From Candidatus Roizmanbacteria bacterium (GTDB taxonomy: Bacteria; Patescibacteriota; Microgenomatia; UBA1406; GWC2-37-13), in NCBI GenBank assembly GCA_016215445.1, contig JACRJL010000003.1, positions 404,924 to 468,923 on the forward strand: a stretch of DNA of 64,000 bases, in the 5' to 3' direction. The position numbers and the translations under genes were made by a program. Numbering within the stretch: the first letter of the stretch is position 1; each line of letters begins with the position of its first letter. This document shows, piece by piece, positions 1 to 64,000 of the stretch. The notes beneath the pieces are model-generated. The model saw only the letters and a program-made list of their open reading frames with translations, ran no database searches and was not told the DNA's origin.

Positions 1-132
1 AAAAAGACCAATTTTCATTTTTACGATTCGATGAAGATTTTCTATCGAAAACACTATGCCAAGGACCATAGTCTGTTGATAAACAGTTTGGTCTATCTGG
101 CTATTAATCTTAAAAGTAAATTTGCCAAATGA
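1..132 (+). CDS. Glycosyltransferase family 2, C-terminal fragment
   Basis: Reading frame open from the window edge to TGA at 130-132, giving 43 residues (KKTNFHFYDSMKIFYRKHY near the start). The aromatic-rich 'F..SM.IFYRKHY' stretch is typical of the C-terminal end of family 2 glycosyltransferases that transfer rhamnose or other sugars to surface glycans. Its stop overlaps the next start (ATGA at 129-132), so it is the upstream member of the glycan operon. The catalytic GT-A domain lies outside the window, so substrate cannot be judged. Confidence 0.6.
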   Translation, partial: KKTNFHFYDSMKIFYRKHYAKDHSLLINSLVYLAINLKSKFAK

Positions 133-1229
133 AAAAAATCGGGATAGACGCCAGGCTCTATTTTCAGACTGGCATAGGTACTTATCTTCAGAATCTCTTA
201 TTTTATCTTGACAAAAAAAACCCCAAAAAGGAAGTTTACTATATTTATTTGCGGAAACAGGACTCGCTAAAAATTAACTTTAAAAGCAAAAACATTGTCA
301 AAAAGGTAGCCGATCAAAAATGGCACAGTTTTTCCGAACAAACTTCTTTTTTATTGAGTTTGCTCAAGGACGATCTTGATTTAATGCATTTTACTTATTT
401 CAGCTATCCAATTTTTTATTGGAGAAAATTTGTTGCCACTGTCCATGATACTACTCCTTTGCTATTTAAAACCGGAAAAGCCTCGACAAAAAACCATTTC
501 ATTTACCGCCTAAAACATTTTTTTCTAAAGATAGTAGTCAGATTGCAAATTGAAAGAGCGGTGCAAATTATTACTCCGACTAATACTGTTAAAAATCAAC
601 TTATTGATATATACGGAGCGAAAATTGCTGGAAAAACTTTGACTATCTATGAAGGAGTTAGTCATACTATTTTTGGAACAAAAGAAAATAATCTTCTCGA
701 CAAAAAATTTAAAGACTTTTTTCTTTACGTAGGTAACTTTTATCCACATAAAAACGTTGAAAGACTTATAGACGCTTTTGGTAAAGTTTCAAGTAAATAC
801 ACTTTAATTCTTGTTGGACCGAACGATTATTTTACGGAAAGAATTTCTCGTTATATTCGTTCTTCTAAATTCGGGAATAGAATAGTTTTACTCAAAAACC
901 CTCCGACTTCAGATTTAGTTTTTTTCTACAAGAATACTGAAGCTATAGTTCATCCGTCTCTTTCAGAAGGATTTGGTCTACCGCTTTTGGAGGCAGCTTA
1001 TTTTGGAAGACCAATAATTGCCTCCAATATTGATGTTTTTAGAGAATTATGGAAGGACCAATATGTTGCTTTTGATCCAAGTAATGTAGAAGATATAAGT
1101 AATAAACTTGTAGAGTTTATTCGGAAACGATCTTCATTTAGTTTCGATATGTTTATCAAAAAATACTCTTTCGAAAAAATGACAGAAGAAACTATAAAAA
1201 TCTACCATAAAGTGACCCAAAATTCCTGA
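129..1229 (+). CDS. GT4-type (GT-B fold) glycosyltransferase
   Basis: 366 aa. The N-terminus (IGIDARLYFQTGIGTYLQ) is the usual acceptor-domain start of GT4 enzymes. The donor domain carries 'GNFYPHKNVERLIDAF' and the nucleotide-sugar motif 'HPSLSEGFGLPLLEAA', with the two spaced glutamates of the E-x7-E signature. Likely a cytoplasmic, membrane-associated transferase, perhaps a mannosyltransferase, acting on a lipid-linked glycan. It is translationally coupled to the preceding GT2 gene through ATGA. Its 3' end overlaps the convergent membrane protein by 28 bp. The sugar specificity is not readable from sequence. Confidence 0.85.
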   Translation: MKKIGIDARLYFQTGIGTYLQNLLFYLDKKNPKKEVYYIYLRKQDSLKINFKSKNIVKKVADQKWHSFSEQTSFLLSLLKDDLDLMHFTYFSYPIFYWRKFVATVHDTTPLLFKTGKASTKNHFIYRLKHFFLKIVVRLQIERAVQIITPTNTVKNQLIDIYGAKIAGKTLTIYEGVSHTIFGTKENNLLDKKFKDFFLYVGNFYPHKNVERLIDAFGKVSSKYTLILVGPNDYFTERISRYIRSSKFGNRIVLLKNPPTSDLVFFYKNTEAIVHPSLSEGFGLPLLEAAYFGRPIIASNIDVFRELWKDQYVAFDPSNVEDISNKLVEFIRKRSSFSFDMFIKKYSFEKMTEETIKIYHKVTQNS

Positions 1230-2581
1230 AGAGCGAGAATTTGAACCGACTGCATAATTAAAATTATTAAAAAAGCTTTCGTTGTCAATTTAAGTTTATT
1301 GGTCAAAAAATTCCCGACGACTAAAACAAGGGGAAACATAAGGGGGAGCCAAATTCTGCCAACTTCACCTCTTACCGCACCGGAAAAATTTAAAAATAAA
1401 ATCATTAATGTAAAAGAAACGAATAGCGGTTCTCTAATTTTTTTAAAAAACAAGGTCATGTATGTAATAGTAATTGGTATTCCTGTAAAGACAAAGAAGT
1501 CATAAAGATTATAGAACGTCCAAATCAAATATGGACGATTTTTCGGTAAACCTGTCATCAATGTGTAGGAAACGGTTATGACGTTGTAACCTGTTAGAAA
1601 AATAATAATATAAAAAATGGATAGCCCGGTTAAAAAAGAAAAAATTAACCTTTTCTTTTTTATTAAATAGAGTAGATAAATGAATGACAAAGGTAGTAGA
1701 GATAAACTGAAAAATATCCCGAAAGCAAAAAGTAAACCGGAAATGAATACTAAGACCTGACTATTACTCTTGAGGCCTTTTATGAAAAATAAAAAACTCG
1801 TTAAAAAAAATATAGGGAAAAAAACATCGGAAAGGGGAGTAAATAAAGTTAAGGCCGGTATAAAAACCGCCAAAACAGTAGACCTTAAGGCCGTTTTGTT
1901 ATCGAATAGATTCTTGGCAATATAAAATAAAGGAATAATATTCAGTGATCCGATGATGGGAATAATAAAGGCTGAAACAACCGCAGTGGATCTTTGAGTA
2001 ATAGTCAGACTATTCCAAATTATCTTGACGTCTTGATGCTTGGGAATTAGATTAACAGCTAAGTTTTTTAATAACGGGATAAAATTAATTATCTTTTCGA
2101 TTAACCAGAGGAAGAGAACCGAACCCGGAGGGTGACCTGTGGCGTGCATAGAATAATTCAAGACATTATTTTGGTATCCGCTCAAAAACTCACTGAGATT
2201 TTTAATTTTGATAGCCTCTGTAAAGTAACCGTTCAAATTAGGATTAATGATTCGGTGGATTAAGACAGAGATACCGCTTCTTCCAAAATAAAGAATCGAG
2301 AGTTGAAATAAATAAGATAAAGTGACCAATAAACCCAATAAGACAAATGAATTCCATTTGACTTTTTTCTCTAAAAAATAAAATAAAGATAAAATCAAAG
2401 TAATTACGGTCAAAGGCATCCAAATTCTGTTTAGAGTATTGATAAATAAATATGGCCATCTCCAGTTAGGAGGCCAATCTCCTGGTCCGCGCAAGTAAGG
2501 AGAAAGATTTAGACCGGAGAAAAGAATAAATATAGAAGTGATACAGATGATATAAATTATTAGTTTTTTATTGAAGCTCAT
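1202..2581 (-). CDS. Polytopic membrane protein, GT-C-like glycosyltransferase candidate
   Basis: 459 aa with about ten hydrophobic segments spread over the whole length. A conserved-looking 'HATGHPPGSVLFLWL' lies in the loop after the first few segments; HPPG-type loops occur in uncharacterised GT-C-like membrane proteins. No cytoplasmic catalytic domain is visible. Its position inside a glycan locus supports a polyprenyl-linked sugar transferase or a related integral membrane role, but this is inference. It diverges from the GT4 gene starting at 2616; a TAAAAT -10 candidate sits 10 bp before its start (2592-2597). Confidence 0.55.
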   Translation of the reverse strand: MSFNKKLIIYIICITSIFILFSGLNLSPYLRGPGDWPPNWRWPYLFINTLNRIWMPLTVITLILSLFYFLEKKVKWNSFVLLGLLVTLSYLFQLSILYFGRSGISVLIHRIINPNLNGYFTEAIKIKNLSEFLSGYQNNVLNYSMHATGHPPGSVLFLWLIEKIINFIPLLKNLAVNLIPKHQDVKIIWNSLTITQRSTAVVSAFIIPIIGSLNIIPLFYIAKNLFDNKTALRSTVLAVFIPALTLFTPLSDVFFPIFFLTSFLFFIKGLKSNSQVLVFISGLLFAFGIFFSLSLLPLSFIYLLYLIKKKRLIFSFLTGLSIFYIIIFLTGYNVITVSYTLMTGLPKNRPYLIWTFYNLYDFFVFTGIPITITYMTLFFKKIREPLFVSFTLMILFLNFSGAVRGEVGRIWLPLMFPLVLVVGNFLTNKLKLTTKAFLIILIMQSVQILALQEFWVTLW

Positions 2582-2615
2582 TTTGTTTCATATTTTATCA
2601 GATATAATAATTAGC
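2582..2615. promoter_or_regulatory. Divergent promoter region, 34 bp
   Basis: Only 34 bp separate the divergent starts at 2581 (-) and 2616 (+). A perfect TATAAT at 2603-2608 lies 7 bp before the plus start. TAAAAT on the minus strand (2592-2597) lies 10 bp before the minus start. Neither gene has room for a Shine-Dalgarno leader after these -10 boxes, so leaderless mRNAs are predicted in both directions. Confidence 0.5.
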
Positions 2616-3722
2616 ATGTTAGAGAAGAAAAAAACGGCCATTGTTTATGATTGGATGGATAAATGGGGAGGCGTAGAAAGGGTGCTTTTGACATTGCATG
2701 AAATGTTTCCGAAAGCAGTTTTTTTTACTTCTTACTTTGATTCGGAAAAAGCAGCCTGGGCAAAAAATTTGAAACCAAAAACATCTTTTATACAAAAACT
2801 CCCCAAGCTAATAAGAGGGAATAGAGTTTTTTCTCTTCCTTTTTATCCAATCGTTTTTGAATCAATTGACTTTAAAGGTTATGACTTGGTAATTTCGGTG
2901 ACCTCTTCATTTGCTAAATCTGTTATTACCCAACCAGGAACAAAGCATATTTGTTATTTACTCACGCCAACGAGATTTCTATGGAGCCATGAAAAAGATT
3001 ATTTTAAGCGTATTACATTATATGCTAGACGTTATACAAATTATCTTAAGAATTGGGATCAAGTAGCAGCTCAAAGGCCTGATAAAATAGTTTCCATCTC
3101 AGAAACAGCAAGAGTTCGTTGTAGTAAATATTATCATAGAAAAAGTGAAGTCGTTTACCCGCCGTTTGACGTTGATTATTGGCAGAAAATAAAATCCGAA
3201 ATAAATTCTAAATACAAAATACCAAATACGAAATACTACCTTATTGTATCAAGACTTGAATCTTATAAAAAGATAGATTTAGCAATAAAAGTTTTTAAAA
3301 AGCTGCAAGAGTCCTTAGTTATAGTCGGTGAAGGTAGTCAAGAGGCTTATTTGAGAAAACTTTCCGGAAAAAATATTTCTTTTCTAAAAAAGTTAAGCGA
3401 TGAAGAGTTAGGCAACCTATATTCAAATGCCCAAGCTTTAATTATGCCGCAGGAGGAAGATTTCGGATTTGTCAGTTTGGAATCACAATTTTTTGGCTGT
3501 CCAGTAATTTCTTACAAAAAAGGGGGCGCTCGGGAAACTATAATAGAAGGTAAGACGGGCGTTTTCTTTAATAATCAGTCGACGGAGTCTTTGGGTCGAG
3601 CGATTGAAAGATTTAACAAAATGAAGTACAATTTGAGAACGAACACAAAAAAATTCGGAGAAGAAAACGTTAAAAGATTTAATAAGGACAATTTTATTAA
3701 TAATTTTAAAAAAACGTTATGA
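2616..3722 (+). CDS. GT4-type glycosyltransferase
   Basis: 368 aa. The start at 2616 (MLEKKKTAIVYDWMDKWGGV) is preferred over an in-frame ATG at 2571, because the latter overlaps the divergent gene and the former sits just after a TATAAT. The N-terminus 'YDWMDKWGGVERVL' and the donor-site motif 'PQEEDFGFVSLESQFFGCPVIS' are hallmarks of GT4 enzymes of the mannosyltransferase/WbaZ type. It overlaps the GDP-mannose pyrophosphorylase gene by ATGA, which makes mannose from GDP-mannose the plausible donor. Confidence 0.85.
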   Translation: MLEKKKTAIVYDWMDKWGGVERVLLTLHEMFPKAVFFTSYFDSEKAAWAKNLKPKTSFIQKLPKLIRGNRVFSLPFYPIVFESIDFKGYDLVISVTSSFAKSVITQPGTKHICYLLTPTRFLWSHEKDYFKRITLYARRYTNYLKNWDQVAAQRPDKIVSISETARVRCSKYYHRKSEVVYPPFDVDYWQKIKSEINSKYKIPNTKYYLIVSRLESYKKIDLAIKVFKKLQESLVIVGEGSQEAYLRKLSGKNISFLKKLSDEELGNLYSNAQALIMPQEEDFGFVSLESQFFGCPVISYKKGGARETIIEGKTGVFFNNQSTESLGRAIERFNKMKYNLRTNTKKFGEENVKRFNKDNFINNFKKTL

Positions 3723-4804
3723 AAGCAGTTATTTTTGCCGGTGGAACAGGAACAAGACTTTGGCCTTTATCAAGAAAGAAATCGCCAAAACAGTTTGAAA
3801 AACTCGTTGGAAACAAATCCACTTTGCAGCTCGCAGTCGAAAGACTACTACCCGATTTTAAACCTCAAGACATATATATTTCTTCAAACTACAACTACAA
3901 GAAAATCCTCAGTGAACAGCTTCCTAAAATACCTCAGAAAAATTTCATTCTAGAGCCGGAAAAAAAAGATGTCGCTCCGGCAATCGCTCTATCTCTTGGA
4001 ATTATAGGTAAGTTGAATCCCAATGAGCCCGTAGCTATTCTTTGGAGTGATCATCTAGTCAAAGAAGCGGTTCTTTTTAAAAAGATACTAAAAGTCGCGG
4101 CTAAAGAAATAAAAAAAAACCCTAACAAAATAGTATTCATAGGGCACAAACCCAGGTTTCCAAGTATCAACCTTGGTTATATCCACTTTGGAAAAAAGAC
4201 CGCAACAGAGCAGGGAATTTCGTTTTACCAATTCAATGACTTAAAGTATCGCCCGGACGAAAAGACAGCCACTAATTTTTTCAGTTCCGGTGAATACGCT
4301 TGGAATCTAGGTTATTTTGTTACTTCGGCAAAATTCATCAGCGACTGTTTTAAAAAACTTGCCCCGGATATATACAAACGAAACGAGAAAATTATTAGCT
4401 CTTTAGGTAAAAAAAACTATGAAACGGTTTTAAGGGAAAACTATCGCTTGATCAATAGTGTCAGTTTTGACAATGCTATTCTTGAAAAACTAAATAAAAA
4501 AGAGGCCACTGTCATAGTTGAGGACATAGGTTGGAGTGATGTTGGTAGCTGGGAGGCTTTAAAAGAAGCTTTAGAAAGTCATAATTATGAAAACGTTATA
4601 AGAGGTAAAGTTTATTTAGAACATGTTCGAGATAGTCTAATCTATAACTATCAAGATGGTAAATTGATTGTCGGTGTTGACCTAGACGAAAATATTATTG
4701 TTAATACAAATGACGTTATTCTCATTGCCAAGAAAAATTCTATGCCAAAAGTAAAAAAATTAGTGGAAAATTTTAGCGGAACAGAGCACGAAAAGCACAT
4801 TTAA
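3719..4804 (+). CDS. manC: Mannose-1-phosphate guanylyltransferase
   Basis: 361 aa nucleotidyltransferase that makes GDP-mannose from mannose-1-phosphate and GTP. The N-terminal signature 'FAGGTGTRLWPLSRKKSPKQF' is nearly canonical for GDP-mannose pyrophosphorylases. 'SFDNAILEK' and 'DIGWSDVGSWEAL' mark the sugar-binding half. It is the short form: no C-terminal phosphomannose isomerase domain is present. It is coupled to the upstream glycosyltransferase and lies 12 bp before the phosphoglycosyltransferase, so donor supply and glycan initiation are encoded together. Confidence 0.92.
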   Translation: MKAVIFAGGTGTRLWPLSRKKSPKQFEKLVGNKSTLQLAVERLLPDFKPQDIYISSNYNYKKILSEQLPKIPQKNFILEPEKKDVAPAIALSLGIIGKLNPNEPVAILWSDHLVKEAVLFKKILKVAAKEIKKNPNKIVFIGHKPRFPSINLGYIHFGKKTATEQGISFYQFNDLKYRPDEKTATNFFSSGEYAWNLGYFVTSAKFISDCFKKLAPDIYKRNEKIISSLGKKNYETVLRENYRLINSVSFDNAILEKLNKKEATVIVEDIGWSDVGSWEALKEALESHNYENVIRGKVYLEHVRDSLIYNYQDGKLIVGVDLDENIIVNTNDVILIAKKNSMPKVKKLVENFSGTEHEKHI

Positions 4805-4816
4805 AATAAACTTTAT

Positions 4817-5479
4817 ATGACTAAATTTCTCAAAGGAGGCAATTATCAGAATAAAATAAAAAGGATTTTTGATATCTTCGCCAGTTTGTTTCTTTTTATA
4901 ATCTTTAGTCCGATTTCTCTTCTGACTGCAATTGCGATTGTTTTAGATTCTGATGGGCCTATTCTAGCCGATGTTCCGGAAAGAATCGGTGAAAAAGGAA
5001 AGAAATTTAAAATGTATAAATTCAGATCGATGATAAGTAATGCCCATTATTTACTTCGTACAGACCCAAAGTTTAAAAAACTTTTTAATGAATATAAAAA
5101 AAGTAGCTATAAACTTAAAAGAGACCCGAGGATCACGCGAGTTGGAAAAATCATCAGGAAGCATTCGTTTGATGAAATCCCTCAACTCATAAATGTTCTT
5201 AAGGGGGAAATGAGCTTGGTGGGTCCACGAGCATATTATCCTGATGAATTAGAGAATCAATTAGTAGAATATCCGAAGACAAAGAAACTAGTCAATAAAG
5301 TTTTATCAGTCAAGCCAGGAATCACAGGTCTTTGGCAGGTATCGGGGCGTTCTGAGGTTAATTTTGATAAAAGGATTGAAATTGATGCAAAATATGTAGA
5401 TAATATTTCCTTATGGAAAGATTTACAAATTATATTGAAGACTCCACTCGTTATGGTGAGTGGAAAAGGGGCAATATGA
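4817..5479 (+). CDS. Polyprenyl-phosphate sugar phosphotransferase (bacterial sugar transferase)
   Basis: 220 aa, minimal monotopic phosphoglycosyltransferase that would load the first sugar phosphate onto the lipid carrier. One N-terminal membrane helix (IFDIFASLFLFIIFSPI) precedes the catalytic domain with 'KMYKFRSM', 'DEIPQLINVLKGEMSLVGPR' and 'KPGITGLWQVSGRS'. The polytopic N-terminal region of WbaP/WcaJ-type proteins is absent, as in small PglC-like enzymes. The stop overlaps the DUF4012 start (ATGA at 5476-5479). Confidence 0.92.
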   Translation: MTKFLKGGNYQNKIKRIFDIFASLFLFIIFSPISLLTAIAIVLDSDGPILADVPERIGEKGKKFKMYKFRSMISNAHYLLRTDPKFKKLFNEYKKSSYKLKRDPRITRVGKIIRKHSFDEIPQLINVLKGEMSLVGPRAYYPDELENQLVEYPKTKKLVNKVLSVKPGITGLWQVSGRSEVNFDKRIEIDAKYVDNISLWKDLQIILKTPLVMVSGKGAI

Positions 5480-7302
5480 GTAATAGATTTAAAATCAAGA
5501 ACCTTAAATCAAAAATCATTCCGGCGTTGTTATTTATTCTATTTTTTTATTTTCTTATTATCGGTCCATTTATTTCAATAAAAAAGAAGGCAAACTCTTT
5601 GATTACTTCGGCTAAGGAATTAAAACAGGTCTTCGCCAAAAACGACATAAGTCTTTTAAAAACCAAAATAGGAAGTTTCTCCAAACAGTATCAGGATTTT
5701 GAAAAGACTTCAAAATCAGTTTACTGGATGTCTTTTATTCCCTATGTCTCTGACTTTAAAAACGGGGTTGAAGCAGGTGGATATCTAGTTAATGCCGCCC
5801 AAGAATCAGTTGTCGCTATAGAACCTTACGCGGATTTGATCGGTTTTAAAAAAGGGGAGACTTCATTTGTAGAAAAATCTGCCGAAGATAGATTACAAAC
5901 GGCGGTTTTGACGCTTGACAAATTAGTACAGAAAGTCGATCCGATTGCTAGCGATATAGACAAGGCTAATGAAAAAATATCCAAAATTAATCCAAATCGC
6001 TACCCGGGAAAAATCGGAAAGTCGGACATAAGGGGTCAAATAAAAAATATTAGAAATCAATTTGCCGGAGCCGCATCGCTTTTTGTCGACGCCAAGCCAC
6101 TCATTAAAAAACTACCTGAACTTTTGGGGAGTAAGGAGGAAAAGACTTACTTGATTCTCTATCAAAACGATAAAGAAAGAAGGGCAACTGGAGGATTCTG
6201 GACCTTCTATGCAATCTTTAAGATAAAAGACGGTAAGATGACAATTGCCGGATCAAATGATATCTACTCGCTTGACGATTCGATTGCCGATCATCCCAAG
6301 GCACCGTCAGAGATTTTGACATATCATAAAGGAGTAAGCCAATTCAACATCCGGGACAGCAATTTGTCTCCCGACTTTGTTGAGTCGGTAAAGCTTTTCG
6401 AAAGCCTCTACAAAAAAAGTGGATCTAGGGTTGAATACGATGGGATCTTTGCCATGGATTCGAAAATATTGGTTGATATGCTGACTATTTTTGGCGACAC
6501 TCAAGTAGGAGGTGTCAATTTTTCCGCTAAAGAGGACAAAAGATGCGACTGTCCGGAAGCTATTTATACTTTATTTGATATAGTCGACCGGCCTGTAAAC
6601 TATGTGAAAGTTGACAGAAAAGGAATTTTAGGGCAGTTGATGTTTACGCTTTTTCAAACGGCTCTTCGTTCTTCGCCTTCGAGGTACTGGGGAAGTTTGA
6701 CTGGTACGATGTTACAGAATCTCCAGGAAAAACACATTCTTCTTTATTTTAATGATTCAGAAATCCAAAAGGCAGTTGAACAGGTTAACTTTGCCGGTAG
6801 AATCAAGAATTATAAAGGCGACTATTTACACATCAATAGTGTCAATTTTGCCGGTGCAAAAGCAAATATGTTTGTTAGCGAGGAGATAGAAACAAAGACA
6901 AACGGAAAAGATAAAGAAGTAACGGTTGATTTTAGGAATCCTTATCCTCACTCTGATTGTAATTTGGAACGAGGGGGTCTTTGTTTGAATGCGACCTTAA
7001 GGAACTGGATTCGGTTTTACGTACCAAAAGGATCGAAACTCGTTAGCTTTCAAGGTTCGCAGAAAAAAGTCCAGACTTATGATGAACTGGGTAAGACAGT
7101 TTTTGAAGGGTATCTAGAAGTTCCCACTCAAGGAAAAGCTACGGTTATAGTCAAATATACTCTTCCAACTGACATATCGACTGACACACTAATGATTCAA
7201 AAACAACCCGGCGTCTCCGGTCAGGAGTGGAAAGTCAGGGTGAACAATAAAAAAGTTTTTGAAGGCGTTTTGGAAAAGGATGAGGTGATAAAAGTAAAGT
7301 GA
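5476..7302 (+). CDS. DUF4012 family membrane-anchored protein
   Basis: 608 aa. The start at 5476 overlaps the upstream stop by ATGA and places one membrane helix (ALLFILFFYFLIIGPFI) near the N-terminus, with the rest outside. Features typical of DUF4012 proteins are 'YLILYQNDKERRATGGFW' around the middle and 'GIFAMDSKILVDML'. These proteins commonly sit in surface polysaccharide loci of Gram-positive and CPR bacteria; their function is unknown. The 5' end encodes a K/N-rich stretch (RFKIKNLKSK) of low-complexity AT-rich DNA. Confidence 0.8.
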   Translation: MSNRFKIKNLKSKIIPALLFILFFYFLIIGPFISIKKKANSLITSAKELKQVFAKNDISLLKTKIGSFSKQYQDFEKTSKSVYWMSFIPYVSDFKNGVEAGGYLVNAAQESVVAIEPYADLIGFKKGETSFVEKSAEDRLQTAVLTLDKLVQKVDPIASDIDKANEKISKINPNRYPGKIGKSDIRGQIKNIRNQFAGAASLFVDAKPLIKKLPELLGSKEEKTYLILYQNDKERRATGGFWTFYAIFKIKDGKMTIAGSNDIYSLDDSIADHPKAPSEILTYHKGVSQFNIRDSNLSPDFVESVKLFESLYKKSGSRVEYDGIFAMDSKILVDMLTIFGDTQVGGVNFSAKEDKRCDCPEAIYTLFDIVDRPVNYVKVDRKGILGQLMFTLFQTALRSSPSRYWGSLTGTMLQNLQEKHILLYFNDSEIQKAVEQVNFAGRIKNYKGDYLHINSVNFAGAKANMFVSEEIETKTNGKDKEVTVDFRNPYPHSDCNLERGGLCLNATLRNWIRFYVPKGSKLVSFQGSQKKVQTYDELGKTVFEGYLEVPTQGKATVIVKYTLPTDISTDTLMIQKQPGVSGQEWKVRVNNKKVFEGVLEKDEVIKVK

Positions 7303-7832
7303 TAGGTATGGGGAGGACATCAAAAACAGAAGCCTTTGTATTAAAAAAGAAATCTCTCTTAAATAAAGACTCGCTTATTTTTTTGCTGACTAAAGAGCAG
7401 GGAAAGACTGTTGTTACAGCCAAAGGAGTAAAAAAGATCACCAGTCGGCGAAGCCCCCACTTGGAAACAGGAAATTTGATTTTTGCTGTATTTAATAAGA
7501 AAAATGACAGACTATATTTACAGGAAACCAAGTTAATCAGCGGTTTCTCCGAGTTAAAAGAAGTCCAAGATAAAGTTAGCAAGCTGTATAAGTTCTTTTT
7601 CGTTTTAGAAAAGCTTTTACCTGAAAATCAAAAAGAAGAGGTCGTATATAATCTTACTAAATCATTCTTAGTCAAACTATCTAAATCAGCATCAAATTAT
7701 GACATTTTAACCGTTTATTTTAACAAGTTACTTAGAGTTCTGGGTTATACAAAACAGAGCCATGACATAATAGAATTAGAGGCTATCATCTCCGATTTAA
7801 TTAATGAAAAAATGCCCTCATTTAATATATAA
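7299..7832 (+). CDS. recO: DNA repair protein RecO, short form
   Basis: 177 aa. Recombination mediator that helps load RecA with RecR. The N-terminal OB fold is recognisable ('KTEAFVLKKKSLLNKDSLIF', 'TVVTAKGVKK', 'GNLIFAVFNKKN'), followed by a helical segment. Typical RecO is about 240 aa with a C-terminal zinc-binding region; here the protein ends after the helical part and has no CxxC motifs. The start is GTG 7299, overlapping the upstream TGA; ATG 7308 is an equally possible start. The stop overlaps the glycyl-tRNA synthetase ATG. Confidence 0.75.
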   Translation: MIGMGRTSKTEAFVLKKKSLLNKDSLIFLLTKEQGKTVVTAKGVKKITSRRSPHLETGNLIFAVFNKKNDRLYLQETKLISGFSELKEVQDKVSKLYKFFFVLEKLLPENQKEEVVYNLTKSFLVKLSKSASNYDILTVYFNKLLRVLGYTKQSHDIIELEAIISDLINEKMPSFNI

Positions 7833-9199
7833 TGATATTTATGGACAAAGTTATTGCATTGGCAAAAAGAAGAGGCTTTTTTTACCCTTCGAGCGAAATC
7901 TACGGAGGATTAGCTAATACCTGGGACTATGGTCACTATGGAGTATTATTGAAAAATAATCTTCGTGATTGGTGGCTAAAGAGAATAGTCCAAGAGAGAG
8001 AAGATATTTTCTTAGTGGATAGTTCTGTAATTTTAAATCCGAAAGTCTGGCAAGCATCAGGACACGTCACTGGCTTTAACGACGCCTTAGTTGAATGCAG
8101 GAACTGTCATAATCGTACTCGGGCCGATCACTTAATTGAAGATAAGTTGGACAAGAAAGTTGAAGGGATGGCTGTCGAGGAGCTCTCGAAGATTATTAAG
8201 GATAATAAATTAAAATGTCCTAAATGCGGTTCTTTAGATTTAACTGAAGCTAGACAGTTTAATTTACTTTTTGAAACTCATGTCGGTATTGTTGAAGAAA
8301 GTAAGTCGAAGGCTTATTTGAGAGGTGAGTTGGCTCAAGGAATATTCATGAACTTTAAGCAGATGACTGACTCGATGCGTATAAAATTTCCGTTTGGGAT
8401 CGCATCTAACGGAATTTGTTTTAGAAACGAAATTACGTTGGGTCAAGGAGTCTTTCGGACTTTGCAATTTGATTTAATGGAGTTTGAATATTTTGTAAAA
8501 CCGGAAAATTGGCAAGAAGTTTATGAATCTTGGAAAGAAATAATGTGGAAAATGGCGTTGGAATTAGGTTTACCAAAAGATAAGATTCGCTGGCGAGAGC
8601 ATGAGGATTTTGAAAGATCTCATTATTCTAAAAAAACCATGGATATAGAATATCAATATCCATTTGGTTGGAAAGAAATGTGGGGATTGGCTTATAGAAC
8701 AGACTTTGATTTAAAAAATCACATGAGGAATTCAGGGAAAGATCTTAACTACAGAGATCCAAAAACAGGAGAAAAATTTATTCCCCACGTGATTGAACCG
8801 ACTTTTGGACTGTCCAGATTACTTATAACCATGATTGTTAATTCATATCACGAGGAGGAAATAAAAGGAAAAACAAGGACTGTTTTAAAAATCAATCCTT
8901 TCTTGGCTCCAATTAAAGCGGCAATTTTCCCTTTACAAAAAGACGAAAAACTTAAAAAACATGCCTTTAATATATTTAAGAAACTGAAGACAAACTTAGT
9001 TTGTGAATTTGACGATTCCGGAAATATCGGCCAGATGTATCGCCGTCAGGACGAAATCGGCACGCCTTATTGTGTTACAATAGATTATCAGACATTAGAG
9101 GACAATACAGTTACAGTTAGAGACAGAGACACCATGAAACAAGAGAGAGTGGTTGTTACTAAATTGGAGGAATATATTAATTTAAAAATTAAAAGCTAA
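7832..9199 (+). CDS. glyS: Glycyl-tRNA synthetase, dimeric alpha2 type
   Basis: 455 aa class IIa enzyme charging tRNA-Gly. The N-terminus 'ALAKRRGFFYPSSEIYGG' is characteristic of the eukaryote/archaeal-like homodimeric GlyRS. A CxxC pair at about residue 89 and 'CPKCGS' near 131 form the zinc insert. 'FRNEITLGQGVFRTLQF' is motif 2 and 'EPTFGLSRLLITM' is motif 3; an anticodon-binding domain ends the chain. ATG 7832 is coupled to the recO stop (TAATG). ATG 7841 lies 7 bp after TATAAT (7828-7833) and could be a second, promoter-proximal start. Confidence 0.95.
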   Translation: MIFMDKVIALAKRRGFFYPSSEIYGGLANTWDYGHYGVLLKNNLRDWWLKRIVQEREDIFLVDSSVILNPKVWQASGHVTGFNDALVECRNCHNRTRADHLIEDKLDKKVEGMAVEELSKIIKDNKLKCPKCGSLDLTEARQFNLLFETHVGIVEESKSKAYLRGELAQGIFMNFKQMTDSMRIKFPFGIASNGICFRNEITLGQGVFRTLQFDLMEFEYFVKPENWQEVYESWKEIMWKMALELGLPKDKIRWREHEDFERSHYSKKTMDIEYQYPFGWKEMWGLAYRTDFDLKNHMRNSGKDLNYRDPKTGEKFIPHVIEPTFGLSRLLITMIVNSYHEEEIKGKTRTVLKINPFLAPIKAAIFPLQKDEKLKKHAFNIFKKLKTNLVCEFDDSGNIGQMYRRQDEIGTPYCVTIDYQTLEDNTVTVRDRDTMKQERVVVTKLEEYINLKIKS

Positions 9200-9204
9200 A
9201 TTTT

Positions 9205-9663
9205 ATGAAGCCAGAACAAAAAAAATACTTGATGATAGGTGGAGTGGTGGCCGTATTATTAGTGGTAGGTTTTTGGTTATTTACTCGAAATAATAATATT
9301 AAAAACCAAGCTGAAGATCTGACTCCGACTGAAGAATTGCTACCAACCGTTGACAGTTCGGTTAAAGTTTCTTTAAAAGGAACAAGCGGTAACAAAGAAG
9401 TCACCTTGGAAGTCTCCAATATGCCTGAAGGGACAGAATCAGTTGATTATGAGCTGTCATATCAAACCGCGTCGCAAGGACTGCAGGGAGTAATCGGAAC
9501 AGTGATAAGCGAAGGCAAGTCAAATTTTAAAAAACAGTTAACTCTTGGAACCTGTTCTTCAGGGACTTGTGTTTATCATCAAGTAGTCGGGAAGATTAAT
9601 TTGACGCTTAAATTCACTGGTGATTATGGAGCAAAAATCTTTGAAAAAGAATTCGGATTATAA
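9205..9663 (+). CDS. Small membrane-anchored extracellular protein, unknown
   Basis: 152 aa. One N-terminal helix (YLMIGGVVAVLLVVGFWLF) follows a short charged start; the remainder (about residues 30-152) looks like a beta-rich exported domain. Two cysteines in 'LGTCSSGTCVYH' could form a disulfide outside the cell, which fits the DsbA-like protein elsewhere in the window. The fold resembles Ig/FN3-like sandwiches only in general pattern. I do not recognise a family. It follows glyS by 5 bp and precedes rpsT. Confidence 0.6.
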   Translation: MKPEQKKYLMIGGVVAVLLVVGFWLFTRNNNIKNQAEDLTPTEELLPTVDSSVKVSLKGTSGNKEVTLEVSNMPEGTESVDYELSYQTASQGLQGVIGTVISEGKSNFKKQLTLGTCSSGTCVYHQVVGKINLTLKFTGDYGAKIFEKEFGL

Positions 9664-9695
9664 TTTTCGATATTTCTAGGGGGTGTTTAATTTTT

Positions 9696-9941
9696 ATGCC
9701 GATCATAAAATCTGCTAAAAAAAAAGTAAGAAAAGACAAAAAAAGAACTATAGAGAATCAAACTTACGTCAAGGCTTTTAAAGAAACTTTAAAAGAGATT
9801 AAAAAAGGCGGTAAAAACGTCAAGGAACTGGCCAAAAAATATTACTCTCAAATTGACAGAGCTGTCAAAAAAAACGTAATTCATAAGAATAAAGGCAACA
9901 GATTAAAATCAAAGATTAAGAAATTTTTATCTGCTAAATGA
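9696..9941 (+). CDS. rpsT: Ribosomal protein S20
   Basis: 81 aa, highly basic helical protein binding 16S rRNA in the small subunit. 'MPIIKSAKKKVRKDKKR' and 'VIHKNKGNRLKSKIKKFL' match S20 N- and C-termini. One of the few genes here with a purine-rich Shine-Dalgarno-like run (AGGGGGTG at 9678-9685, ten bases before ATG). Its last codons overlap the start of the PilN-like gene (ATGA), an odd pairing of a ribosomal protein with envelope genes. Confidence 0.93.
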   Translation: MPIIKSAKKKVRKDKKRTIENQTYVKAFKETLKEIKKGGKNVKELAKKYYSQIDRAVKKNVIHKNKGNRLKSKIKKFLSAK

Positions 9942-10465
9942 GGTACAAAATTAATCTTTTACCGGAAAAGAAAACAACCTTATTAGACAAGGTAATGTAT
10001 TTTTCTTTGAATTATTTGCGTTATATTATTGTTATTACCCAACTTGTGGTGATCGGAGTTTTTTTTTATCGGTTTCAAATCGATCAAAGGATTATAGACC
10101 TTAAAGAATCAGTCGACCAAAAAAAGGAGATTGTTGAGATAGTCCTCCCGCTTCTCCAAGAGGCTAGTCGGATAGACAAAAAAAGCCTAGAAATCGATAG
10201 GATAATTAAAAAGCAGGAAAAATTTGATTCGATGGTCAAATATCTTCTTTCGGTCTTTCCAGAAACTGTGACATTGACAAATTTGGAATCACTTGAAGAT
10301 TCGTTAAAAATTACTGGCAATGCGGTTGACGCTAAGCAGTTGCAGGCTTTTTTTGCACTTCTGAAAAGAGAAGGTAAGTTTGCCGGTATAGAGTTTAAAA
10401 GCATAAAGAAAACCGAGAACGGTTACAATTTTATTATGACTTTGGATAATTACAAATCAAGTTAA
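9938..10465 (+). CDS. PilN-like pilus assembly protein
   Basis: 175 aa. It starts 'MRYKINLLPEKK'; the INLLP motif is the PilM-binding signature of PilN. One membrane helix (YIIVITQLVVIGVFFYRF) is followed by a coiled coil and a small C-terminal domain of PilN type. Expected to form the inner-membrane alignment platform of a type IV pilus or related system together with the PilO-like product of the next gene. It overlaps rpsT by ATGA. Confidence 0.75.
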   Translation: MRYKINLLPEKKTTLLDKVMYFSLNYLRYIIVITQLVVIGVFFYRFQIDQRIIDLKESVDQKKEIVEIVLPLLQEASRIDKKSLEIDRIIKKQEKFDSMVKYLLSVFPETVTLTNLESLEDSLKITGNAVDAKQLQAFFALLKREGKFAGIEFKSIKKTENGYNFIMTLDNYKSS

Positions 10466-10466
10466 T

Positions 10467-11036
10467 ATGGAAAAAACGCCTGTATCAAAATCTATATTTA
10501 CAAAAAAAACCCAGGATTATACTTTTGTAGTACTCTTTCTAAGTGTTTTTTCTATTTTTATCGTATTTGCTATTAGCCCTTCCTTAAAAACAGCTTTTTC
10601 TCTAAAGAAAGAAGAAGTCGATCTGAAAAAGGTTGATACGGTTTATGAACAAAAAATAATGAATATTTCATCGATTCAAAATCAGATTGAGGAAAGCCGA
10701 GAAAAATTACCGCTTTTCAACCAAGCTGTATCCCAATACCCAGAAGTCAATAAGATGGTAGACGACGTGAAAACGATCGCCGATAAGAACGAGTTTGTAA
10801 TAAAGAAAGCCAATATTGCCGACGTCAACCTAATTCAGAGTAAGAAACAGATCGACCATGTAAGGTTGATAGTTGAAGGAAAAACCGGCTTCGAAAATTT
10901 AATGAGCTTTATGAACGAGTTATTCCAACAGCGTAGATTAAAAACAATTAGCAATTTATCTATAAGTCAAGATAGAGAAGCTACGAGTTCTGGCTTACTG
11001 CAAGTTATTTTAACGATTGACGGATTTTACTTATGA
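10467..11036 (+). CDS. PilO-like pilus assembly protein
   Basis: 189 aa. The N-terminal tail is cytoplasmic; one helix (FVVLFLSVFSIFIVFAI) is followed by a coiled coil and a compact C-terminal domain, the PilO layout. It lies 1 bp after the PilN-like gene and overlaps the next by ATGA. No PilM, PilC or PilT lies in this cluster; the degenerate actin-like protein at 20508 is the nearest PilM-like candidate. Confidence 0.65.
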   Translation: MEKTPVSKSIFTKKTQDYTFVVLFLSVFSIFIVFAISPSLKTAFSLKKEEVDLKKVDTVYEQKIMNISSIQNQIEESREKLPLFNQAVSQYPEVNKMVDDVKTIADKNEFVIKKANIADVNLIQSKKQIDHVRLIVEGKTGFENLMSFMNELFQQRRLKTISNLSISQDREATSSGLLQVILTIDGFYL

Positions 11037-11218
11037 ACAAAAAGGAAATTTTATTTTTATCAATAGGTGTATTTTTAACTGTTGTAGCTTGGCTTATAGC
11101 CGATATTTATCATGCCGCCACAGAGGAAAAAATAAAAGTAAAGATAGACATTCCCCAACTGGAAAATTATAAAATAAGTAAAGAATTGTTACAAGTCATA
11201 GAAAACAAAAAAGAATAG
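11033..11218 (+). CDS. Small single-helix membrane protein
   Basis: 61 aa: one transmembrane segment (ILFLSIGVFLTVVAWLIADIY) and a short charged C-terminal tail. It occupies the position where pilP would follow pilO, but is too short to be PilP. Coupled to the PilO-like gene (ATGA) and directly abutting the next gene, so it is probably expressed and works with the complex. No known family recognised. Confidence 0.55.
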   Translation: MNKKEILFLSIGVFLTVVAWLIADIYHAATEEKIKVKIDIPQLENYKISKELLQVIENKKE

Positions 11219-11219
11219 A

Positions 11220-12503
11220 ATGATTTATTCTGATCTCTATATAGGACAAAAACGGAAAATTCCAACTTTGATTGGAGTTTTATTAATACTCTTTATAGTT
11301 GGTTTTTTTTTGACACTGACGAATAAATCAGCACTTCCTTCAAGAGCTTCAAAATCTAATCTAAAAAGGATAGAAGTGGCTAATTTGAATCCAATCCAGG
11401 TCAGTATTTACTGGCAGAGTCAGGACAAGGAAACAGGTTGGATTGCCTATGGAGAAAAAGAGAATAAACTAACAGGAATTGCCCTTGATGATCGTGATGT
11501 TGCTGAGAAAAAGAGTACTTACTTCAATCATTATGTCACTCTTAAAAACCTGAAACCTGGACAACAGTATTTTTATGCAGTTATAACGGCCGAACAAAAA
11601 GTTGTCAAACCCGACGGTAGTTACTTTGATTTCAAAACACCTTTGAGTTCTTCCGCGAAAACAAAATTGAATCCAGCTAACGGAAAAGTTTTGCAACCTA
11701 ATCTGTCTCCTCTGGCTAACGCCGTAGTTATTATAAACGTTGATGAGAATACCGCGCCTATCTCAACTTTGACAAAAGATACAGGCGAATGGTTAATTCC
11801 TTTGAATTCTTTTTACGATAAGAAATCGCAAGAAGAAAAGACATTTTCCGGAAAAGAACAGGCAACTATTGAAATTTTAAGCGAAGACGGTCAAATCTCT
11901 ACAGTAATAAATAATCTTAATAATCTTTCTTCTAATACGGAAACTATAATTATCGGTAAAAATTACAATTTTTTACAGGGAGATAGTGTTCTTTCTGCAA
12001 GTACTGGCTTTAACGGTGGTCGAGTTGGTCAAGTAGAGGTAATCTATCCTCAAGAAGGCGCATTGATTCCAGGAAGAAGGCCGTTGATAAAGGGAATGTC
12101 ACTTCCGTCAGCTAAAGTTTCGATTACGATTAATTCGGCAAAAACATATTCGGCCGTAGTCACTGCGGATAAAGGAGGTAATTGGAGCTATCTTATTCCG
12201 GACAATCTTGAATTGGGCTTACACACAATCACAATTAAAACTAAAGATGGACAAGGAACTGAAAAATTATTAGTAAGAAAATTCACCATAGTTGCCAACG
12301 AAGGTCCAGACGCAAAAGTATTGGGAACAGCCAGCGGTTCGCCAACCTTGACAGTAGCACCGTCACCGACGACTCCGGTTTATAATAATCCAACTGTAGC
12401 ACCAACAGTAAAGCCGCCAGTCTCAGGAATAATTGATATTTTGCCCATTATTGGAGGATTATCATTGATTATTGTCGGAGGAGGGGTATTACTTGTTTTC
12501 TAG
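11220..12503 (+). CDS. Surface protein with FN3-like and Ig-like domains
   Basis: 427 aa. An N-terminal helix (IPTLIGVLLILFIVGFFLTL) precedes an FN3-like domain (residues about 55-145, 'VSIYWQSQDKETGWIAYG' and 'YVTLKNLKPGQQYFYAV'). A middle domain follows, then a bacterial Ig-like domain (about 275-360, 'PLIKGMSLPSAKVSITIN'). A T/P-rich spacer leads to a C-terminal hydrophobic helix (IIGGLSLIIVGGGVLLVF). The tail motif 'PPVSGIIDILP' resembles the LPLTGVID tail of the next protein. Probably displayed on the surface with the pilus-like cluster. Confidence 0.7.
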   Translation: MIYSDLYIGQKRKIPTLIGVLLILFIVGFFLTLTNKSALPSRASKSNLKRIEVANLNPIQVSIYWQSQDKETGWIAYGEKENKLTGIALDDRDVAEKKSTYFNHYVTLKNLKPGQQYFYAVITAEQKVVKPDGSYFDFKTPLSSSAKTKLNPANGKVLQPNLSPLANAVVIINVDENTAPISTLTKDTGEWLIPLNSFYDKKSQEEKTFSGKEQATIEILSEDGQISTVINNLNNLSSNTETIIIGKNYNFLQGDSVLSASTGFNGGRVGQVEVIYPQEGALIPGRRPLIKGMSLPSAKVSITINSAKTYSAVVTADKGGNWSYLIPDNLELGLHTITIKTKDGQGTEKLLVRKFTIVANEGPDAKVLGTASGSPTLTVAPSPTTPVYNNPTVAPTVKPPVSGIIDILPIIGGLSLIIVGGGVLLVF

Positions 12504-12529
12504 ACGGTTTTTTATATAGAATAAATTAT

Positions 12530-13273
12530 ATGGATGTTTTTATTGCTCTTTCTTATCTAAACAAAATCAGTCTTTTTGCATTTATAATAACCGCCGGTTT
12601 TTTAATCTACCAGTTTTACTTATTAAGAAAGGAAGCTTCCCGGCAACCAAAAAAACAACCACCGATTCCGGATTTTAACGAAAACGCTAAAGTCGATTTA
12701 TTAAATTACACTAAACTTCCCAGTTCAATGGCGAGCGAGCCAGCTCCTATTATAAAAAAAGAGACAAAGACTGTTCCGATTATGATTGGTGCTGGTCTTC
12801 TAGTTTTGACCTTAGCGGTTTTTTTAATCTTAAACTCAAGAAAACCAGCGCCTGAGATCTCAACTAAGGTTCCAACACCAACTCTTTCGGTTAAACCTAC
12901 TTTGACTGTTAGTAAAATACCTACACCGAGCAAGTTTTTAGTTGGAGGCTTAACAACTACACCTGGAATCTCGCCGACAGTACTTTTGACGCCAACTAAG
13001 ACATCAACGCCAACACCGACTATTCGTCTCACACCTACGAGTGTTTCATCATTGACTCCGACTGCTTCAGCAGAATCTAATTTGACTATAACACCGACAG
13101 AAGTTATCCTTGCGGTTATAAGCCCTACGGCATCACCAACAGCTGGTCTATCAACGACTGTTACAATTTCACCGACGACAGTGGAAAATCTGCCATTGAC
13201 AGGTGTAATTGATAAGGGTCTGATTTTTTTTGGAGTGGCTTTATCCTTAATCGTTATTTCCTTTGCTTTTTAA
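12530..13273 (+). CDS. Stalked membrane/surface protein with LPLTG-like C-terminal signal
   Basis: 247 aa. Two N-terminal helices (about 8-30 and 84-104) flank a basic, proline-rich loop. A stalk of about 110 residues rich in T, P and S follows (many TPT/PTP units), then 'ENLPLTGVID' at 219-228 and a terminal hydrophobic helix. LPLTG followed by a hydrophobic stretch matches a sortase sorting signal, although the usual basic tail after the helix is missing. A sortase is encoded at 22515. The last 27 bp overlap the convergent LCP gene. Confidence 0.65.
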   Translation: MDVFIALSYLNKISLFAFIITAGFLIYQFYLLRKEASRQPKKQPPIPDFNENAKVDLLNYTKLPSSMASEPAPIIKKETKTVPIMIGAGLLVLTLAVFLILNSRKPAPEISTKVPTPTLSVKPTLTVSKIPTPSKFLVGGLTTTPGISPTVLLTPTKTSTPTPTIRLTPTSVSSLTPTASAESNLTITPTEVILAVISPTASPTAGLSTTVTISPTTVENLPLTGVIDKGLIFFGVALSLIVISFAF

Positions 13274-14290
13274 TTCTTCGCAGCCTGATTCAGACTTTAA
13301 ATTACAGTTTATATATTGATGAATTAGCGAATAAGTTTTGTCTGTCGGGACGAGCACCCATAGACCATCGTATTGACTTGAATCTATAGGAGGATTTGTA
13401 AAAAAATCTTCGCTTAGAATGATTTTCTGTTGTTTAAAGTTTCCTTTCAAAAAAATATTTTTGGCAATTATTGCTGCTTGTTGATTAGTAAGATTACGCT
13501 TAATAAGTTTGTCTATGATCGCATAAATTTGCTGATAAGTTTTTAAATTAGGTTTTTTAGCCAAAGCAATCAGTTTGTTTTTTACCGCCTCGATAACTTT
13601 TTGTTGACGTTGTTCGCGGGCGAAGTCTGTTCCTTCCTTGCCTTCAGCGTTTCTGGAGCGGACAAATTTAAGGGTAGTCTCACCATCCATTTGAATTTTA
13701 CCTTTCTTAAAAGAAATCGTTTCGTATCGGCAGCTGAATTCTTTGTCTCCGTTGCAGTCGTCGTTTTCGCGACCGACAATCGGAAACTTTTTGTCGACAA
13801 AGGAATTTTCCACCTCGACCTCAACTCCGCCCAAGAAATCGACTAGCTCTTTAAACTGGCCAAAATCAATTACAGCGGCGTATTGGATCGGTAGACCAAC
13901 AATTTCTTCAATCTCGGCTCTTGATAAAACAAATCCTCCTCCATTTGGTTTCTTCGCTTCTCCATAGGCATAGGCAGAGTTAATTTTGTCGTTGAGAGTT
14001 GAACTCCAGAGGTCGCGCGGAATTGAAATTGTTGTTAGTTTATTAGTCTTAAAATTATAGTTTACGACAACGTTTGAGTCGGAAAGATTGGGTCCATCGT
14101 GTTTACCTCCGGCTATCCCAAGCATTAAAATATTGACTTGATCATCATACGTTTTGAGTGAGTCTTTTGAAAAAAGAGCCTTGATGATTGAAACTTTCAA
14201 TGTTTTGTCAATAAAAACGAGGTAGGGTCGGATAATTAACCACAAAATTATCAGAATAAAAACCACCGCAATAATAATCTTCGATTTCAT
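13247..14290 (-). CDS. LytR-CpsA-Psr (LCP) family glycopolymer transferase
   Basis: 347 aa. N-terminal membrane helix (IIIAVVFILIILWLIIRPYL), then the LCP domain: 'VNILMLGIAGGKHDGPNLSDS', 'TISIPRDLW' with the conserved RD pair, and 'KFVRSRNAEGKEGTDFAREQRQQ', which holds further conserved arginines. LCP enzymes move lipid-linked glycopolymers onto peptidoglycan outside the membrane, which fits the glycan genes at the left of the window. It diverges from the helicase gene at 14322 over 31 bp. Confidence 0.92.
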   Translation of the reverse strand: MKSKIIIAVVFILIILWLIIRPYLVFIDKTLKVSIIKALFSKDSLKTYDDQVNILMLGIAGGKHDGPNLSDSNVVVNYNFKTNKLTTISIPRDLWSSTLNDKINSAYAYGEAKKPNGGGFVLSRAEIEEIVGLPIQYAAVIDFGQFKELVDFLGGVEVEVENSFVDKKFPIVGRENDDCNGDKEFSCRYETISFKKGKIQMDGETTLKFVRSRNAEGKEGTDFAREQRQQKVIEAVKNKLIALAKKPNLKTYQQIYAIIDKLIKRNLTNQQAAIIAKNIFLKGNFKQQKIILSEDFFTNPPIDSSQYDGLWVLVPTDKTYSLIHQYINCNLKSESGCEELKSKGNND

Positions 14291-14307
14291 AAGGCTTAAT
14301 TTTCAAA

Positions 14308-14313
14308 TATAAT
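14308..14313 (+). promoter_or_regulatory. TATAAT -10 of the UvrD-like helicase
   Basis: Perfect TATAAT ending 8 bp before ATG 14322, with TATACT directly after it (14314-14319). The spacing places the transcript start at or next to the start codon, predicting a leaderless mRNA. Confidence 0.5.
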
Positions 14314-14321
14314 TATACTTT

Positions 14322-16073
14322 ATGCAGTCTGATATTCTTAGTCATTTAAACGCCCAACAAAAGGAAGCAGTTTTATATAGTCGAGGTAGTTCGATTATAT
14401 TGGCTGGCGCCGGTTCAGGAAAAACCAGAGTCTTGATCGCCAAAGTAATCAATCTGATCGAAAACCAAAAAGTCAATCCAAAATCAATATTGATGATTAC
14501 ATTTACTAATAAGGCTGCTGGAGAGATGAAGGCGAGGATTGGATTATCCTATTCTTTAGGGTATGTGGGTACATTCCACTCTTTTTGTGCCAGGGTCTTG
14601 AGAATAGATGGCCAGTTTATTGGGTTGAAGAAAAACTTTCTTATTTATGATGATGACGATCAAATCGCCTTGATCAAGTCGGTTTTGAAAAAGATAAATC
14701 TGACCAAGAAATATACTGCTTCTTATTTTTTAAATAGAATCTCCAGCGCCAAAAACCAATTAATTGGCCCGGAAAAATATCTTGAGATTTTTTCAGACTA
14801 TGCTTCAAGCGACACGAATTTAGTCTATCAAGGTTATCAGAGGGAGTTGAAGGAAAATAATGCTTTGGATTTTGACGACTTAATCAATACCACTATAAAA
14901 CTATTTACAAAAAATAAACTGATTTTGGAAAAGTATCAGGATAAATATCCTTATATTCTGGTTGACGAATTTCAAGACACAAACTATGTTCAATACTTTT
15001 TGACCAAGCTTCTCGGACAAAAAAATAAAAATGTAACAGTCGTCGGTGATTTTTCTCAAAGTATATATTCTTGGCGCGGAGCAGAGATAAAAAATTTAGA
15101 GAAGTTCAAAATAGATTTTCCCAAAACTAAAGTTTTTTACCTTGAAAAAAATTATCGGTCAAGTCAGACCATTCTTGATTATGCCTATCAAGTAATATCA
15201 AAAAACCAGACGCACCCGATCCTCCACCTTTTCACTGATAAAAAAGGCGGCGAAGAAGTTACTTTTTATGAGGCGACTAATGAAGAAGATGAGGGAATAT
15301 ATTTGGCTACTTTGATTAATGATCTGAAAGGACAGCATAGATTGGATGAAATGGCGATTTTATATAGAACTAATGCGCAGTCGCGCGCCATCGAAGAAGT
15401 TTTTCTCCATTCGGGGATTCCGTATGCTTTAATCGGTGGAACTAGATTTTATGAAAGAAAAGAAATTAAGGATGTTTTAAGTTATTTACGTCTTTTAGTT
15501 AATCCGGTTGATAAACTATCCAAGGAGAGAATTATCAAATTGGGAAAAGGCCGCTTCGAAAAATTTAAAAGTTACTATGAAGAGAATAAGGAAACAGTAA
15601 TTAATAAGAATACAGATAAGGTAATCGAAGAAATTTTTCAAGCGACAGATTATTTGAAAATATACGATCCAGAAGTCGAAGAGGATTATACCCGCCTTGA
15701 AAATATAAAAGAACTGAAATCGGTAGCGATCGCTTTTCCCTCTCTACCGCAATTTTTGGAACAAGTGGCGTTGGTCGAGTCGGAGTACTTCGAGGGTGAG
15801 AAGAATTCAAAAAACAAGAACGGAGTTCGCTTAATGACCTTACATCAAGCCAAAGGTTTAGAATTTCCAGTTGTCTTTGTTGTCGGTGTTGAAGAGGGGA
15901 TTTTACCGCATTCGCGATCGTTTGACGACATTTATTCTCTCGAGGAAGAAAGAAGATTATTTTATGTTGGCATTACCCGCGCCAAGGAGAGGCTTTTCAT
16001 TACCTATACTCGTCAGCGTTTCATCTTCGGGCAAAGAAACTATTCGATGAAGTCGAGGTTTTTAGAGGAATAA
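14322..16073 (+). CDS. UvrD/PcrA-type superfamily 1 DNA helicase
   Basis: 583 aa 3'-5' helicase for repair or replication. It shows the Q-motif start 'LNAQQKEAVLYSRGSSIILAG', Walker A 'GAGSGKT', 'ILVDEFQDTN' (motif II), 'GDFSQSIYSWRGAEI' (III), 'YRTNAQSRAIEE' (IV) and 'LMTLHQAKGLEFPVVFV' with 'RRLFYVGITRAKERL' (V/VI). The length is well below the usual ~700 aa: the 2B subdomain is shortened and the C-terminal extension after motif VI is missing. The ATPase motors look intact. Confidence 0.9.
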   Translation: MQSDILSHLNAQQKEAVLYSRGSSIILAGAGSGKTRVLIAKVINLIENQKVNPKSILMITFTNKAAGEMKARIGLSYSLGYVGTFHSFCARVLRIDGQFIGLKKNFLIYDDDDQIALIKSVLKKINLTKKYTASYFLNRISSAKNQLIGPEKYLEIFSDYASSDTNLVYQGYQRELKENNALDFDDLINTTIKLFTKNKLILEKYQDKYPYILVDEFQDTNYVQYFLTKLLGQKNKNVTVVGDFSQSIYSWRGAEIKNLEKFKIDFPKTKVFYLEKNYRSSQTILDYAYQVISKNQTHPILHLFTDKKGGEEVTFYEATNEEDEGIYLATLINDLKGQHRLDEMAILYRTNAQSRAIEEVFLHSGIPYALIGGTRFYERKEIKDVLSYLRLLVNPVDKLSKERIIKLGKGRFEKFKSYYEENKETVINKNTDKVIEEIFQATDYLKIYDPEVEEDYTRLENIKELKSVAIAFPSLPQFLEQVALVESEYFEGEKNSKNKNGVRLMTLHQAKGLEFPVVFVVGVEEGILPHSRSFDDIYSLEEERRLFYVGITRAKERLFITYTRQRFIFGQRNYSMKSRFLEE

Positions 16074-16107
16074 AATATTCGAAATCATAAAATGATATAA
16101 TTAGCTA

Positions 16108-16713
16108 ATGGAAACAGCCTTAAAAGATAAAACGGGCAAGAATTTGACTTTAGGGGAGCTTTTTACTAAAGTAGTCAATAGAATTAAAAGCGTTTCCTTG
16201 GAGCTTATTGTTTATAAACTTCATTTGACAGGCTGTATTCCTTCTCATACTTTCAGAAGGTTTATTTATAGAATTGCAGGAATAAAAATTGGCAAAGGCT
16301 CTGTCATTCATATGAAAGCACGATTTTATGATCCGAGAAATATTGTCATAGGGGAAGATACTATTATTGGGGAAGGATCAATCCTTGATGGTAGGGCAAA
16401 GTTGACAATCGGTAATCATGTTGATATTGCCAGTGAGGTAATGGTCTACAATTCCCAACACGATATTGAAGATGAAAATTTTTCAGCTGTTGATAAACCA
16501 GTTATTATTGAAGACTATGTTTTCATCGGACCCCGGTCAATAGTTTTACCAGGAGTAACTATTGGCAAAGGGGCGATTGTTGCTGCAGCTGCTGTTGTCA
16601 CCAAAGACGTTCCGCCATACGCCATTATTGGCGGTGTGCCTGGCAAAATTATTGGAGAAAGAAAACTAAAAACCTACCACTACAGGCTTGGCCGCGCCCG
16701 TTGGTTCAGATAA
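16108..16713 (+). CDS. Left-handed beta-helix acyltransferase (hexapeptide family)
   Basis: 201 aa. Repeated hexapeptide units form the left-handed beta-helix ('IKIGKGSVIHMKARFY', 'IVIGEDTIIGEGSILDG', 'VFIGPRSIVLPGVTIG'), ending 'IIGGVPGKIIGER' as in maltose/galactoside O-acetyltransferase relatives. The catalytic histidine is probably in 'YNSQHDIED'. It would acetylate or otherwise acylate a sugar, fitting the surface-glycan context. TATAAT at 16096-16101 lies 6 bp before ATG, so it probably has its own leaderless transcript. Confidence 0.85.
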   Translation: METALKDKTGKNLTLGELFTKVVNRIKSVSLELIVYKLHLTGCIPSHTFRRFIYRIAGIKIGKGSVIHMKARFYDPRNIVIGEDTIIGEGSILDGRAKLTIGNHVDIASEVMVYNSQHDIEDENFSAVDKPVIIEDYVFIGPRSIVLPGVTIGKGAIVAAAAVVTKDVPPYAIIGGVPGKIIGERKLKTYHYRLGRARWFR

Positions 16714-16729
16714 ATACTTAAATAATTTT

Positions 16730-17560
16730 TTACTTCATCATTAACATTAGAGAGGCAGTAGCAGAACCTAAGAGTATCAGAGCATTAACTGCCGAGTATG
16801 GTTTCAATCTTTTTGCTCTTTCGGCTCCAAAATATTGATCATTTTCACTAAGATTCTTTTGTATCTCTCCTCTACGGACTCTCTTCAACACGTTATACCT
16901 TTCAACTAAAGCAGCGATATTGCCGGCGGTGGAAAGAAGGTCGGCTATAGGCTGAATAGGGATGGTTGCATCATTAATTTCAGCCTGTGGAAAGGCCGTA
17001 CTTGATATGGCAAAAATTGCTCTGGGTACTCTTGTACCCAATTTTGCGATAGGATTATTTCCTGATTCGTCAACTTTTGATCCTTCTGCTTCTGACAGAG
17101 CTCTAAATACACTAGGTAAAGGGGAAGTTATTCCTGAAACAGTTGCCAAAAAAATTCCAATCGGATCACGACGTAGGCCAGCGGCAAAAATTCGTGAAGC
17201 GGCCATGGCTGTTTCACCGAGTCGATTATGGACGACATCAGTCAGCATACCTTCTAGTTCGTGGTATCCAGGTGGTTTTTCTACATTTCTAGCAACCGCC
17301 CCGTCTATACCGTCGCAAAGAACACCGAATAACATCAGTCCAAGGCTTGCCGTCGAAATATTGGATGCTGATAAAAGTTTTTCAGGAAGCATAAATCTGG
17401 CGAAAGATCCAAGAACCGTAAGTCCTAGTCCGGCATAAGTGATATGGTCTGCTTTGATTCCTGGGATCGCTTTTATAAGCAATTTTGCCGTTCCATCTGT
17501 AATTGGAGTGAATATTCTTCTCAAAGGAGAGTTTTGAGTTTCTTTTAATTTGGTTGCCAT
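16730..17560 (-). CDS. CDP-alcohol phosphotransferase family protein with altered motif
   Basis: 276 aa membrane protein of the family that joins CDP-linked lipids to alcohols. The signature D-xx-DG-xx-AR is present at residues 83-91 (CDGIDGAVAR). The second half is G104-xxx-D108-xxx-N112, so the fourth aspartate, the expected catalytic base, is Asn (AAT codon). The gap between R91 and G104 is 12 residues instead of the usual 8. Activity is therefore uncertain. TATAAT on the minus strand (17569-17574) lies 8 bp before the start. Confidence 0.75.
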   Translation of the reverse strand: MATKLKETQNSPLRRIFTPITDGTAKLLIKAIPGIKADHITYAGLGLTVLGSFARFMLPEKLLSASNISTASLGLMLFGVLCDGIDGAVARNVEKPPGYHELEGMLTDVVHNRLGETAMAASRIFAAGLRRDPIGIFLATVSGITSPLPSVFRALSEAEGSKVDESGNNPIAKLGTRVPRAIFAISSTAFPQAEINDATIPIQPIADLLSTAGNIAALVERYNVLKRVRRGEIQKNLSENDQYFGAERAKRLKPYSAVNALILLGSATASLMLMMK

Positions 17561-17610
17561 AGGGCGTTATTATAATGAGATTTCCATAATTAATCAAACT
17601 GTTGTGAGAA

Positions 17611-19023
17611 TTAATCCGCAGTGCCTACGAGGAAGATAGCCTGCCAGGGACGATAACTGGAATAGAATTTCTGGTCGATTTTTAACTCATTATCTTTGAA
17701 GACTTTATAACCAAAAGAAGCTTTGCCTCCCCAGGCCGAAAAATCAACTTGCTTGACAACACCTTTTTTCAGAGTCGGATCATCTTGATACTTGGGGTCA
17801 GGTGGTGGAGCGACATCCCAAAGAACAGCCGGAGAAATCTCTACGCGGCGGTTATCTTTTTTTCCATAAAGGCGAAAATAAAGAAGGTTGTTTTCCTCGT
17901 CTGCTTCGGTTTGAATCAGAATGTAAGATTCAGAATCATTTTTTATCTTCAAATCAACGGTCGGCGCGTAAACTGTTGCGTCGAAGCCCGGTTTCATATC
18001 ATTTTCATAATAGAGGACGCGGTAGGCATGAGCATTTCTTTCAATTATGGGTAATCCAGCATTAAGAGCGGCCCTGAATAAAGTTGTTGATACTTGACAG
18101 ACGCCTCCACCGTCTCCTAAGACTGTTTTACCTTCCTTAATGATGTATGCTGGTTGATATCCTGTCAAAGAAGAAATGTCGCCTACAGTTTCATTAAAAG
18201 ATAAAGTTTTGCCTGGTGGGATCAAGACACCATTGAATTTTGACGTAGCCAATATGACGTTGTGAATCCTTTGTGGGATGGAATGGGAATAGTTCGAGCG
18301 ACCTTCAGCAATAAGTTCCTCAATTCCATAGTTATTGATAGAAGATAGGGTAATTTCTGGTTCAATAACGAGAGGATTGATTCTAATTATTTTATTTTTT
18401 TGGTTTTTCTTGAAAGATTGAACGGCATTGTCAAAATCCGAAATAACAGATTCAATGACAATTTCCTGACCTTTTTCTTCCTTGCGGAAACTGGCGACTC
18501 GGTTGTTTTCAAACTTAAAAAGGGCATTTTTGGCCGGTTTGTCATACTGATCTTTCAAAGATTCAAATCGGTCGACAACCTTATCTCTATCGTATTCGAT
18601 GCTGCTTATAAAGTCAAAACGAGAAAGATGATAAAGCGAAGAAATCTTCTGATAGTAGCGGGATAAAAAAAACGATGACCGACCAATCAAATAAGCCCTT
18701 TCAGCGGCTGTCTCCCCATCATAATTTAAGTCAAGATCTTGTCCAGAAAACGTCGCTACAGGTTCATTTTTAAAAATCAATGTCAAAGATTCCTTTTTTA
18801 AGCTAAGGGATTTGGCAGAAAAATAATCAACAACCTGTTTTTTTGTCTTACCGGAAAAGTCTTTACCGTCAATATAGACGCTTGGATATATCTTATTAGT
18901 AAAGCTTTTATCATAACTGATCAACTGCCAAGTCTTAAGTAAAATCAAGGCAAAAATAATGCCAAAAAAAAAGAACCATGGTCTGAAAGGAATTTTCATT
19001 TTTCCTTTCATTTTTGCTATCAT
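17611..19023 (-). CDS. VanW family protein with peptidoglycan-binding-like N-terminal region
   Basis: 470 aa from ATG 19023; in-frame ATGs at 19011 and 18999 are alternatives. One N-terminal helix (FFFFGIIFALILLKTWQLI) precedes a YoaR-type region ('VYIDGKDFSGKTKKQVVDYF'). The VanW domain shows 'IPPGKTLSFNETVGDIS' and 'GDGGGVCQVSTTLFRAALNAG'. VanW proteins occur with cell-wall genes and their biochemical role is unresolved. The start is 6 bp from the divergent solute-binding protein start. Confidence 0.88.
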   Translation of the reverse strand: MIAKMKGKMKIPFRPWFFFFGIIFALILLKTWQLISYDKSFTNKIYPSVYIDGKDFSGKTKKQVVDYFSAKSLSLKKESLTLIFKNEPVATFSGQDLDLNYDGETAAERAYLIGRSSFFLSRYYQKISSLYHLSRFDFISSIEYDRDKVVDRFESLKDQYDKPAKNALFKFENNRVASFRKEEKGQEIVIESVISDFDNAVQSFKKNQKNKIIRINPLVIEPEITLSSINNYGIEELIAEGRSNYSHSIPQRIHNVILATSKFNGVLIPPGKTLSFNETVGDISSLTGYQPAYIIKEGKTVLGDGGGVCQVSTTLFRAALNAGLPIIERNAHAYRVLYYENDMKPGFDATVYAPTVDLKIKNDSESYILIQTEADEENNLLYFRLYGKKDNRRVEISPAVLWDVAPPPDPKYQDDPTLKKGVVKQVDFSAWGGKASFGYKVFKDNELKIDQKFYSSYRPWQAIFLVGTAD

Positions 19024-19038
19024 AGTACTATGGATGAT
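19018..19038. promoter_or_regulatory. Symmetric divergent start region with interlocked TATCAT -10 elements
   Basis: The divergent starts 19023 (-) and 19030 (+) are 6 bp apart. TATCAT on the plus strand (19018-19023) overlaps the minus start codon and ends 6 bp before the plus ATG. On the minus strand TATCAT (19033-19038) lies within the first plus codons, 9 bp before the minus ATG. Each gene's -10 would sit inside the other's coding start. Confidence 0.4.
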
Positions 19039-20511
19039 AATAATCAAAATCAAGCTGAAAATCAACCGACAGAAATAAAGTCGCCAGCCTTTGAAACTGT
19101 GACGGTTGAATCTTCTCATCCTGACGAACCAAAGATAGAAGAGGCTCCATCAGATATAGTTAACCCGGAAATTCCAGCCGAGCCGCCACCAGGAGATATG
19201 CCGCCTCCGGTTTACCAGGAAAACAAAAATCAATATTTTCTTATCGCGGGAGCCGGTGTGATATTTCTTATTATTCTCATTCTTGTTATAAGGGGGATTT
19301 TCAGTGGAGGCACAAAAAAAGAAGTCAGTCTTACCTATTGGGGTTTGTGGGAAGATAAAGAAGTGATCCAACCCTTAATTGACCAATATCAACAAAAAAA
19401 TCCACAAGTCAAAATCAGTTACCAAAAAATGTCTCCTCAAAGCTACAGGGAAAAATTGGTTGTGAGGAGTAAAAGCAATCAAGGTCCGGATATCTTCCGA
19501 TTTCATAATACTTGGGTACCGGAGATAAAAGAAGTACTGTCACCTTTACCTTCTCAGATTATGAATAACGACGAGTTCGAAAAAACTTTCTATAAGGTTC
19601 ACCAAAAAGATCTGAAGGTAGGGAGTTATTACTATGGTTTACCTCTCGAAATCGATGGATTAGTCTTGATTTACAATTCCAATCTTTTGAAAAAAGCCGG
19701 GATATCGATTCCTCCAACCAGTTGGGATGATATAACTGATATGGTTCCTAAATTAACCGTTAAAGATCAACAGGGAAAACTGATTACATCAGGAATCGCC
19801 ATGGGGACGACAGGCAATGTCGAACATTTTTCAGACATTTTCGGTCTTCTATTGGTGCAAAACGGTGGTAGCTTGGATAAACTCGATCAGGCAGAGGCAG
19901 CTGGTGCATTGGAGATTTACCGTAAGTTTGCCGAGCCACCTCAAGGTTACTGGGGCGAAGAAATGCCCAATTCAATCAATGCCTTTATCCAGGAAAAAGT
20001 GGCAATGATTATTACCCCTTCTTGGGAAGCCTTATCTATTAAAGCCGCTAATCCAGAAATAGAAATGAAGATCGTGCCGGTTCCAGCAGTTCCAGGAGCT
20101 CCGGCAGTTTCTTTGGCTAGTTACTGGGTAGAGGGCGTTTCTAGATTTAGTAAAAATCAGATTGAAGCCTGGAAATTCTTGCGGTACTTGACTGAAAAAG
20201 ATACTCTGACAAAACTTTATGAAATTGAAAGCCGTTATAGGCCTTTTGGCGAGGCATATTCACGAATTGACTTGGCGCCAGTTTTAGCTCAAAATGAGTA
20301 CTTGGGAGCGGTAATAAAACAGGCTAATGACTTTGTTTCTCTTCCTCTTGTTAGTCGTACAGACGATAATGGTCTTAATGACGAAATCATAAAATATATT
20401 GAAAATGCCATCAATAGTACAATACAAGGAGTTTCTTATTCCGAAGCTCTCAGTACGGCAAAAGATGGAGTAAACCAGGTTTTTACTAAGTATAATATTA
20501 TTACGCAATGA
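19030..20511 (+). CDS. Membrane-anchored extracellular solute-binding protein
   Basis: 493 aa. A P/E-rich, acidic N-terminal tail of about 65 residues is followed by one helix (69-90, IAGAGVIFLIILILVI) and an ABC-type family 1 binding domain ('VSLTYWGLWEDKEVIQPLID', 'QGPDIFRFHNTW', 'GLPLEIDGLVLIYN', 'VSRFSKNQIEAWKFLRYL'). There is no lipobox; anchoring is by the helix. The family usually binds sugars or oligosaccharides. No permease or ATPase gene lies in the window. It overlaps the next gene by ATGA. Confidence 0.85.
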   Translation: MDDNNQNQAENQPTEIKSPAFETVTVESSHPDEPKIEEAPSDIVNPEIPAEPPPGDMPPPVYQENKNQYFLIAGAGVIFLIILILVIRGIFSGGTKKEVSLTYWGLWEDKEVIQPLIDQYQQKNPQVKISYQKMSPQSYREKLVVRSKSNQGPDIFRFHNTWVPEIKEVLSPLPSQIMNNDEFEKTFYKVHQKDLKVGSYYYGLPLEIDGLVLIYNSNLLKKAGISIPPTSWDDITDMVPKLTVKDQQGKLITSGIAMGTTGNVEHFSDIFGLLLVQNGGSLDKLDQAEAAGALEIYRKFAEPPQGYWGEEMPNSINAFIQEKVAMIITPSWEALSIKAANPEIEMKIVPVPAVPGAPAVSLASYWVEGVSRFSKNQIEAWKFLRYLTEKDTLTKLYEIESRYRPFGEAYSRIDLAPVLAQNEYLGAVIKQANDFVSLPLVSRTDDNGLNDEIIKYIENAINSTIQGVSYSEALSTAKDGVNQVFTKYNIITQ

Positions 20512-22511
20512 AACTACCTTTTTTCTCAAAATTAGTCGATCAAGATGAAGTCTACCTCGGCCTTTTTCTTAAAGAGGAAGAAGGGATAGCTTTGATAATG
20601 GTTAAAAAGCAGGGGCAAATTATAATCAGGGAAAAAGAAAGATTTATCTACACAAATGGTTGGGAAAATCTGACAGATGATGTTGATGAAGTCCTTTACC
20701 GTTTGGAAAAAAATCTGAATATCCAACTCTCAAAAACGATTTTTTTCGTTTATTCTCACTTAGTCGATGATAAAACCAACGATATAAAAAAACCATACCT
20801 TGTCAAAATCAAAGAAGTCGTCAAAAATCTTGAACTCACGGCTATGGGATATATTGAGTGCTTTGAGGCCGTTTCTTTTTATTTAGCCAAAAAAGAAGAG
20901 TCGCCTTTAACTGGTGTTCTTCTTGAGTTGGATAAACATCAATTAAGTCTTTTTGTTTATAAAGGAGGAAAGCTGGATTACAAATCAGTTCTTGCTAGGA
21001 CAGATGATATAGTTGCTGATTTTATTCAAGCGACATCAGGATTAAAGACTAAAGCGATGCTACCATCGAGAATAATCCTTTATGATTCGCAAAATATCGA
21101 TGAAGCCGCGGCTAAAATTATTGGACACCGTTGGGGTCAGGACTATTTTGTCCAGATTCCAAAAATTGGCATCTTAAAAGAGGAAGAGGTTACTCAAGGT
21201 TTAGTAGATGTTTTTTCAGGTCAAATAAAAGGGAAGGAGACGGTTTTTGTAGAAGAAAAAAAACCAATACAAAGTCAATCTTTTGGTTTCGTCGTCGGTC
21301 AAGACGTCGGAGAAGTTATTGAATCTAAATATCCGGTACAGGAAAAGCCGAAAATAAAATTTAATTTTGATTTTCTTTCCCGCCTTCCGAAAATTAAGAT
21401 TCCTAAAGTCGATCTAACATTCTTGAAAGGAAGAACTGGGATAATTTTGGGAATAGTCATTATAGTTATCAGTTTATTTTCTAACGAGTATTTTTTCCAT
21501 CGGGCTCAACTGACAATCTATTTACCTTCTCAAGTAGTCAGAAAATCTATGAGTGAGACTGTTAGTTATAAAACTGCTAGTCAGTCGGCCGACTTTTCCG
21601 AAACTATATCAACAACAGGTAAAAAAGAAGTGGGTGACAAAGCAAAAGGAACAGTGACTCTCCATAGTTTTGACGACAAGGAAAGAACTTTTAATAAAGG
21701 AACCAGTTTTGTAGCTTCCGAATTAAAGTTTGTTTTGGACGGAGATGTAAAGGTCGCCTCTTCGAGTTTGGCAGCCGACGGCTCGGCTAAACTTCCTGGT
21801 AAAAGTAATGGAACTGTTACTGCTGTTAGTATTGGACCGGAAAGCAATTTAAGCAAGGGTCAGCGGTTTCAAATAGAAGATTTAGCCAAGGAAAATTTTT
21901 TTGCCATTAACGAAGCAGCATTAAGCGGAGGAAGTAAAAAAGAAGTCAGAACAGTATCATTAACCGATCAAAAAAACTTGGAAAAGTCGGTTATGGATAA
22001 AGCCAAGAAACAAGAAAAAGCTCCGACTTTTTCAAAAAGCGACGAAATCATTTCTGACCTTTCAGAGACTACATTAGATAATGCTAAATATTCGAAAGAA
22101 GTCGGAGAAGAGGGTGATAAACTGACTTTAAATGCAAAGGTCAAAACTAATTACTATGCTTATAATAAAGATTTATTATTAAAAAAGATAATGGAAGAAG
22201 TAGGTCAAGAAGTTAAAAAGGAATACAAAATCAGAGAGGAAAACGTTAACTTTATTATAAAAAAAGTAGAAAAAACCGACGAGGAAGTCCAATTGAATCT
22301 TGATATAAAAGCCAAAGCAGTAAAGGAATTCGACCAAGAAGAAGCGGTGAAGAAAATAATGGGTAAAAACAAGACAAGTTTGGAAACAATTTTAAAGTCT
22401 GATTTTAAAGTCCAGGGTTACAATATTGTGATTGAGAATCCGATACCATTTCTTAAAAATTTTCTGCCTTTCTTCAATCAAAATCTTTTTATTAAAATTT
22501 CCAGCCTATAA
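20508..22511 (+). CDS. Degenerate actin-like domain, membrane helix and baseplate-J-like extracellular domain
   Basis: 667 aa in three parts. Residues ~1-250 look like a degenerate PilM/FtsA-type fold ('VYLGLFLKEEEGIALIMV', 'GVLLELDKHQLSLFVYKGGK'). A helix (~310-328, IILGIVIIVISLF) crosses the membrane. The outer part has a repeat-like 'KGTVTLHSFDDKERTFNKGT' and 'VTAVSIGPESNLSKG', as in CPR proteins labelled baseplate J-like, then a K/E-rich region. It sits between the solute-binding protein and the sortase. Function unknown; it may connect a cytoplasmic filament-like domain to a surface structure. Confidence 0.6.
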   Translation: MKLPFFSKLVDQDEVYLGLFLKEEEGIALIMVKKQGQIIIREKERFIYTNGWENLTDDVDEVLYRLEKNLNIQLSKTIFFVYSHLVDDKTNDIKKPYLVKIKEVVKNLELTAMGYIECFEAVSFYLAKKEESPLTGVLLELDKHQLSLFVYKGGKLDYKSVLARTDDIVADFIQATSGLKTKAMLPSRIILYDSQNIDEAAAKIIGHRWGQDYFVQIPKIGILKEEEVTQGLVDVFSGQIKGKETVFVEEKKPIQSQSFGFVVGQDVGEVIESKYPVQEKPKIKFNFDFLSRLPKIKIPKVDLTFLKGRTGIILGIVIIVISLFSNEYFFHRAQLTIYLPSQVVRKSMSETVSYKTASQSADFSETISTTGKKEVGDKAKGTVTLHSFDDKERTFNKGTSFVASELKFVLDGDVKVASSSLAADGSAKLPGKSNGTVTAVSIGPESNLSKGQRFQIEDLAKENFFAINEAALSGGSKKEVRTVSLTDQKNLEKSVMDKAKKQEKAPTFSKSDEIISDLSETTLDNAKYSKEVGEEGDKLTLNAKVKTNYYAYNKDLLLKKIMEEVGQEVKKEYKIREENVNFIIKKVEKTDEEVQLNLDIKAKAVKEFDQEEAVKKIMGKNKTSLETILKSDFKVQGYNIVIENPIPFLKNFLPFFNQNLFIKISSL

Positions 22512-22514
22512 ATT

Positions 22515-23249
22515 ATGTCTCGTTATGTCTATGTCAAAAGAGATAATTCGATTAAGAAAAAAGCAATCAATTATTTTTCCTATCTTTTTCTGATTATCGG
22601 TTCGTTGCTTCTTTTTTGGTCTTTTTACCCTATATTATCTTTTGAGATCTATTCTCGTCTTTTTATAAAAAGGAATGTTAAAACGCCAATTCCCTATAGC
22701 GAATCGCCGTCTTCTTTAGCACAAGCGAATAGCGTTTTGGGTGTTTTCAACATTTTTTCAAACAACTTGCGTGATTTTACCCAGGCAAGTATTTGGTTTC
22801 CTTCGGTGCAAGCGAGCTCTTATTCGGCTATGTCGGTCAAAGAATATAACCTTTCAATTCCTAAGCTTAACATCAAGGATGCTAAAGTAGTCGTGGCAGG
22901 TGAAGATCTCACTAAAAGCCTGATTCACTATCTTCCTAAGAGTCTTCCTGGAGAGTATGGTAATGTAGTTATTTTCGGACATTCAACCCTACCTCAACTT
23001 TACAATCCAAAAGATTATAAGACTATATTTACTTACTTGCCTTCGATGGAAAAGGGGGATACGATCAAGGTAAAGGTAGGCGAAATCGAATATGAATATC
23101 AAGTTTATGATATGTTTGTCGTCGATCCGGATGAAATCTCGGTATTGGAACAACAAAAAGATAATTCGTACCTAACTTTAATTACCTGTGTTCCTCCTGG
23201 AACCTACTATCAAAGGTTGATTATCAAGGCTAAACTGAGATTGATTTAA
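22515..23249 (+). CDS. Sortase
   Basis: 244 aa cysteine transpeptidase attaching proteins to the cell surface. N-terminal helix ~19-42, then the sortase barrel. The expected triad is visible: His156 in 'VIFGHSTLP', Cys225 in 'LTLITCVPPGT' and Arg234 in 'YYQRLII'. It starts 3 bp after the preceding gene and precedes PBP1A, which makes its cell-wall acceptor. A candidate substrate ending LPLTG is encoded at 12530. The class is not certain. Confidence 0.9.
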   Translation: MSRYVYVKRDNSIKKKAINYFSYLFLIIGSLLLFWSFYPILSFEIYSRLFIKRNVKTPIPYSESPSSLAQANSVLGVFNIFSNNLRDFTQASIWFPSVQASSYSAMSVKEYNLSIPKLNIKDAKVVVAGEDLTKSLIHYLPKSLPGEYGNVVIFGHSTLPQLYNPKDYKTIFTYLPSMEKGDTIKVKVGEIEYEYQVYDMFVVDPDEISVLEQQKDNSYLTLITCVPPGTYYQRLIIKAKLRLI

Positions 23250-23276
23250 CCTATAATATTTGGTAAAATAGGCTCC

Positions 23277-25412
23277 ATGAAACCAGGCCAAGATAGTATC
23301 TCCGGGTTGATATTTAAAGGACTATATCATTTAGCAAACTTCTTTGTGCTTATAGGGGAAATGACTCAATGGCCGTTTAAACTGTTAATTCGTATATTAG
23401 TTAAACTATTCAGGTTGAGACCGCGAGTTTCTTTGCCAAAAATATCCTTTGATTTTATCAGTTTGAGAATCCGTTTTTTTCTTTTAGGTGCTTTGACTAC
23501 AACAATAATTTTTCTAACCTATCAGTCATATCTTTTTGTCAAGGCTTTGCCCTCGCCCGATAATATCGGCAAGATAAACTACCCTTTATCAACTCACATT
23601 TATGACAGGAATGGGATTCTTTTGTATGAAATTTACAGAGATCAAAATCGCACTCAGGTTTCTTTGAAAAGCCTTCCCAAATATGTCATTCAGGCGACGA
23701 TTGCCATCGAAGACAAGGACTTTTACAGGCATAATGGAGTTGCTTTTGTGGGAGGAATTTTGAGGGCATTCAAAGAAAGTTTATTAAGTAAAAACATTCA
23801 AGGTGGTTCAACAATTACTCAACAGTTAGTCAAAAGCGCTCTATTAACTCCGGAGAGGACAGTAGAAAGAAAAGTTAAGGAAATTATTCTCGCTCTTTGG
23901 ACAGAAAGGTTATATAGCAAAGACCAAATTCTTGAAATGTATCTAAACCAGGTTCCGTACGGTGGTTCCTCATACGGAGTTGAAGAAGCGGCCAAAACGT
24001 ATTTTGGAAAACCCTCGAAAGAACTTACTTTAGATCAAGCCGCCCTTTTGGCTGGTTTGCCGCAAGCACCTTCTGTCTATTCACCTTATTCAAATCCTGA
24101 GGCAGCTTTGAAACGGAGAAACGACGTCCTCGAAGCAATGGCAAAACAGGGATTTATTGACGAAAAACTCAAAGCTGAAAGTCAAAATTCAGAATTAACT
24201 GTACTTCCTCCAAAAACCTCGATTATTGCACCCCATTTTGTTTTTTACACAAAAAGCCAGTTGGAATCTTATTATGGCATTGAGAAAGTAGAAGAAGGTG
24301 GGTTGAAGGTGACGACAACCTTGGACAGCGAAATTCAAAAACAAGCGGAGACTATCCTTAGTGAAGAACTTGAAAAGATCAGTTACTTGAATGTGACAAA
24401 TGGTGCTATTTTGGTGACACGTCCGTCAACCGGAGAGATTCTGGCAATGGTTGGATCAGCTGATTATTTTTACCAGCCTTGGGGAGCATTTAATGTTACT
24501 ACTGCCTTACGTCAACCTGGAAGCTCAATAAAACCAATCATGTATTCACTCGCTTTGCAAAACGGCTATACAGCTGCCTCTATTATAGATGATAGTCCGG
24601 TAATTTTTAAATCCCCGGGCGCCGATTCATATCAACCCGTAAATTATGACGGCAAGTTTCACGGTAAAGTGCCTCTTCGATACGCCCTGGCAAATTCTTA
24701 TAACATCCCGGCTGTCAAAGTCTTAAATACAGTCGGGGTTGACAAATTTATTGACTATGGTCAAAAACTCGGAATCGACACTTGGCAGGATCGATCACGC
24801 TTCGGGCTTTCTTTGACCTTGGGAGGGGGAGAAGTGACCATGGTTGACATGGCTGAAGCATTTGGTACTTTGGCTAATCTTGGTTACAAACTGCCTCTGA
24901 GCTATTCTCTTAAGATTCAAGACAATACAGGACAGACTATAAAGGAATTGAGACCTTTTAAAATCAGAGAAATGGATTCGGGTGTTTCTTACATTATGTC
25001 TGACATTCTCTCTGATAATCAGGCGCGTACTTGGGCTTTTGGTCCAGGATCAACATTGGAAATTCCTGGTTATAAGGTCGCGGTGAAGACTGGAACGACT
25101 AATGATAAGAGAGATAACTGGACAATCGGTTACACTCCAGAATTCTTAGTGGCTGTTTGGGTTGGCAACAATGACAATTCTCCGATGAATCCTTATCTGT
25201 CATCTGGTATCACTGGTGCTTCTCCGATTTGGAATAGAGTGATGAGTTATCTTTTAAAAAACTATGGAGACGGCAACCACTGGTATGAAAAGCCTGACAA
25301 TATTGTCGAAAAAACCTGTTTTTTTGGAAGAAAAGAATATTTTATCAAAGGAACGGAAAACAAAGTTAACTGTGGAAAAGAAGTTTTGGCAACTCCAACT
25401 CCAAAGCAGTAA
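23277..25412 (+). CDS. Class A penicillin-binding protein (glycosyltransferase and transpeptidase)
   Basis: 711 aa. A helix near 65-85 is followed by the GT51 domain ('IAIEDKDFYRHNGV', 'GGSTITQQLVKSALL', 'EMYLNQVPYGGSSYGVEEAA') and the transpeptidase domain with 'GSSIKP' (SxxK), 'SYN' (SxN) and 'KTGTTNDKRDNW' (KTGT). It polymerises and cross-links peptidoglycan outside the membrane. A TAAAAT (23264-23269) 7 bp before ATG, preceded by TATAAT (23252-23257), suggests its own promoter. It ends 4 bp from the convergent serS stop. Confidence 0.95.
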   Translation: MKPGQDSISGLIFKGLYHLANFFVLIGEMTQWPFKLLIRILVKLFRLRPRVSLPKISFDFISLRIRFFLLGALTTTIIFLTYQSYLFVKALPSPDNIGKINYPLSTHIYDRNGILLYEIYRDQNRTQVSLKSLPKYVIQATIAIEDKDFYRHNGVAFVGGILRAFKESLLSKNIQGGSTITQQLVKSALLTPERTVERKVKEIILALWTERLYSKDQILEMYLNQVPYGGSSYGVEEAAKTYFGKPSKELTLDQAALLAGLPQAPSVYSPYSNPEAALKRRNDVLEAMAKQGFIDEKLKAESQNSELTVLPPKTSIIAPHFVFYTKSQLESYYGIEKVEEGGLKVTTTLDSEIQKQAETILSEELEKISYLNVTNGAILVTRPSTGEILAMVGSADYFYQPWGAFNVTTALRQPGSSIKPIMYSLALQNGYTAASIIDDSPVIFKSPGADSYQPVNYDGKFHGKVPLRYALANSYNIPAVKVLNTVGVDKFIDYGQKLGIDTWQDRSRFGLSLTLGGGEVTMVDMAEAFGTLANLGYKLPLSYSLKIQDNTGQTIKELRPFKIREMDSGVSYIMSDILSDNQARTWAFGPGSTLEIPGYKVAVKTGTTNDKRDNWTIGYTPEFLVAVWVGNNDNSPMNPYLSSGITGASPIWNRVMSYLLKNYGDGNHWYEKPDNIVEKTCFFGRKEYFIKGTENKVNCGKEVLATPTPKQ

Positions 25413-25416
25413 ATTC

Positions 25417-26670
25417 TTATTTTTTTACATCTATCTTCTTTGCGCCGATTAAGGAATGAAGGACTTCTGGGATTTCGACGCTTCCGTCTTTTTGCTGAAA
25501 GTTTTCCAGAATTGCGATCAAAATTCTCGGAGAGGCAAGAGCGGTGTTATTTAACGAAAAACAGTATTCGGTCGATCCGTCTTTCTTACGGTATTTGATT
25601 TTTAGTCTTCTCGTTTGAAAGTCACCCATAATTGAATTAGACATTGTTTCGCCGTAAGCCTTTCTCGATGGCATCCAGGTTTCTGTATCATATTTTTTTA
25701 CCTGCGGTTCACCCATGTCGCCGGTGCACATTAGAAGTACGCGGTAGGGGAGTTTGAGATCCTTGAGAATCTCTTCACAATTTTTTTGCAGTTCTTCGTG
25801 GAGTTTTTTCGCTTCTTCTACGTCATTTTTGGCAATGATCACCTGTTCAATTTTCCAGAATTCGTGAAGTCGGTATAGTCCTTTGGTGTCTTTTCCATAA
25901 GCGCCAGCTTCTTTCCTGAAACAAGGGGAAAAGGCGACGAACTTTTTCGGTAAGTCTTTTTCACTTAATATTTCGTTGGCATAAAGTGAAGTAACTGGTT
26001 GTTCGGCGGTGCCGGCCAAAAAGGCGTCATCGTCATTTAGTATATAGGCTTCTTGTTCACTCCAAGGAAATTGAGCCGTTCCAAAAAGAGTTAGGCGTTT
26101 TACTACAGCCGGAGCGATTATAGGTGTATAGCCTTTTTTTATCAGCTTGGTAAAGACATAAAAAAGCAGTGCAAAATGAAGCAGAGCACCTTGATTTTTC
26201 AAAAAGTAACCGCGGAAACCGGAGACTTTGACACCTCGTTCTAAATCAATAATGTCGAGATTTCCCCCAAGTTCAATATGTGATTTAATCTGAAAATCAA
26301 ATTTGGGCAGGTTTCCCCATTTTTTTATTTCCTTATTTCCTGAAGCGTCTTTGCCCACGGGGACTTCAGGCAAGGGGACATTAGGGACGTATGAGATTAA
26401 TGAGTCTAATTGGGTTTTTATTTTAGCAAGTTCGTCCTCTATTCTTTTTAACTCTTCTTTGATTTTCTTCCCTCTTTCTATTATTTGGGGAGTTGGTTTT
26501 GTTTTTCCTGCTTTATTTCTTTCTTCACGAAGTATTTGGATTTTTTGTATAAATTCTCTTCTTTTATCATCGAGGCTTAAAATCTTATCCAAATCTACCT
26601 CGCGGTTTTTATTTTTCGCTGCTTTTAATACAACTTCTTTATTATTTCGAATGTATTCAAGAGATAACAT
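25417..26670 (-). CDS. serS: Seryl-tRNA synthetase
   Basis: 417 aa class II enzyme. The N-terminal coiled-coil arm (about 30-100) binds the long variable arm of tRNA-Ser. The catalytic core shows 'LAGTAEQPVTSLYANEIL', 'FSPCFRKEAGAYGKDTKGLY' (motif 2) and 'SLNNTALASPRILIAILENF' (motif 3). Full length. It starts 5 bp after the stop of the Ham1-like gene, so the two are co-transcribed. Confidence 0.96.
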   Translation of the reverse strand: MLSLEYIRNNKEVVLKAAKNKNREVDLDKILSLDDKRREFIQKIQILREERNKAGKTKPTPQIIERGKKIKEELKRIEDELAKIKTQLDSLISYVPNVPLPEVPVGKDASGNKEIKKWGNLPKFDFQIKSHIELGGNLDIIDLERGVKVSGFRGYFLKNQGALLHFALLFYVFTKLIKKGYTPIIAPAVVKRLTLFGTAQFPWSEQEAYILNDDDAFLAGTAEQPVTSLYANEILSEKDLPKKFVAFSPCFRKEAGAYGKDTKGLYRLHEFWKIEQVIIAKNDVEEAKKLHEELQKNCEEILKDLKLPYRVLLMCTGDMGEPQVKKYDTETWMPSRKAYGETMSNSIMGDFQTRRLKIKYRKKDGSTEYCFSLNNTALASPRILIAILENFQQKDGSVEIPEVLHSLIGAKKIDVKK

Positions 26671-26675
26671 AGATA

Positions 26676-27302
26676 TTATGTTAGCAAATCCTTAATTCTT
26701 TTTGTTAGCTTCTTTAGTGCTTTAAACCTATGGTTGATTTTATCGTGTTCGTTAAGGGTTAATTCGTCATAATATTTGTTAAATTCATCAACGATAAATA
26801 GAGCTCGGAAAGGGTAACCGTTCGTTGGTCTTCCGGTCGGTTTTTCAGAGATATGCCCTTTAATTTTTTCCTGTTCGAAAATAGTCTGGTCACCCTGCGA
26901 GGAGTCTCCAGGCATGAAAAATGTTACGCAGGTTTCAAGAAAAGCATTTCTTTTTGTGCCCGTACAACCCCGGAGGTTGAATAGGGTGTAATCTATTAAT
27001 TCCTGGTCGCCAGCTTCGTAACCAGGCCATCTTTTAGACTTTACCCCAGGACCATTATTAAGATAGGGGATTATTAGTCCCCCGTCGTCTGCAATAGTTG
27101 GTAAGCCAGTGAGTTTTCCGTAAAACTTTGCCTTTAACTCTGAATTTTCCCTAAAAGTCGTACCGGTTTCTTCGGGATCCTCCTCCACTCCAACGTCGTT
27201 TAAGGTAATAAGTTTAATATCTTTGTTTTCTAGTTCTTTTAATCCACTCCTTAATTCTTCAAGCTTGGCAGGATTGTGTGTCGCTATCAGTAGTTTTTTC
27301 AT
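26676..27302 (-). CDS. Ham1/RdgB-like non-canonical purine NTP pyrophosphatase
   Basis: 208 aa. It would hydrolyse ITP/XTP and deaminated dNTPs to monophosphates. 'LLIATHNPAKLEEL' at the N-terminus, 'TFRENSELKAKFYGKLTGLP' and 'IADDGGLIIPYLNNGPGVKS' match the family's nucleotide- and metal-binding segments. TATAAT on the minus strand (27314-27319) lies 11 bp before ATG. It leads a two-gene unit with serS and diverges from a region ending in a Maf-like gene, another nucleotide-cleansing candidate. Confidence 0.88.
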   Translation of the reverse strand: MKKLLIATHNPAKLEELRSGLKELENKDIKLITLNDVGVEEDPEETGTTFRENSELKAKFYGKLTGLPTIADDGGLIIPYLNNGPGVKSKRWPGYEAGDQELIDYTLFNLRGCTGTKRNAFLETCVTFFMPGDSSQGDQTIFEQEKIKGHISEKPTGRPTNGYPFRALFIVDEFNKYYDELTLNEHDKINHRFKALKKLTKRIKDLLT

Positions 27303-27375
27303 TTGATTAATAAATTATACAGTTTGATGCAGAAATAGACATTGATTTTTGGGCGAACTTTATCTAATATTGAAT

Positions 27376-27447
27376 ATGGAAGAGATTGGTTCTTACAATT
27401 TAAGCTTTACCGCCCTTTTTAGAGCGGTTTTTTTATTGGATAAATGA
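27376..27447 (+). CDS. Possible leaderless 23-codon ORF overlapping a terminator
   Basis: ATG 27376 to TGA 27445-27447 encodes MEEIGSYNLSFTALFRAVFL plus three residues. It follows TTGATT (27342-27347), a 17-bp spacer and TAATAT (27365-27370), so transcription would start at or near the ATG. Codons 12-20 form the terminator hairpin at 27409-27434. It may be a short hydrophobic peptide or only a decaying short RNA. Confidence 0.3.
   Translation: MEEIGSYNLSFTALFRAVFLLDK
27409..27434 (+). terminator. Intrinsic terminator
   Basis: Five-pair stem ACCGC/GCGGT (27409-27413 with 27424-27428) followed directly by a T-tract (27428-27434). No annotated plus-strand gene lies upstream except the short ORF at 27376, so it ends a short transcript between the Ham1-like gene and the Maf-like gene. 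Confidence 0.55.
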
Positions 27448-27466
27448 AGCACAGATATAAATTGCA

Positions 27467-27521
27467 ACGGGTTTTATACCCGTAGAGCGCACCCGCCGAC
27501 AACGGCGGGATTTTTTGTTAT
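27467..27521 (+). promoter_or_regulatory. Leader with two hairpins and U-tract abutting the Maf-like gene
   Basis: Hairpin one: ACGGG/CCCGT at 27467-27471 and 27479-27483. Hairpin two: a perfect seven-pair stem CCCGCCG-acaa-CGGCGGG (27492-27509) followed by six Ts (27511-27516). The hairpin ends 12 bp before ATG 27522. A terminator so close to a start suggests attenuation; TATAAA before the first hairpin could be the -10. Confidence 0.45.
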
Positions 27522-28358
27522 ATGAGGTCTGAATTTAAACCATTCGTACTCAATCCTTATGTAACCAGCAGTTCAATAAAACAACAGTTACTGACAAATG
27601 TCGGGTACAGATTTGTAAATAGCGGACAACTTGTGTCTGCCGTCGGTAATGCGGAAAAGAAAAACCCATTGATCATAAATGACAATGATCGTCAGAATCC
27701 AGTAGTCTTAGAAATTGCTCGTAGAAAGGCAGAAGGCTTGGCTAATCAATCACGCTTAATTGCCACGTTTGGCGGAGTTTATGTTCCTTTGGTTGTTAAC
27801 GACACGGTTTGGAACTTTAGTTTCAACCATGGACAGGATAAAACAAGAACTATCATCAATAAACCAGAGAACGAAGAAGATGTCGAAACCTTAAAGCAAT
27901 TTTATCAAGATGCAAGGGGTGCTTTGGTGTATTCATCGGCTGGTTTATGCGTAGCAACTCCAGACACAGAAAATCCCATTCCTTATTCAATGCTCACTAA
28001 ATTAAGGATCGGGCAGTGGTTGGGGAATGTCCCGGAAGATTATCTACCTGTCCCAAGTTTTTCTTTAGGAATAGACATTATCACCGCCTTGAAACAAGGA
28101 TATATAGATCCTCACGGGGAGATGAAATTTGAGCTGATTTTTTTTGATGATACAGAAACTGCCCATATCAAAGGTTTAAAAATTCCTATAAGAAGACAGT
28201 TAAATTTTGAAATGAGGTTACCTTATTTTGGAACAGACGACAACTTATCAATTATCAAAAGTCTAAGTAGCGGAATTATTCCACCGGAGATATTTGAAAG
28301 TGAAAAACTAAAATTAGTAAAACAAAAAAAATATGTATTTACTCAATCAAGAAGCTGA
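27522..28358 (+). CDS. Maf-like nucleotide pyrophosphatase, divergent
   Basis: 278 aa. I read a Maf-like layout: 'FVLNPYVTSSSIKQQLL' for the usual LASxSPRRxxLL, 'NPVVLEIARRKAEGLANQ' for the conserved A..KA, 'LVVNDTVW' for the DTVV metal site, and 'KPENEEDVETLKQF' for the KP.....A.. segment. Maf enzymes cleave non-canonical NTPs. The SxSPRR arginines are replaced and the protein is 80 aa longer than usual, so activity is uncertain. Its stop overlaps lysS by 12 bp. Confidence 0.45.
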   Translation: MRSEFKPFVLNPYVTSSSIKQQLLTNVGYRFVNSGQLVSAVGNAEKKNPLIINDNDRQNPVVLEIARRKAEGLANQSRLIATFGGVYVPLVVNDTVWNFSFNHGQDKTRTIINKPENEEDVETLKQFYQDARGALVYSSAGLCVATPDTENPIPYSMLTKLRIGQWLGNVPEDYLPVPSFSLGIDIITALKQGYIDPHGEMKFELIFFDDTETAHIKGLKIPIRRQLNFEMRLPYFGTDDNLSIIKSLSSGIIPPEIFESEKLKLVKQKKYVFTQSRS

Positions 28359-30647
28359 AACAATACCAGCTAATTCGATTTTTCCACCACAGTATTTTTG
28401 AATGAGTTCGATGCTTTCTTTCAAAGACTGCTCCACTTGAGTTCTTGTAATGTCATAAATACCGTCAATATTTAATATTATATTTTTTGTGTTTTCTGTA
28501 ACAGCGGTTCTTTGAGCGTCGCGATAGTTAAAGTAAATATTGTATCCACCTTCCTGATCAAAGTAGGCAAGATCAGTTTGTTTATATTTAGTAGATTCTT
28601 TATCTCCTAAAAGCAAAATTTCCTCTCCTGGTTTTGGAAATCTTAAAACTGTTGGAAATTTTAGTTTGTCATAGTCGAATGCACCTATTGACACCCTATG
28701 TTTCATAACAATCAGGTTATAGGCGTCGACGCAAGTATTAATTTCGTATAATCCTTTTTTCAAAGCGATCCTTCGAAGCAACGCTTCGGGCGAAGGCCTT
28801 TTTGAGTGCCAGTCGAGACCCATTTCTTTGTAAAGTTTTCTATAGGTAATAATCTCAGGATAAGAACCGATTAATTCATTGGTTAGATTAGATTGGGATT
28901 GGACAAATTTACTGATTTCCGAAGATAAGTCAGGGCTCGATTTTTTAATGTTAATATTTTTAATGACGGCAATTCCTATATTGATCGACGGATATTTTTT
29001 AGCCATGGTAGTGTCGATAGAAAAGACTTCTGGATTATTAAGAGTCGGGAACAGGTGAGAGGTTTTTGTTTCTTTTGTTTCTCCGCTTTTATAAATTTGA
29101 TCTAGTACTTTTTTTATTCCAAGTTGCTTTATCAGGTCACCTGCTTTAGGGCCGAATGATTTTCCTGTCAGACTATTATAGAAAACAGCAAAAGCTTCTC
29201 TTGGTTGAATGTCTGTTTGTTTGATAGTTTTAAAGACAATTTGTTGCGGATCCCCTACTTGTTTTTCAAGATTAACGCTGAGTAATTTTAGGAAGTTTTT
29301 TTGTTTCTCATTAGGTCTGAAAACTTTTTGTTGTACAGAAACTTTTTCCTCGGAATATACTTCAAGATAAATTTTTCCGAATTTAATTCTTTCTTCTAAA
29401 ATTTTAATCTCTTCATCAATCAATTTACCTTTTTTTTGATTTTCAAAAAAAAGGGTCAGGTTATTTTTTTTTGTTTTAAGTAAATTAAAAACGGTTCTAA
29501 ATCGTGGAAGAAATAATCTTTTTTTCGGCAAGGGGCTGACTTCAGAAAGTTCTATAATTCTGGCAAAATCAGCAGTGACTTCTCCGGCCTTTTTTTCGGG
29601 AATATTATTTTCCAGTTTCAAAAAGTAAGATTCAAGACAGCGGTCATAATCGTCAAAAAGGTTGGGTATTGTATCGCCATAAGGATTAAAATCTAGATGA
29701 GTTGATATAGGTGTTCTTACCTGCATGAAGCGGAATACTTCCGGAGGAAGAATTTGTGAAACTTCTTTTGCCGAAGAGCCAATACCTTTTGATGAGGACA
29801 TTTTTTTACCGCCAATAGTGAACCATTCATAACCACCCATCGCATCAGGTGGTTCAGTTTTAAGAATCTCTTTACAAAAATGGACGGCCATATCATAGGA
29901 CCCACCTTTTGACATATGGTCTTTGCCGGAGGATTCGATTGTGACTCCGATCACTTTCCAGTGGGCGGGCCAATCCAGTTTCCAGGGCAGTTTTCCATTT
30001 TCCATTTTTGGTTCGACCTTACCTTCATGACTACACCCTTTTGCCCATTCAACCGCCTTTGGTTCACAACGGTAATAAACAAATTCACCATCCCACTTAT
30101 ATACATTAGTGGTTCCTATTTTCCCGCATTTTTCGCAGATTGGATTATAAGGAAACCAATTGGGAGAGCGTTCTGCCTTGGCGACTGTTTTGTAGATTTC
30201 CCTTATCTTATCAGCCTTATTTAAAAACAGTTTGACGATTTCATCCATCTTCCCTGACCTATAAAGTTCGGACGACCAGATTACTTTTGGGTAGCAGTTG
30301 AGAGAGTTAAAAACTTCAATAAATTCCTTAGCATAATATTCGGCAAAAGATTTAAACCCTGGTTCTGGTGACGGAATTTTATAAAGAGGAAAACCCATAT
30401 ATTTTTCCCATTTATCTTTGTCGAGATAAGTAGGTAGTCCGTCCATAGGATCCATATCGTTGAAAACGTAAGATGACTTTGCATTGACGCCGATTTCTTT
30501 CAAAGCTTTATAGATCAGATCGTGGACAATGACACCACGGAGGGATCCGACATGGATTCTTCCCGAGGGCGTCTTCATATCGTCGGCCCATTCCAAAGGG
30601 AGATTCCTATCTTTAAATTTTTTCGCTTGTCTGTCAACCCAAATCAT
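28347..30647 (-). CDS. lysS: Class I lysyl-tRNA synthetase fused to a C-terminal B3/4 domain
   Basis: 766 aa. Residues 1 to about 520 are an archaeal-type class I LysRS: 'TPSGRIHVGSLRG' (HIGH-like, 27-39), a 'CEKCGK' zinc element at 171 and 'KKMSSSKG' (KMSKS, 281-288). Residues ~542-766 (28350-29024) match the solo B3/4 family related to the editing region of PheRS-beta: 'ALLRRIALKKGLYEINTCVDAYN', 'VSIGAFD' and 'YRDAQRTAVTENTKNIIL'. It is the third gene of a T-box-led operon, 20 bp after the deacetylase gene. The junction is a continuous frame with no sign of frameshift. Confidence 0.9.
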   Translation of the reverse strand: MIWVDRQAKKFKDRNLPLEWADDMKTPSGRIHVGSLRGVIVHDLIYKALKEIGVNAKSSYVFNDMDPMDGLPTYLDKDKWEKYMGFPLYKIPSPEPGFKSFAEYYAKEFIEVFNSLNCYPKVIWSSELYRSGKMDEIVKLFLNKADKIREIYKTVAKAERSPNWFPYNPICEKCGKIGTTNVYKWDGEFVYYRCEPKAVEWAKGCSHEGKVEPKMENGKLPWKLDWPAHWKVIGVTIESSGKDHMSKGGSYDMAVHFCKEILKTEPPDAMGGYEWFTIGGKKMSSSKGIGSSAKEVSQILPPEVFRFMQVRTPISTHLDFNPYGDTIPNLFDDYDRCLESYFLKLENNIPEKKAGEVTADFARIIELSEVSPLPKKRLFLPRFRTVFNLLKTKKNNLTLFFENQKKGKLIDEEIKILEERIKFGKIYLEVYSEEKVSVQQKVFRPNEKQKNFLKLLSVNLEKQVGDPQQIVFKTIKQTDIQPREAFAVFYNSLTGKSFGPKAGDLIKQLGIKKVLDQIYKSGETKETKTSHLFPTLNNPEVFSIDTTMAKKYPSINIGIAVIKNINIKKSSPDLSSEISKFVQSQSNLTNELIGSYPEIITYRKLYKEMGLDWHSKRPSPEALLRRIALKKGLYEINTCVDAYNLIVMKHRVSIGAFDYDKLKFPTVLRFPKPGEEILLLGDKESTKYKQTDLAYFDQEGGYNIYFNYRDAQRTAVTENTKNIILNIDGIYDITRTQVEQSLKESIELIQKYCGGKIELAGIVSAS

Positions 30648-30667
30648 ATAAGTTTATAAAGTAAATC

Positions 30668-31663
30668 TTAACTAAAACCGTTGAGAAATGCCACTACATT
30701 GTCTCCGAGAAGCTTTGTATTATAGCCACCTTCTTGGACAATTAACGCGGGCAGTCTCAAGGAATTTATAGTTTTTGCCATTTTTTTAAAATAGTTAGTC
30801 GTCAATTTAAATCCGCCGATCGGATCGTCTTTGTGGGTATCTTGGCCAAAGGCTATAATCAAATATCTGGGTTTAAAATCTTTTATTTTTACGACGGCTT
30901 TTTCCAAGGTTTTTTGATAAAGATCATTGGCTGTTCCTTTAGGAAGAGGATAGTTAATATTTTTTCCTTCTCCTTTTCCAATTCCCTTTTCGTCGGAAAA
31001 TCCCGTAAAGAAGGGGAATTTCCAGTTAGGGTCAGCGTGGATGGAAACTGTCAGTACGTCTCCCCGATCATAAAAAATATTCTGGGTTCCATTACCATGA
31101 TGAAAATCTATATCTAAAATAGCAACTTTTCCATCTCGACTAAGATGTTCGGCAGCGATTGACGTGTTATTCAAATAACAATAACCTCCCATTTTCGCTT
31201 TTTCAGCATGATGTCCTGGAGGACGACAAAGAGCATAACCGACTTTTATCTGATTAGTTTTTATATCAGTTGCCAATTCATAAGCCAAAGAAGAAGATTC
31301 AAGAGCAATTTCGAAAATCCCCTTATACATTGGTGTGTATAGATCAAAAGAATATTTTCCTAATCGAGCTAAAGGATTTATCAATCTTTTGTTTTTGTTT
31401 AAATCATTATAAGGAAAAACTGATGGGTATGAATAAACTGACCAATTTTTTATAAAATCGATGTAATTTTTGTCGTGAACTACTTCGATTAATCGAAGTG
31501 GAACACGTTTCGTTAATTTACTGATTTTAAACCCGTTGACTATCAAACTTTTTTTTATATTTTCTACGCGTGACGGGATTTCGGAATGCGGATCTTTCTC
31601 GCCGTTAAAAATTTCATAACCGGGGACATGGGAAAGGTGTCTCTGAGAATAAAGAATTTTCAT
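30668..31663 (-). CDS. Histone-deacetylase-superfamily amidohydrolase
   Basis: 331 aa zinc hydrolase of the HDAC/AcuC/acetylpolyamine amidohydrolase family, which removes acetyl groups from lysines or amines. Catalytic elements are present: 'CRPPGHHAEKAKMGGYCYLN' (His-His pair), 'DIDFHHGNGT' (zinc Asp and His), 'FGQDTHKDDPIGG' (second zinc Asp) and 'EGGY'. It overlaps the acetyltransferase gene by ATGA, so the two are translated together. Bacterial substrates range from acetyl-CoA synthetase to acetylated polyamines; none can be assigned here. Confidence 0.9.
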   Translation of the reverse strand: MKILYSQRHLSHVPGYEIFNGEKDPHSEIPSRVENIKKSLIVNGFKISKLTKRVPLRLIEVVHDKNYIDFIKNWSVYSYPSVFPYNDLNKNKRLINPLARLGKYSFDLYTPMYKGIFEIALESSSLAYELATDIKTNQIKVGYALCRPPGHHAEKAKMGGYCYLNNTSIAAEHLSRDGKVAILDIDFHHGNGTQNIFYDRGDVLTVSIHADPNWKFPFFTGFSDEKGIGKGEGKNINYPLPKGTANDLYQKTLEKAVVKIKDFKPRYLIIAFGQDTHKDDPIGGFKLTTNYFKKMAKTINSLRLPALIVQEGGYNTKLLGDNVVAFLNGFS

Positions 31664-32694
31664 GATTTTTTATTGTATAAATTTATAATTTGTTTTATTA
31701 CCTCTGGTGAATACAAGTTGACTATATTTTCTCGCGGTAAGACGGCTACGGCAAAATCTCTCAAAAATCTAAAAGGTATTCCTCTATCTTCTAAGGATTG
31801 TTTCTCAAATACAGAGTTGCCTGATGCGCCGTCAACAACAGCCACATTATAAGAAAGAATTTGAGAAACCCCCTCTGTTTTTGGAATGATGAAGCCTGTA
31901 GAAGCTCCTATTGCTGTCGAGGTAGAAGAGGTGTTAAACTCCGCGGCAATTACTGTTGTTGAAGCGTCCTGGGAATAGTAAGTGTCGCTTAATACTTGGG
32001 CGACTAAACCGGCGACAGTTGCCGTACATAGTCCGCGACCCTCATAACCGTCAGTCGTACTATATTCCGTGGTTTCAATATATTTAATTCCGGAAAACTC
32101 CATTGCTTCGGCAGTACTGGCGGCAACAATTTTACCTGTATTAGTATCCCTTATGGCGCTAAACCAGAGATCTTCTTGTTTGGATCCAATCGATTCGATA
32201 AAATTTGTAATCTGATCTCTAGTCCAGCCAAAGCGTTCCCATAAGGCAAATAGATCTTCTTGATCGTTTGCTTGCAGTTGGTTGGTTAAATTAAATCCAT
32301 CGGGAATGGCTTTTATTTTTTCCAAAGGCGTTTTATGATTGTTTCTGTTTTCAATTAAGTTTTGAATATTTACGCCTTGAGGAGGGGAATCATGGTAATT
32401 TTCACCCAAGAAAACAATTGCCGAGTTGTCATCTGTCACCAAGTCCATAGGTATAACTGCTTCTATTGGCAAACCTGTTTGTTTCGCTTGAGTCAAAACA
32501 TCATTCGAGCATAAGCTTCTCAAGACAACTCTTCTGTAACCATTAGATGAATCTTTCAATTTCTTGAATCTAGAACTTAGTTCTGAAATTGTGTTAACCG
32601 GACTATCTAAAGTCTGGTATAGTCTGGAAAACGTTCTTGGTTCCGCTTCACCTGGTTTTCCGACACTTGTATTGATATTTTCAGTTCCGGCCAT
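31660..32694 (-). CDS. GNAT-like acetyltransferase, first gene of a T-box operon
   Basis: 344 aa. The acetyl-CoA site is suggested by 'YEGRGLCTATVAGLVAQVL' (R/Q-x-x-G-x-G/A). The run 'STAEAMEFSGIKYIETTEY' before it and the C-terminal strand pattern recall AblB-type beta-lysine acetyltransferases, but this is from memory and not firm. The ATG lies directly after the terminator T-tract of the leader; GAGGA within the terminator stem is the likely ribosome-binding site. It overlaps the deacetylase gene by ATGA. Confidence 0.6.
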   Translation of the reverse strand: MAGTENINTSVGKPGEAEPRTFSRLYQTLDSPVNTISELSSRFKKLKDSSNGYRRVVLRSLCSNDVLTQAKQTGLPIEAVIPMDLVTDDNSAIVFLGENYHDSPPQGVNIQNLIENRNNHKTPLEKIKAIPDGFNLTNQLQANDQEDLFALWERFGWTRDQITNFIESIGSKQEDLWFSAIRDTNTGKIVAASTAEAMEFSGIKYIETTEYSTTDGYEGRGLCTATVAGLVAQVLSDTYYSQDASTTVIAAEFNTSSTSTAIGASTGFIIPKTEGVSQILSYNVAVVDGASGNSVFEKQSLEDRGIPFRFLRDFAVAVLPRENIVNLYSPEVIKQIINLYNKKS

Positions 32695-32743
32695 AAAAAA
32701 ACGTCCTCGAAAAATTAGTAACGATACTAATCTTTCAAGGACG
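32695..32743 (-). terminator. T-box terminator hairpin
   Basis: Long stem CGTCCTTGAAAGATTAGTA against TACTAATTTTTCGAGGACG with a tiny loop, then seven Ts ending at the operon ATG. It includes the GAGGA that probably serves as ribosome-binding site, so folding could block both transcription and translation. Confidence 0.85.
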
Positions 32744-32949
32744 CATTTATGCGCGGTACCACCTTGATTTATTTCAGCTTATATTCTGTTTCGTCAACAG
32801 ATTTCGACCGAAAACACTTGGCAGAATGTTCTGCTTAAAGCTGTAACAGGCTTTTCCCGTCGGGGTCTAATTTCCAATTTGGATTTCTTCCCGAGACTGC
32901 GAAGGTCTTGCCCGCCGAATCGGTGGGGTCCTTCGTGAACGTCTTTAGA
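32695..32949 (-). promoter_or_regulatory. T-box riboswitch leader (transcription attenuation)
   Basis: On the minus strand the leader contains the T-box core TGGTACCGCG (32752-32761) inside an antiterminator (32737-32765: AAGG...CCTT outer and GCGC/GCGT inner pairing). This competes with a long terminator (32702-32743 plus seven Ts at 32695-32701). Upstream are several hairpins: a Stem I-like element closed by AGAC/GTCT, with an internal loop holding AAG (32907-32909, a lysine triplet) as candidate specifier, then small hairpins. Stem I is much shorter than usual. Uncharged tRNA would favour expression of the acetyltransferase-deacetylase-LysRS operon. Confidence 0.88.
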
Positions 32950-32955
32950 AATTTA

Positions 32956-32983
32956 ATTATAAAGCAAAATTATTTAATATCAA
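32956..32983 (-). promoter_or_regulatory. Promoter of the T-box operon inside the 3' end of greA
   Basis: Minus strand TTGATA (32978-32983), 16-bp spacer, TATAAT (32956-32961). The -35 box lies within the last greA codons. The predicted start is near 32949, giving a leader of about 255 nt. Confidence 0.65.
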
Positions 32984-33428
32984 CTATTTTATATTTTATT
33001 TTACCGGCCGGAATTTCAACCTCGACCAAATCGCCGACTCTCTTGCCGACCAAAGCGTGTCCGATAGGCGAAGTATGGGAAAGTTTTTTATTCATTGGGT
33101 CAGCTTCGAACTCTCCGACTATCTGAAACATTTCCTGTTTTCCTTCAGCTTCAACAATGACAGTTGTTCCGACTTCAACCGTGTGGCTGCCATTGTGATT
33201 TTCTACGACCTCGACGGTTTTAAGAATTTCTTCAATCTCCTGGATTCTTCCTTCGACAAAAGCCAGTTCTTCCTTGGCTGCCGTATACTCGCTGTTTTCC
33301 GATAGATCTCCCATAGATCGCGCTTTATGCAATCTTTCTACAGCATAAGGTCTTTTGGCTTTTGTCAATTCCTCGAGTTCTTTTTTTAGACTTTCATATC
33401 CTTCTTTTGTCAGTTGATTGGTTTTCAT
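32970..33428 (-). CDS. greA: Transcription elongation factor GreA
   Basis: 152 aa, full length. The N-terminal coiled coil with the acidic tip ('GDLSENSEYTAAKEE') enters the RNA polymerase secondary channel to trigger cleavage of backtracked RNA. The C-terminal FKBP-like domain shows 'SPIGHALVGKRVGDLVEVE'. A hairpin with a U-tract lies just upstream of the start (see leader feature). Its 3' end contains the -35 box of the T-box operon. Confidence 0.96.
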   Translation of the reverse strand: MKTNQLTKEGYESLKKELEELTKAKRPYAVERLHKARSMGDLSENSEYTAAKEELAFVEGRIQEIEEILKTVEVVENHNGSHTVEVGTTVIVEAEGKQEMFQIVGEFEADPMNKKLSHTSPIGHALVGKRVGDLVEVEIPAGKIKYKIVDIK

Positions 33429-33482
33429 ATCTTAAAAAAATAACCCCGCATAACTTGGGGATTTGATGATAAAATATTACTA
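33429..33482 (-). promoter_or_regulatory. greA leader with terminator-like hairpin
   Basis: On the minus strand a TATAGT-type -10 near 33478-33483 is followed by CCCC-(9-nt loop)-GGGG (33444-33460) and a T-rich tract including seven Ts (33434-33440), ending 5 bp before the greA ATG. The stem has only four strong pairs, so termination would be partial. Confidence 0.4.
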
Positions 33483-33508
33483 TAAATTGGTTGTAAAGTC
33501 AAATTATC

Positions 33509-33581
33509 GGTCCCATCGTCTAGCGGTTTAGGACATTAGCTTCTCATGCTAAGAACACCGGTTCGAATCCGGTTGGGATCA
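33509..33581 (+). tRNA. tRNA-Glu (anticodon CTC)
   Basis: 73 nt cloverleaf: acceptor GGTCCCA with TGGGATC, discriminator A; D-arm with TAGCGGTTTAGGA; anticodon stem TTAGC/GCTAA around loop TTCTCAT giving CTC; T-arm CCGG-TTCGAAT-CCGG. CCA is not encoded. It stands alone between greA (-) and the kinase-like gene (+), with no obvious terminator after it. Confidence 0.95.
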
Positions 33582-33619
33582 CATAGATAAAACTTATGGA
33601 AGCCCCATATGACAATGCG

Positions 33620-33648
33620 TTGAATATCTTATAGTTGTTTGATATACT
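33620..33648 (+). promoter_or_regulatory. Promoter of the kinase-like gene
   Basis: TTGAAT (33620-33625), 17-bp spacer, TATACT (33643-33648), then 9 bp to ATG 33658. This places the transcript start at or next to the start codon. Confidence 0.5.
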
Positions 33649-33657
33649 CGTCAAATT

Positions 33658-34344
33658 ATGGAATTTTTTAGTCGTTCGCCTTCGACAATTATCATACCAG
33701 TAGATTCGATTGAAAATTGGCGTGAGCAATTTTTACAAAGACTGAGAGATAAAACAAAATTATCGCTGGTAAGACAGACAGGGTCTTCTACTTCAAAAGA
33801 TTTATATATCGACCGCAATAGAAAAGAAGCGTTTTTGGTTATTATTGATCTCAGTAGTCCAAATCATAAACGTCAAGTACAAAGTCAAATTGAATTCTAC
33901 GAAAGGTATTCCCGAGACCGCGTATTTACTTCCGTTGTTGTTCCTATGACCTCCAAGTTAGTTATGAAATATAGAGATCGAGAGGAGAATGTTGGAATGA
34001 GTCAGGATTATTATGGAACAGACTTACGTGAATTTAGAAATAAGCGCGGAAAAATTTCAGATGACCAAATAGAAGAATTTGTAAATAATTACCAAAGACT
34101 TATTGATCATACGGGTTACTCCCACGGGGATCTGTTTTTAAGCATGGGAGTTGCACCTGTTGTGCAATGGGAACATATCCGCATGGGAAACAAGGGTCTA
34201 AAACTGATTGATTATAACGGACAAGGTGGAAATATTACCGTAGGTCCAGAACGCTATTCACCCATGGATCCAGACTATAGTACCATTCGTAACCAAGAGC
34301 CAAATGCATTAAGAGTTGCCTTGAAACATTTTGTTAATAGGTAA
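33658..34344 (+). CDS. Kinase-like (APH/protein kinase fold) protein, uncertain
   Basis: 228 aa. The C-terminal half has 'GYSHGDLFLSMG' (155-164) and, after 26 residues, 'LKLIDYNGQG' (181-190), the spacing of the catalytic HGD and metal-binding D-x-G motifs of aminoglycoside-phosphotransferase-like kinases. The Asn that normally follows HGDxxxx is absent and no glycine-rich loop is clear, so it may be a pseudokinase. It lies 33 bp before a HAD-family gene, suggesting a phosphorylation-related pair. Confidence 0.4.
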   Translation: MEFFSRSPSTIIIPVDSIENWREQFLQRLRDKTKLSLVRQTGSSTSKDLYIDRNRKEAFLVIIDLSSPNHKRQVQSQIEFYERYSRDRVFTSVVVPMTSKLVMKYRDREENVGMSQDYYGTDLREFRNKRGKISDDQIEEFVNNYQRLIDHTGYSHGDLFLSMGVAPVVQWEHIRMGNKGLKLIDYNGQGGNITVGPERYSPMDPDYSTIRNQEPNALRVALKHFVNR

Positions 34345-34377
34345 GTTGAAATTACATAAAATAGGTATAATGCAAAT

Positions 34378-34998
34378 ATGGTAGAACGTGGTGCTGTTTG
34401 TTTTGATTTTCATCATACTCTCGTCGATTACGAGGGTCATTTGCGGCCGGGGACGATAGATTTGTTTAAAAATTTACAGAAATCCGGCATGGCAATCATA
34501 TTAACAACAACAGGCGGAAAACAACATCTTCAGGATGTTATGAGTGCCACGGGTATACGAAGTTATTTTGCAAATGTATTTGAAGGATCCGAGACCAACG
34601 TGGGAAGTGGTAAGATGTATGGGCCGGCAGCTGCTGCTTTGGGGCTCTCCTCAAAAGAGGCACCACACAAAATGATCGCAATAGGGGATTTATTAGACGA
34701 CCAACCCGCAGATTTACCCATCGTATTTATACACCATCCCTCAGGGTTCCGATACGACGCTTCGCTCCTTGACCATTTAATTCAACGTCTTTTGAGAGCA
34801 GGAAGAAACAGTTTTATTGAAGGTTTTGATAAGATCAAGAGAGACCAAAAAACACCTGTATTGGATGGTATTTCTGTAACACTTTCCTACCGGGATCCTA
34901 GAGAAGGCGGCAAAAATTTACCATTATTTACACCGGGTATACGAATACCAACCATTAGTGTTGTTGGTGCAGACAAGTATCTTAGGAACCGGTTTTAA
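34378..34998 (+). CDS. HAD-like hydrolase with altered motif I
   Basis: 206 aa. Motif I reads 'VCFDFHHTLVD': the nucleophile Asp10 is present but the second Asp (D+2) is His12. 'IILTTTGG' fits motif II and 'KMIAIGDLLDDQPAD' fits motif IV. The C-terminal ~60 residues are not recognised. The D+2 change makes classical phosphatase activity uncertain. TATAAT at 34366-34371 lies 6 bp before ATG, so the gene can be transcribed apart from the kinase-like gene. Confidence 0.6.
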   Translation: MVERGAVCFDFHHTLVDYEGHLRPGTIDLFKNLQKSGMAIILTTTGGKQHLQDVMSATGIRSYFANVFEGSETNVGSGKMYGPAAAALGLSSKEAPHKMIAIGDLLDDQPADLPIVFIHHPSGFRYDASLLDHLIQRLLRAGRNSFIEGFDKIKRDQKTPVLDGISVTLSYRDPREGGKNLPLFTPGIRIPTISVVGADKYLRNRF

Positions 34999-35002
34999 AC
35001 TT

Positions 35003-35806
<804 letters not shown>

Positions 35807-35832
35807 GTTTTTATATTAATATTTGTAATAAT

Positions 35833-36171
35833 TTACCTTATAACTGTACCGTTTTTTAAATTTTTGTCAAGGGCAAAAAGCCTGAATTTTTCCGGGTCGT
35901 CAGCAACGAGCATCATACCATTTGAGTCTTTACCCATAATCTTCTTTGCTTCAAGGTTGGCGAGAAAAACATATTTATTGCCGATAAGAGCTTCCGGAGT
36001 ATAGAATTTGGCCAGTCCGGATAATATTTCGACTGTTCCATAATCTTCGCCAAGGTCTACCAACATCAGAATCATATTTTTTGATCCTTCGACCAGTGAC
36101 GCTTCTTTAACTTCACCGACACGAAAGTCCATTTTATTAAAATCCAAAAAAGTAGTTAGATCTTTTTTCAT
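35833..36171 (-). CDS. Stand-alone tRNA-binding OB-fold protein (Trbp111/MetRS C-terminal type)
   Basis: 112 aa. 'FNKMDFRVGEVKEASLVEGS', 'VEILSGLAKFYTPEALIGNK' and 'ANLEAKKIMGKDSNGMMLVA' match the dimeric tRNA-binding domain at the MetRS C-terminus or the free Trbp111/CsaA proteins. As a separate protein it may bind tRNA as a cofactor for a synthetase. TATAAT on the minus strand (36176-36181) lies 4 bp before the start. It diverges from the Nudix gene. Confidence 0.85.
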   Translation of the reverse strand: MKKDLTTFLDFNKMDFRVGEVKEASLVEGSKNMILMLVDLGEDYGTVEILSGLAKFYTPEALIGNKYVFLANLEAKKIMGKDSNGMMLVADDPEKFRLFALDKNLKNGTVIR

Positions 36172-36216
36172 CTTTATTATATTACTATATTATATTGTTA
36201 TAATGTATCAAAAAAT
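36172..36216. promoter_or_regulatory. Divergent promoter region, 45 bp
   Basis: Minus-strand TATAAT at 36176-36181 and plus-strand TATAAT at 36199-36204 (12 bp before ATG 36217). The 45 bp is almost pure A/T with further TATA-like repeats between. Confidence 0.45.
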
Positions 36217-36726
36217 ATGGAACAAGTTGACGTTGTCGATGAAAATTTGAAAGTTTTGTACTCGGTTCCTAAAGAAGAGGCTCATGATAAAGGTTTGCTC
36301 CATGCAACAGTAATTGCGGAAGTAATTAATTCTAAGGGCGAGTGGTTGTTGGTCAAACAAGCAAGGCATAAGCAAGACGCGGGTCAGTTTGTTTCTCCTG
36401 TCGGTGGGCATGTTTCTTCAGGGGAGAATCTTGAGAAAGCGTTAAAAAGGGAAGCAGCAGAAGAAGTTGGACTAAAAGTTTCAAAATTTAGATTGGTCGG
36501 TAAGAAGATTTACAAAAGAAAATGGCCTCGAGGTATTGAAAACCATTATTTTATTGTTTATGAAATTTATTCGGACGAAGAACCTAAATTAAATGACGAA
36601 TCTGTTGAGTTTAAAAGATTTAAAGTTTCTGAAATCAAAGAAAAGCTAAAATCGAATCAACAATACTTTGGTCAGGCTTTTCACTTTGTAGTTAAAAACT
36701 TCTATTCTTCTCTATTTTTAGATTGA
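36217..36726 (+). CDS. Nudix hydrolase
   Basis: 169 aa. The Nudix box is complete: 'GGHVSSGENLEKALKREAAEEVGL', fitting G-x5-E-x7-RE-x2-EE-x-G with a hydrophobic end. It hydrolyses a nucleoside diphosphate linked to another group; the substrate is not predictable from sequence. Its end is 29 bp from the convergent alaS stop, with an inverted repeat (GCCAAA...TTTGGC, 36733-36762) between and into alaS. Confidence 0.88.
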   Translation: MEQVDVVDENLKVLYSVPKEEAHDKGLLHATVIAEVINSKGEWLLVKQARHKQDAGQFVSPVGGHVSSGENLEKALKREAAEEVGLKVSKFRLVGKKIYKRKWPRGIENHYFIVYEIYSDEEPKLNDESVEFKRFKVSEIKEKLKSNQQYFGQAFHFVVKNFYSSLFLD

Positions 36727-36755
36727 TTTGATAAGCCAAAATACAACCTCCGGGG

Positions 36756-38540
36756 TTATTTGGCATAAACACGGTATAAGTTACTGCCGATTTTTTCGAA
36801 CTTGAAAATTTTTACTTGCCCAATTTCAGAAGTATTTTTGACGTGCGGCCCGCCGCAAAATTCTTTCGAGTAACCTCCGACAAAATAGACTTTGACCATA
36901 TCTGGATATTTTTCCCTGAAAAAAGACCGAGCGCCGATTTTATAAGCTTCTTCCCGGGGAATAATTTTGAAGACTACTGGAATTGCTTCCTTGATTTTTT
37001 TGTTGATTATCAATTCTGTCTGCTTGATCTGTTCATAAGTCGGTTTAACAGGAGAAGAAAAATCAAATCGTAGTCTTTCAACTGTAATATTTGATCCTTC
37101 TTGTCTAACATCCGGTCCTAAAACATCAAATAATGCTTGATGAAGAAGATGGGTGGCGGTATGGAATTTGATAGTTTGATTTGAATGATCTGCTAATCCA
37201 CCCTTGAACATTCCCGCCGATGAAGTACGGGAAAGATTTTTGTGTTTTTCAAACTCGGAATCAAATTCCTTTTTGTCGAACTCCAAGCCTTTTTCTTTTA
37301 GAAGTTCTTCACTCAATTCTTTGGGAAAACCATAACTTTGATACATGTCAAAAATTTGTTTTCCGGTTGGTTTTTCTATTTTTTCCAAAATTCTTAGGCC
37401 ATTATTTAATGTTTTATTAAAGCGGTTAATCTCTTCTTCGATAATTGGCTGAATTTTTTCATAATCGGTTTTCTCGAAATAAATATTCTGATAAATTTCC
37501 GTAATTGCTTTCAGAGCTGGAGTCAAATCCGAAGCATTAACAGTAGTTCCTTTGAGTTTTAACATTTTCACTGAAATTCTTCTTAATAGTCTTCTCAAAA
37601 AATAGCCTCTCTCTTTGTTTGACGGGAGAACACCGGTTTTTATCAACAAACTGGCTGCTTTTAAATGGTCAGCAATTACTCTAACTTTTTGTTTATTTGT
37701 TTCCTCTTGATAAGGTTTCTGGGAAACTTTTTCTACCGATTTAATAATAGGAGTATAGATATCTGTTTTAAAAACATCCGGGTTGTTGTTCAAGGAGGCA
37801 AGAATTCTTTCCAGTCCTCCGCCGAAGTCGACGTTTTTCTTGGGGAGTTCCTCAAAGCCTTTGTCGGTTTTTTTGTATTGCATAAAAACTGAATTTCCAA
37901 TTTCCATAAATCTTCCGCAGTCACAGTTAGGGTGGCACTTTTCACCAAATTTTTTATCATGCGGTACTTGGATAAACTCAAAAAAGACTTCGGAGTCTGG
38001 GCCGCCCGGTTCGCCGACCGGCATGTTATCGGGTACTCCAGCTCTTGACCACCAGTTTTTCTCCGATCCGTATTTGAATATTTTGTTTTCCGGAACTCCT
38101 AATTTTTTCCAGATTTCAATTGATTCTTCATCAGGAGGTAAATTGTTTTTTTTATCACCCGAAAATACCGTTATATAGAGTTTTTCTTTTGGAAGTCCCA
38201 ATTCTTTGGTTAAAAATTCCCAAAACCAAGCCAGTTGCTCTTTTTTGAAATAATCTCCAAGAGACCAGTTACCCATCATTTCGAAGAAAGTCGTGTGACG
38301 ATTATCCCCAACTTCCTCAATATCCTGGCTCCGGAAACAAGGCTGAATGTCATATAATCTATTGCCTAACGGGTGAGGTTCACCCAGAAGATACGGCACT
38401 AAAGGCTGCATCCCGCTGCCGGTAAAAAGGGTGGTTGGATCATTTTGGGGAACTAGGGGAATAGGAGGAACTTCCTTATGGCTATTTTTTTCCCAGAAAG
38501 AGGCGAATTTTTTTCTCAACTCGACATGAGTCAGTTTCAT
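36756..38540 (-). CDS. alaS: Alanyl-tRNA synthetase lacking C-Ala domain
   Basis: 594 aa, against about 870 for typical bacterial AlaRS. The catalytic domain ('LFTGSGMQPLVPYLLGEPHP', 'QPCFRSQDIEEVGDNRHTTF', 'FGGGLERIL') and tRNA-binding helices ('ADHLKAASLLIKTGVLPSNK') are present. The editing domain follows, with 'HTATHLLHQAL' and 'CGGPHV' zinc ligands. The linker barrel is reduced and the dimerising C-Ala domain is absent, so the chain stops after editing. Charging and proofreading of tRNA-Ala look intact. Confidence 0.93.
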   Translation of the reverse strand: MKLTHVELRKKFASFWEKNSHKEVPPIPLVPQNDPTTLFTGSGMQPLVPYLLGEPHPLGNRLYDIQPCFRSQDIEEVGDNRHTTFFEMMGNWSLGDYFKKEQLAWFWEFLTKELGLPKEKLYITVFSGDKKNNLPPDEESIEIWKKLGVPENKIFKYGSEKNWWSRAGVPDNMPVGEPGGPDSEVFFEFIQVPHDKKFGEKCHPNCDCGRFMEIGNSVFMQYKKTDKGFEELPKKNVDFGGGLERILASLNNNPDVFKTDIYTPIIKSVEKVSQKPYQEETNKQKVRVIADHLKAASLLIKTGVLPSNKERGYFLRRLLRRISVKMLKLKGTTVNASDLTPALKAITEIYQNIYFEKTDYEKIQPIIEEEINRFNKTLNNGLRILEKIEKPTGKQIFDMYQSYGFPKELSEELLKEKGLEFDKKEFDSEFEKHKNLSRTSSAGMFKGGLADHSNQTIKFHTATHLLHQALFDVLGPDVRQEGSNITVERLRFDFSSPVKPTYEQIKQTELIINKKIKEAIPVVFKIIPREEAYKIGARSFFREKYPDMVKVYFVGGYSKEFCGGPHVKNTSEIGQVKIFKFEKIGSNLYRVYAK

Positions 38541-38560
38541 AATGTAAAATTATAACATTT
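38541..38560. promoter_or_regulatory. Overlapping divergent -10 elements, 20 bp
   Basis: Minus-strand TATAAT (38549-38554) lies 8 bp before the alaS start. Plus-strand TAAAAT (38545-38550) lies 10 bp before ATG 38561, with TATAAC at 38551-38556. The elements overlap, so polymerases firing in opposite directions would compete. Confidence 0.5.
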
Positions 38561-39418
38561 ATGATGATAAAAACAGCCGACGAAAGTTCAGTTAAAAAAT
38601 TATTTAGTAATTTTATCCTTCCTCAAACAGATTCTCATAAAGGTCAAAACGGCAAGATATTAATAATTGGTGGTTCGTCACTTTTCCACGCTGCATCACT
38701 ATGGGCAGCTGAAGTTGCCTCTCACTTTACCGACATGGTTCATTACTCCTCAACTTTAGAGAACGAAAAGATTTTCCACGCGTTGAAAAAAATCTTCAGA
38801 AACGGAATAGTCATTCCACATAAACAGTTGGATCATTATATTTCCGAAGACGATGTTATATTGGCCGGGCCAGGTATGATGCGTGACGGCGAAGAAGGTA
38901 GATATACATATCAATTGGTAAAAAAGCTGATGGAAAAATTTCCAACTAAGAGATTTGTTTTTGATGCCGGAGCCCTTCAGATGATGGAAAAAAACTGGTT
39001 ACTGAAACTAAAAACTCCAGCAATAATTACGCCCCATCAAAAGGAATTTGAAGGCTTATTCGGGATTCGTTTAATAGATAAAAGCCAGGAGGAAAAAGAA
39101 AAAATCATTAAAGAAACCGCTAAAAAATACAAAGTTGTGATTTTACTAAAAGCTATAGTTGATATAGTTTCCGACGGTAAATCTACATACACTATCAAAG
39201 GCGGAAACGCCGGATTAACCAAGGGTGGGACAGGGGATGTGCTTGGTGGTTTGGTAGCGGTTTTTTACAGTAAAAATTCTCCAATTAACTCGGCTATATT
39301 CTCATCTGTGCTTTTAAAAATCACTGCCGACAGTCTTTTTGAAGATAAAGGTTATTGGTATAATATAAGTGATATAATCAATAGGTTGCCTGAAATATTG
39401 AAAAAAATAGTTTTATGA
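38561..39418 (+). CDS. nnrD: ADP-dependent NAD(P)H-hydrate dehydratase
   Basis: 285 aa, carbohydrate-kinase-like (YjeF C-terminal) repair enzyme restoring NAD(P)H from its hydrate. 'GQNGKILIIGGSSLFHAA' at the N-terminus and 'GGNAGLTKGGTGDVLGGLVA' near residue 215, with the catalytic Asp, are diagnostic. The YjeF N-terminal epimerase domain is absent. ATG 38561 or 38564 may start; both follow the overlapped -10 elements. It overlaps the next gene by ATGA. Confidence 0.88.
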   Translation: MMIKTADESSVKKLFSNFILPQTDSHKGQNGKILIIGGSSLFHAASLWAAEVASHFTDMVHYSSTLENEKIFHALKKIFRNGIVIPHKQLDHYISEDDVILAGPGMMRDGEEGRYTYQLVKKLMEKFPTKRFVFDAGALQMMEKNWLLKLKTPAIITPHQKEFEGLFGIRLIDKSQEEKEKIIKETAKKYKVVILLKAIVDIVSDGKSTYTIKGGNAGLTKGGTGDVLGGLVAVFYSKNSPINSAIFSSVLLKITADSLFEDKGYWYNISDIINRLPEILKKIVL

Positions 39419-39849
39419 AAAAAGAAACAATTTTCGCGGTTTTTCTAGGGATCGTTTTCGGTGGTTTGTTAGGTCTATTTCTGATTTCTAAAAATAAGGA
39501 AATTCAACTAAATAAAAATAAAGTTATTGCTCCAACAGGATTAAATGATCGCTCTGTTCCTCAAACCGATCTAAATTTTCAACCTCTTGATATTAGCGAA
39601 CCAAAGGATAGTTCTGTATTAGACAATAGTTCCGTTAGCATAAAAGGTAAGGCAACCGTAAATTCCTTGATTGTTATTCAATCACCTATAAGAGATATGG
39701 TTTTGAAAAACGAGAAACAAGATTTCAAAGTCGACTTTCCTTTAGCTTTGGGAGAAAATATTATTAGGGTTGTAATTTATCCTGAAAACAAACAGCTCAG
39801 TATTCAGGAAAAAAGTTTAAGAGTTTATTACTTACAAGAATCACTATGA
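39415..39849 (+). CDS. Membrane-anchored Ig-like domain protein
   Basis: 144 aa. N-terminal helix (IFAVFLGIVFGGLLGLFLI), then a linker, then one Ig-like domain (about 65-140: 'EPKDSSVLDNSSVSIKGKAT', 'LALGENIIRVVIYPENK') of the type seen in bacterial surface proteins. Coupled by ATGA overlaps to nnrD upstream and the next secreted protein downstream. Function unknown. Confidence 0.6.
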   Translation: MKKETIFAVFLGIVFGGLLGLFLISKNKEIQLNKNKVIAPTGLNDRSVPQTDLNFQPLDISEPKDSSVLDNSSVSIKGKATVNSLIVIQSPIRDMVLKNEKQDFKVDFPLALGENIIRVVIYPENKQLSIQEKSLRVYYLQESL

Positions 39850-40553
39850 AAATCAAATCTATATTATTACTGACAATAATATTTTTAATGGCGTTTTGGA
39901 TTAACAGAGTTTACGGACAAACTGCCACGTCGTCTCCCACGGTTAAACCGACTGTTACTGGTACAGACGAAAGCGCTATCCAAGGACTCAAAGACAAAAT
40001 TGCCGATAAGGTCGCCGAAATAAGGAAAAAAAATAATCGGGCTGTAGCCGGAAGAGTACTGAGCGTTTCTTCATCTTCAATGAAAATAAAAACCGAAGAT
40101 CAGTCAGACTTCGAGGTAAAAATTGATGAAGCGTTGACGAAGTATTATCAAATCACAGGCGCTCAACAAAAGGAAATTGACAAAGAAAATATAGAGAAAG
40201 ATGATTACATTATCATCACAGGAGTCATTAGTGAAAAATCTATTACTGCTAATTCTATCTTTATTGATCAAGAGTATTTTGTCGGTAGTGGAAAGATAAG
40301 TGAAGTTGATAGTGATAACTATACGGTTAAAGTGATTGCTCCTGATAAAACTGTCTATAATTTAAGCGTTGAAACCTTCACAAAACAACAAATAGTTAAT
40401 ATAAAAACACTAGAAATTGAGAAGATCGGCTTTTCAAAAATTATTGCGGGTGACAGTATCCATTTTGCCGTCAAAGTCGTTGGAGATGAAAAAAATAACA
40501 CTTATCCAGCTGATAAGTTATTGATCGTCCCTCAAGAATACTTTATTAAGTAA
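39846..40553 (+). CDS. Secreted protein with DUF5666-like repeats
   Basis: 235 aa. The signal-like N-terminus (ILLLTIIFLMAFWINRVYG) is followed by a TP-rich linker and two small beta-domains: 'AGRVLSVSSSSMKIKTEDQS' with 'DDYIIITGVISEKSITANSI', and 'VGSGKISEVDSDNYTVKVI'. The alternating pattern resembles DUF5666-type OB repeats. Function unknown. It precedes secA by 16 bp. Confidence 0.55.
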   Translation: MKIKSILLLTIIFLMAFWINRVYGQTATSSPTVKPTVTGTDESAIQGLKDKIADKVAEIRKKNNRAVAGRVLSVSSSSMKIKTEDQSDFEVKIDEALTKYYQITGAQQKEIDKENIEKDDYIIITGVISEKSITANSIFIDQEYFVGSGKISEVDSDNYTVKVIAPDKTVYNLSVETFTKQQIVNIKTLEIEKIGFSKIIAGDSIHFAVKVVGDEKNNTYPADKLLIVPQEYFIK

Positions 40554-40569
40554 TCTTAAGTTTAAACTT

Positions 40570-43230
40570 ATGCTAAATTTTCTAACAAAATTTTTTGATT
40601 ATAATCAGCGTGAGATCAATCGCTTAAAAAAAAAGGTTGATGAGATAAATAAACTGGAAGATAAGGTAAGGGTTTTGAAAGATTCTGATTTCATCAAGGA
40701 AACCTCAAAATTGAAAACGATAGTTTCCCAAGATCAAACAAAAATAGATGAAGTTCTTCCTTGGGCGTTTGCCCTGGCACGCGAATCTGCAAGGAGAGTC
40801 CTTGGTCAACGTCACTTTGATGTTCAGCTCATGGCAGCAATTTCTTTGCACGAAGGAAAGATAGCAGAACAGAAAACGGGCGAAGGAAAGACCCTTTCAG
40901 CTGTGCCAGCACTTTATCTCAATGCTCTTTCCGGCAAAGGATCACACCTGGTGACTGTCAATGATTATTTAGCAAGAAGAGACGCCGGCTGGATGGGAAA
41001 AGTTTTCCACTTTCTCGGTTTGAAGACATCCGCGATCATTTCCGAAAAGTCATTTATTTTTGACCCAGAATATAAAGATAAGGATTCGGCTGATTGGCGT
41101 TTGAGTAATCTGCGTCCTATCACGAGGCAGGAAGCTTACAAGGCCGACGTCACCTATGGAATTAACAGCGAGTTCGGTTTTGACTATTTGCGTGACAATA
41201 TGGCTCAAAGGAAAAATGATTTGGTTCAACGCGATTTTAATTTTGCCATCATCGACGAGGCTGATTCTGTTTTAATTGATGAAGCAAGGACCCCCCATAT
41301 TATTTCCGCACCCTATGAAGAGGATACTTCCAAGTACTATCGTTATGCCCAGATCGTCAACCAGTTGGATGAAAAAACAGACTATGTTATTGATGAGAAG
41401 CTAAGAACAGCTAACTTGACGGAACCGGGAATCAAAAAAATCGAGTCTGCCCTCGGAGTAAATAATATCTATGAAAAAGATTTTGACACTTTATTTCATG
41501 TCGAGGCCGGATTAAAAGCCAAAGCTTTGTTCAAATTGGACAAAGACTATATTGTTAAAGACAACGAAGTAATCATAGTCGATGAATTTACAGGAAGACT
41601 TTTATATGGTCGTCGGTTTTCCGAAGGGTTGCACCAAGCCATTGAAGCCAAAGAAAGAGTTTCAATTCAAAGAGAGTCAAAGACCCTCGCTACGGTTTCA
41701 CTCCAGAACTATTTTCGTATGTATGAAAAATTGGCTGGAATGACAGGTACGGCTGCCACAGAAGCCGAAGAGTTCCATAAAATCTACAAAACAGACGTTA
41801 TTATCATCCCGACCCACATGGCGATGGTAAGAAAAGACGAAGCTGACATGATTTACAAAACCGAGCAGGCCAAGTATAACGCCGTCGTCGAGGAGATCGG
41901 CGCCAGTTATAAAATCGGACGCCCTGTTTTGGTAGGAACGACTTCGATTGAAAAGAACGAGCTGCTTTCGTCTCTCTTGAAAAAGAAAGGCGTCCCTCAT
42001 GAACTTCTCAATGCCAAAAATCACGAAAGGGAAGCAGCCATAATTTCCAAAGCAGGAGAAAAAGGCGCTGTTACAGTCGCGACCAACATGGCCGGCCGCG
42101 GAGTCGATATTATTCTCGGAGGTGAAAAAACAGAGCAGTCAAAAGATTGGGACAAAAAGCATGATGAAGTGGTAAGGTTAGGCGGGCTTTACGTCATTGG
42201 AACAGAGCGCCACGAATCAAGAAGGATAGACAATCAGCTTCGAGGTCGTTCCGGACGACAGGGCGACCCGGGTCAATCAACTTTTTTTGTTTCCTTAGAA
42301 GATGATTTAATGAGGATTTTCGGAGGAGAACAGATATCAAAAATTATGAATTTTCTCAACTTCCCCGAGGACCAGCCGCTTTCTCACCCGATGGTTTCCA
42401 AAGCAATTGAACAGGCCCAGGTCAAAGTGGAGGGATTTAATTTTGACACGCGAAAACACCTGGTTGATTATGACGACGTCCTCAACAAACAAAGAGAAAT
42501 AGTTTACTCACTAAGGAGAAAGATTCTCTTCGGCGCCGAAAACAAGGATTTTTATCAAACTATCTACGAAGTCTTTAATGAGGAAGTGAATAATTTGGTT
42601 AATTCATATTTAATGTCTGATGTAGTTCTTAGTGGTGAGGAAACGCAAAAGTTTGTCCAGGAATTAAATCTAATTACCTCGGTTTCCGGAAATGAAGTCT
42701 CACTTTTTCTAAAAAACAAACAAGAAGAAAAACTCTCAGAGCTCGTCAACAATAAAATAAAAGCCGAATTTAAAAACAGAGAAAAGAAACTCGGTAAAGA
42801 TCTTTGGGTTGAAGTTATTAGGGCAATATTCTTGTCAACTATCGATAAATATTGGATGGACCATTTGACCGCAATTGAAGATTTGAGAGAAGGGATTAAC
42901 TTACGCGGCTATGCTCAGATTGATCCGTTAGTTGCCTATAAAAATGAAGCTTATTCTATGTTTGAAAAACTGCTTTCCGACATAAACTTCGAAGTGACAA
43001 GAAGATTACTCAAAGTTGAAGTCCAGGGTCCGGTTCCGCAGGAAAAAAAACAGGAGTCAATGGTTTTTAAATCAGCATCAGCTGTAGATCCATTTACGCA
43101 AAAAGAAAAACCCCAAGAATCAGTTGTAGCGAAACCAGTCGTGAGATCGCCAAATAAAAAAATCGGCAGAAACGATCCTTGCTGGTGCGGTAGCGGTAAA
43201 AAATACAAAAAATGCCATTACCCTAATTGA
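40570..43230 (+). CDS. secA: Preprotein translocase ATPase SecA
   Basis: 886 aa motor of the Sec pathway. 'QKTGEGKTLSAVPALYLNAL' (Walker A), 'AIIDEADSVLIDEARTP' (Walker B), 'AGMTGTAATEAEEF', 'GRGVDIILGG' and 'RIDNQLRGRSGRQGDPG' are all canonical. The C-terminus has a complete SEC-C zinc motif ('GRNDPCWCGSGKKYKKCHYPN', CxC...CH) for SecB/ribosome contact. It is long and complete, unlike many other proteins here. Confidence 0.98.
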   Translation: MLNFLTKFFDYNQREINRLKKKVDEINKLEDKVRVLKDSDFIKETSKLKTIVSQDQTKIDEVLPWAFALARESARRVLGQRHFDVQLMAAISLHEGKIAEQKTGEGKTLSAVPALYLNALSGKGSHLVTVNDYLARRDAGWMGKVFHFLGLKTSAIISEKSFIFDPEYKDKDSADWRLSNLRPITRQEAYKADVTYGINSEFGFDYLRDNMAQRKNDLVQRDFNFAIIDEADSVLIDEARTPHIISAPYEEDTSKYYRYAQIVNQLDEKTDYVIDEKLRTANLTEPGIKKIESALGVNNIYEKDFDTLFHVEAGLKAKALFKLDKDYIVKDNEVIIVDEFTGRLLYGRRFSEGLHQAIEAKERVSIQRESKTLATVSLQNYFRMYEKLAGMTGTAATEAEEFHKIYKTDVIIIPTHMAMVRKDEADMIYKTEQAKYNAVVEEIGASYKIGRPVLVGTTSIEKNELLSSLLKKKGVPHELLNAKNHEREAAIISKAGEKGAVTVATNMAGRGVDIILGGEKTEQSKDWDKKHDEVVRLGGLYVIGTERHESRRIDNQLRGRSGRQGDPGQSTFFVSLEDDLMRIFGGEQISKIMNFLNFPEDQPLSHPMVSKAIEQAQVKVEGFNFDTRKHLVDYDDVLNKQREIVYSLRRKILFGAENKDFYQTIYEVFNEEVNNLVNSYLMSDVVLSGEETQKFVQELNLITSVSGNEVSLFLKNKQEEKLSELVNNKIKAEFKNREKKLGKDLWVEVIRAIFLSTIDKYWMDHLTAIEDLREGINLRGYAQIDPLVAYKNEAYSMFEKLLSDINFEVTRRLLKVEVQGPVPQEKKQESMVFKSASAVDPFTQKEKPQESVVAKPVVRSPNKKIGRNDPCWCGSGKKYKKCHYPN

Positions 43231-43243
43231 TACAATTTTCGAC

Positions 43244-43852
43244 ATGCAAGTTACAGAATCATTAAACATAGTTTTATTGCCGGATTCAGCTGCGCAAAAA
43301 ATGGCCATAAGTTTAAGTAAAAAATTGGCACAAAGGTTTCCAACAGAGTTTGTTTTAAATCAAAATGATGTTCTTCCTCATATAACTCTCTATCAGACGG
43401 ATTTTCCAAAAAAGAACTTGGAAAGAATAAAATCAACAATTGGTAAAATTTCCAAACAGATTAAACCATTTAAGATAAGATTATCATCTTTTTCTTCTTT
43501 ATCTAATTTTTTATTTTGGAACATTAAAAAGTCAGAAAAACTATTAGCTTTACATAACAGGATCATTTCTGAACTTAATCCACTGCGTGAAGGGTATATA
43601 AAAAAGGAACTTTTAAATATAAAAAATTTATATCCTGGTGTTCAAGAAGATGTTAATCACTATGGAAGTCTTCTTGTCGGAAAAAACTATCTTCCTCATT
43701 TAACAATTACCTTTCTTAAGAAACTTGAAGATGTCAAAGAAGCATTGAAATTATTTCATTACAAAGCCCCGATTAATTTTAGAGTTCAGTCAATCAGCCT
43801 GGGATTGTCGGGGAGGTTCGGAACAGTAAATAAACTCATACAATATTTGTAA
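43244..43852 (+). CDS. 2H phosphoesterase (2'-5' RNA ligase-like)
   Basis: 202 aa. Two H-x-T motifs, 'VLPHITLYQTD' (~44-54) and 'YLPHLTITFLK' (~147-157), are spaced as in LigT/ThpR-type 2H phosphoesterases, which cleave 2',3'-cyclic or 2'-5' phosphodiesters in RNA. TACAAT at 43231-43236 ends 7 bp before ATG, so it probably has its own leaderless transcript despite following secA by 13 bp. Confidence 0.8.
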   Translation: MQVTESLNIVLLPDSAAQKMAISLSKKLAQRFPTEFVLNQNDVLPHITLYQTDFPKKNLERIKSTIGKISKQIKPFKIRLSSFSSLSNFLFWNIKKSEKLLALHNRIISELNPLREGYIKKELLNIKNLYPGVQEDVNHYGSLLVGKNYLPHLTITFLKKLEDVKEALKLFHYKAPINFRVQSISLGLSGRFGTVNKLIQYL

Positions 43853-43892
43853 CATTTGAAATGTGTTTTAATCAGGACTAAACTGTATTTTA

Positions 43893-45131
43893 GTGAAAAA
43901 GTCGTTTACTTTAATAGAGATTATTGTTGTTATTACCATTATTGGTATACTCGCTGCATTGATCACGGCGAATTTTTTTATTTCTTTGAAAAGAAGTCGT
44001 GATTCGAAAAGGAAATCTGACCTTTATAACATTACTACAGCTTTGGAGCTATATTACACAGATAATGGTTATTATCCTTTGGTAACTGAATATTATTCGA
44101 GTGACCAACTTTGTTCCCCATCGAGTTGTAGTGAAAAGGTTTATATGAAAAAAATTCCTACAGACCCTTTAACACATGAAAGTTATTATTATGAGACGGA
44201 CGAAAGTGGTTCATATTTTAGAATCTATTCGTCAATCGAAAATAATCAAGATCAAGGTGATAATGTTAATCAGAGTGGTTATAACGCGGTATGTTCTCCA
44301 AATCCCTGTAAGTACGGTTTAGCCAGTACCAACGTCGGCTTAGTTACTTTAGTTGAAAGCAATTCTAACCTAGCTTCCGGTCAACTTAGGAAAGTTTCTA
44401 CCCCAACGCCATCATTGTCGACAGACTCAACCGTTCCACCTTTACCAAATTCCAATTCATTACCAGTATTTAACGATTATAATGAAGCTCTTAAAGATAA
44501 TTTAGATGTTTTTCAGATGAAAGTTACTCGGGAATCACAACCTTTGAGCCCGTATTATTCTATTAAATATGTTAGTTGGAATTGTCCTAATGGTTACGGT
44601 ATTAGAGATCTAAAGTGTCAGATAACTGATATGCCAACCTCCCAGGTAAATCTAACGATGGTTGATCCATTCAATCAGGGACATCACTCTTACGAAAATC
44701 TTTCTAATGATTATGCTCGTGGTCATGTTATGTGTACATATTATCCTTATGATCAATCAGCAAATAGTAAATCATTTCACGTTGATATGACCTTTGTTTG
44801 TGACAAGAAATATGTATTACCTTTATGGATGGAATACAATTCCTCTGAATTCAACAGTATGAAAAATAAACTTCCGGATATGTTTATTTTATATCTCGTT
44901 GATAAACTAACTAATACTGTAAATTCTCAACAACAATCACAAACAGTTATCTGCCCGGAAGGTTATAAGGCCGATAATATTAGTTGCAATTCATTAAATT
45001 ACGACTCACATTACGACAAAAACTTAAGATTGATTTCAAATTCTACAGACTCAGACAAGACAGCCACCTGTTTATACGAGGCAGATCAACCTCTTCATGC
45101 CACAATTTCAACTTACTGCATAAAGAAATAA
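43893..45131 (+). CDS. Type IV pilin-like protein with large C-terminal domain
   Basis: 412 aa, GTG start. Class III prepilin signal: short basic leader 'VKKS', then 'FTLIEIIVVITIIGILAALI' with Glu at mature position 5, so a prepilin peptidase would process it. 'RKSDLYNITTALELYYTDNGYYP' is typical of GspG/PilE-like heads. A long cysteine-containing C-terminal half (about 150-412) is unusual and may carry an extra exposed domain. It may use the PilN/PilO-like proteins at 9938-11036. Confidence 0.85.
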   Translation: MKKSFTLIEIIVVITIIGILAALITANFFISLKRSRDSKRKSDLYNITTALELYYTDNGYYPLVTEYYSSDQLCSPSSCSEKVYMKKIPTDPLTHESYYYETDESGSYFRIYSSIENNQDQGDNVNQSGYNAVCSPNPCKYGLASTNVGLVTLVESNSNLASGQLRKVSTPTPSLSTDSTVPPLPNSNSLPVFNDYNEALKDNLDVFQMKVTRESQPLSPYYSIKYVSWNCPNGYGIRDLKCQITDMPTSQVNLTMVDPFNQGHHSYENLSNDYARGHVMCTYYPYDQSANSKSFHVDMTFVCDKKYVLPLWMEYNSSEFNSMKNKLPDMFILYLVDKLTNTVNSQQQSQTVICPEGYKADNISCNSLNYDSHYDKNLRLISNSTDSDKTATCLYEADQPLHATISTYCIKK

Positions 45132-45214
45132 GAAAATAGAAGTTTATCGACTTTTATAATACTTGAAACTATTTTATAATATATAATATAGGTGTTAGGA
45201 GTTAATTGACTAAC

Positions 45215-45313
45215 ATGGCAGAAGAGATTGTTTCAGAAGGAATCGGAGAATGGGCTTTCGATTCAATCTTTTTATTGATCTTCGCCCCTATTTTTGCTTT
45301 AATGGGCAAGTAG
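45215..45313 (+). CDS. Small 32-aa membrane peptide
   Basis: ATG 45215 to TAG 45311-45313. An acidic N-terminus (MAEEIVSEGIGEW) is followed by a hydrophobic helix (SIFLLIFAPIFALMG) and a final Lys. It has a Shine-Dalgarno-like TTAGGAG (45195-45201) and several TATAAT copies upstream (45175-45180 and 45182-45187). GTTAG/CTAAC may pair around the ribosome-binding site. It overlaps the convergent nuclease end by 26 bp. No homologue is recalled. Confidence 0.5.
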   Translation: MAEEIVSEGIGEWAFDSIFLLIFAPIFALMGK

Positions 45314-45833
45314 CCCATAATCCGCGGTTATTTTCCTCAGCTTCTTTTTGTGCATCAGCAAACAGATCGGCATATTTGACGTCAGGCGGGAAAGTTGATT
45401 TTTGGGCAAACCCCTGGCGGACAAGATAATCGTTAATGAAAATATCTCCAACATAGACATATCTTAAAAGTCTTTTATATTTGTCAGTTTCAGAGACGTC
45501 TTTTTCCAATCTAATTGTTTTTCCTTCAGCCAGTTTTTTGTTTTCTTCATAAGCCTGTTGTCCAAAACACTGGATCGGTCGTCTAGGATCGTGTAGTTCG
45601 GGGCTGTTAATCCCTATGTAACGGATTCTCCGTTTATCTTCAATTTCAACAGTGTCCCCATCGATTACCCGAGTTACCTTAAATGTTTCGGAAATAGATT
45701 TTTTTATAGTCGGAGTCAGAAAGAAAGAAGCTATGTTCAGAGATTTCCTATTAAAGATTAATTGAAAAAAAATAACCAGAACCGTTAAGAGAGTGGCTAT
45801 TTTCTTTTTTGAAAGTCTTACTTTTATATTCAT
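45288..45833 (-). CDS. Thermonuclease/SNase family nuclease, membrane-anchored or secreted
   Basis: 181 aa. N-terminal hydrophobic segment (KIATLLTVLVIFFQLIF), then the SNase domain: 'RVIDGDTVEIEDKRRIRYIG', 'APE'-like 'INSPELHDP' and 'DKYKRLLRYVYVG', with the catalytic Arg and Glu positions conserved in pattern. It degrades DNA or RNA, plausibly outside the cell for nucleotide salvage, which suits a CPR lifestyle. A palindromic ATTATAAT (45842-45849) drives it and the next gene divergently. Confidence 0.9.
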   Translation of the reverse strand: MNIKVRLSKKKIATLLTVLVIFFQLIFNRKSLNIASFFLTPTIKKSISETFKVTRVIDGDTVEIEDKRRIRYIGINSPELHDPRRPIQCFGQQAYEENKKLAEGKTIRLEKDVSETDKYKRLLRYVYVGDIFINDYLVRQGFAQKSTFPPDVKYADLFADAQKEAEENNRGLWATCPLKQK

Positions 45834-45841
45834 ATATATCT

Positions 45842-45849
45842 ATTATAAT
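45842..45849. promoter_or_regulatory. Palindromic ATTATAAT shared by two divergent genes
   Basis: The octamer equals its reverse complement and so contains TATAAT on both strands (45842-45847 on minus, 45844-45849 on plus). It ends 8 bp before the nuclease start (45833) and 11 bp before ATG 45861. One element probably serves as -10 in both directions within 27 bp. Confidence 0.55.
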
Positions 45850-45860
45850 GATTAATTCCC

Positions 45861-46067
45861 ATGGTAGACAAAAAATCTAATGATGAAAAATCGATAAAGG
45901 AAAAACAGAAAGCTTTACGTTTTAAAAGGGGTGGTTTGGCAATGATGTTATTTGGTGGAGTAGAATTAGCTTTGACTGCTTTGAATCCCCTTATTGGATT
46001 AGGTGCTATAGTTTTGGGCGCATTCTTTTTTAGTCGAGGTAGGAAGATAGAGAGTACAAAGAAATAA
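45861..46067 (+). CDS. Small two-helix membrane protein
   Basis: 68 aa. The N-terminal third is strongly charged (MVDKKSNDEKSIKEKQKALR). Two hydrophobic segments follow (GGLAMMLFGGVELALTAL and LIGLGAIVLGAFFF), then a basic tail. It has its own TATAAT. The gene precedes a large surface protein by 25 bp. No family recognised. Confidence 0.55.
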   Translation: MVDKKSNDEKSIKEKQKALRFKRGGLAMMLFGGVELALTALNPLIGLGAIVLGAFFFSRGRKIESTKK

Positions 46068-46092
46068 TCATTTGTACTATAATTAATTATAA

Positions 46093-48000
46093 ATGGGAAA
46101 AATAAGACTATTTTTTTTATTAGCGGTATTTTTTTGTTTAGCTTTTGTCTTTAAAGTTTCTGCCCAATCAAATCTTGCCCAGGACTCCCAGTCTTGGAAA
46201 TGTCTAAGAGGAGATGAAAAGACTTTTACATTTAACGGAACAAATAATGCAACTGTGACCGAAGATTGGTATGCCGATGGCTATCAATTTGACAACGACG
46301 CTTATATAGTAAGTTGCGTCGGCACTGACGAAGGGGGAATCTGTTCAACCAGCAATGCCGATTACGACGAACTTATTTTCAGAAACGATAATACAAAACT
46401 GTTTCCTTATTCTGTTGTCGTCAAAGACGGCGCCAAGCATAAAATTGTTTTAGGTAAATTGAGAGTTACTGCCACAGTGACTACGGCTGGTTTAACAGGA
46501 GGGATGGCTTTTTACAGTGTCACGCTTAATGATCTTCAAGGTGCTTTAGGAACTGGAGTCGGTCAGAAATTGAGCACCTTTCCTTTTGGAGAAGATTCTT
46601 TTTCAAAATGCGTAACTATAACTTGGACGACATTACCGACGCCAACACCAGTACCTGTTGTTAATAATGGCGGAGGCGAGGAAGAAGAGTGCTTTGGAAA
46701 CGGAAGAAATTGTATGAGTAGGGAAGAGTTCTGGGCTCATGAAAGATGGGATCCGTTTGGAATTGTATTTGATTCTCAATCGCTTGAACCAATGGCGAAT
46801 ATAAAAGTAACGATTTATGACAAGAATAAAGTATTTTATAGATTACTTGGTCTTACAAATCCGCAGACAACGCGAGCTGATGGTTTATTTAATTTTTTAG
46901 TTGAGCCAGGAACATATTATTTGACAACTTCACTTCCTGACGGCTATTCTTTTACAAAAAATCCCAACCTTCATCCGAACTATATCAAAATTTATCATAA
47001 AGAAGACGGAAGTAACTCTATTTATAGTCCTGACGAGCCAATAGTTGAAGAAATAGATACTCCAGATGAAGTTAGAATCGGTCGGCCTAATATCGAACAC
47101 AGAGATATTCCACTTGACCCGGGGTCAGGTCAACCTTATACTGCCGAACCTTCAACTGTTTTATACAAGACAATAAAACTTGACAATAAGACGACTATAG
47201 ACGGTAGAGTATCTCACCCTTTTACTTCTGTAAATTTTTCCCAAGGAGGAGTTGACCTAGCTGAAATCAAATCCGATAGATTCGGTTACTATTTGGTTGA
47301 CATTGATAATAGCAAAATAAAGCAAAATGAAGATATTACCATTACTTACAAAAAAGCAGATTTGACAGGTGCGGATACATTCAGCCTTTCAATAAAAAAA
47401 TTTATTAGTTCCTTATTTAGTTATGTTTCCTCTCATATATTTTCTCCTGTATTCGCGCAGACAAGAATACGAATTATGCCTACGTCATCATCTTTTACAA
47501 TTCCGCCGATTCTTTCTTATATAGAAGGTTTTGCTTATGATAAAAATGGAAAAGTTATTCCTTCGGCCAGAGTCCTTATTAAGTTGAGTATGAATAACGC
47601 TGTTTTTTACGAAACCAAAGCCAATGAGAAAGGTTTCTTTCAAGTTCCATCGAAGTTTATCCCTATTTTTCCATATTATTTGCAAATGGTTCCCAAGAGT
47701 GGTGAGGCAATTTCCTATTCTACTACTGCTTTTGTCAAGCAAAACGAAGACTACTTAGAAGAAGCAAAAATCAATCTTATCCAGCCTAATTTTGTGGTCA
47801 GGGCTCAAAATACTCAAGAATTGGAAGCTTCAAAATTCGATACGTCTTCGGATAAAACTTCTGCTCCTTCTCAAAAACAGTCGAACTCGACAACATCTAA
47901 AAGTTCTTCTTTCTTTATTGTCGTAGTGGTTATCTTATTTTGTCTAATAGGAGCAATTGTCTTAGCTTACCTTATATTTAAGTCGAGAAGATCTTTGTAA
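46093..48000 (+). CDS. Large surface protein with carboxypeptidase-regulatory-like domains
   Basis: 635 aa. Signal peptide (FFLLAVFFCLAFVFKVSAQ), an N-terminal domain to about residue 190, a 'TPTPVPVV' linker, then a Cna-B/CarboxypepD_reg-like domain ('DPFGIVFDSQSLEPMANIKV' to 'EPGTYYLTTSLPDGYSFTK') and a second similar domain near 470-560 ('IEGFAYDKNGKVIPSARVLI'). It ends with a membrane helix and basic tail (LIFKSRRSL). TATAAT (46078-46083) lies 9 bp before ATG. Anchored and displayed; role unknown. Confidence 0.7.
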   Translation: MGKIRLFFLLAVFFCLAFVFKVSAQSNLAQDSQSWKCLRGDEKTFTFNGTNNATVTEDWYADGYQFDNDAYIVSCVGTDEGGICSTSNADYDELIFRNDNTKLFPYSVVVKDGAKHKIVLGKLRVTATVTTAGLTGGMAFYSVTLNDLQGALGTGVGQKLSTFPFGEDSFSKCVTITWTTLPTPTPVPVVNNGGGEEEECFGNGRNCMSREEFWAHERWDPFGIVFDSQSLEPMANIKVTIYDKNKVFYRLLGLTNPQTTRADGLFNFLVEPGTYYLTTSLPDGYSFTKNPNLHPNYIKIYHKEDGSNSIYSPDEPIVEEIDTPDEVRIGRPNIEHRDIPLDPGSGQPYTAEPSTVLYKTIKLDNKTTIDGRVSHPFTSVNFSQGGVDLAEIKSDRFGYYLVDIDNSKIKQNEDITITYKKADLTGADTFSLSIKKFISSLFSYVSSHIFSPVFAQTRIRIMPTSSSFTIPPILSYIEGFAYDKNGKVIPSARVLIKLSMNNAVFYETKANEKGFFQVPSKFIPIFPYYLQMVPKSGEAISYSTTAFVKQNEDYLEEAKINLIQPNFVVRAQNTQELEASKFDTSSDKTSAPSQKQSNSTTSKSSSFFIVVVVILFCLIGAIVLAYLIFKSRRSL

Positions 48001-49776
48001 TTATTTTACAGTCACACTTTTTGCTAGGTTCCTTGGTTTATCTGGATCTGCCCCGCGTCCCACTCCTAGATAATATCCTAAAAGCTGGCCGACTATGATA
48101 TTTGCAAATATTGTCAAATCAGCCAAATCAGGAGTTTTTATAATTTCATCAAATTCAGTCGAATCAAAAGGTGCGATTCCAATAATCCTGCCACCCCGAG
48201 CTTTTAATTCAGCGGCTGATGAGAGAATCTCTCCTTTAATATCATCGTTACTTGCCAGGACAAAGCAAGGTGTACCTTTTTGAATTAAGGTGATAACTCC
48301 GTGTTTTAATTCTCCGGCGGCAAAAGGTTCGGCGTGAAGATAACTTGCCTCTTTTAATTTCAGAGCAAATTCTAAAGTAGCTGGATAGTTAAGATGTTTA
48401 CCTATAAGGTAGATATGTTCTTGATTCAATAGAGATTTTGCGAGGTTGACTATTTTTTCCTCAAGGTTAGTATTAAACCATTGATATAATATTTCGGATA
48501 GTTTTTTTACCTGTTTTTGTCCTTCTTCATAATTATTTTTAACTGCTTGGGATAATAGATACAAAACTGTTAGTTGGGATGTAAAGGCTTTAGTTGTGAC
48601 TACGGCAATCTCCGGCCCGGCGCCAACAGGGATAACTGTATCAGCCAACCTTTCCATAGTTGATCCGCGGGCGTTAACAACTGCAACAATATGGGCACCT
48701 TGTTTTTTTGCAAGACGAAGAGCTATCAAAGTATCGGCGGTTTCCCCTGATTGGGAAATTCCCAAAACAATGGTTTTATCGTCACAGAATTTTGTAAAAG
48801 GAGAAAATTCATAAGCTCCATAAGCTTGAGATTCAATTTTTGCATCGGCCAAAAAATATTTTCCTGCCAGGGCACAGTAAGAAGCTGTACCACACCCGGT
48901 CAAAATTATTTTATAATCTTTTTTTATCATACCGGCAATTTTTTCGATTTCTTTTTTATTGATAAGTGAGGTTTTTAAGATAGTTTGTTTTTGTTCGTTG
49001 ATTTCTTTGAGAAGGAAGTGTGGGTAGCCAGCTTTTTCCGCGTCTTCCAGCTTCCAGTCGAGCTGTTGTAGTTTAAGTTCTTTTTCTTGACCGGTTTTTA
49101 AATCAAAAAGTTTAACATTGTTTTTTGACAAAACGACTCCCTCGCCGTCGTCTAGGAAATGAACTTTATTTGTATATTGTAAAAAGGCGGGTACGTCGCT
49201 ACCGAGAAAGTACTGTTGATTTTTTTCGTCAACTCCTACTACCAAAGGCGAACCATTACGACAAGCGACAATGGTTTCGGAAACAAAATCAATAACTCCG
49301 ATGGCGTTTGAACCAACGAGGGAGTTAAATGTTTCAAAGATAGCGCGAGCTAGGTTTTGTTTTTTTATCTTTTCTTCAACGAGGTGGGCGATGACCTCTG
49401 TGTCTGTTTCAGAAGAAAATTTATGACCTTTTTTTAGAAGTTCTTCTTTAAATTCGAGATAGTTTTCGACTATTCCGTTGTGAATGACAGCCAGTTTTCC
49501 TGTACAGTCGAGGTGGGGGTGAGCATTGTTGTTTGTGACGCCTCCGTGAGTCGCCCATCGAGTATGCCCAATGGCAATTTTTCCTTCGGGGAGTACTGTC
49601 TCGGCTTCGCCGATCTTACCTATATGTTTGTCTACTTGAAGAGATGTTGCGTCAGTTGGTTTGATGGCAATTCCCCAAGAGTCATAACCGCGGTACTCCA
49701 ACTTTTTTAATCCGGTCAAAACCGTTTGGGCAGCATTGTTAGTTTTATCATTTACGACTGCAAATATTCCACACAT
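48001..49776 (-). CDS. glmS: Glutamine--fructose-6-phosphate aminotransferase
   Basis: 591 aa from ATG 49776. This start, not an upstream one, puts Cys at residue 2 (MCGIFAVVN), the glutaminase nucleophile. 'LEYRGYDSWGIA' and 'GHTRWATHGGVTNNNAHPH' belong to the glutaminase domain. Two SIS isomerase domains follow ('GCGTASYCALAGKYF', 'SQSGETADTLIAL', 'DPDKPRNLAKSVTVK'). It makes glucosamine-6-phosphate for peptidoglycan. TATAAT on the minus strand is at 49797-49802. Its 3' end abuts the surface protein stop. Confidence 0.96.
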   Translation of the reverse strand: MCGIFAVVNDKTNNAAQTVLTGLKKLEYRGYDSWGIAIKPTDATSLQVDKHIGKIGEAETVLPEGKIAIGHTRWATHGGVTNNNAHPHLDCTGKLAVIHNGIVENYLEFKEELLKKGHKFSSETDTEVIAHLVEEKIKKQNLARAIFETFNSLVGSNAIGVIDFVSETIVACRNGSPLVVGVDEKNQQYFLGSDVPAFLQYTNKVHFLDDGEGVVLSKNNVKLFDLKTGQEKELKLQQLDWKLEDAEKAGYPHFLLKEINEQKQTILKTSLINKKEIEKIAGMIKKDYKIILTGCGTASYCALAGKYFLADAKIESQAYGAYEFSPFTKFCDDKTIVLGISQSGETADTLIALRLAKKQGAHIVAVVNARGSTMERLADTVIPVGAGPEIAVVTTKAFTSQLTVLYLLSQAVKNNYEEGQKQVKKLSEILYQWFNTNLEEKIVNLAKSLLNQEHIYLIGKHLNYPATLEFALKLKEASYLHAEPFAAGELKHGVITLIQKGTPCFVLASNDDIKGEILSSAAELKARGGRIIGIAPFDSTEFDEIIKTPDLADLTIFANIIVGQLLGYYLGVGRGADPDKPRNLAKSVTVK

Positions 49777-49862
49777 AATAATAGAATAGCAAAAATTATA
49801 ATGAAGCTCCTGGATAATAACATAAAACTTGAAAAAATACAAAAATATCCTATAATATAATA
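49777..49862. promoter_or_regulatory. Divergent promoter region between glmS and a hypothetical gene
   Basis: Plus strand: TTGAAA (49829-49834), 16-bp spacer, TATAAT (49851-49856), 6 bp to ATG 49863. Minus strand: TATAAT (49797-49802), with TATTCT nearer the glmS start. No sign of a glmS ribozyme fold in this short gap. Confidence 0.5.
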
Positions 49863-50525
49863 ATGCCTGAACCTAAACCGATACATTTTGAAAAACTACC
49901 AACTTCTTTTTCAGAAAGTTGGGGGAAAACCTTAAAAGGAATACTTTGCAACCGGAGATTAGCTAACCATCTTTCGTACAGACAGGCTGTCGTAAGATAT
50001 GATCCTGTTTATGCGGATTTTAAACCAGAGAATGAAAGGGTAAATATTAACGCAGTCAATTTGATCAAAAACGGAAATATATCGTCAACTTTAACTTCAT
50101 TTCTCAATACAAAAGGCGCTTTATCTGGTTATTCCTACCAAGAAAGAGAAGATACTTTATGTGAATCATTCTCAACTGTAGCTTTTGGACCTAATCATCA
50201 AGTGATTCTTAAATACGATAAAAAAAATCGCAAGCTGAAAGAAGTCGTTATTGCCGGGGAAGAAGATTTTGTAATTTCAAAGTCTCGTTCCAGGAGAACC
50301 GTTTCGGTTATTTTAGACGATAATCTTGAACCGGTTTTTGTTTCCGACTTAAGAGCAATAAGTTCTTTTTCTGAAAATCCGGAAATTAGAGATCAAGTCA
50401 TTTTTGAAAAAAAATATTTATGGGTAAAAAATGAAGAATCTTTTACGAATATGTGGGATATGAATGATACGGTTGAATTTAATGCACAGATCGAACCTGA
50501 TAACTCCCTTCTTCCCTTAGAATAA
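49863..50525 (+). CDS. Hypothetical protein
   Basis: 220 aa, soluble, no signal or membrane segment. It is mixed alpha/beta in pattern ('GKTLKGILCNRRLANHLSYR', 'STVAFGPNHQVILKYDKKNR', 'TVSVILDDNLEPVFVSDLRA'). No recognised domain. A promoter of good quality lies directly before it. It overlaps the convergent exonuclease end by 9 bp. Confidence 0.5.
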   Translation: MPEPKPIHFEKLPTSFSESWGKTLKGILCNRRLANHLSYRQAVVRYDPVYADFKPENERVNINAVNLIKNGNISSTLTSFLNTKGALSGYSYQEREDTLCESFSTVAFGPNHQVILKYDKKNRKLKEVVIAGEEDFVISKSRSRRTVSVILDDNLEPVFVSDLRAISSFSENPEIRDQVIFEKKYLWVKNEESFTNMWDMNDTVEFNAQIEPDNSLLPLE

Positions 50526-51434
50526 ACCTATTTGGTCGGTTTCTTTTTTCGCCGGTTCCTTTTTCGTAACTTCTTTTATGTTGAAAATTCGGTTGACCAG
50601 AGAACTCATCTGATAGTCTTCCAAAAAATCCTTCAGTTTTTTATTGAAGCCGGGGAATATTAACTTTTCTATATCGAGGTTTATTTCCACATTGTCCAAT
50701 ATAGTCGCTAGTTTTTTTGACAGATAGACATTATCTTTTTCTTTCTTCAGAATAATTTTTATTTTTTCGGAATCTATTTTTTCAAGATTACTATAAATGT
50801 TTTCAATAGTTTCAAACTGACGAATTAGTTTGACGGCTGTTTTTGGGCCGATTCCCCGGGCGCCCGGGTAGTTGTCGGAAGGATCACCAGCCAAAGCTTT
50901 ATAATCAATAATCTGGGAAGGGGAAACTTCAAGTTTTTGTTCGACTTCCTGCCTGTCAAAAATTTTTATGTTAGCTAGACCAAGTTGCGGGGCAGCGACA
51001 AAAATATTATCGTTAATTAACTGAAAGATATCCTTATCTCCAGAAACGATTATGACTCTGTATTTATTACCGTCAAAAACTTTTGAGATTGTTCCGATTA
51101 AATCGTCCGCCTCAAATCCTGGTTTTTCCAAGCGATATACTCCGCCGGCGTCTAAGGCTTTTTTAACAAGCGGAATTTGAACAATAAAATCGTTTTCGAT
51201 TTTCGGGCGCTGAATCTGGTAATCTTTAAAAATTTTGTTTCTGAAAGTAGGCTCGGGAGTATCAAAAACCGAAGTCAGATAATCTGGTTTGAAATCATTA
51301 AAAACTTTGAAAAGCATAGATATAAATCCGTAAACGACATTTGTCGGTGTCCCGTCTTTTGATTTGAAGGGGGGAAGGGCGTGATAAGCCCTATGCATAA
51401 TGGCGTTACCATCAATTAAAAGAAGAGTTTTCAT
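50517..51434 (-). CDS. 5'-3' exonuclease (PolA N-terminal type) with C-terminal clamp-binding motif
   Basis: 305 aa stand-alone flap/5' nuclease removing RNA primers and flaps. '[19 protein letters not shown]', '[10 protein letters not shown]', '[10 protein letters not shown]' and '[20 protein letters not shown]' hold the acidic metal ligands and the helix-hairpin-helix. The last residues are 'TDQIGLF', matching the QLxLF-type sliding-clamp-binding pentapeptide. The polymerase domain is absent. It overlaps ftsH by ATGA. Confidence 0.9.
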
Positions 51435-53278
51435 GTTTTCTTGCCGACTATTTTTTCAAATTCATCACCGTCCAGACTTTCTTTTTTAATGAGCTGTTCG
51501 GCAACTTTGTCTAAGACTTCCCGGTTCGTTTTTATAATGTCGACGGCTTTTGCAAAACCAGTAGTAATGATTTTTTTTACTTCTTCGTCAATTTTTGCCA
51601 TCATTTCCTGAGAGACAGGAGACTGTTCGTAATAATTTTTTCCCCATTCTGTGACGTCCATGGTTGGTCCGTAATTGATTGGTCCAAGGTCGCTCATGCC
51701 GTATTCAATAACCATTGCCTTAGCAATGCTTGTGGCTTGATCAAAGTCATTGGCGGCTCCGGTTGTTACTTCATTAAAAATGGTTTCTTCAGCAGCTCGT
51801 CCACCCATCATTACGGAAATTTGTTCAAGTAGGTGAGTTTTTGTCTCATGGAGTTTATCTTTGGCAGGAGGAATCAAAGTATATCCAAGAGCCATCCCTC
51901 GGGAAACGATGGAAATCCGGTGGACTGGGTCGGTGTGGAGAAGGAAGTGAGAAACAATGGCATGACCGGCCTCGTGGTAAGCAGTTAATTTTTTATCCAT
52001 ATCGGACTGGAGTCTCTTTTTTTCTGGACCAAGTTTTACTTTAGTGGCTGCTTCTTCAATATCTTCACCACTAATTTTATCGCGTCCAGAGCGAGCAGCA
52101 TAAATTGCTGCTTCATTTAGCATATTTTCCAGGTCGGCACCAGAAAAACCTACTGTTCTTTTGGCAACTTTATCCCAGTTAACCGTCGAGTCGAAGGGTT
52201 TTCCTAAGGCATGGATTTTGGCTATGGCTTTTCTTCCTTCAACATCTGGATAGTCGACAACAATTCTTCTGTCAAAGCGACCTGGTCTAAGTAGTGCTGA
52301 ATCAAGAAGATCTCCTCGGTTGGTGGCGGCTATGACAATTACTTGTTCATTGGGATTAAAGCCGTCCATTTCAACTAGAATTTGATTCAAGGTTTGTTCT
52401 CTTTCGTCGTGCGCAGGCATGACTCCGGCAGAGCGGGCCCGACCAATAGCGTCAATTTCATCGATAAAAATGATTGACGGAGAGCTTTTCTTAGCGTTGT
52501 CAAAAAGGTCACGTACCCTGGCTGCTCCTATACCAACGAGCATTTCCATAAATTCGCTTCCAGCAATTGAGAAAAAAGGAACATTGGCTTCACCGGCAAC
52601 TGCTTTGGCCAAAAGAGTTTTCCCGCAACCAGAAGGTCCGACAAGTAATACTCCTTTAGGGGTGCGAGCGCCAAGTTTTTTATATTTTTCAGAATGTTTC
52701 AAAAAATCAACTATTTCTTCGAGTTCACTTTTAGCTTCGTCTACTCCAGCGACATCTTTAAAAGTCGTCTTTGTCATAGATTTAATAAATCTTTTCGCTT
52801 TTGATTGTCCAAAAGAAAATACAGAATCTTGAGCCCCTTTGGCCTGACGGAAAAGAAAGATAAAAAAAGCCACCATTAAAATTGTCGGTAAAAGATTTCC
52901 GACAATGCTGGCTAATCCAGACGAGCCTTGAGTGTCTTTAACATTTACCTCAACGCGATTGAGGTCGACCTTATTGTCTTGAAGTATTTTTGTAAAACTG
53001 TCAGCTGTTTCTTTATAAGTCACCGCTAGTTTATCGTTGCTGTAGTAAATAAGGATTTTGTTGTCTATAACATCGACTTTTTTTATTTTTCCCTGTTTTA
53101 TTTCTTTGACAATGGTTGTGAGAGATTTTTCAGGAAGGGCTTTTTTTACTTCAGAACTTATCGATCTATATGCATAAACAAGAAAAAGAAAAACGAAAAT
53201 AATCAAAAAAACATTTCTTAAATTAAAGTTAAGTTTAAATTCTTTAATCTTTACTTTTTGGTTTTTGCCATTTGCCAT
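51431..53278 (-). CDS. ftsH: ATP-dependent zinc metalloprotease FtsH
   Basis: 615 aa, hexameric membrane protease. Two N-terminal helices flank a small outer domain. The AAA domain has 'GPSGCGKT', '[14 protein letters not shown]' and '[17 protein letters not shown]'. The peptidase has '[15 protein letters not shown]' (zinc HEAGH) and a downstream acidic ligand. Complete. A TAAAAT (53284-53289) on the minus strand lies 5 bp before the start. It is co-transcribed with the exonuclease gene and divergent from tsaC-tsaE. Confidence 0.97.
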
Positions 53279-53317
53279 AGCTTATTTTAGCAAAAAATTT
53301 TGTTAAAATATAACACA
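53279..53317. promoter_or_regulatory. Divergent promoter region, 39 bp
   Basis: Minus-strand TAAAAT (53284-53289) serves ftsH. Plus-strand TAAAAT (53304-53309) lies 8 bp before ATG 53318. An earlier in-frame ATG (53300) lies upstream of this -10 and is therefore not chosen as start. Confidence 0.45.
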
Positions 53318-54358
53318 ATGTCGATCAAAAGAATCACAGAAAACAATTATTCTCAAGTGCTCCATTATACAGTGGAAGTATTAAAGAAAGGGGGGCTAGT
53401 TATTTTTCCTTCGGATACAGTCTATGGTTTATTGGTAGATGCAACTAACGAAAAAGCTGTCAAAAAACTAATTGAGTTTAAAGACAGGTCACCTGGCAAG
53501 GCTATCTCTGTCTTTGTTTCTGATTTTAAAATGTTGAAAAATTTAGTGGTAATTAATAATATCCAAGAAAAGAGGCTAAAGGAAATTCTTCCTGGTTCAT
53601 TTACAGTCGTACTCAAATCAAGAGGAAAAGTTTCTTTTTTGCTCGAGTCGGAGAAAAAAACCCTCGGAGTCAGGTTAATAAAATATAAGTTCGTTAACAG
53701 CCTGTTAAAGAGTTTTGGTAAACCAACGACAGCCACTTCTGCTAATTTAACAAACAGGCCTTCTCACTATTCGATTGAGTCCTTACAAAAAGAATTGCCC
53801 AAAAAAAAATTGGACATGATTGATTTAATTGTCGATGCCGGTAAACTGCCGAGGAATAAGCCTTCGACAGTAGTTGATATGACTGAAGCAGATGTGAAAA
53901 TAATCAGAAAAGGCGACGTCGACTTTTCCAATTCACAAGTGTTCAATTCAGGATCACCCCAGGAAACAAAAAAAATGGCCAGAAAAATATTCTCGGACTT
54001 TAAAAAAACGAAAAAACCTCTTGCTTTTATTATTGAAGGTGAGTTAGGAGTCGGTAAGACAGTTTTTGTGAAAGGCGCCGCAGAGAGTTTAGGAATAAAC
54101 AATATTGTTTCTCCAACCTTTGTCATTTATTACGAATATGGAAATTTTTATCACTTCGATTTATACCAGATTGAAGATAAGAATGAATTTAAATATTTGG
54201 AAATAGATAGATTGTTAAAACCAGGTAATATTTTGTTTTTTGAATGGGGAGAGAAAGCAGGGGAAATATACAATTTACTTAAAAGTAAAGCGATAGTTAT
54301 TTATGTAAAAATGGAATATATAAATGAAAAGAAAAGAAAAATCACTATTAAATTATGA
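53318..54358 (+). CDS. TsaC-TsaE fusion for t6A tRNA modification
   Basis: 346 aa. Residues 1 to ~200 are a YrdC/Sua5-type L-threonylcarbamoyladenylate synthase ('GGLVIFPSDTVYGLLVDATN', 'LPGSFTVVLKSRGK', 'KPTTATSANLTNRPS'). Residues ~210-346 are TsaE: 'SPQETKKMARKIF', Walker A 'GELGVGKT' (241-248), 'VSPTFVIYYEY', 'HFDLYQIED' and 'FFEWGEKAGE'. These are separate proteins in most bacteria. The next gene, overlapping by ATGA, is tsaD. No tsaB is present here. Confidence 0.92.
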   Translation: MSIKRITENNYSQVLHYTVEVLKKGGLVIFPSDTVYGLLVDATNEKAVKKLIEFKDRSPGKAISVFVSDFKMLKNLVVINNIQEKRLKEILPGSFTVVLKSRGKVSFLLESEKKTLGVRLIKYKFVNSLLKSFGKPTTATSANLTNRPSHYSIESLQKELPKKKLDMIDLIVDAGKLPRNKPSTVVDMTEADVKIIRKGDVDFSNSQVFNSGSPQETKKMARKIFSDFKKTKKPLAFIIEGELGVGKTVFVKGAAESLGINNIVSPTFVIYYEYGNFYHFDLYQIEDKNEFKYLEIDRLLKPGNILFFEWGEKAGEIYNLLKSKAIVIYVKMEYINEKKRKITIKL

Positions 54359-55356
54359 AAATTTTATCGATAGACACTTCGTGTGATGAAACTGCTGCGG
54401 CTGTAGTTGAAGGTCGACGAGTTTTATCGAATGTGATCTATTCCCAGATTTTGATTCATAAAAAATGGGGAGGAGTAGTTCCATCGTTGGCAAAAAGGGC
54501 TCATGAGGAAAGAATTGACTTAGTGATTGATGAGGCATTAAAAAAAAATAAAATAGATTATATTGCCGTTACCCAGGGGCCCGGTTTGGCCGTAGCGCTT
54601 GAAGTCGGGATAAAAAAAGCCAAAGAGCTGGCGGAAAAATATGACAAGAAGTTAATTAGCGTTAATCATCTGGAAGGTCATATTTATTCTCCTTTTGTTC
54701 AGAATAGCCGTGGAAATCCCGTCAGGGAATTCCATTTTCCTTATCTGGCTTTGGTAATTTCCGGCGGTCATACTGAATTTGTAATTTTTAAAAACCATTT
54801 GGATTACGAAATCATAGGCGCAACTTTGGACGACGCGGCCGGTGAAGCCATCGATAAAGCCGCCAAACTTTTGAATCTTGGATATCCAGGAGGGCCTGTG
54901 ATTGAGAAATTGGCTGGAGATGTTAAAAATATAGATAGCTATCGTTTTCCTAGACCAATGCTTAAAAGCAATGACCTTAATTTTTCTTTTTCCGGTTTAA
55001 AAACTTCCTTCTATTATTTTCTGAAAAAGAACCATAATGAACCTATCAAAGAACTAGCTAGTTCTTTTCAAGAAGCGGTTTTTGACACGATCATAAAAAA
55101 AACCGAAAAAGCAATAAAAAAATCAGGAATAAATCGGTTGATCGTCGGTGGAGGAGTAATCGCAAATTTGCGCCTTCGTCAATTATTCAGAAATTTGACT
55201 AATCAATATCAGGGCGAAGTCTTGTTTCCCGCCTACAAATACTTATCCGGTGACAATGCCGCGATGATTGGTGTAGTTGCTTCATATAAAGCCGAAAGAA
55301 AAATATTTGTTGAAAACGAGGAAGAGCTTGATAGGATTCCCCGGTTCAGTCTCTAA
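54355..55356 (+). CDS. tsaD: tRNA N6-adenosine threonylcarbamoyltransferase
   Basis: 333 aa catalytic subunit that moves the threonylcarbamoyl group to A37 of ANN-decoding tRNAs. 'LSIDTSCDETAAAVVEG' at the N-terminus, 'VNHLEGHIYSPF' (metal-binding His pair), 'LALVISGGHTEFV', 'NFSFSGLKTSF' and 'GGGVIANLRLRQ' are canonical. Complete. Coupled to the TsaC-TsaE fusion. Confidence 0.95.
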   Translation: MKILSIDTSCDETAAAVVEGRRVLSNVIYSQILIHKKWGGVVPSLAKRAHEERIDLVIDEALKKNKIDYIAVTQGPGLAVALEVGIKKAKELAEKYDKKLISVNHLEGHIYSPFVQNSRGNPVREFHFPYLALVISGGHTEFVIFKNHLDYEIIGATLDDAAGEAIDKAAKLLNLGYPGGPVIEKLAGDVKNIDSYRFPRPMLKSNDLNFSFSGLKTSFYYFLKKNHNEPIKELASSFQEAVFDTIIKKTEKAIKKSGINRLIVGGGVIANLRLRQLFRNLTNQYQGEVLFPAYKYLSGDNAAMIGVVASYKAERKIFVENEEELDRIPRFSL

Positions 55357-55397
55357 TCGGTTGATTTTTTTGATTTAAAGTACTAAACTATTACAAC

Positions 55398-55405
55398 ACA
55401 CGTGT
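55398..55405. promoter_or_regulatory. Candidate operator palindrome ACACGTGT
   Basis: Perfect 8-bp palindrome directly before ATG 55406 of the Rrf2-family gene. Its position would let a dimeric regulator block initiation. Short palindromes arise by chance; no second copy was noticed in the window. Confidence 0.25.
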
Positions 55406-55804
55406 ATGTTAAGTATAACAAGCCAATCTGACTATGGGATCATGTTAATTTCTTACCTTAGAGGTAAAAAGGATTTTATTCCATTGTCTCAACTTTTGAA
55501 TCAATTAGATCTTCCAAAAAGATTTTTAGCCCGAATAGCCGCTCTTCTTGTCAAAGCTGGGATCCTTGAGAGCCGAGAGGGCAAAGTCGGGGGTTACCGT
55601 CTTACAAAAAAAGCCAAAAATTTAAATCTTTACGACTATCTAAAAGTTTTTGAAGGAGAATTGGCTTTTGTAAAGTGTCAAGATCCAGACTATGATTGTC
55701 CGCGTCAGGGTTACTGTATGCACAAAGATTTTTTTAAACACAGTCTCACAAACGTTCTTTCCAAAGAGCTAAAAAAGCATAAACTTCTGCAAATATATAA
55801 ATAA
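55406..55804 (+). CDS. Rrf2/IscR-family transcription regulator
   Basis: 132 aa. The winged helix-turn-helix is typical: 'LSITSQSDYGIMLISYLRGK', 'LDLPKRFLARIAALLVKAGI' and 'REGKVGGYRLTKKA'. Three cysteines in 'KCQDPDYDCPRQGYCMHK' occupy the Fe-S ligand loop of IscR/Rrf2 proteins. It lies 21 bp before sufC and probably senses cluster status to control the suf genes and itself. Confidence 0.9.
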   Translation: MLSITSQSDYGIMLISYLRGKKDFIPLSQLLNQLDLPKRFLARIAALLVKAGILESREGKVGGYRLTKKAKNLNLYDYLKVFEGELAFVKCQDPDYDCPRQGYCMHKDFFKHSLTNVLSKELKKHKLLQIYK

Positions 55805-55825
55805 TTTTATAAAGTTTAAAAAGAT

Positions 55826-56542
55826 ATGGTTTACCTGAAAAATCTAACCGTCTCTGTTTCCAATAAAGTTATCCTCGATAATCTAAACTTTGAATTTAAA
55901 AAGAATCGGGTTTACGCTTTGATGGGTCCGAACGGATCGGGAAAATCTACTTTGGCTTATACAATCGCGGGTCATCCTAGTTATAAAGCCGATAAAAAAT
56001 CAAAAATAATTTTCAATAAGAAAAATATCACCAACGAAACAGCAGACAAAAGGGCAAAACAAGGAATTTTCCTTTCTTTCCAAACCCCCATGTCTCTTTC
56101 CGGAGTGACGGTTTTTCAATTACTGCGCTTGGCGCTTTCTGGAAAAAAAGACCCGCTGTCCGTAAAACAACAGATTGACCAGTTGGCCAAAAGACTTCAT
56201 ATAAAAAGAGAACTATTATCAAGGTCGTTAAACGACGGAGCTTCAGGCGGCGAAAAGAAAAAGTTAGAACTGCTTCAGGCAGTTCTACTCGATCCAAAGC
56301 TGTTGATATTTGATGAAATTGACACGGGAGTCGACGTCGATGCCTTAAAAACGATTGCCAAGTTTTTGGACGGATTTAAGAAAGGGAGGACTATTATTAT
56401 TATTACTCATTACAACAGGATCCTCAAATATATTAAACCTGATAAGGTTTTGGTCATGGTTGGGGGAAGAATTGTCAAAGAAGGAAGCTACCGGTTGGCC
56501 GAACAAGTTGAAAAACAAGGTTATGAAAAAATCAAATCTTAA
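55826..56542 (+). CDS. sufC: Fe-S assembly ATPase SufC
   Basis: 238 aa ABC-type ATPase of the SufBCD scaffold. Walker A '[10 protein letters not shown]', Q-loop '[20 protein letters not shown]', signature '[13 protein letters not shown]' and Walker B '[16 protein letters not shown]' fit SufC. Its last 20 bp overlap the sufB start. Confidence 0.95.
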
Positions 56543-57917
56543 CTTTGACTATAAGTACGGTTTTTCCATGCCCGAGTCCCACGTTTATAAAAGTAAAAAG
56601 GGAATCAATAAAAAAGTCGTGGAAAAAATCTCTTCTATTAAGAATGAGCCTGATTGGATGAAAGAGTTCAGGCTAAAAGCCTATCTTGAATTTAAAAAAA
56701 AACCTATGCCAGATTGGGGAGCTGACCTGTCTGCCATTGATTTCGACGACATTTTTTATTACATCAAACCGACTGAAAACCAAAAAAATTCTTGGGATGA
56801 TCTGCCAAAGGAAATTAAAGAAACCTATGATAAGATCGGTGTTCCCGAAGCGGAAAAAAAATTCTTAGCTGGTGTTTCCGCCCAATATGAGTCCGAAGTT
56901 GTCTACGAAAGCATTCAAAAAGCGCTGACTCGTCAGGGAGTAATTTTTTGTGACATGGATACGGGATTGAGAAAATATCCGGAAATCGTCAAGAAATATT
57001 TCGGGACAATTATTTCTTTATACGATAATAAATTTGCTTCGCTCAATTCAGCGGTTTGGTCAGGTGGGTCATTTGTCTATGTACCAAAAGGGGTTAAGGT
57101 AACTCTGCCCCTACAGGCATATTTTCGCATTAACGCTAAAAACTTCGGTCAGTTTGAGAGAACTTTGATAATCGCCGAGGAAGGGAGTTTTGTCCACTAT
57201 ATTGAAGGTTGTACGGCGCCTATTTATACGACTTCAAGTCTCCATGCCGCGGTTGTTGAGATTGTCGTCCAAAAAGGAGCCCGCGTCAGGTATACCACGG
57301 TTCAGAACTGGAGCAAAAATGTTTATAACCTTGTTACAAAAAGGGCTAGGGTATATGAAAAAGGAGTCATGGAATGGGTTGATTGTAATCTCGGAAGCGC
57401 CGTCACAATGAAATATCCCTCGTGTTATTTAGTGGGTGAAGGCGCCAGGGGTGAAGTACTGTCCATTGCCTACGCGGGGTCAGATCAGCACCAGGATGCC
57501 GGCGCCAAGATGATCCATATAGCTCCTAATACTTCTTCACGAATTATTTCCAAATCTATTTCCGGACAAGGAGGAAGGACCTCCTATCGAGGTTTAGTTC
57601 AGGTCAACCCGACGGCAAAAAATTCTTCAGTTTATGTTACTTGCGATGCTCTTATTCTCGACGAGGAGTCCCGTTCTGACACCTACCCGACCATGAGAGT
57701 AAAAAACCAGGAAGTTGACATCCAACACGAAGCTACAGTAGAAAAATTGGGTGAAGAAAAACTGTTTTATTTGGCTTCTCGAGGCATAAAAAAATCTGAC
57801 GCGGAAGGACTTTTAGTCAACGGTTTTATAGACCCAGTCACTAAAGAAATTCCATTGGAATATTCAATTGAGTTGAACCGTTTAATTAATTTAGAAATGA
57901 TAGGATCGGTGGGTTAA
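56523..57917 (+). CDS. sufB: Fe-S assembly scaffold SufB
   Basis: 464 aa from ATG 56523, chosen because it gives the standard SufB N-terminus ('[12 protein letters not shown]') and length; earlier in-frame ATGs would extend far into sufC. The beta-helix core shows '[19 protein letters not shown]', '[14 protein letters not shown]', '[20 protein letters not shown]' and '[19 protein letters not shown]'. The Cys and Glu of the SufB-type cluster-forming region are present. It follows sufC and directly abuts the SufD-like gene. Confidence 0.95.
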
Positions 57918-58466
57918 ATGATAAATAAAATTCAAATCACAAATTTTAATACAAAAGAAAAGAAACTTGTGTTTGACAAACCAGGTGACTATGATGTTTT
58001 CTTCGAGAATATTTCCGGAGACTTGATTTTTGATATTAAATCATCCGGAGTCAATCTCAATATCTATGGTCTTTATGTAGGAAAAAAGGACGAAGAATTT
58101 AAAGTCAATACAGTTCAAAACCACCAAGCACCGTCTTCTACTTCAAATTTATTGATAAAAGGAGTTTTTTACGATTATTCAAAATTTTATTACCGGGGGT
58201 TGATACGAATAGAAAAAGAAGCCCAGAAATCACACGCTTATCAAAAAAATCAAAATTTGACTCTGTCCGACAACTGTTTTATCGATTCTAAACCATATCT
58301 TGAGATTCTAGCAAATGACGTTTTTTGCACTCACGGGTCGACAACAGGTCGACTCAATTCTGAACAGTTGTTTTATACTGAAACTAGAGGATTGGATTAT
58401 CAACAGTCAGAAAAGTTATTGGTCGAAGGGTTTATAGACGAAATTAGAAATAAAATCAAACAATGA
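57918..58466 (+). CDS. sufD: Core-only SufD-like protein
   Basis: 182 aa, less than half of normal SufD (about 400+). It keeps the C-terminal part of the beta-helix and the helical end: 'FYYRGLIRIEKEAQKSHAYQ', 'NDVFCTHGSTTGRLNSEQLF' (Cys-x-His near the SufB interface) and 'SEKLLVEGFIDEI'. It abuts sufB with no gap and overlaps sufS by ATGA, so it is expressed with them. Confidence 0.8.
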   Translation: MINKIQITNFNTKEKKLVFDKPGDYDVFFENISGDLIFDIKSSGVNLNIYGLYVGKKDEEFKVNTVQNHQAPSSTSNLLIKGVFYDYSKFYYRGLIRIEKEAQKSHAYQKNQNLTLSDNCFIDSKPYLEILANDVFCTHGSTTGRLNSEQLFYTETRGLDYQQSEKLLVEGFIDEIRNKIKQ

Positions 58467-59686
58467 GAAATTTTAAAAGTTTCAAAGAAGACTTTCCAAT
58501 ATTTAAAAATGTCATAAACTTTACTTATTTAGATTCGACGGCCACTTCTTTAAAACCTCAAACAGTCATATCTAAGCTTGTTGAGTATTATTCAAAATAT
58601 TCGGCCAACATTTTCCGAGGCGTTTATAAGATCTCTGAAGAAGCGACAAAAGAATATGAGGAAACAAGAACTGTAGTTGCCGACTTTATTAACGCCAAAA
58701 CAGAAAATGAAATTATATTTACGAGAAACGCAACAGAATCTTTAAATTTGATCGCCTATAGTTTGGGTAGGGAAATTCTTGAAAAAGGAGACGAAATAAT
58801 AACAACTGTTATGGAACATCATTCCAATTTTGTTCCTTGGCAGCAACTTGCATTCGAAAACGGCGCTGTTTTGAAAGTAATTAATATAGATGATGATGGC
58901 TATTTAGATGTCAGACTTGAGAAAGTAATAACAAAAAAAACAAAAATACTTGCTTTAACCTATGTTTCTAATGTTTTGGGAACTATAAACCCGATTAAAG
59001 AAATTACAGCTTCGGCTAAAAAAATTAATCCTAATATAATTGTTATAGTCGACGCAGCTCAGGCAGTTCCCCATATGAAAGTTGATGTCCAGGATCTTGG
59101 CGGCGATTTTCTGGTTTTTTCCTCACATAAAATGCTGGGCCCAACCGGGGTCGGGGTAATGTGGGGTAAAGAGAATCTTTTGGAGTCAATGTTTCCTTTT
59201 ATGTATGGAGGTGAGATGATTAGTGAAGTTTATCTTGATAAAACAGTCTTCAAAGGACCTCCTCATAAGTTTGAAGCTGGAACGCCATCAATCGGTGAAG
59301 TAATTGGATTTAAGGAAGCGATTAAATATTTAAAAACAATTGGCATGGATAATGTTCGGCGCCATGAAAAATATTTAACTTTAAAGTGTATTCAAACTCT
59401 TAAGAGTCGATTCGGAAAAAATATGACTATTTTCGGACCCGCAGACATTGAAAATAAAGGAGGAGTGATTGCTTTTAATTTCGGTAAATACCATCCGCAT
59501 GATATTGCGTCGATCCTTGATGAAGACGGAGTTGCTGTCCGCGCCGGGCACCATTGCGCTATGCCTCTTCACAATCGTCTGGGTGTTGATGCCACAGTCA
59601 GGGCGAGTTTTTACATTTATAATGACGAGAACGATATAGAAAAATTGGTTAAAGGGTTAGAAAAAGTAAAAAAAACACTCGGATAA
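58463..59686 (+). CDS. sufS: Cysteine desulfurase SufS
   Basis: 407 aa PLP enzyme supplying sulfur. 'TYLDSTATSLKPQTVI' near the start, 'DAAQAVPHMKVDVQ', 'VFSSHKMLGPTGVGVMWGK' (PLP lysine) and 'RAGHHCAMPLHNRLGVDATV' (active-site Cys) are typical of type II desulfurases. The Cys-containing SufU partner is next, 1 bp later. Confidence 0.95.
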   Translation: MRNFKSFKEDFPIFKNVINFTYLDSTATSLKPQTVISKLVEYYSKYSANIFRGVYKISEEATKEYEETRTVVADFINAKTENEIIFTRNATESLNLIAYSLGREILEKGDEIITTVMEHHSNFVPWQQLAFENGAVLKVINIDDDGYLDVRLEKVITKKTKILALTYVSNVLGTINPIKEITASAKKINPNIIVIVDAAQAVPHMKVDVQDLGGDFLVFSSHKMLGPTGVGVMWGKENLLESMFPFMYGGEMISEVYLDKTVFKGPPHKFEAGTPSIGEVIGFKEAIKYLKTIGMDNVRRHEKYLTLKCIQTLKSRFGKNMTIFGPADIENKGGVIAFNFGKYHPHDIASILDEDGVAVRAGHHCAMPLHNRLGVDATVRASFYIYNDENDIEKLVKGLEKVKKTLG

Positions 59687-59687
59687 T

Positions 59688-60038
59688 ATGTCTATTTACA
59701 GCGAATTAATTCTCGATCACTATCAACATCCTCGTAATTTCGGAATTATCGTCAATCCAACCTTAAAATCTTTTGTTTCCAACCCTCTCTGTGGTGACGA
59801 AATTGAAGTAGCAATAAAAATCGAAAAAGGTAAGGTCGCGGAGATAAAATTTCAAGGTCGGGGTTGTGCCATTTCTTTGGCTGCCGCTTCGATGCTAACT
59901 GAATTCTTAAAGGGCAAGCCGAAAGAACAATTGAAAAAAATTAACAAAGAACATATGATTAAGATGTTGGGAATTGAGCTTGGAGTCAATAGGATTAAGT
60001 GCGCGTTATTGCCTTTAGAAGCTCTAAAAAAACTATAG
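59688..60038 (+). CDS. sufU: SufU/IscU-type sulfur acceptor or scaffold
   Basis: 116 aa. The three conserved cysteines are in 'SNPLCGDEIEV', 'GRGCAISLAA' and 'NRIKCALLPLEAL'. The insert that precedes the third Cys in typical SufU is shortened, so the protein is unusually small. It accepts sulfur from SufS. The KOR alpha gene follows after 3 bp. Confidence 0.88.
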   Translation: MSIYSELILDHYQHPRNFGIIVNPTLKSFVSNPLCGDEIEVAIKIEKGKVAEIKFQGRGCAISLAAASMLTEFLKGKPKEQLKKINKEHMIKMLGIELGVNRIKCALLPLEALKKL

Positions 60039-60041
60039 AAA

Positions 60042-61799
60042 ATGACAGATTTTAATTGGATGATCGGTGGCGAGGCCGGTTTCGGCATAATGACTACCGG
60101 AGTGGTTTTTTCTAAGATCGCCACTCGTTTAGGTTATCATATTTTTGATTATGTCGAATATCCTTCGTTGATTCGAGGTGGTCATAACGCTTACGAAATT
60201 CATGTTAGTGACGTTGAAGTAGGACACCTCAAGCCGACGATTGATGTCCTTGTTTGTCTCAATAAGGAGACTTTTGATAAACATGCTTTAAGGTTGACAA
60301 AAGACAGCGTTGTCGTCTACGACGAAACAGAGTTTAAAATAGAGGGTGACTATAAAAAAGTTAGTATTCCCTTTAAAAAGATAGTCGCAGATTTGAAAGG
60401 CCAGGCTGTAATGAAAAATACGATTGCCCTTGGTGCTTCTATGGCTGTTGTTGGCGCTCCTCTTGACGAACTTCTTAAAATTATCGAAGAGCAGTTTGCC
60501 AGAAAAGGGGAGACTGTTGTTTCTTTTAACAAGGAGTTTGCCAAGACAGGCTTCGACTTTGTAACAAAAAATTCTCCGCAGGTAAATAAATGGTTAATAA
60601 AAAAAGATAAAATTGACCCGAAGCTGGTTTTAACAGGAAACGAGGCTTTTTCTTTAGGTGCTGTTATTTCCGACTGTCGTCTTTATTCTGCTTATCCTAT
60701 GACGCCTTCTTCATCAGTTTTGACTGTCTTAGCATCTTGGCAGGCGAAAAATAACATGATTGTTCGCCACGCCGAAGATGAAATTTCTGTAATTAATACA
60801 GCTCTCGGCGCCTCCTTTGCCGGAGCCAGGGCGGCTGTCGGCACATCAGGTGGAGGGTTTGCCTTGATGGTTGAAACAGTTTCTTTAGCTGGAATAACGG
60901 AAACTCCTTTAGTTGTATTTTTATCACAGCGACCAGGTCCAGCGACCGGTATGCCAACATGGACTGAACAGGGAGATCTTTTATTTACGGTTCACAGCGG
61001 CCACGGCGAATTTCCGAAAATAGTTCTTTCGCCGGGGACAGCCGAGGAAATGATTGAATTAACAGGGAAAGCTTTTAACTTAGCTGATGTCTATCAGCTA
61101 CCTGTTATCGTTATGAGCGACATGTTTTTATCAGAAGGTCATAAGTCTGTAAGTAAAAAATTTGTTGACAATTTTATCGCTAACTATAAAGTTAACCGGG
61201 GAAAACTACTTGAAAAAATCACAAATGACAAATCACAAATGACAAATCAAGATAAAAATTCAAACTTTAAAAGTAAAAACTTTCTAAGGTACAAGTTGGC
61301 AGAAGATGGGATATCGGAGAGACTTATACCAGGAGTTCCTGGATATTTTTTTCAGGCCAATTCCTATGAACATATTGAAGATGGTCATACAACAGAGGAA
61401 GCTCAACCGAGAATAGACCAGGTTAATAAGAGGGCTAAAAAATGGTTGACATATTTGCAGCAAGACTTCAAGCTTCCAGAATTCTACGGAGATAAAGATG
61501 CTCAATTAGTATTTGTTTCTTGGGGTTCAAATAAGGGGGCAATAATTGAAGCGCAAAGACAATTAGCTGAAAAAGGTACTAAAACAGGTTTTTGGCACTT
61601 TACTCATCTTTATCCAATGGATCGGGAAAAAGTTAAAACCTTGTTTAAAAAAGGATCGAGATATGTTCTTATAGAAAATAATTCGTGGGGGCAGTTCGGT
61701 AAACTTCTAGCTGCAGAAACAGGAATAACGCTTGAAGAAAAAATATTGAAATTTGACGGTAGAACTATAACTGCCGAAGAAATCGTCAAAAAAATATGA
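60042..61799 (+). CDS. korA: 2-oxoacid:ferredoxin oxidoreductase, fused gamma-alpha subunit
   Basis: 585 aa. The N-terminal gamma domain ('GGEAGFGIMTTGVVFSKIA', 'FDYVEYPSLIRGGHNAYEIH') is fused to the alpha domain ('TGNEAFSLGAVISDCRLYSA', 'AEDEISVINTALGASFAGA', 'RPGPATGMPTWTEQGDL'). It oxidises a 2-oxoacid with CoA, reducing ferredoxin. A 14-bp tandem repeat (61219-61246) encodes a K/N/T/Q-rich loop near residues 393-405 that looks like an insertion. It overlaps the beta subunit gene by ATGA. Confidence 0.92.
   Translation: MTDFNWMIGGEAGFGIMTTGVVFSKIATRLGYHIFDYVEYPSLIRGGHNAYEIHVSDVEVGHLKPTIDVLVCLNKETFDKHALRLTKDSVVVYDETEFKIEGDYKKVSIPFKKIVADLKGQAVMKNTIALGASMAVVGAPLDELLKIIEEQFARKGETVVSFNKEFAKTGFDFVTKNSPQVNKWLIKKDKIDPKLVLTGNEAFSLGAVISDCRLYSAYPMTPSSSVLTVLASWQAKNNMIVRHAEDEISVINTALGASFAGARAAVGTSGGGFALMVETVSLAGITETPLVVFLSQRPGPATGMPTWTEQGDLLFTVHSGHGEFPKIVLSPGTAEEMIELTGKAFNLADVYQLPVIVMSDMFLSEGHKSVSKKFVDNFIANYKVNRGKLLEKITNDKSQMTNQDKNSNFKSKNFLRYKLAEDGISERLIPGVPGYFFQANSYEHIEDGHTTEEAQPRIDQVNKRAKKWLTYLQQDFKLPEFYGDKDAQLVFVSWGSNKGAIIEAQRQLAEKGTKTGFWHFTHLYPMDREKVKTLFKKGSRYVLIENNSWGQFGKLLAAETGITLEEKILKFDGRTITAEEIVKKI
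61219..61246 (+). repeat. Two-copy 14-bp tandem repeat inside korA
   Basis: TCACAAATGACAAA occurs twice head to tail, with a partial third copy after it. The period is not a multiple of three, so the two copies are read in different frames. It encodes low-complexity polar residues. Confidence 0.75.
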
Positions 61800-62647
61800 G
61801 TAATATTCAAGATTTCAGTGGATATAATCCGACCTGGTGTCCGGGCTGCGGCGATTGGGGAATCGGTTTGGCAATCAAGCAAGCTTTTGTACAGCTTGGA
61901 TACGACCCATCAATGGTGGGGGTTGTTTTCGGTATAGGTTGCTCAGGGAATATGAATGATTTTCTTAATGCCTATGCGATTCATTCTTTGCACGGGCGCG
62001 CCCTTCCCAATGCCATTGGTATAAAACTCGCCAATCACAAGTTGCCTGTCATTGCCATCGTTGGTGACGGCGATTGTTATGGTGAGGGCGGAAATCATTT
62101 TCTCCATGCTTGTCGTGGTAATCATGACCTGACTGTCATAGTTCATGATAACGGCGTTTACGGATTAACCACAGGTCAGGTGGCGCCGACTGCCACTAAA
62201 GGTTTTAAGTCCAAATCTACTCCTGCAGGGATTATTGAGATTCCAATCAATCCATTGTCTTTGGCGATTACAAGTGGCGCTACATTTGTCGCTCAAAGTT
62301 TTGCCGGCGACGCCAATAACACTATCGCTTTGATTAAAGCTGCCATTGCCCATAAAGGTTTTTCACTTGTTAATATTCTTCAGCCTTGTGTCACTTTCAA
62401 CAAGGTCAATACCTACCAATATTACCTGCAAAGAACCTATAAATTAGCGCTTGATTACAATAAAAACGACCTAAAAACCGCCGTCGAAAAAAGTCTGGAG
62501 ATAAACGCGGAAAAATTCCCTTTAGGAGTCATCTATCAGACTGAAAGACCTACCTTTACAGACAAGCTTTCACAGTTGAACGACATGACCTTATTGGAGA
62601 GGGAAAGATTCTTAGACTTTGAAAAGTTGATGAAAGATTTTATATAA
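61796..62647 (+). CDS. korB: 2-oxoacid:ferredoxin oxidoreductase beta subunit
   Basis: 283 aa TPP- and Fe-S-binding subunit. 'NPTWCPGCGDWGIG' and 'GIGCSGNMNDF' provide cluster cysteines, with 'LQPCVTFN' as a further Cys. The TPP motif is 'VGDGDCYGEGGNHFLHACRG' with 'DNGVYGLTTGQ'. Complete. No ferredoxin gene is in the window. It ends the suf-kor run; lon has its own promoter. Confidence 0.93.
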   Translation: MSNIQDFSGYNPTWCPGCGDWGIGLAIKQAFVQLGYDPSMVGVVFGIGCSGNMNDFLNAYAIHSLHGRALPNAIGIKLANHKLPVIAIVGDGDCYGEGGNHFLHACRGNHDLTVIVHDNGVYGLTTGQVAPTATKGFKSKSTPAGIIEIPINPLSLAITSGATFVAQSFAGDANNTIALIKAAIAHKGFSLVNILQPCVTFNKVNTYQYYLQRTYKLALDYNKNDLKTAVEKSLEINAEKFPLGVIYQTERPTFTDKLSQLNDMTLLERERFLDFEKLMKDFI

Positions 62648-62698
62648 AGAGTTTGAACGATAATGATTGTTTAGGAAGTCAGAGTAATCTAACAATAC

Positions 62699-62715
62699 TA
62701 TAGGTTTAGCCTATA
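62699..62715. promoter_or_regulatory. Inverted repeat TATAGG/CCTATA upstream of lon
   Basis: Six-pair stem with a five-base loop between korB and the lon -35 box. It lacks a T-tract, so it is a weak terminator at best; an operator role is possible. Confidence 0.3.
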
Positions 62716-62725
62716 AAAATGGGTC

Positions 62726-62754
62726 TTGACAGTTAGCAATTAATCTGTTAGACT
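62726..62754 (+). promoter_or_regulatory. Sigma70-type promoter of lon
   Basis: Consensus TTGACA (62726-62731), exact 17-bp spacer, TAGACT (62749-62754). The predicted start falls about 3-4 bases before ATG 62765, so the lon mRNA is leaderless or nearly so. Confidence 0.75.
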
Positions 62755-62759
62755 GCTAA
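62733..62759. promoter_or_regulatory. CIRCE-like inverted repeat over the lon promoter
   Basis: TTAGCAATT-N9-GACTGCTAA has the exact 9-9-9 geometry of the HrcA operator (consensus TTAGCACTC-N9-GAGTGCTAA), with 15 of 18 arm bases matching and all six outer bases per arm conserved. It overlaps the -10 box and spacer, where a repressor would block polymerase. HrcA itself is not encoded in the window. Confidence 0.65.
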
Positions 62760-62764
62760 TTACC

Positions 62765-64000
62765 ATGGCATTTTTAATCGGAGCGTCAGAACAATCCATT
62801 TTCCCAGTTTCAGCCGTACGCGACGGCATTGTCTTCCCAGGAACAGAAAATGTTCTTGTTTTCGGAAGGCCTAAAAGTGTCAGCGCCATTAACGCGGCAT
62901 TGAGAAAAGACAAGAAACTAATCCTCTTGATGCAGAAAAATCCTTCAATAGATGATCCAAGCATTGACGATCTTTATCGTGTTGGTGTCTTGGTGACAAT
63001 AGACAAAACTGCTGTTGGGGAGCGAGGCGAGATAAATGCCTTAGTCAAAGGAATTGAAAAGGTTAAAGTGACTTCTTTTACAAAGGAAAAAGAATGGTTT
63101 GAAGCTAAATATCAACCCGTTAAAGACTTAGCGGAAAGCAGTGAGGAAACCGAGGCGATGATAAAGCATATTGCTTCGCAGATTAAAAGAGCTATCAATC
63201 TTGGAAAGACAGTTGACTTCGTTTTTCTAATGAATATTCTAAATACGAGTGACCCGGTAAGTTTTTCAAATCAGATTGCCGTCGTGCTCGACCTTAAGCC
63301 CGACGAAAGACAAGGTTTGCTCGAAGAAATAAAACTTAAGGAAAAATTAAAAAAGGAAGTTGAATATGTCAATCGAGAAATTAAAGTTTTGGAAATTGAA
63401 CATAGTTTGTCCTCAAAAACGCAGAAGAAATTCGAACAAGGAATGAGGGAAAACATACTACGGGAGAAGATGAAAACGATCGAAGAGGAATTGGGAGAAA
63501 AAGGCGAGGACAAAGATCTTTCCGATTATCAGGAAAAAATAAAAAAAGCCAAGATGCCTAAAGAAGTCGAAGAAAAAGCTTTTAAAGAATTAAAACGGTT
63601 AAAACAGATGTCACAGTTTAATCCAGAGTCTTCTTATGTGAGAACATATCTTGATTGGCTTGTTGAGTTACCTTGGTCAAACGTTTCCCCCAATAATGTC
63701 GATATTAAGGAGGCGGAGAAAATCCTCAACGAAGACCACTTTGGCTTAAAAAAAATCAAGGAAAGAATTCTTGAATATTTAGCCGTGATGGAAATGGGAA
63801 AAATAAAAAAGAAAAAAGGCCGACAGCCGACAATCTTGTGTTTTGTCGGACCTCCCGGCGTCGGGAAAACTTCTCTTGGTAAATCGATAGCCCGCGCCTT
63901 GGGTAGGAAGTTTGTCAAAATGTCCTTGGGTGGAATAAGGGATGAGGCAGAAATCCGCGGTCACAGAAGAACTTATGTCGGCGCTTTGCCAGGAAGAATG
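62765..64000 (+). CDS. lon: ATP-dependent protease Lon, N-terminal part
   Basis: 412 codons, open at the window end. The N-terminal substrate-binding domain ('FPVSAVRDGIVFPGTENVLV', about 1-200) is followed by the coiled-coil segment and the start of the AAA module: 'YLDWLVELPWSNVSPNNVDI', Walker A 'GPPGVGKTSLGKSIARALGR' and 'VKMSLGGIRDEAEIRGHRRT'. Lon degrades misfolded and regulatory proteins. The protease domain lies beyond the window. The promoter carries a CIRCE-like element. Confidence 0.95.
   Translation, partial: MAFLIGASEQSIFPVSAVRDGIVFPGTENVLVFGRPKSVSAINAALRKDKKLILLMQKNPSIDDPSIDDLYRVGVLVTIDKTAVGERGEINALVKGIEKVKVTSFTKEKEWFEAKYQPVKDLAESSEETEAMIKHIASQIKRAINLGKTVDFVFLMNILNTSDPVSFSNQIAVVLDLKPDERQGLLEEIKLKEKLKKEVEYVNREIKVLEIEHSLSSKTQKKFEQGMRENILREKMKTIEEELGEKGEDKDLSDYQEKIKKAKMPKEVEEKAFKELKRLKQMSQFNPESSYVRTYLDWLVELPWSNVSPNNVDIKEAEKILNEDHFGLKKIKERILEYLAVMEMGKIKKKKGRQPTILCFVGPPGVGKTSLGKSIARALGRKFVKMSLGGIRDEAEIRGHRRTYVGALPGRM

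Follow-up and report, generated by a model that had tools for sequence, protein, structure and literature searches.

In Bacillus, AcuA and AcuC reversibly acetylate acetyl-CoA synthetase; the acuA-acuC/acsA locus thus places a GNAT acetyltransferase and an HDAC-fold deacetylase beside an AMP-forming enzyme. The same combination of gene types is found in the operon described here, with three differences: tRNA control is predicted, the GNAT belongs to a different family of about 344 aa, and the HDAC is often replaced, in relatives, by an M20 enzyme. A GNAT acetylating a lysine derivative is also known from AblA/AblB, which synthesize Nepsilon-acetyl-beta-lysine; here a lysine-related substrate is presumed, and a deacetylase and a lysyl-tRNA synthetase (LysRS) are added. 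The GNAT-like protein is not recognized as a member of the AblB family: it has no NCBIfam match, and no lysine 2,3-aminomutase is found by tblastn in the host genome, while the cassette of one relative, G006, does carry an aminomutase and resembles AblA/AblB in this respect.

On the side of regulation, Bacillus cereus lysK likewise features a T-box ahead of a class I LysRS, acting through a transcriptional terminator/antiterminator (PMC2916919), as a first-pass annotation of this DNA had noted for some Bacillus. A 2010 survey of 891 genomes reported T-box-controlled LysRS in 4 species, always accompanied by a second, uncontrolled LysRS (PMC2916919), which in B. cereus is of class II. The lysK T-box is canonical, whereas the leader analyzed here has a short stem I; moreover, two acetyl-handling genes precede LysRS, and no second LysRS is detected in the host genome. 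The literature searched, a set outside which most subscription papers fell, contains no description of an operon with this content, as the first-pass annotation had supposed, nor any report of T-boxes in Patescibacteria/CPR.

Operon and T-box leader

All positions refer to the window, i.e. the whole 64,000-nucleotide stretch of DNA analyzed, and all features lie on the minus strand. The host genome assembly, from an uncultured bacterium, is 940 kb long and 97% complete. The operon starts with a GNAT-like ORF (31660..32694, 344 aa), followed by an HDAC-fold deacetylase of the acetylpolyamine amidohydrolase type (30668..31663, 331 aa, PF00850) and by a class I LysRS (28347..30647, 766 aa, TIGR00467). 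The first two ORFs overlap by an ATGA and a 20 bp gap separates the second from the third; this arrangement, as well as the T-box core, antiterminator, terminator and three same-strand genes on which the first-pass annotation was based, was found where it had been placed. Three features had escaped that annotation: a promoter-like site, a B3/4 domain fused to LysRS, and the position of the GNAT start and its Shine-Dalgarno sequence at the terminator.

The leader (32734..32948) is matched end to end by the Rfam T-box model, RF00230, whose use had been proposed as a check: the score is 43.7 bits, below the Rfam gathering score of 93 bits, with an E value of 1.3e-8 in a 351-base search and 8.5e-9 in a whole-genome search, where it is the sole T-box match. 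The low score is probably due to the short stem I, and relatives behave alike: RF00230 matches with E <= 0.001 are present in 46 of 96, only two of which reach the gathering cut-off. The fold energy of the 275-nt leader is 4.1 standard deviations below that of shuffled sequences (z -4.1). The T-box sequence, TGGTACCGCG (32752..32761), entered in the feature list as UGGUACCGCG, contains the UGGU expected to pair with the ACCA end of the tRNA. It lies within the antiterminator (32737..32765), located by sequence and by the RF00230 alignment, whose 3' arm is overlapped by an intrinsic terminator of 20 pairs followed by U7 (32701..32744); a UGGN-bearing antiterminator overlapping a terminator is one hallmark of T-box riboswitches. 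Directly upstream of the leader a promoter-like site, TTGATA-16-TATAAT (32956..32983), agrees with the consensus at 11 of 12 positions, this match being its sole basis; a TATAAT-like box was also seen, by eye, ahead of many homologous leaders.

The GNAT ATG abuts the U run of the terminator, as in all eleven leaders compared, and its Shine-Dalgarno sequence, GAGG (32705-32708), is contained in the 3' arm of the hairpin. An AGGA- or GAGG-like sequence is similarly located in the other leaders, except for G011 (CGGGCGG). Because of this position, the terminator hairpin may also mask translation of the first gene.

Stem I folds into a GAAGG/CCUUC helix (32901..32934), inside which lie the sequence AC, a hairpin of small size and the loop bearing the specifier. 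In an alignment of 14 homologous leaders, compensatory changes are observed on both sides of this helix, although G003 and G032 pair poorly in the scripted comparison; the helix encloses ACC (two of the aligned leaders have ACT or ATT instead), a hairpin whose size varies, and CAAG, which is invariant and precedes A or G. At the corresponding position, ahead of a purine and the 3' strand, related short leaders carry GAC before AspRS and AUC before IleRS (synthetase names assigned by reading the protein sequences by eye). This register identifies AAG, a lysine codon, as the specifier of the LysRS-operon leader (32907..32909, loop CAAGA); a triplet for another amino acid would have contradicted the proposal, made in the first pass, that the element senses tRNA-Lys. 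The genome encodes a tRNA-Lys(CUU), whose discriminator A fits the UGGU. Recognition of tRNA-Lys by the leader is thus a well supported prediction.

Encoded proteins and lysine supply

The LysRS scores 327.5 bits against TIGR00467 (equivalog cut-off 147.55) and is therefore assigned to class I. Its C-terminus (residues 602-754; 28386..28844) is formed by a B3/4 domain of the PheRS-beta editing type (PF03483, 87.1 bits, E 1.4e-24). Neither a class II nor a second LysRS was found in the host genome by tblastn: the other matches, at 24-40% identity, were read as AspRS/AsnRS-like synthetases.

The deacetylase matches PF00850 with an E value of 5.9e-70, and its best relative in the structural database is PsApaH (9gkz, E 4.9e-71). 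By sequence it is closest to the cluster 4 acetylpolyamine amidohydrolases, PsApaH and MrApaH, with which it shares the HDAC fold; that cluster is defined by L1/L2 loops that build a head-to-head dimer and by activity on acetylpolyamines, the substrates for which such HDACs are mainly known (PMC11532494). The alignment shows conservation of RPPGHH and EGGY, both of which mark robust deacetylases (PMC11532494), along with DIDFHH and the Zn-ligand motifs. The protein differs from PsApaH and MrApaH in having PIG instead of PIS, and its genomic setting points to lysine charging rather than polyamine use.

No significant Pfam match was obtained for the GNAT-like protein. In its AF2 model (pLDDT 74.9), residues 132-325 adopt a GNAT fold (Z 14.7, rmsd 2.6 over 151 residues to 2ge3); phosphinothricin and tabtoxin resistance acetyltransferases are among the nearest folds, the lists consisting mostly of generic GNATs. 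The N-terminal third, folded alone, gives weak, mostly GNAT-like matches, none under E 0.001, so that a tandem GNAT organization is only suggested. The acetyl-CoA loop (R/Q-x-x-G-x-G/A) reads YEGRGLC here, HEGKSLC in one relative and YRGKGLY in the GNATs linked to M20; in HDAC-linked ones the motif is partly degenerate (EGRGL, ENLGL, EGKSL, RGHGA). An MprF/FemX-type use of Lys-tRNA is not supported: L-PGS appears only low in the Foldseek list, with a TM of about 0.3.

Markers of lysine synthesis are missing from the host genome: DHDPS was not found, LysX has no match above cut-off, no LysW candidate was found, and tblastn with LysY, LysZ and homocitrate synthase of relatives gave no match, that with LysJ only a 54-residue scrap. 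A LysA-like decarboxylase, encoded elsewhere and unlinked to the operon, scores far below cut-off. Since the assembly is 97% complete, lysine auxotrophy of the organism is probable.

Cassettes and control in related genomes

The same acetyltransferase-deacetylase pairing occurs near lysine genes in about 20 related genomes. Within the class, the GNAT gene lies beside a LysRS of class I or II (within about 5 kb) in 19 of 24 resolvable loci; naive chance of such linkage is negligible, but common descent of the loci makes the counts non-independent. Gene order in relatives therefore maintains the link between the pair and LysRS, whose absence had been indicated in the first pass as evidence against a common role. 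The five exceptions are G055, where the cassette adjoins LysW-X-Y-Z-J and no LysRS, G320, G234, G060 and G033. In G045, G151, G306, G271 and G101 the pair is found beside a class II LysRS. The distribution appears narrow: a combined profile matched only 3 of 380 genomes of the phylum, one of them weakly, and a scan of the genome collection returned only three named loci and none additional.

In relatives, the interval between greA and LysRS contains GNAT and HDAC, GNAT and M20, a LysX-Y-Z-J aminoadipate set (in some cases with homocitrate synthase and homoaconitase), or nothing; another cassette found there, that of G006, is composed of lysine 2,3-aminomutase, a double GNAT and M20. The GNAT-deacylase cassette, in other words, occupies the slot of LysW-type lysine biosynthesis; the two kinds of operon share the site and either a T-box or an ACT-gene operator, while the host genome has no strong match to the LysW-type genes. 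The cassette may not be regarded as a simple replacement for synthesis, since the two are not mutually exclusive: cassette and LysX co-occur in 3 of 72 family genomes, about 4 being expected.

The deacylase partner is M20 in about half of the loci, and these M20 proteins score to the ArgE/DapE family, whose substrates are small N-acyl amino acids. The HDAC-linked and M20-linked GNATs are homologous (hhalign 98%, E 3.6e-14), and their tree splits by partner (support 78/70 for the HDAC side, 100/99 for the core clade), a separation as clustered as this being produced by 0 of 500 shuffles. The split indicates that the members of each pair probably act on the same acetylated amine.

Where the T-box is absent, a divergent gene for an ACT-domain protein of about 217 aa, along with a palindromic site, is often found instead, also before lysine biosynthesis genes. 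T-box and ACT gene are present in 14 and 11 loci, respectively, with none featuring both and 5 featuring neither (p 9e-5, tested post hoc, the genomes being related). The ACT-domain matches score below Pfam cut-offs, and the protein is a putative DNA-binding regulator. Most ACT-gene promoters contain TGTTAA-like palindromes and several contain TTGTCAA...TTGACA; the same palindromic sites precede the LysW-X operon of G007, and in G002 the ACT gene and a complete aminoadipate operon are divergently oriented. The mutual exclusion of the two elements, and the sites shared with lysine biosynthesis, independently place the pair in a lysine regulon.

Possible roles of the acetyltransferase-deacetylase pair

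The reading preferred here, to which an even chance is assigned, is that of a lysine-starvation operon, where GNAT and HDAC form a matched pair acting on free lysine, or a close relative, and feeding LysRS. Uncharged tRNA-Lys(CUU) would pair both with the specifier, AAG, and with the T-box UGGU, stabilizing the antiterminator and preventing the terminator; this would also free the Shine-Dalgarno sequence in its 3' arm. GNAT, HDAC and the sole detected LysRS would then rise together. The two enzymes would acetylate and deacetylate one amine, with free lysine or a closely related compound as the likeliest candidate: the acetyltransferase would make a neutral acetyl form, most simply holding scavenged lysine inside a lysine-auxotrophic cell, and the deacetylase would yield lysine for the co-transcribed LysRS. 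Acetylated lysines are neutral solutes in other microbes (PMC4685198). We infer the use of acetyl-CoA, the substrate, the position and direction of acetylation and the trap-and-release role. Within each pair the positions acetylated and deacetylated would be expected to match, perhaps Nepsilon where the partner is an HDAC and Nalpha where it is an M20 enzyme. The weak point of this reading is that a lysine-starved cell gains nothing obvious from acetylating lysine, and a futile cycle is possible; the partly degenerate CoA loop of the HDAC-linked GNATs, and the fact that ApaH-type HDACs are known chiefly from acetylpolyamines, may also be held against it. The first-pass annotation had proposed lysine, beta-lysine or a lysine-like amine as the substrate: lysine-gene neighbors and regulon are consistent with this range, from which beta-lysine should probably be removed for the host, given the lack of an aminomutase.

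A wider proposal, more tentative, is that of a previously undescribed lysine-homeostasis module, in which GNAT and deacylase would make and unmake acetyl-lysine at a level set by tRNA-Lys charging or by the ACT regulator, two unrelated deacylase families having been recruited for matched GNAT clades.

Reversible acetylation of LysRS itself, in which the GNAT would modify one lysine residue of the enzyme and the HDAC restore it, is suggested by the similar gene types found beside the target enzyme of AcuA/AcuC, and by the ability of PsApaH, to which the HDAC is closest among solved structures, to deacetylate acetylated AcsA (PMC11532494). It is nevertheless an unlikely explanation: the pairing is unchanged whether the neighboring LysRS belongs to class I or to the unrelated class II, the deacylase of about half of the loci is an M20 enzyme of the ArgE/DapE type, and the G055 cassette adjoins lysine biosynthesis genes with no LysRS. 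It is these swaps, of synthetase class and of deacylase, that disfavor a protein target.

Small-molecule targets may also be envisaged within a biosynthetic route. Arginine and diaminopimelate are made through acetyl-protected intermediates, in pathways bracketed by an acetyltransferase and a deacetylase; the GNAT might likewise acetylate a lysine precursor, to be converted by other enzymes, with the deacetylase releasing lysine. The ArgE/DapE-like nature of the M20 partners and the location of the cassette in the aminoadipate-route slot of relatives fit such a scheme, but in the host genome no LysX/Y/Z/J-like set was found by tblastn beyond the LysJ scrap, nor a LysW candidate, homocitrate synthase or DHDPS, and three genomes have the pair together with LysX above cut-off, so that this possibility, too, has a low probability.

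Turnover of acetylated cadaverine, or of other lysine-derived polyamines, is less probable still. The closest solved relatives of the HDAC are acetylpolyamine amidohydrolases, an Orn/Lys/Arg decarboxylase is encoded in one gene run with LysRS, GNAT and M20 in G151, and the host has the LysA-like decarboxylase mentioned above. The latter is unlinked and may have another specificity, however; M20 enzymes, the partners in many loci, are not known to be polyamine deacetylases, and making cadaverine would hardly suit a lysine-starved cell. Equally improbable is a defense of translation against lysine analogues or an inhibitor of LysRS, with the GNAT acetylating the toxic analogue and the editing-type B3/4 domain removing mischarged residues: a fall in charged tRNA-Lys would indeed switch the operon on, and detoxifying acetyltransferases are among the nearest folds of the GNAT, but generic GNATs dominate those lists, any detoxification would be reversed by a matched deacetylase, and LysRS lacks B3/4 in several pair-bearing genomes (G018, G047, G010).

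The operon places the sole detected LysRS of the organism under a predicted T-box; lysine leaders of this kind are found repeatedly within a class of Patescibacteria. Linked as it is to LysRS of either class, the GNAT-deacylase pair is a testable candidate for the management of lysine in bacteria with no recognizable synthesis, and provides a lead on the small-molecule roles that bacterial HDAC-like enzymes may play.

The lysyl-tRNA synthetase gene and its surroundings

The class I LysRS of the operon is fused to a B3/4 editing-type domain (window 28386-28844), an arrangement found in many relatives besides the own genome; in two related genomes, G027 and G056, the domain is joined to a class II LysRS (LysRS fusions with this domain also lie at L119:1212-3458 and L120:2795-5113, in stretches around the relatives' loci). 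The 3' end of LysRS is overlapped by a gene on the opposite strand (window 27522-28358), coding for a weakly Maf-like protein (PF02545, under the cut-off), homologues of which lie downstream of LysRS in three relatives. In G018 the GNAT gene is interrupted by stops (L082:5952-6623); HDAC and LysRS are still open reading frames, and the leader of this locus is without a T-box.

Lysine-related genes

In the own genome, a DUF2156-like gene, recognized by eye, is followed by a LysA/ODC-like decarboxylase (L221:582-2631; contig C3, near 586-588 kb). An Orn/Lys/Arg decarboxylase (L197:8637-10100) stands ahead of LysRS-GNAT-M20 in G151, M20 being the deacylase found in place of HDAC. The relatives' LysX-Y-Z-J operons end, at the place expected for LysK, with a class II glutamine-amidotransferase-like gene (EgtC-like, Ntn; L093:7028-7684, L087:8880-9503, L108:7816-8472, L100:6321-6968, L226:120-776), whose product is a candidate LysW-lysine hydrolase. 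In G055, a LysW-like small zinc protein lacking the EDWGE tail (L193:7876-8043), convergent to GNAT-M20, adjoins a normal LysW (L193:8191-8391).

T-boxes and a likely alternative

A divergent ACT-domain gene is present in L081, L091, L093, L095, L119, L195, L197, L202, L203 and L226; it is likely a lysine regulator, taking the place of the T-box. Palindromic sites resembling TGTTAA-N4-TTAACA accompany most such genes. Further short-stem-I T-boxes were seen among relatives (L012, L014, L015, L019, L023, L030), with UAC, GAC (AspRS) and AUC (IleRS) as apparent specifiers; T-boxes are common in this class of bacteria.
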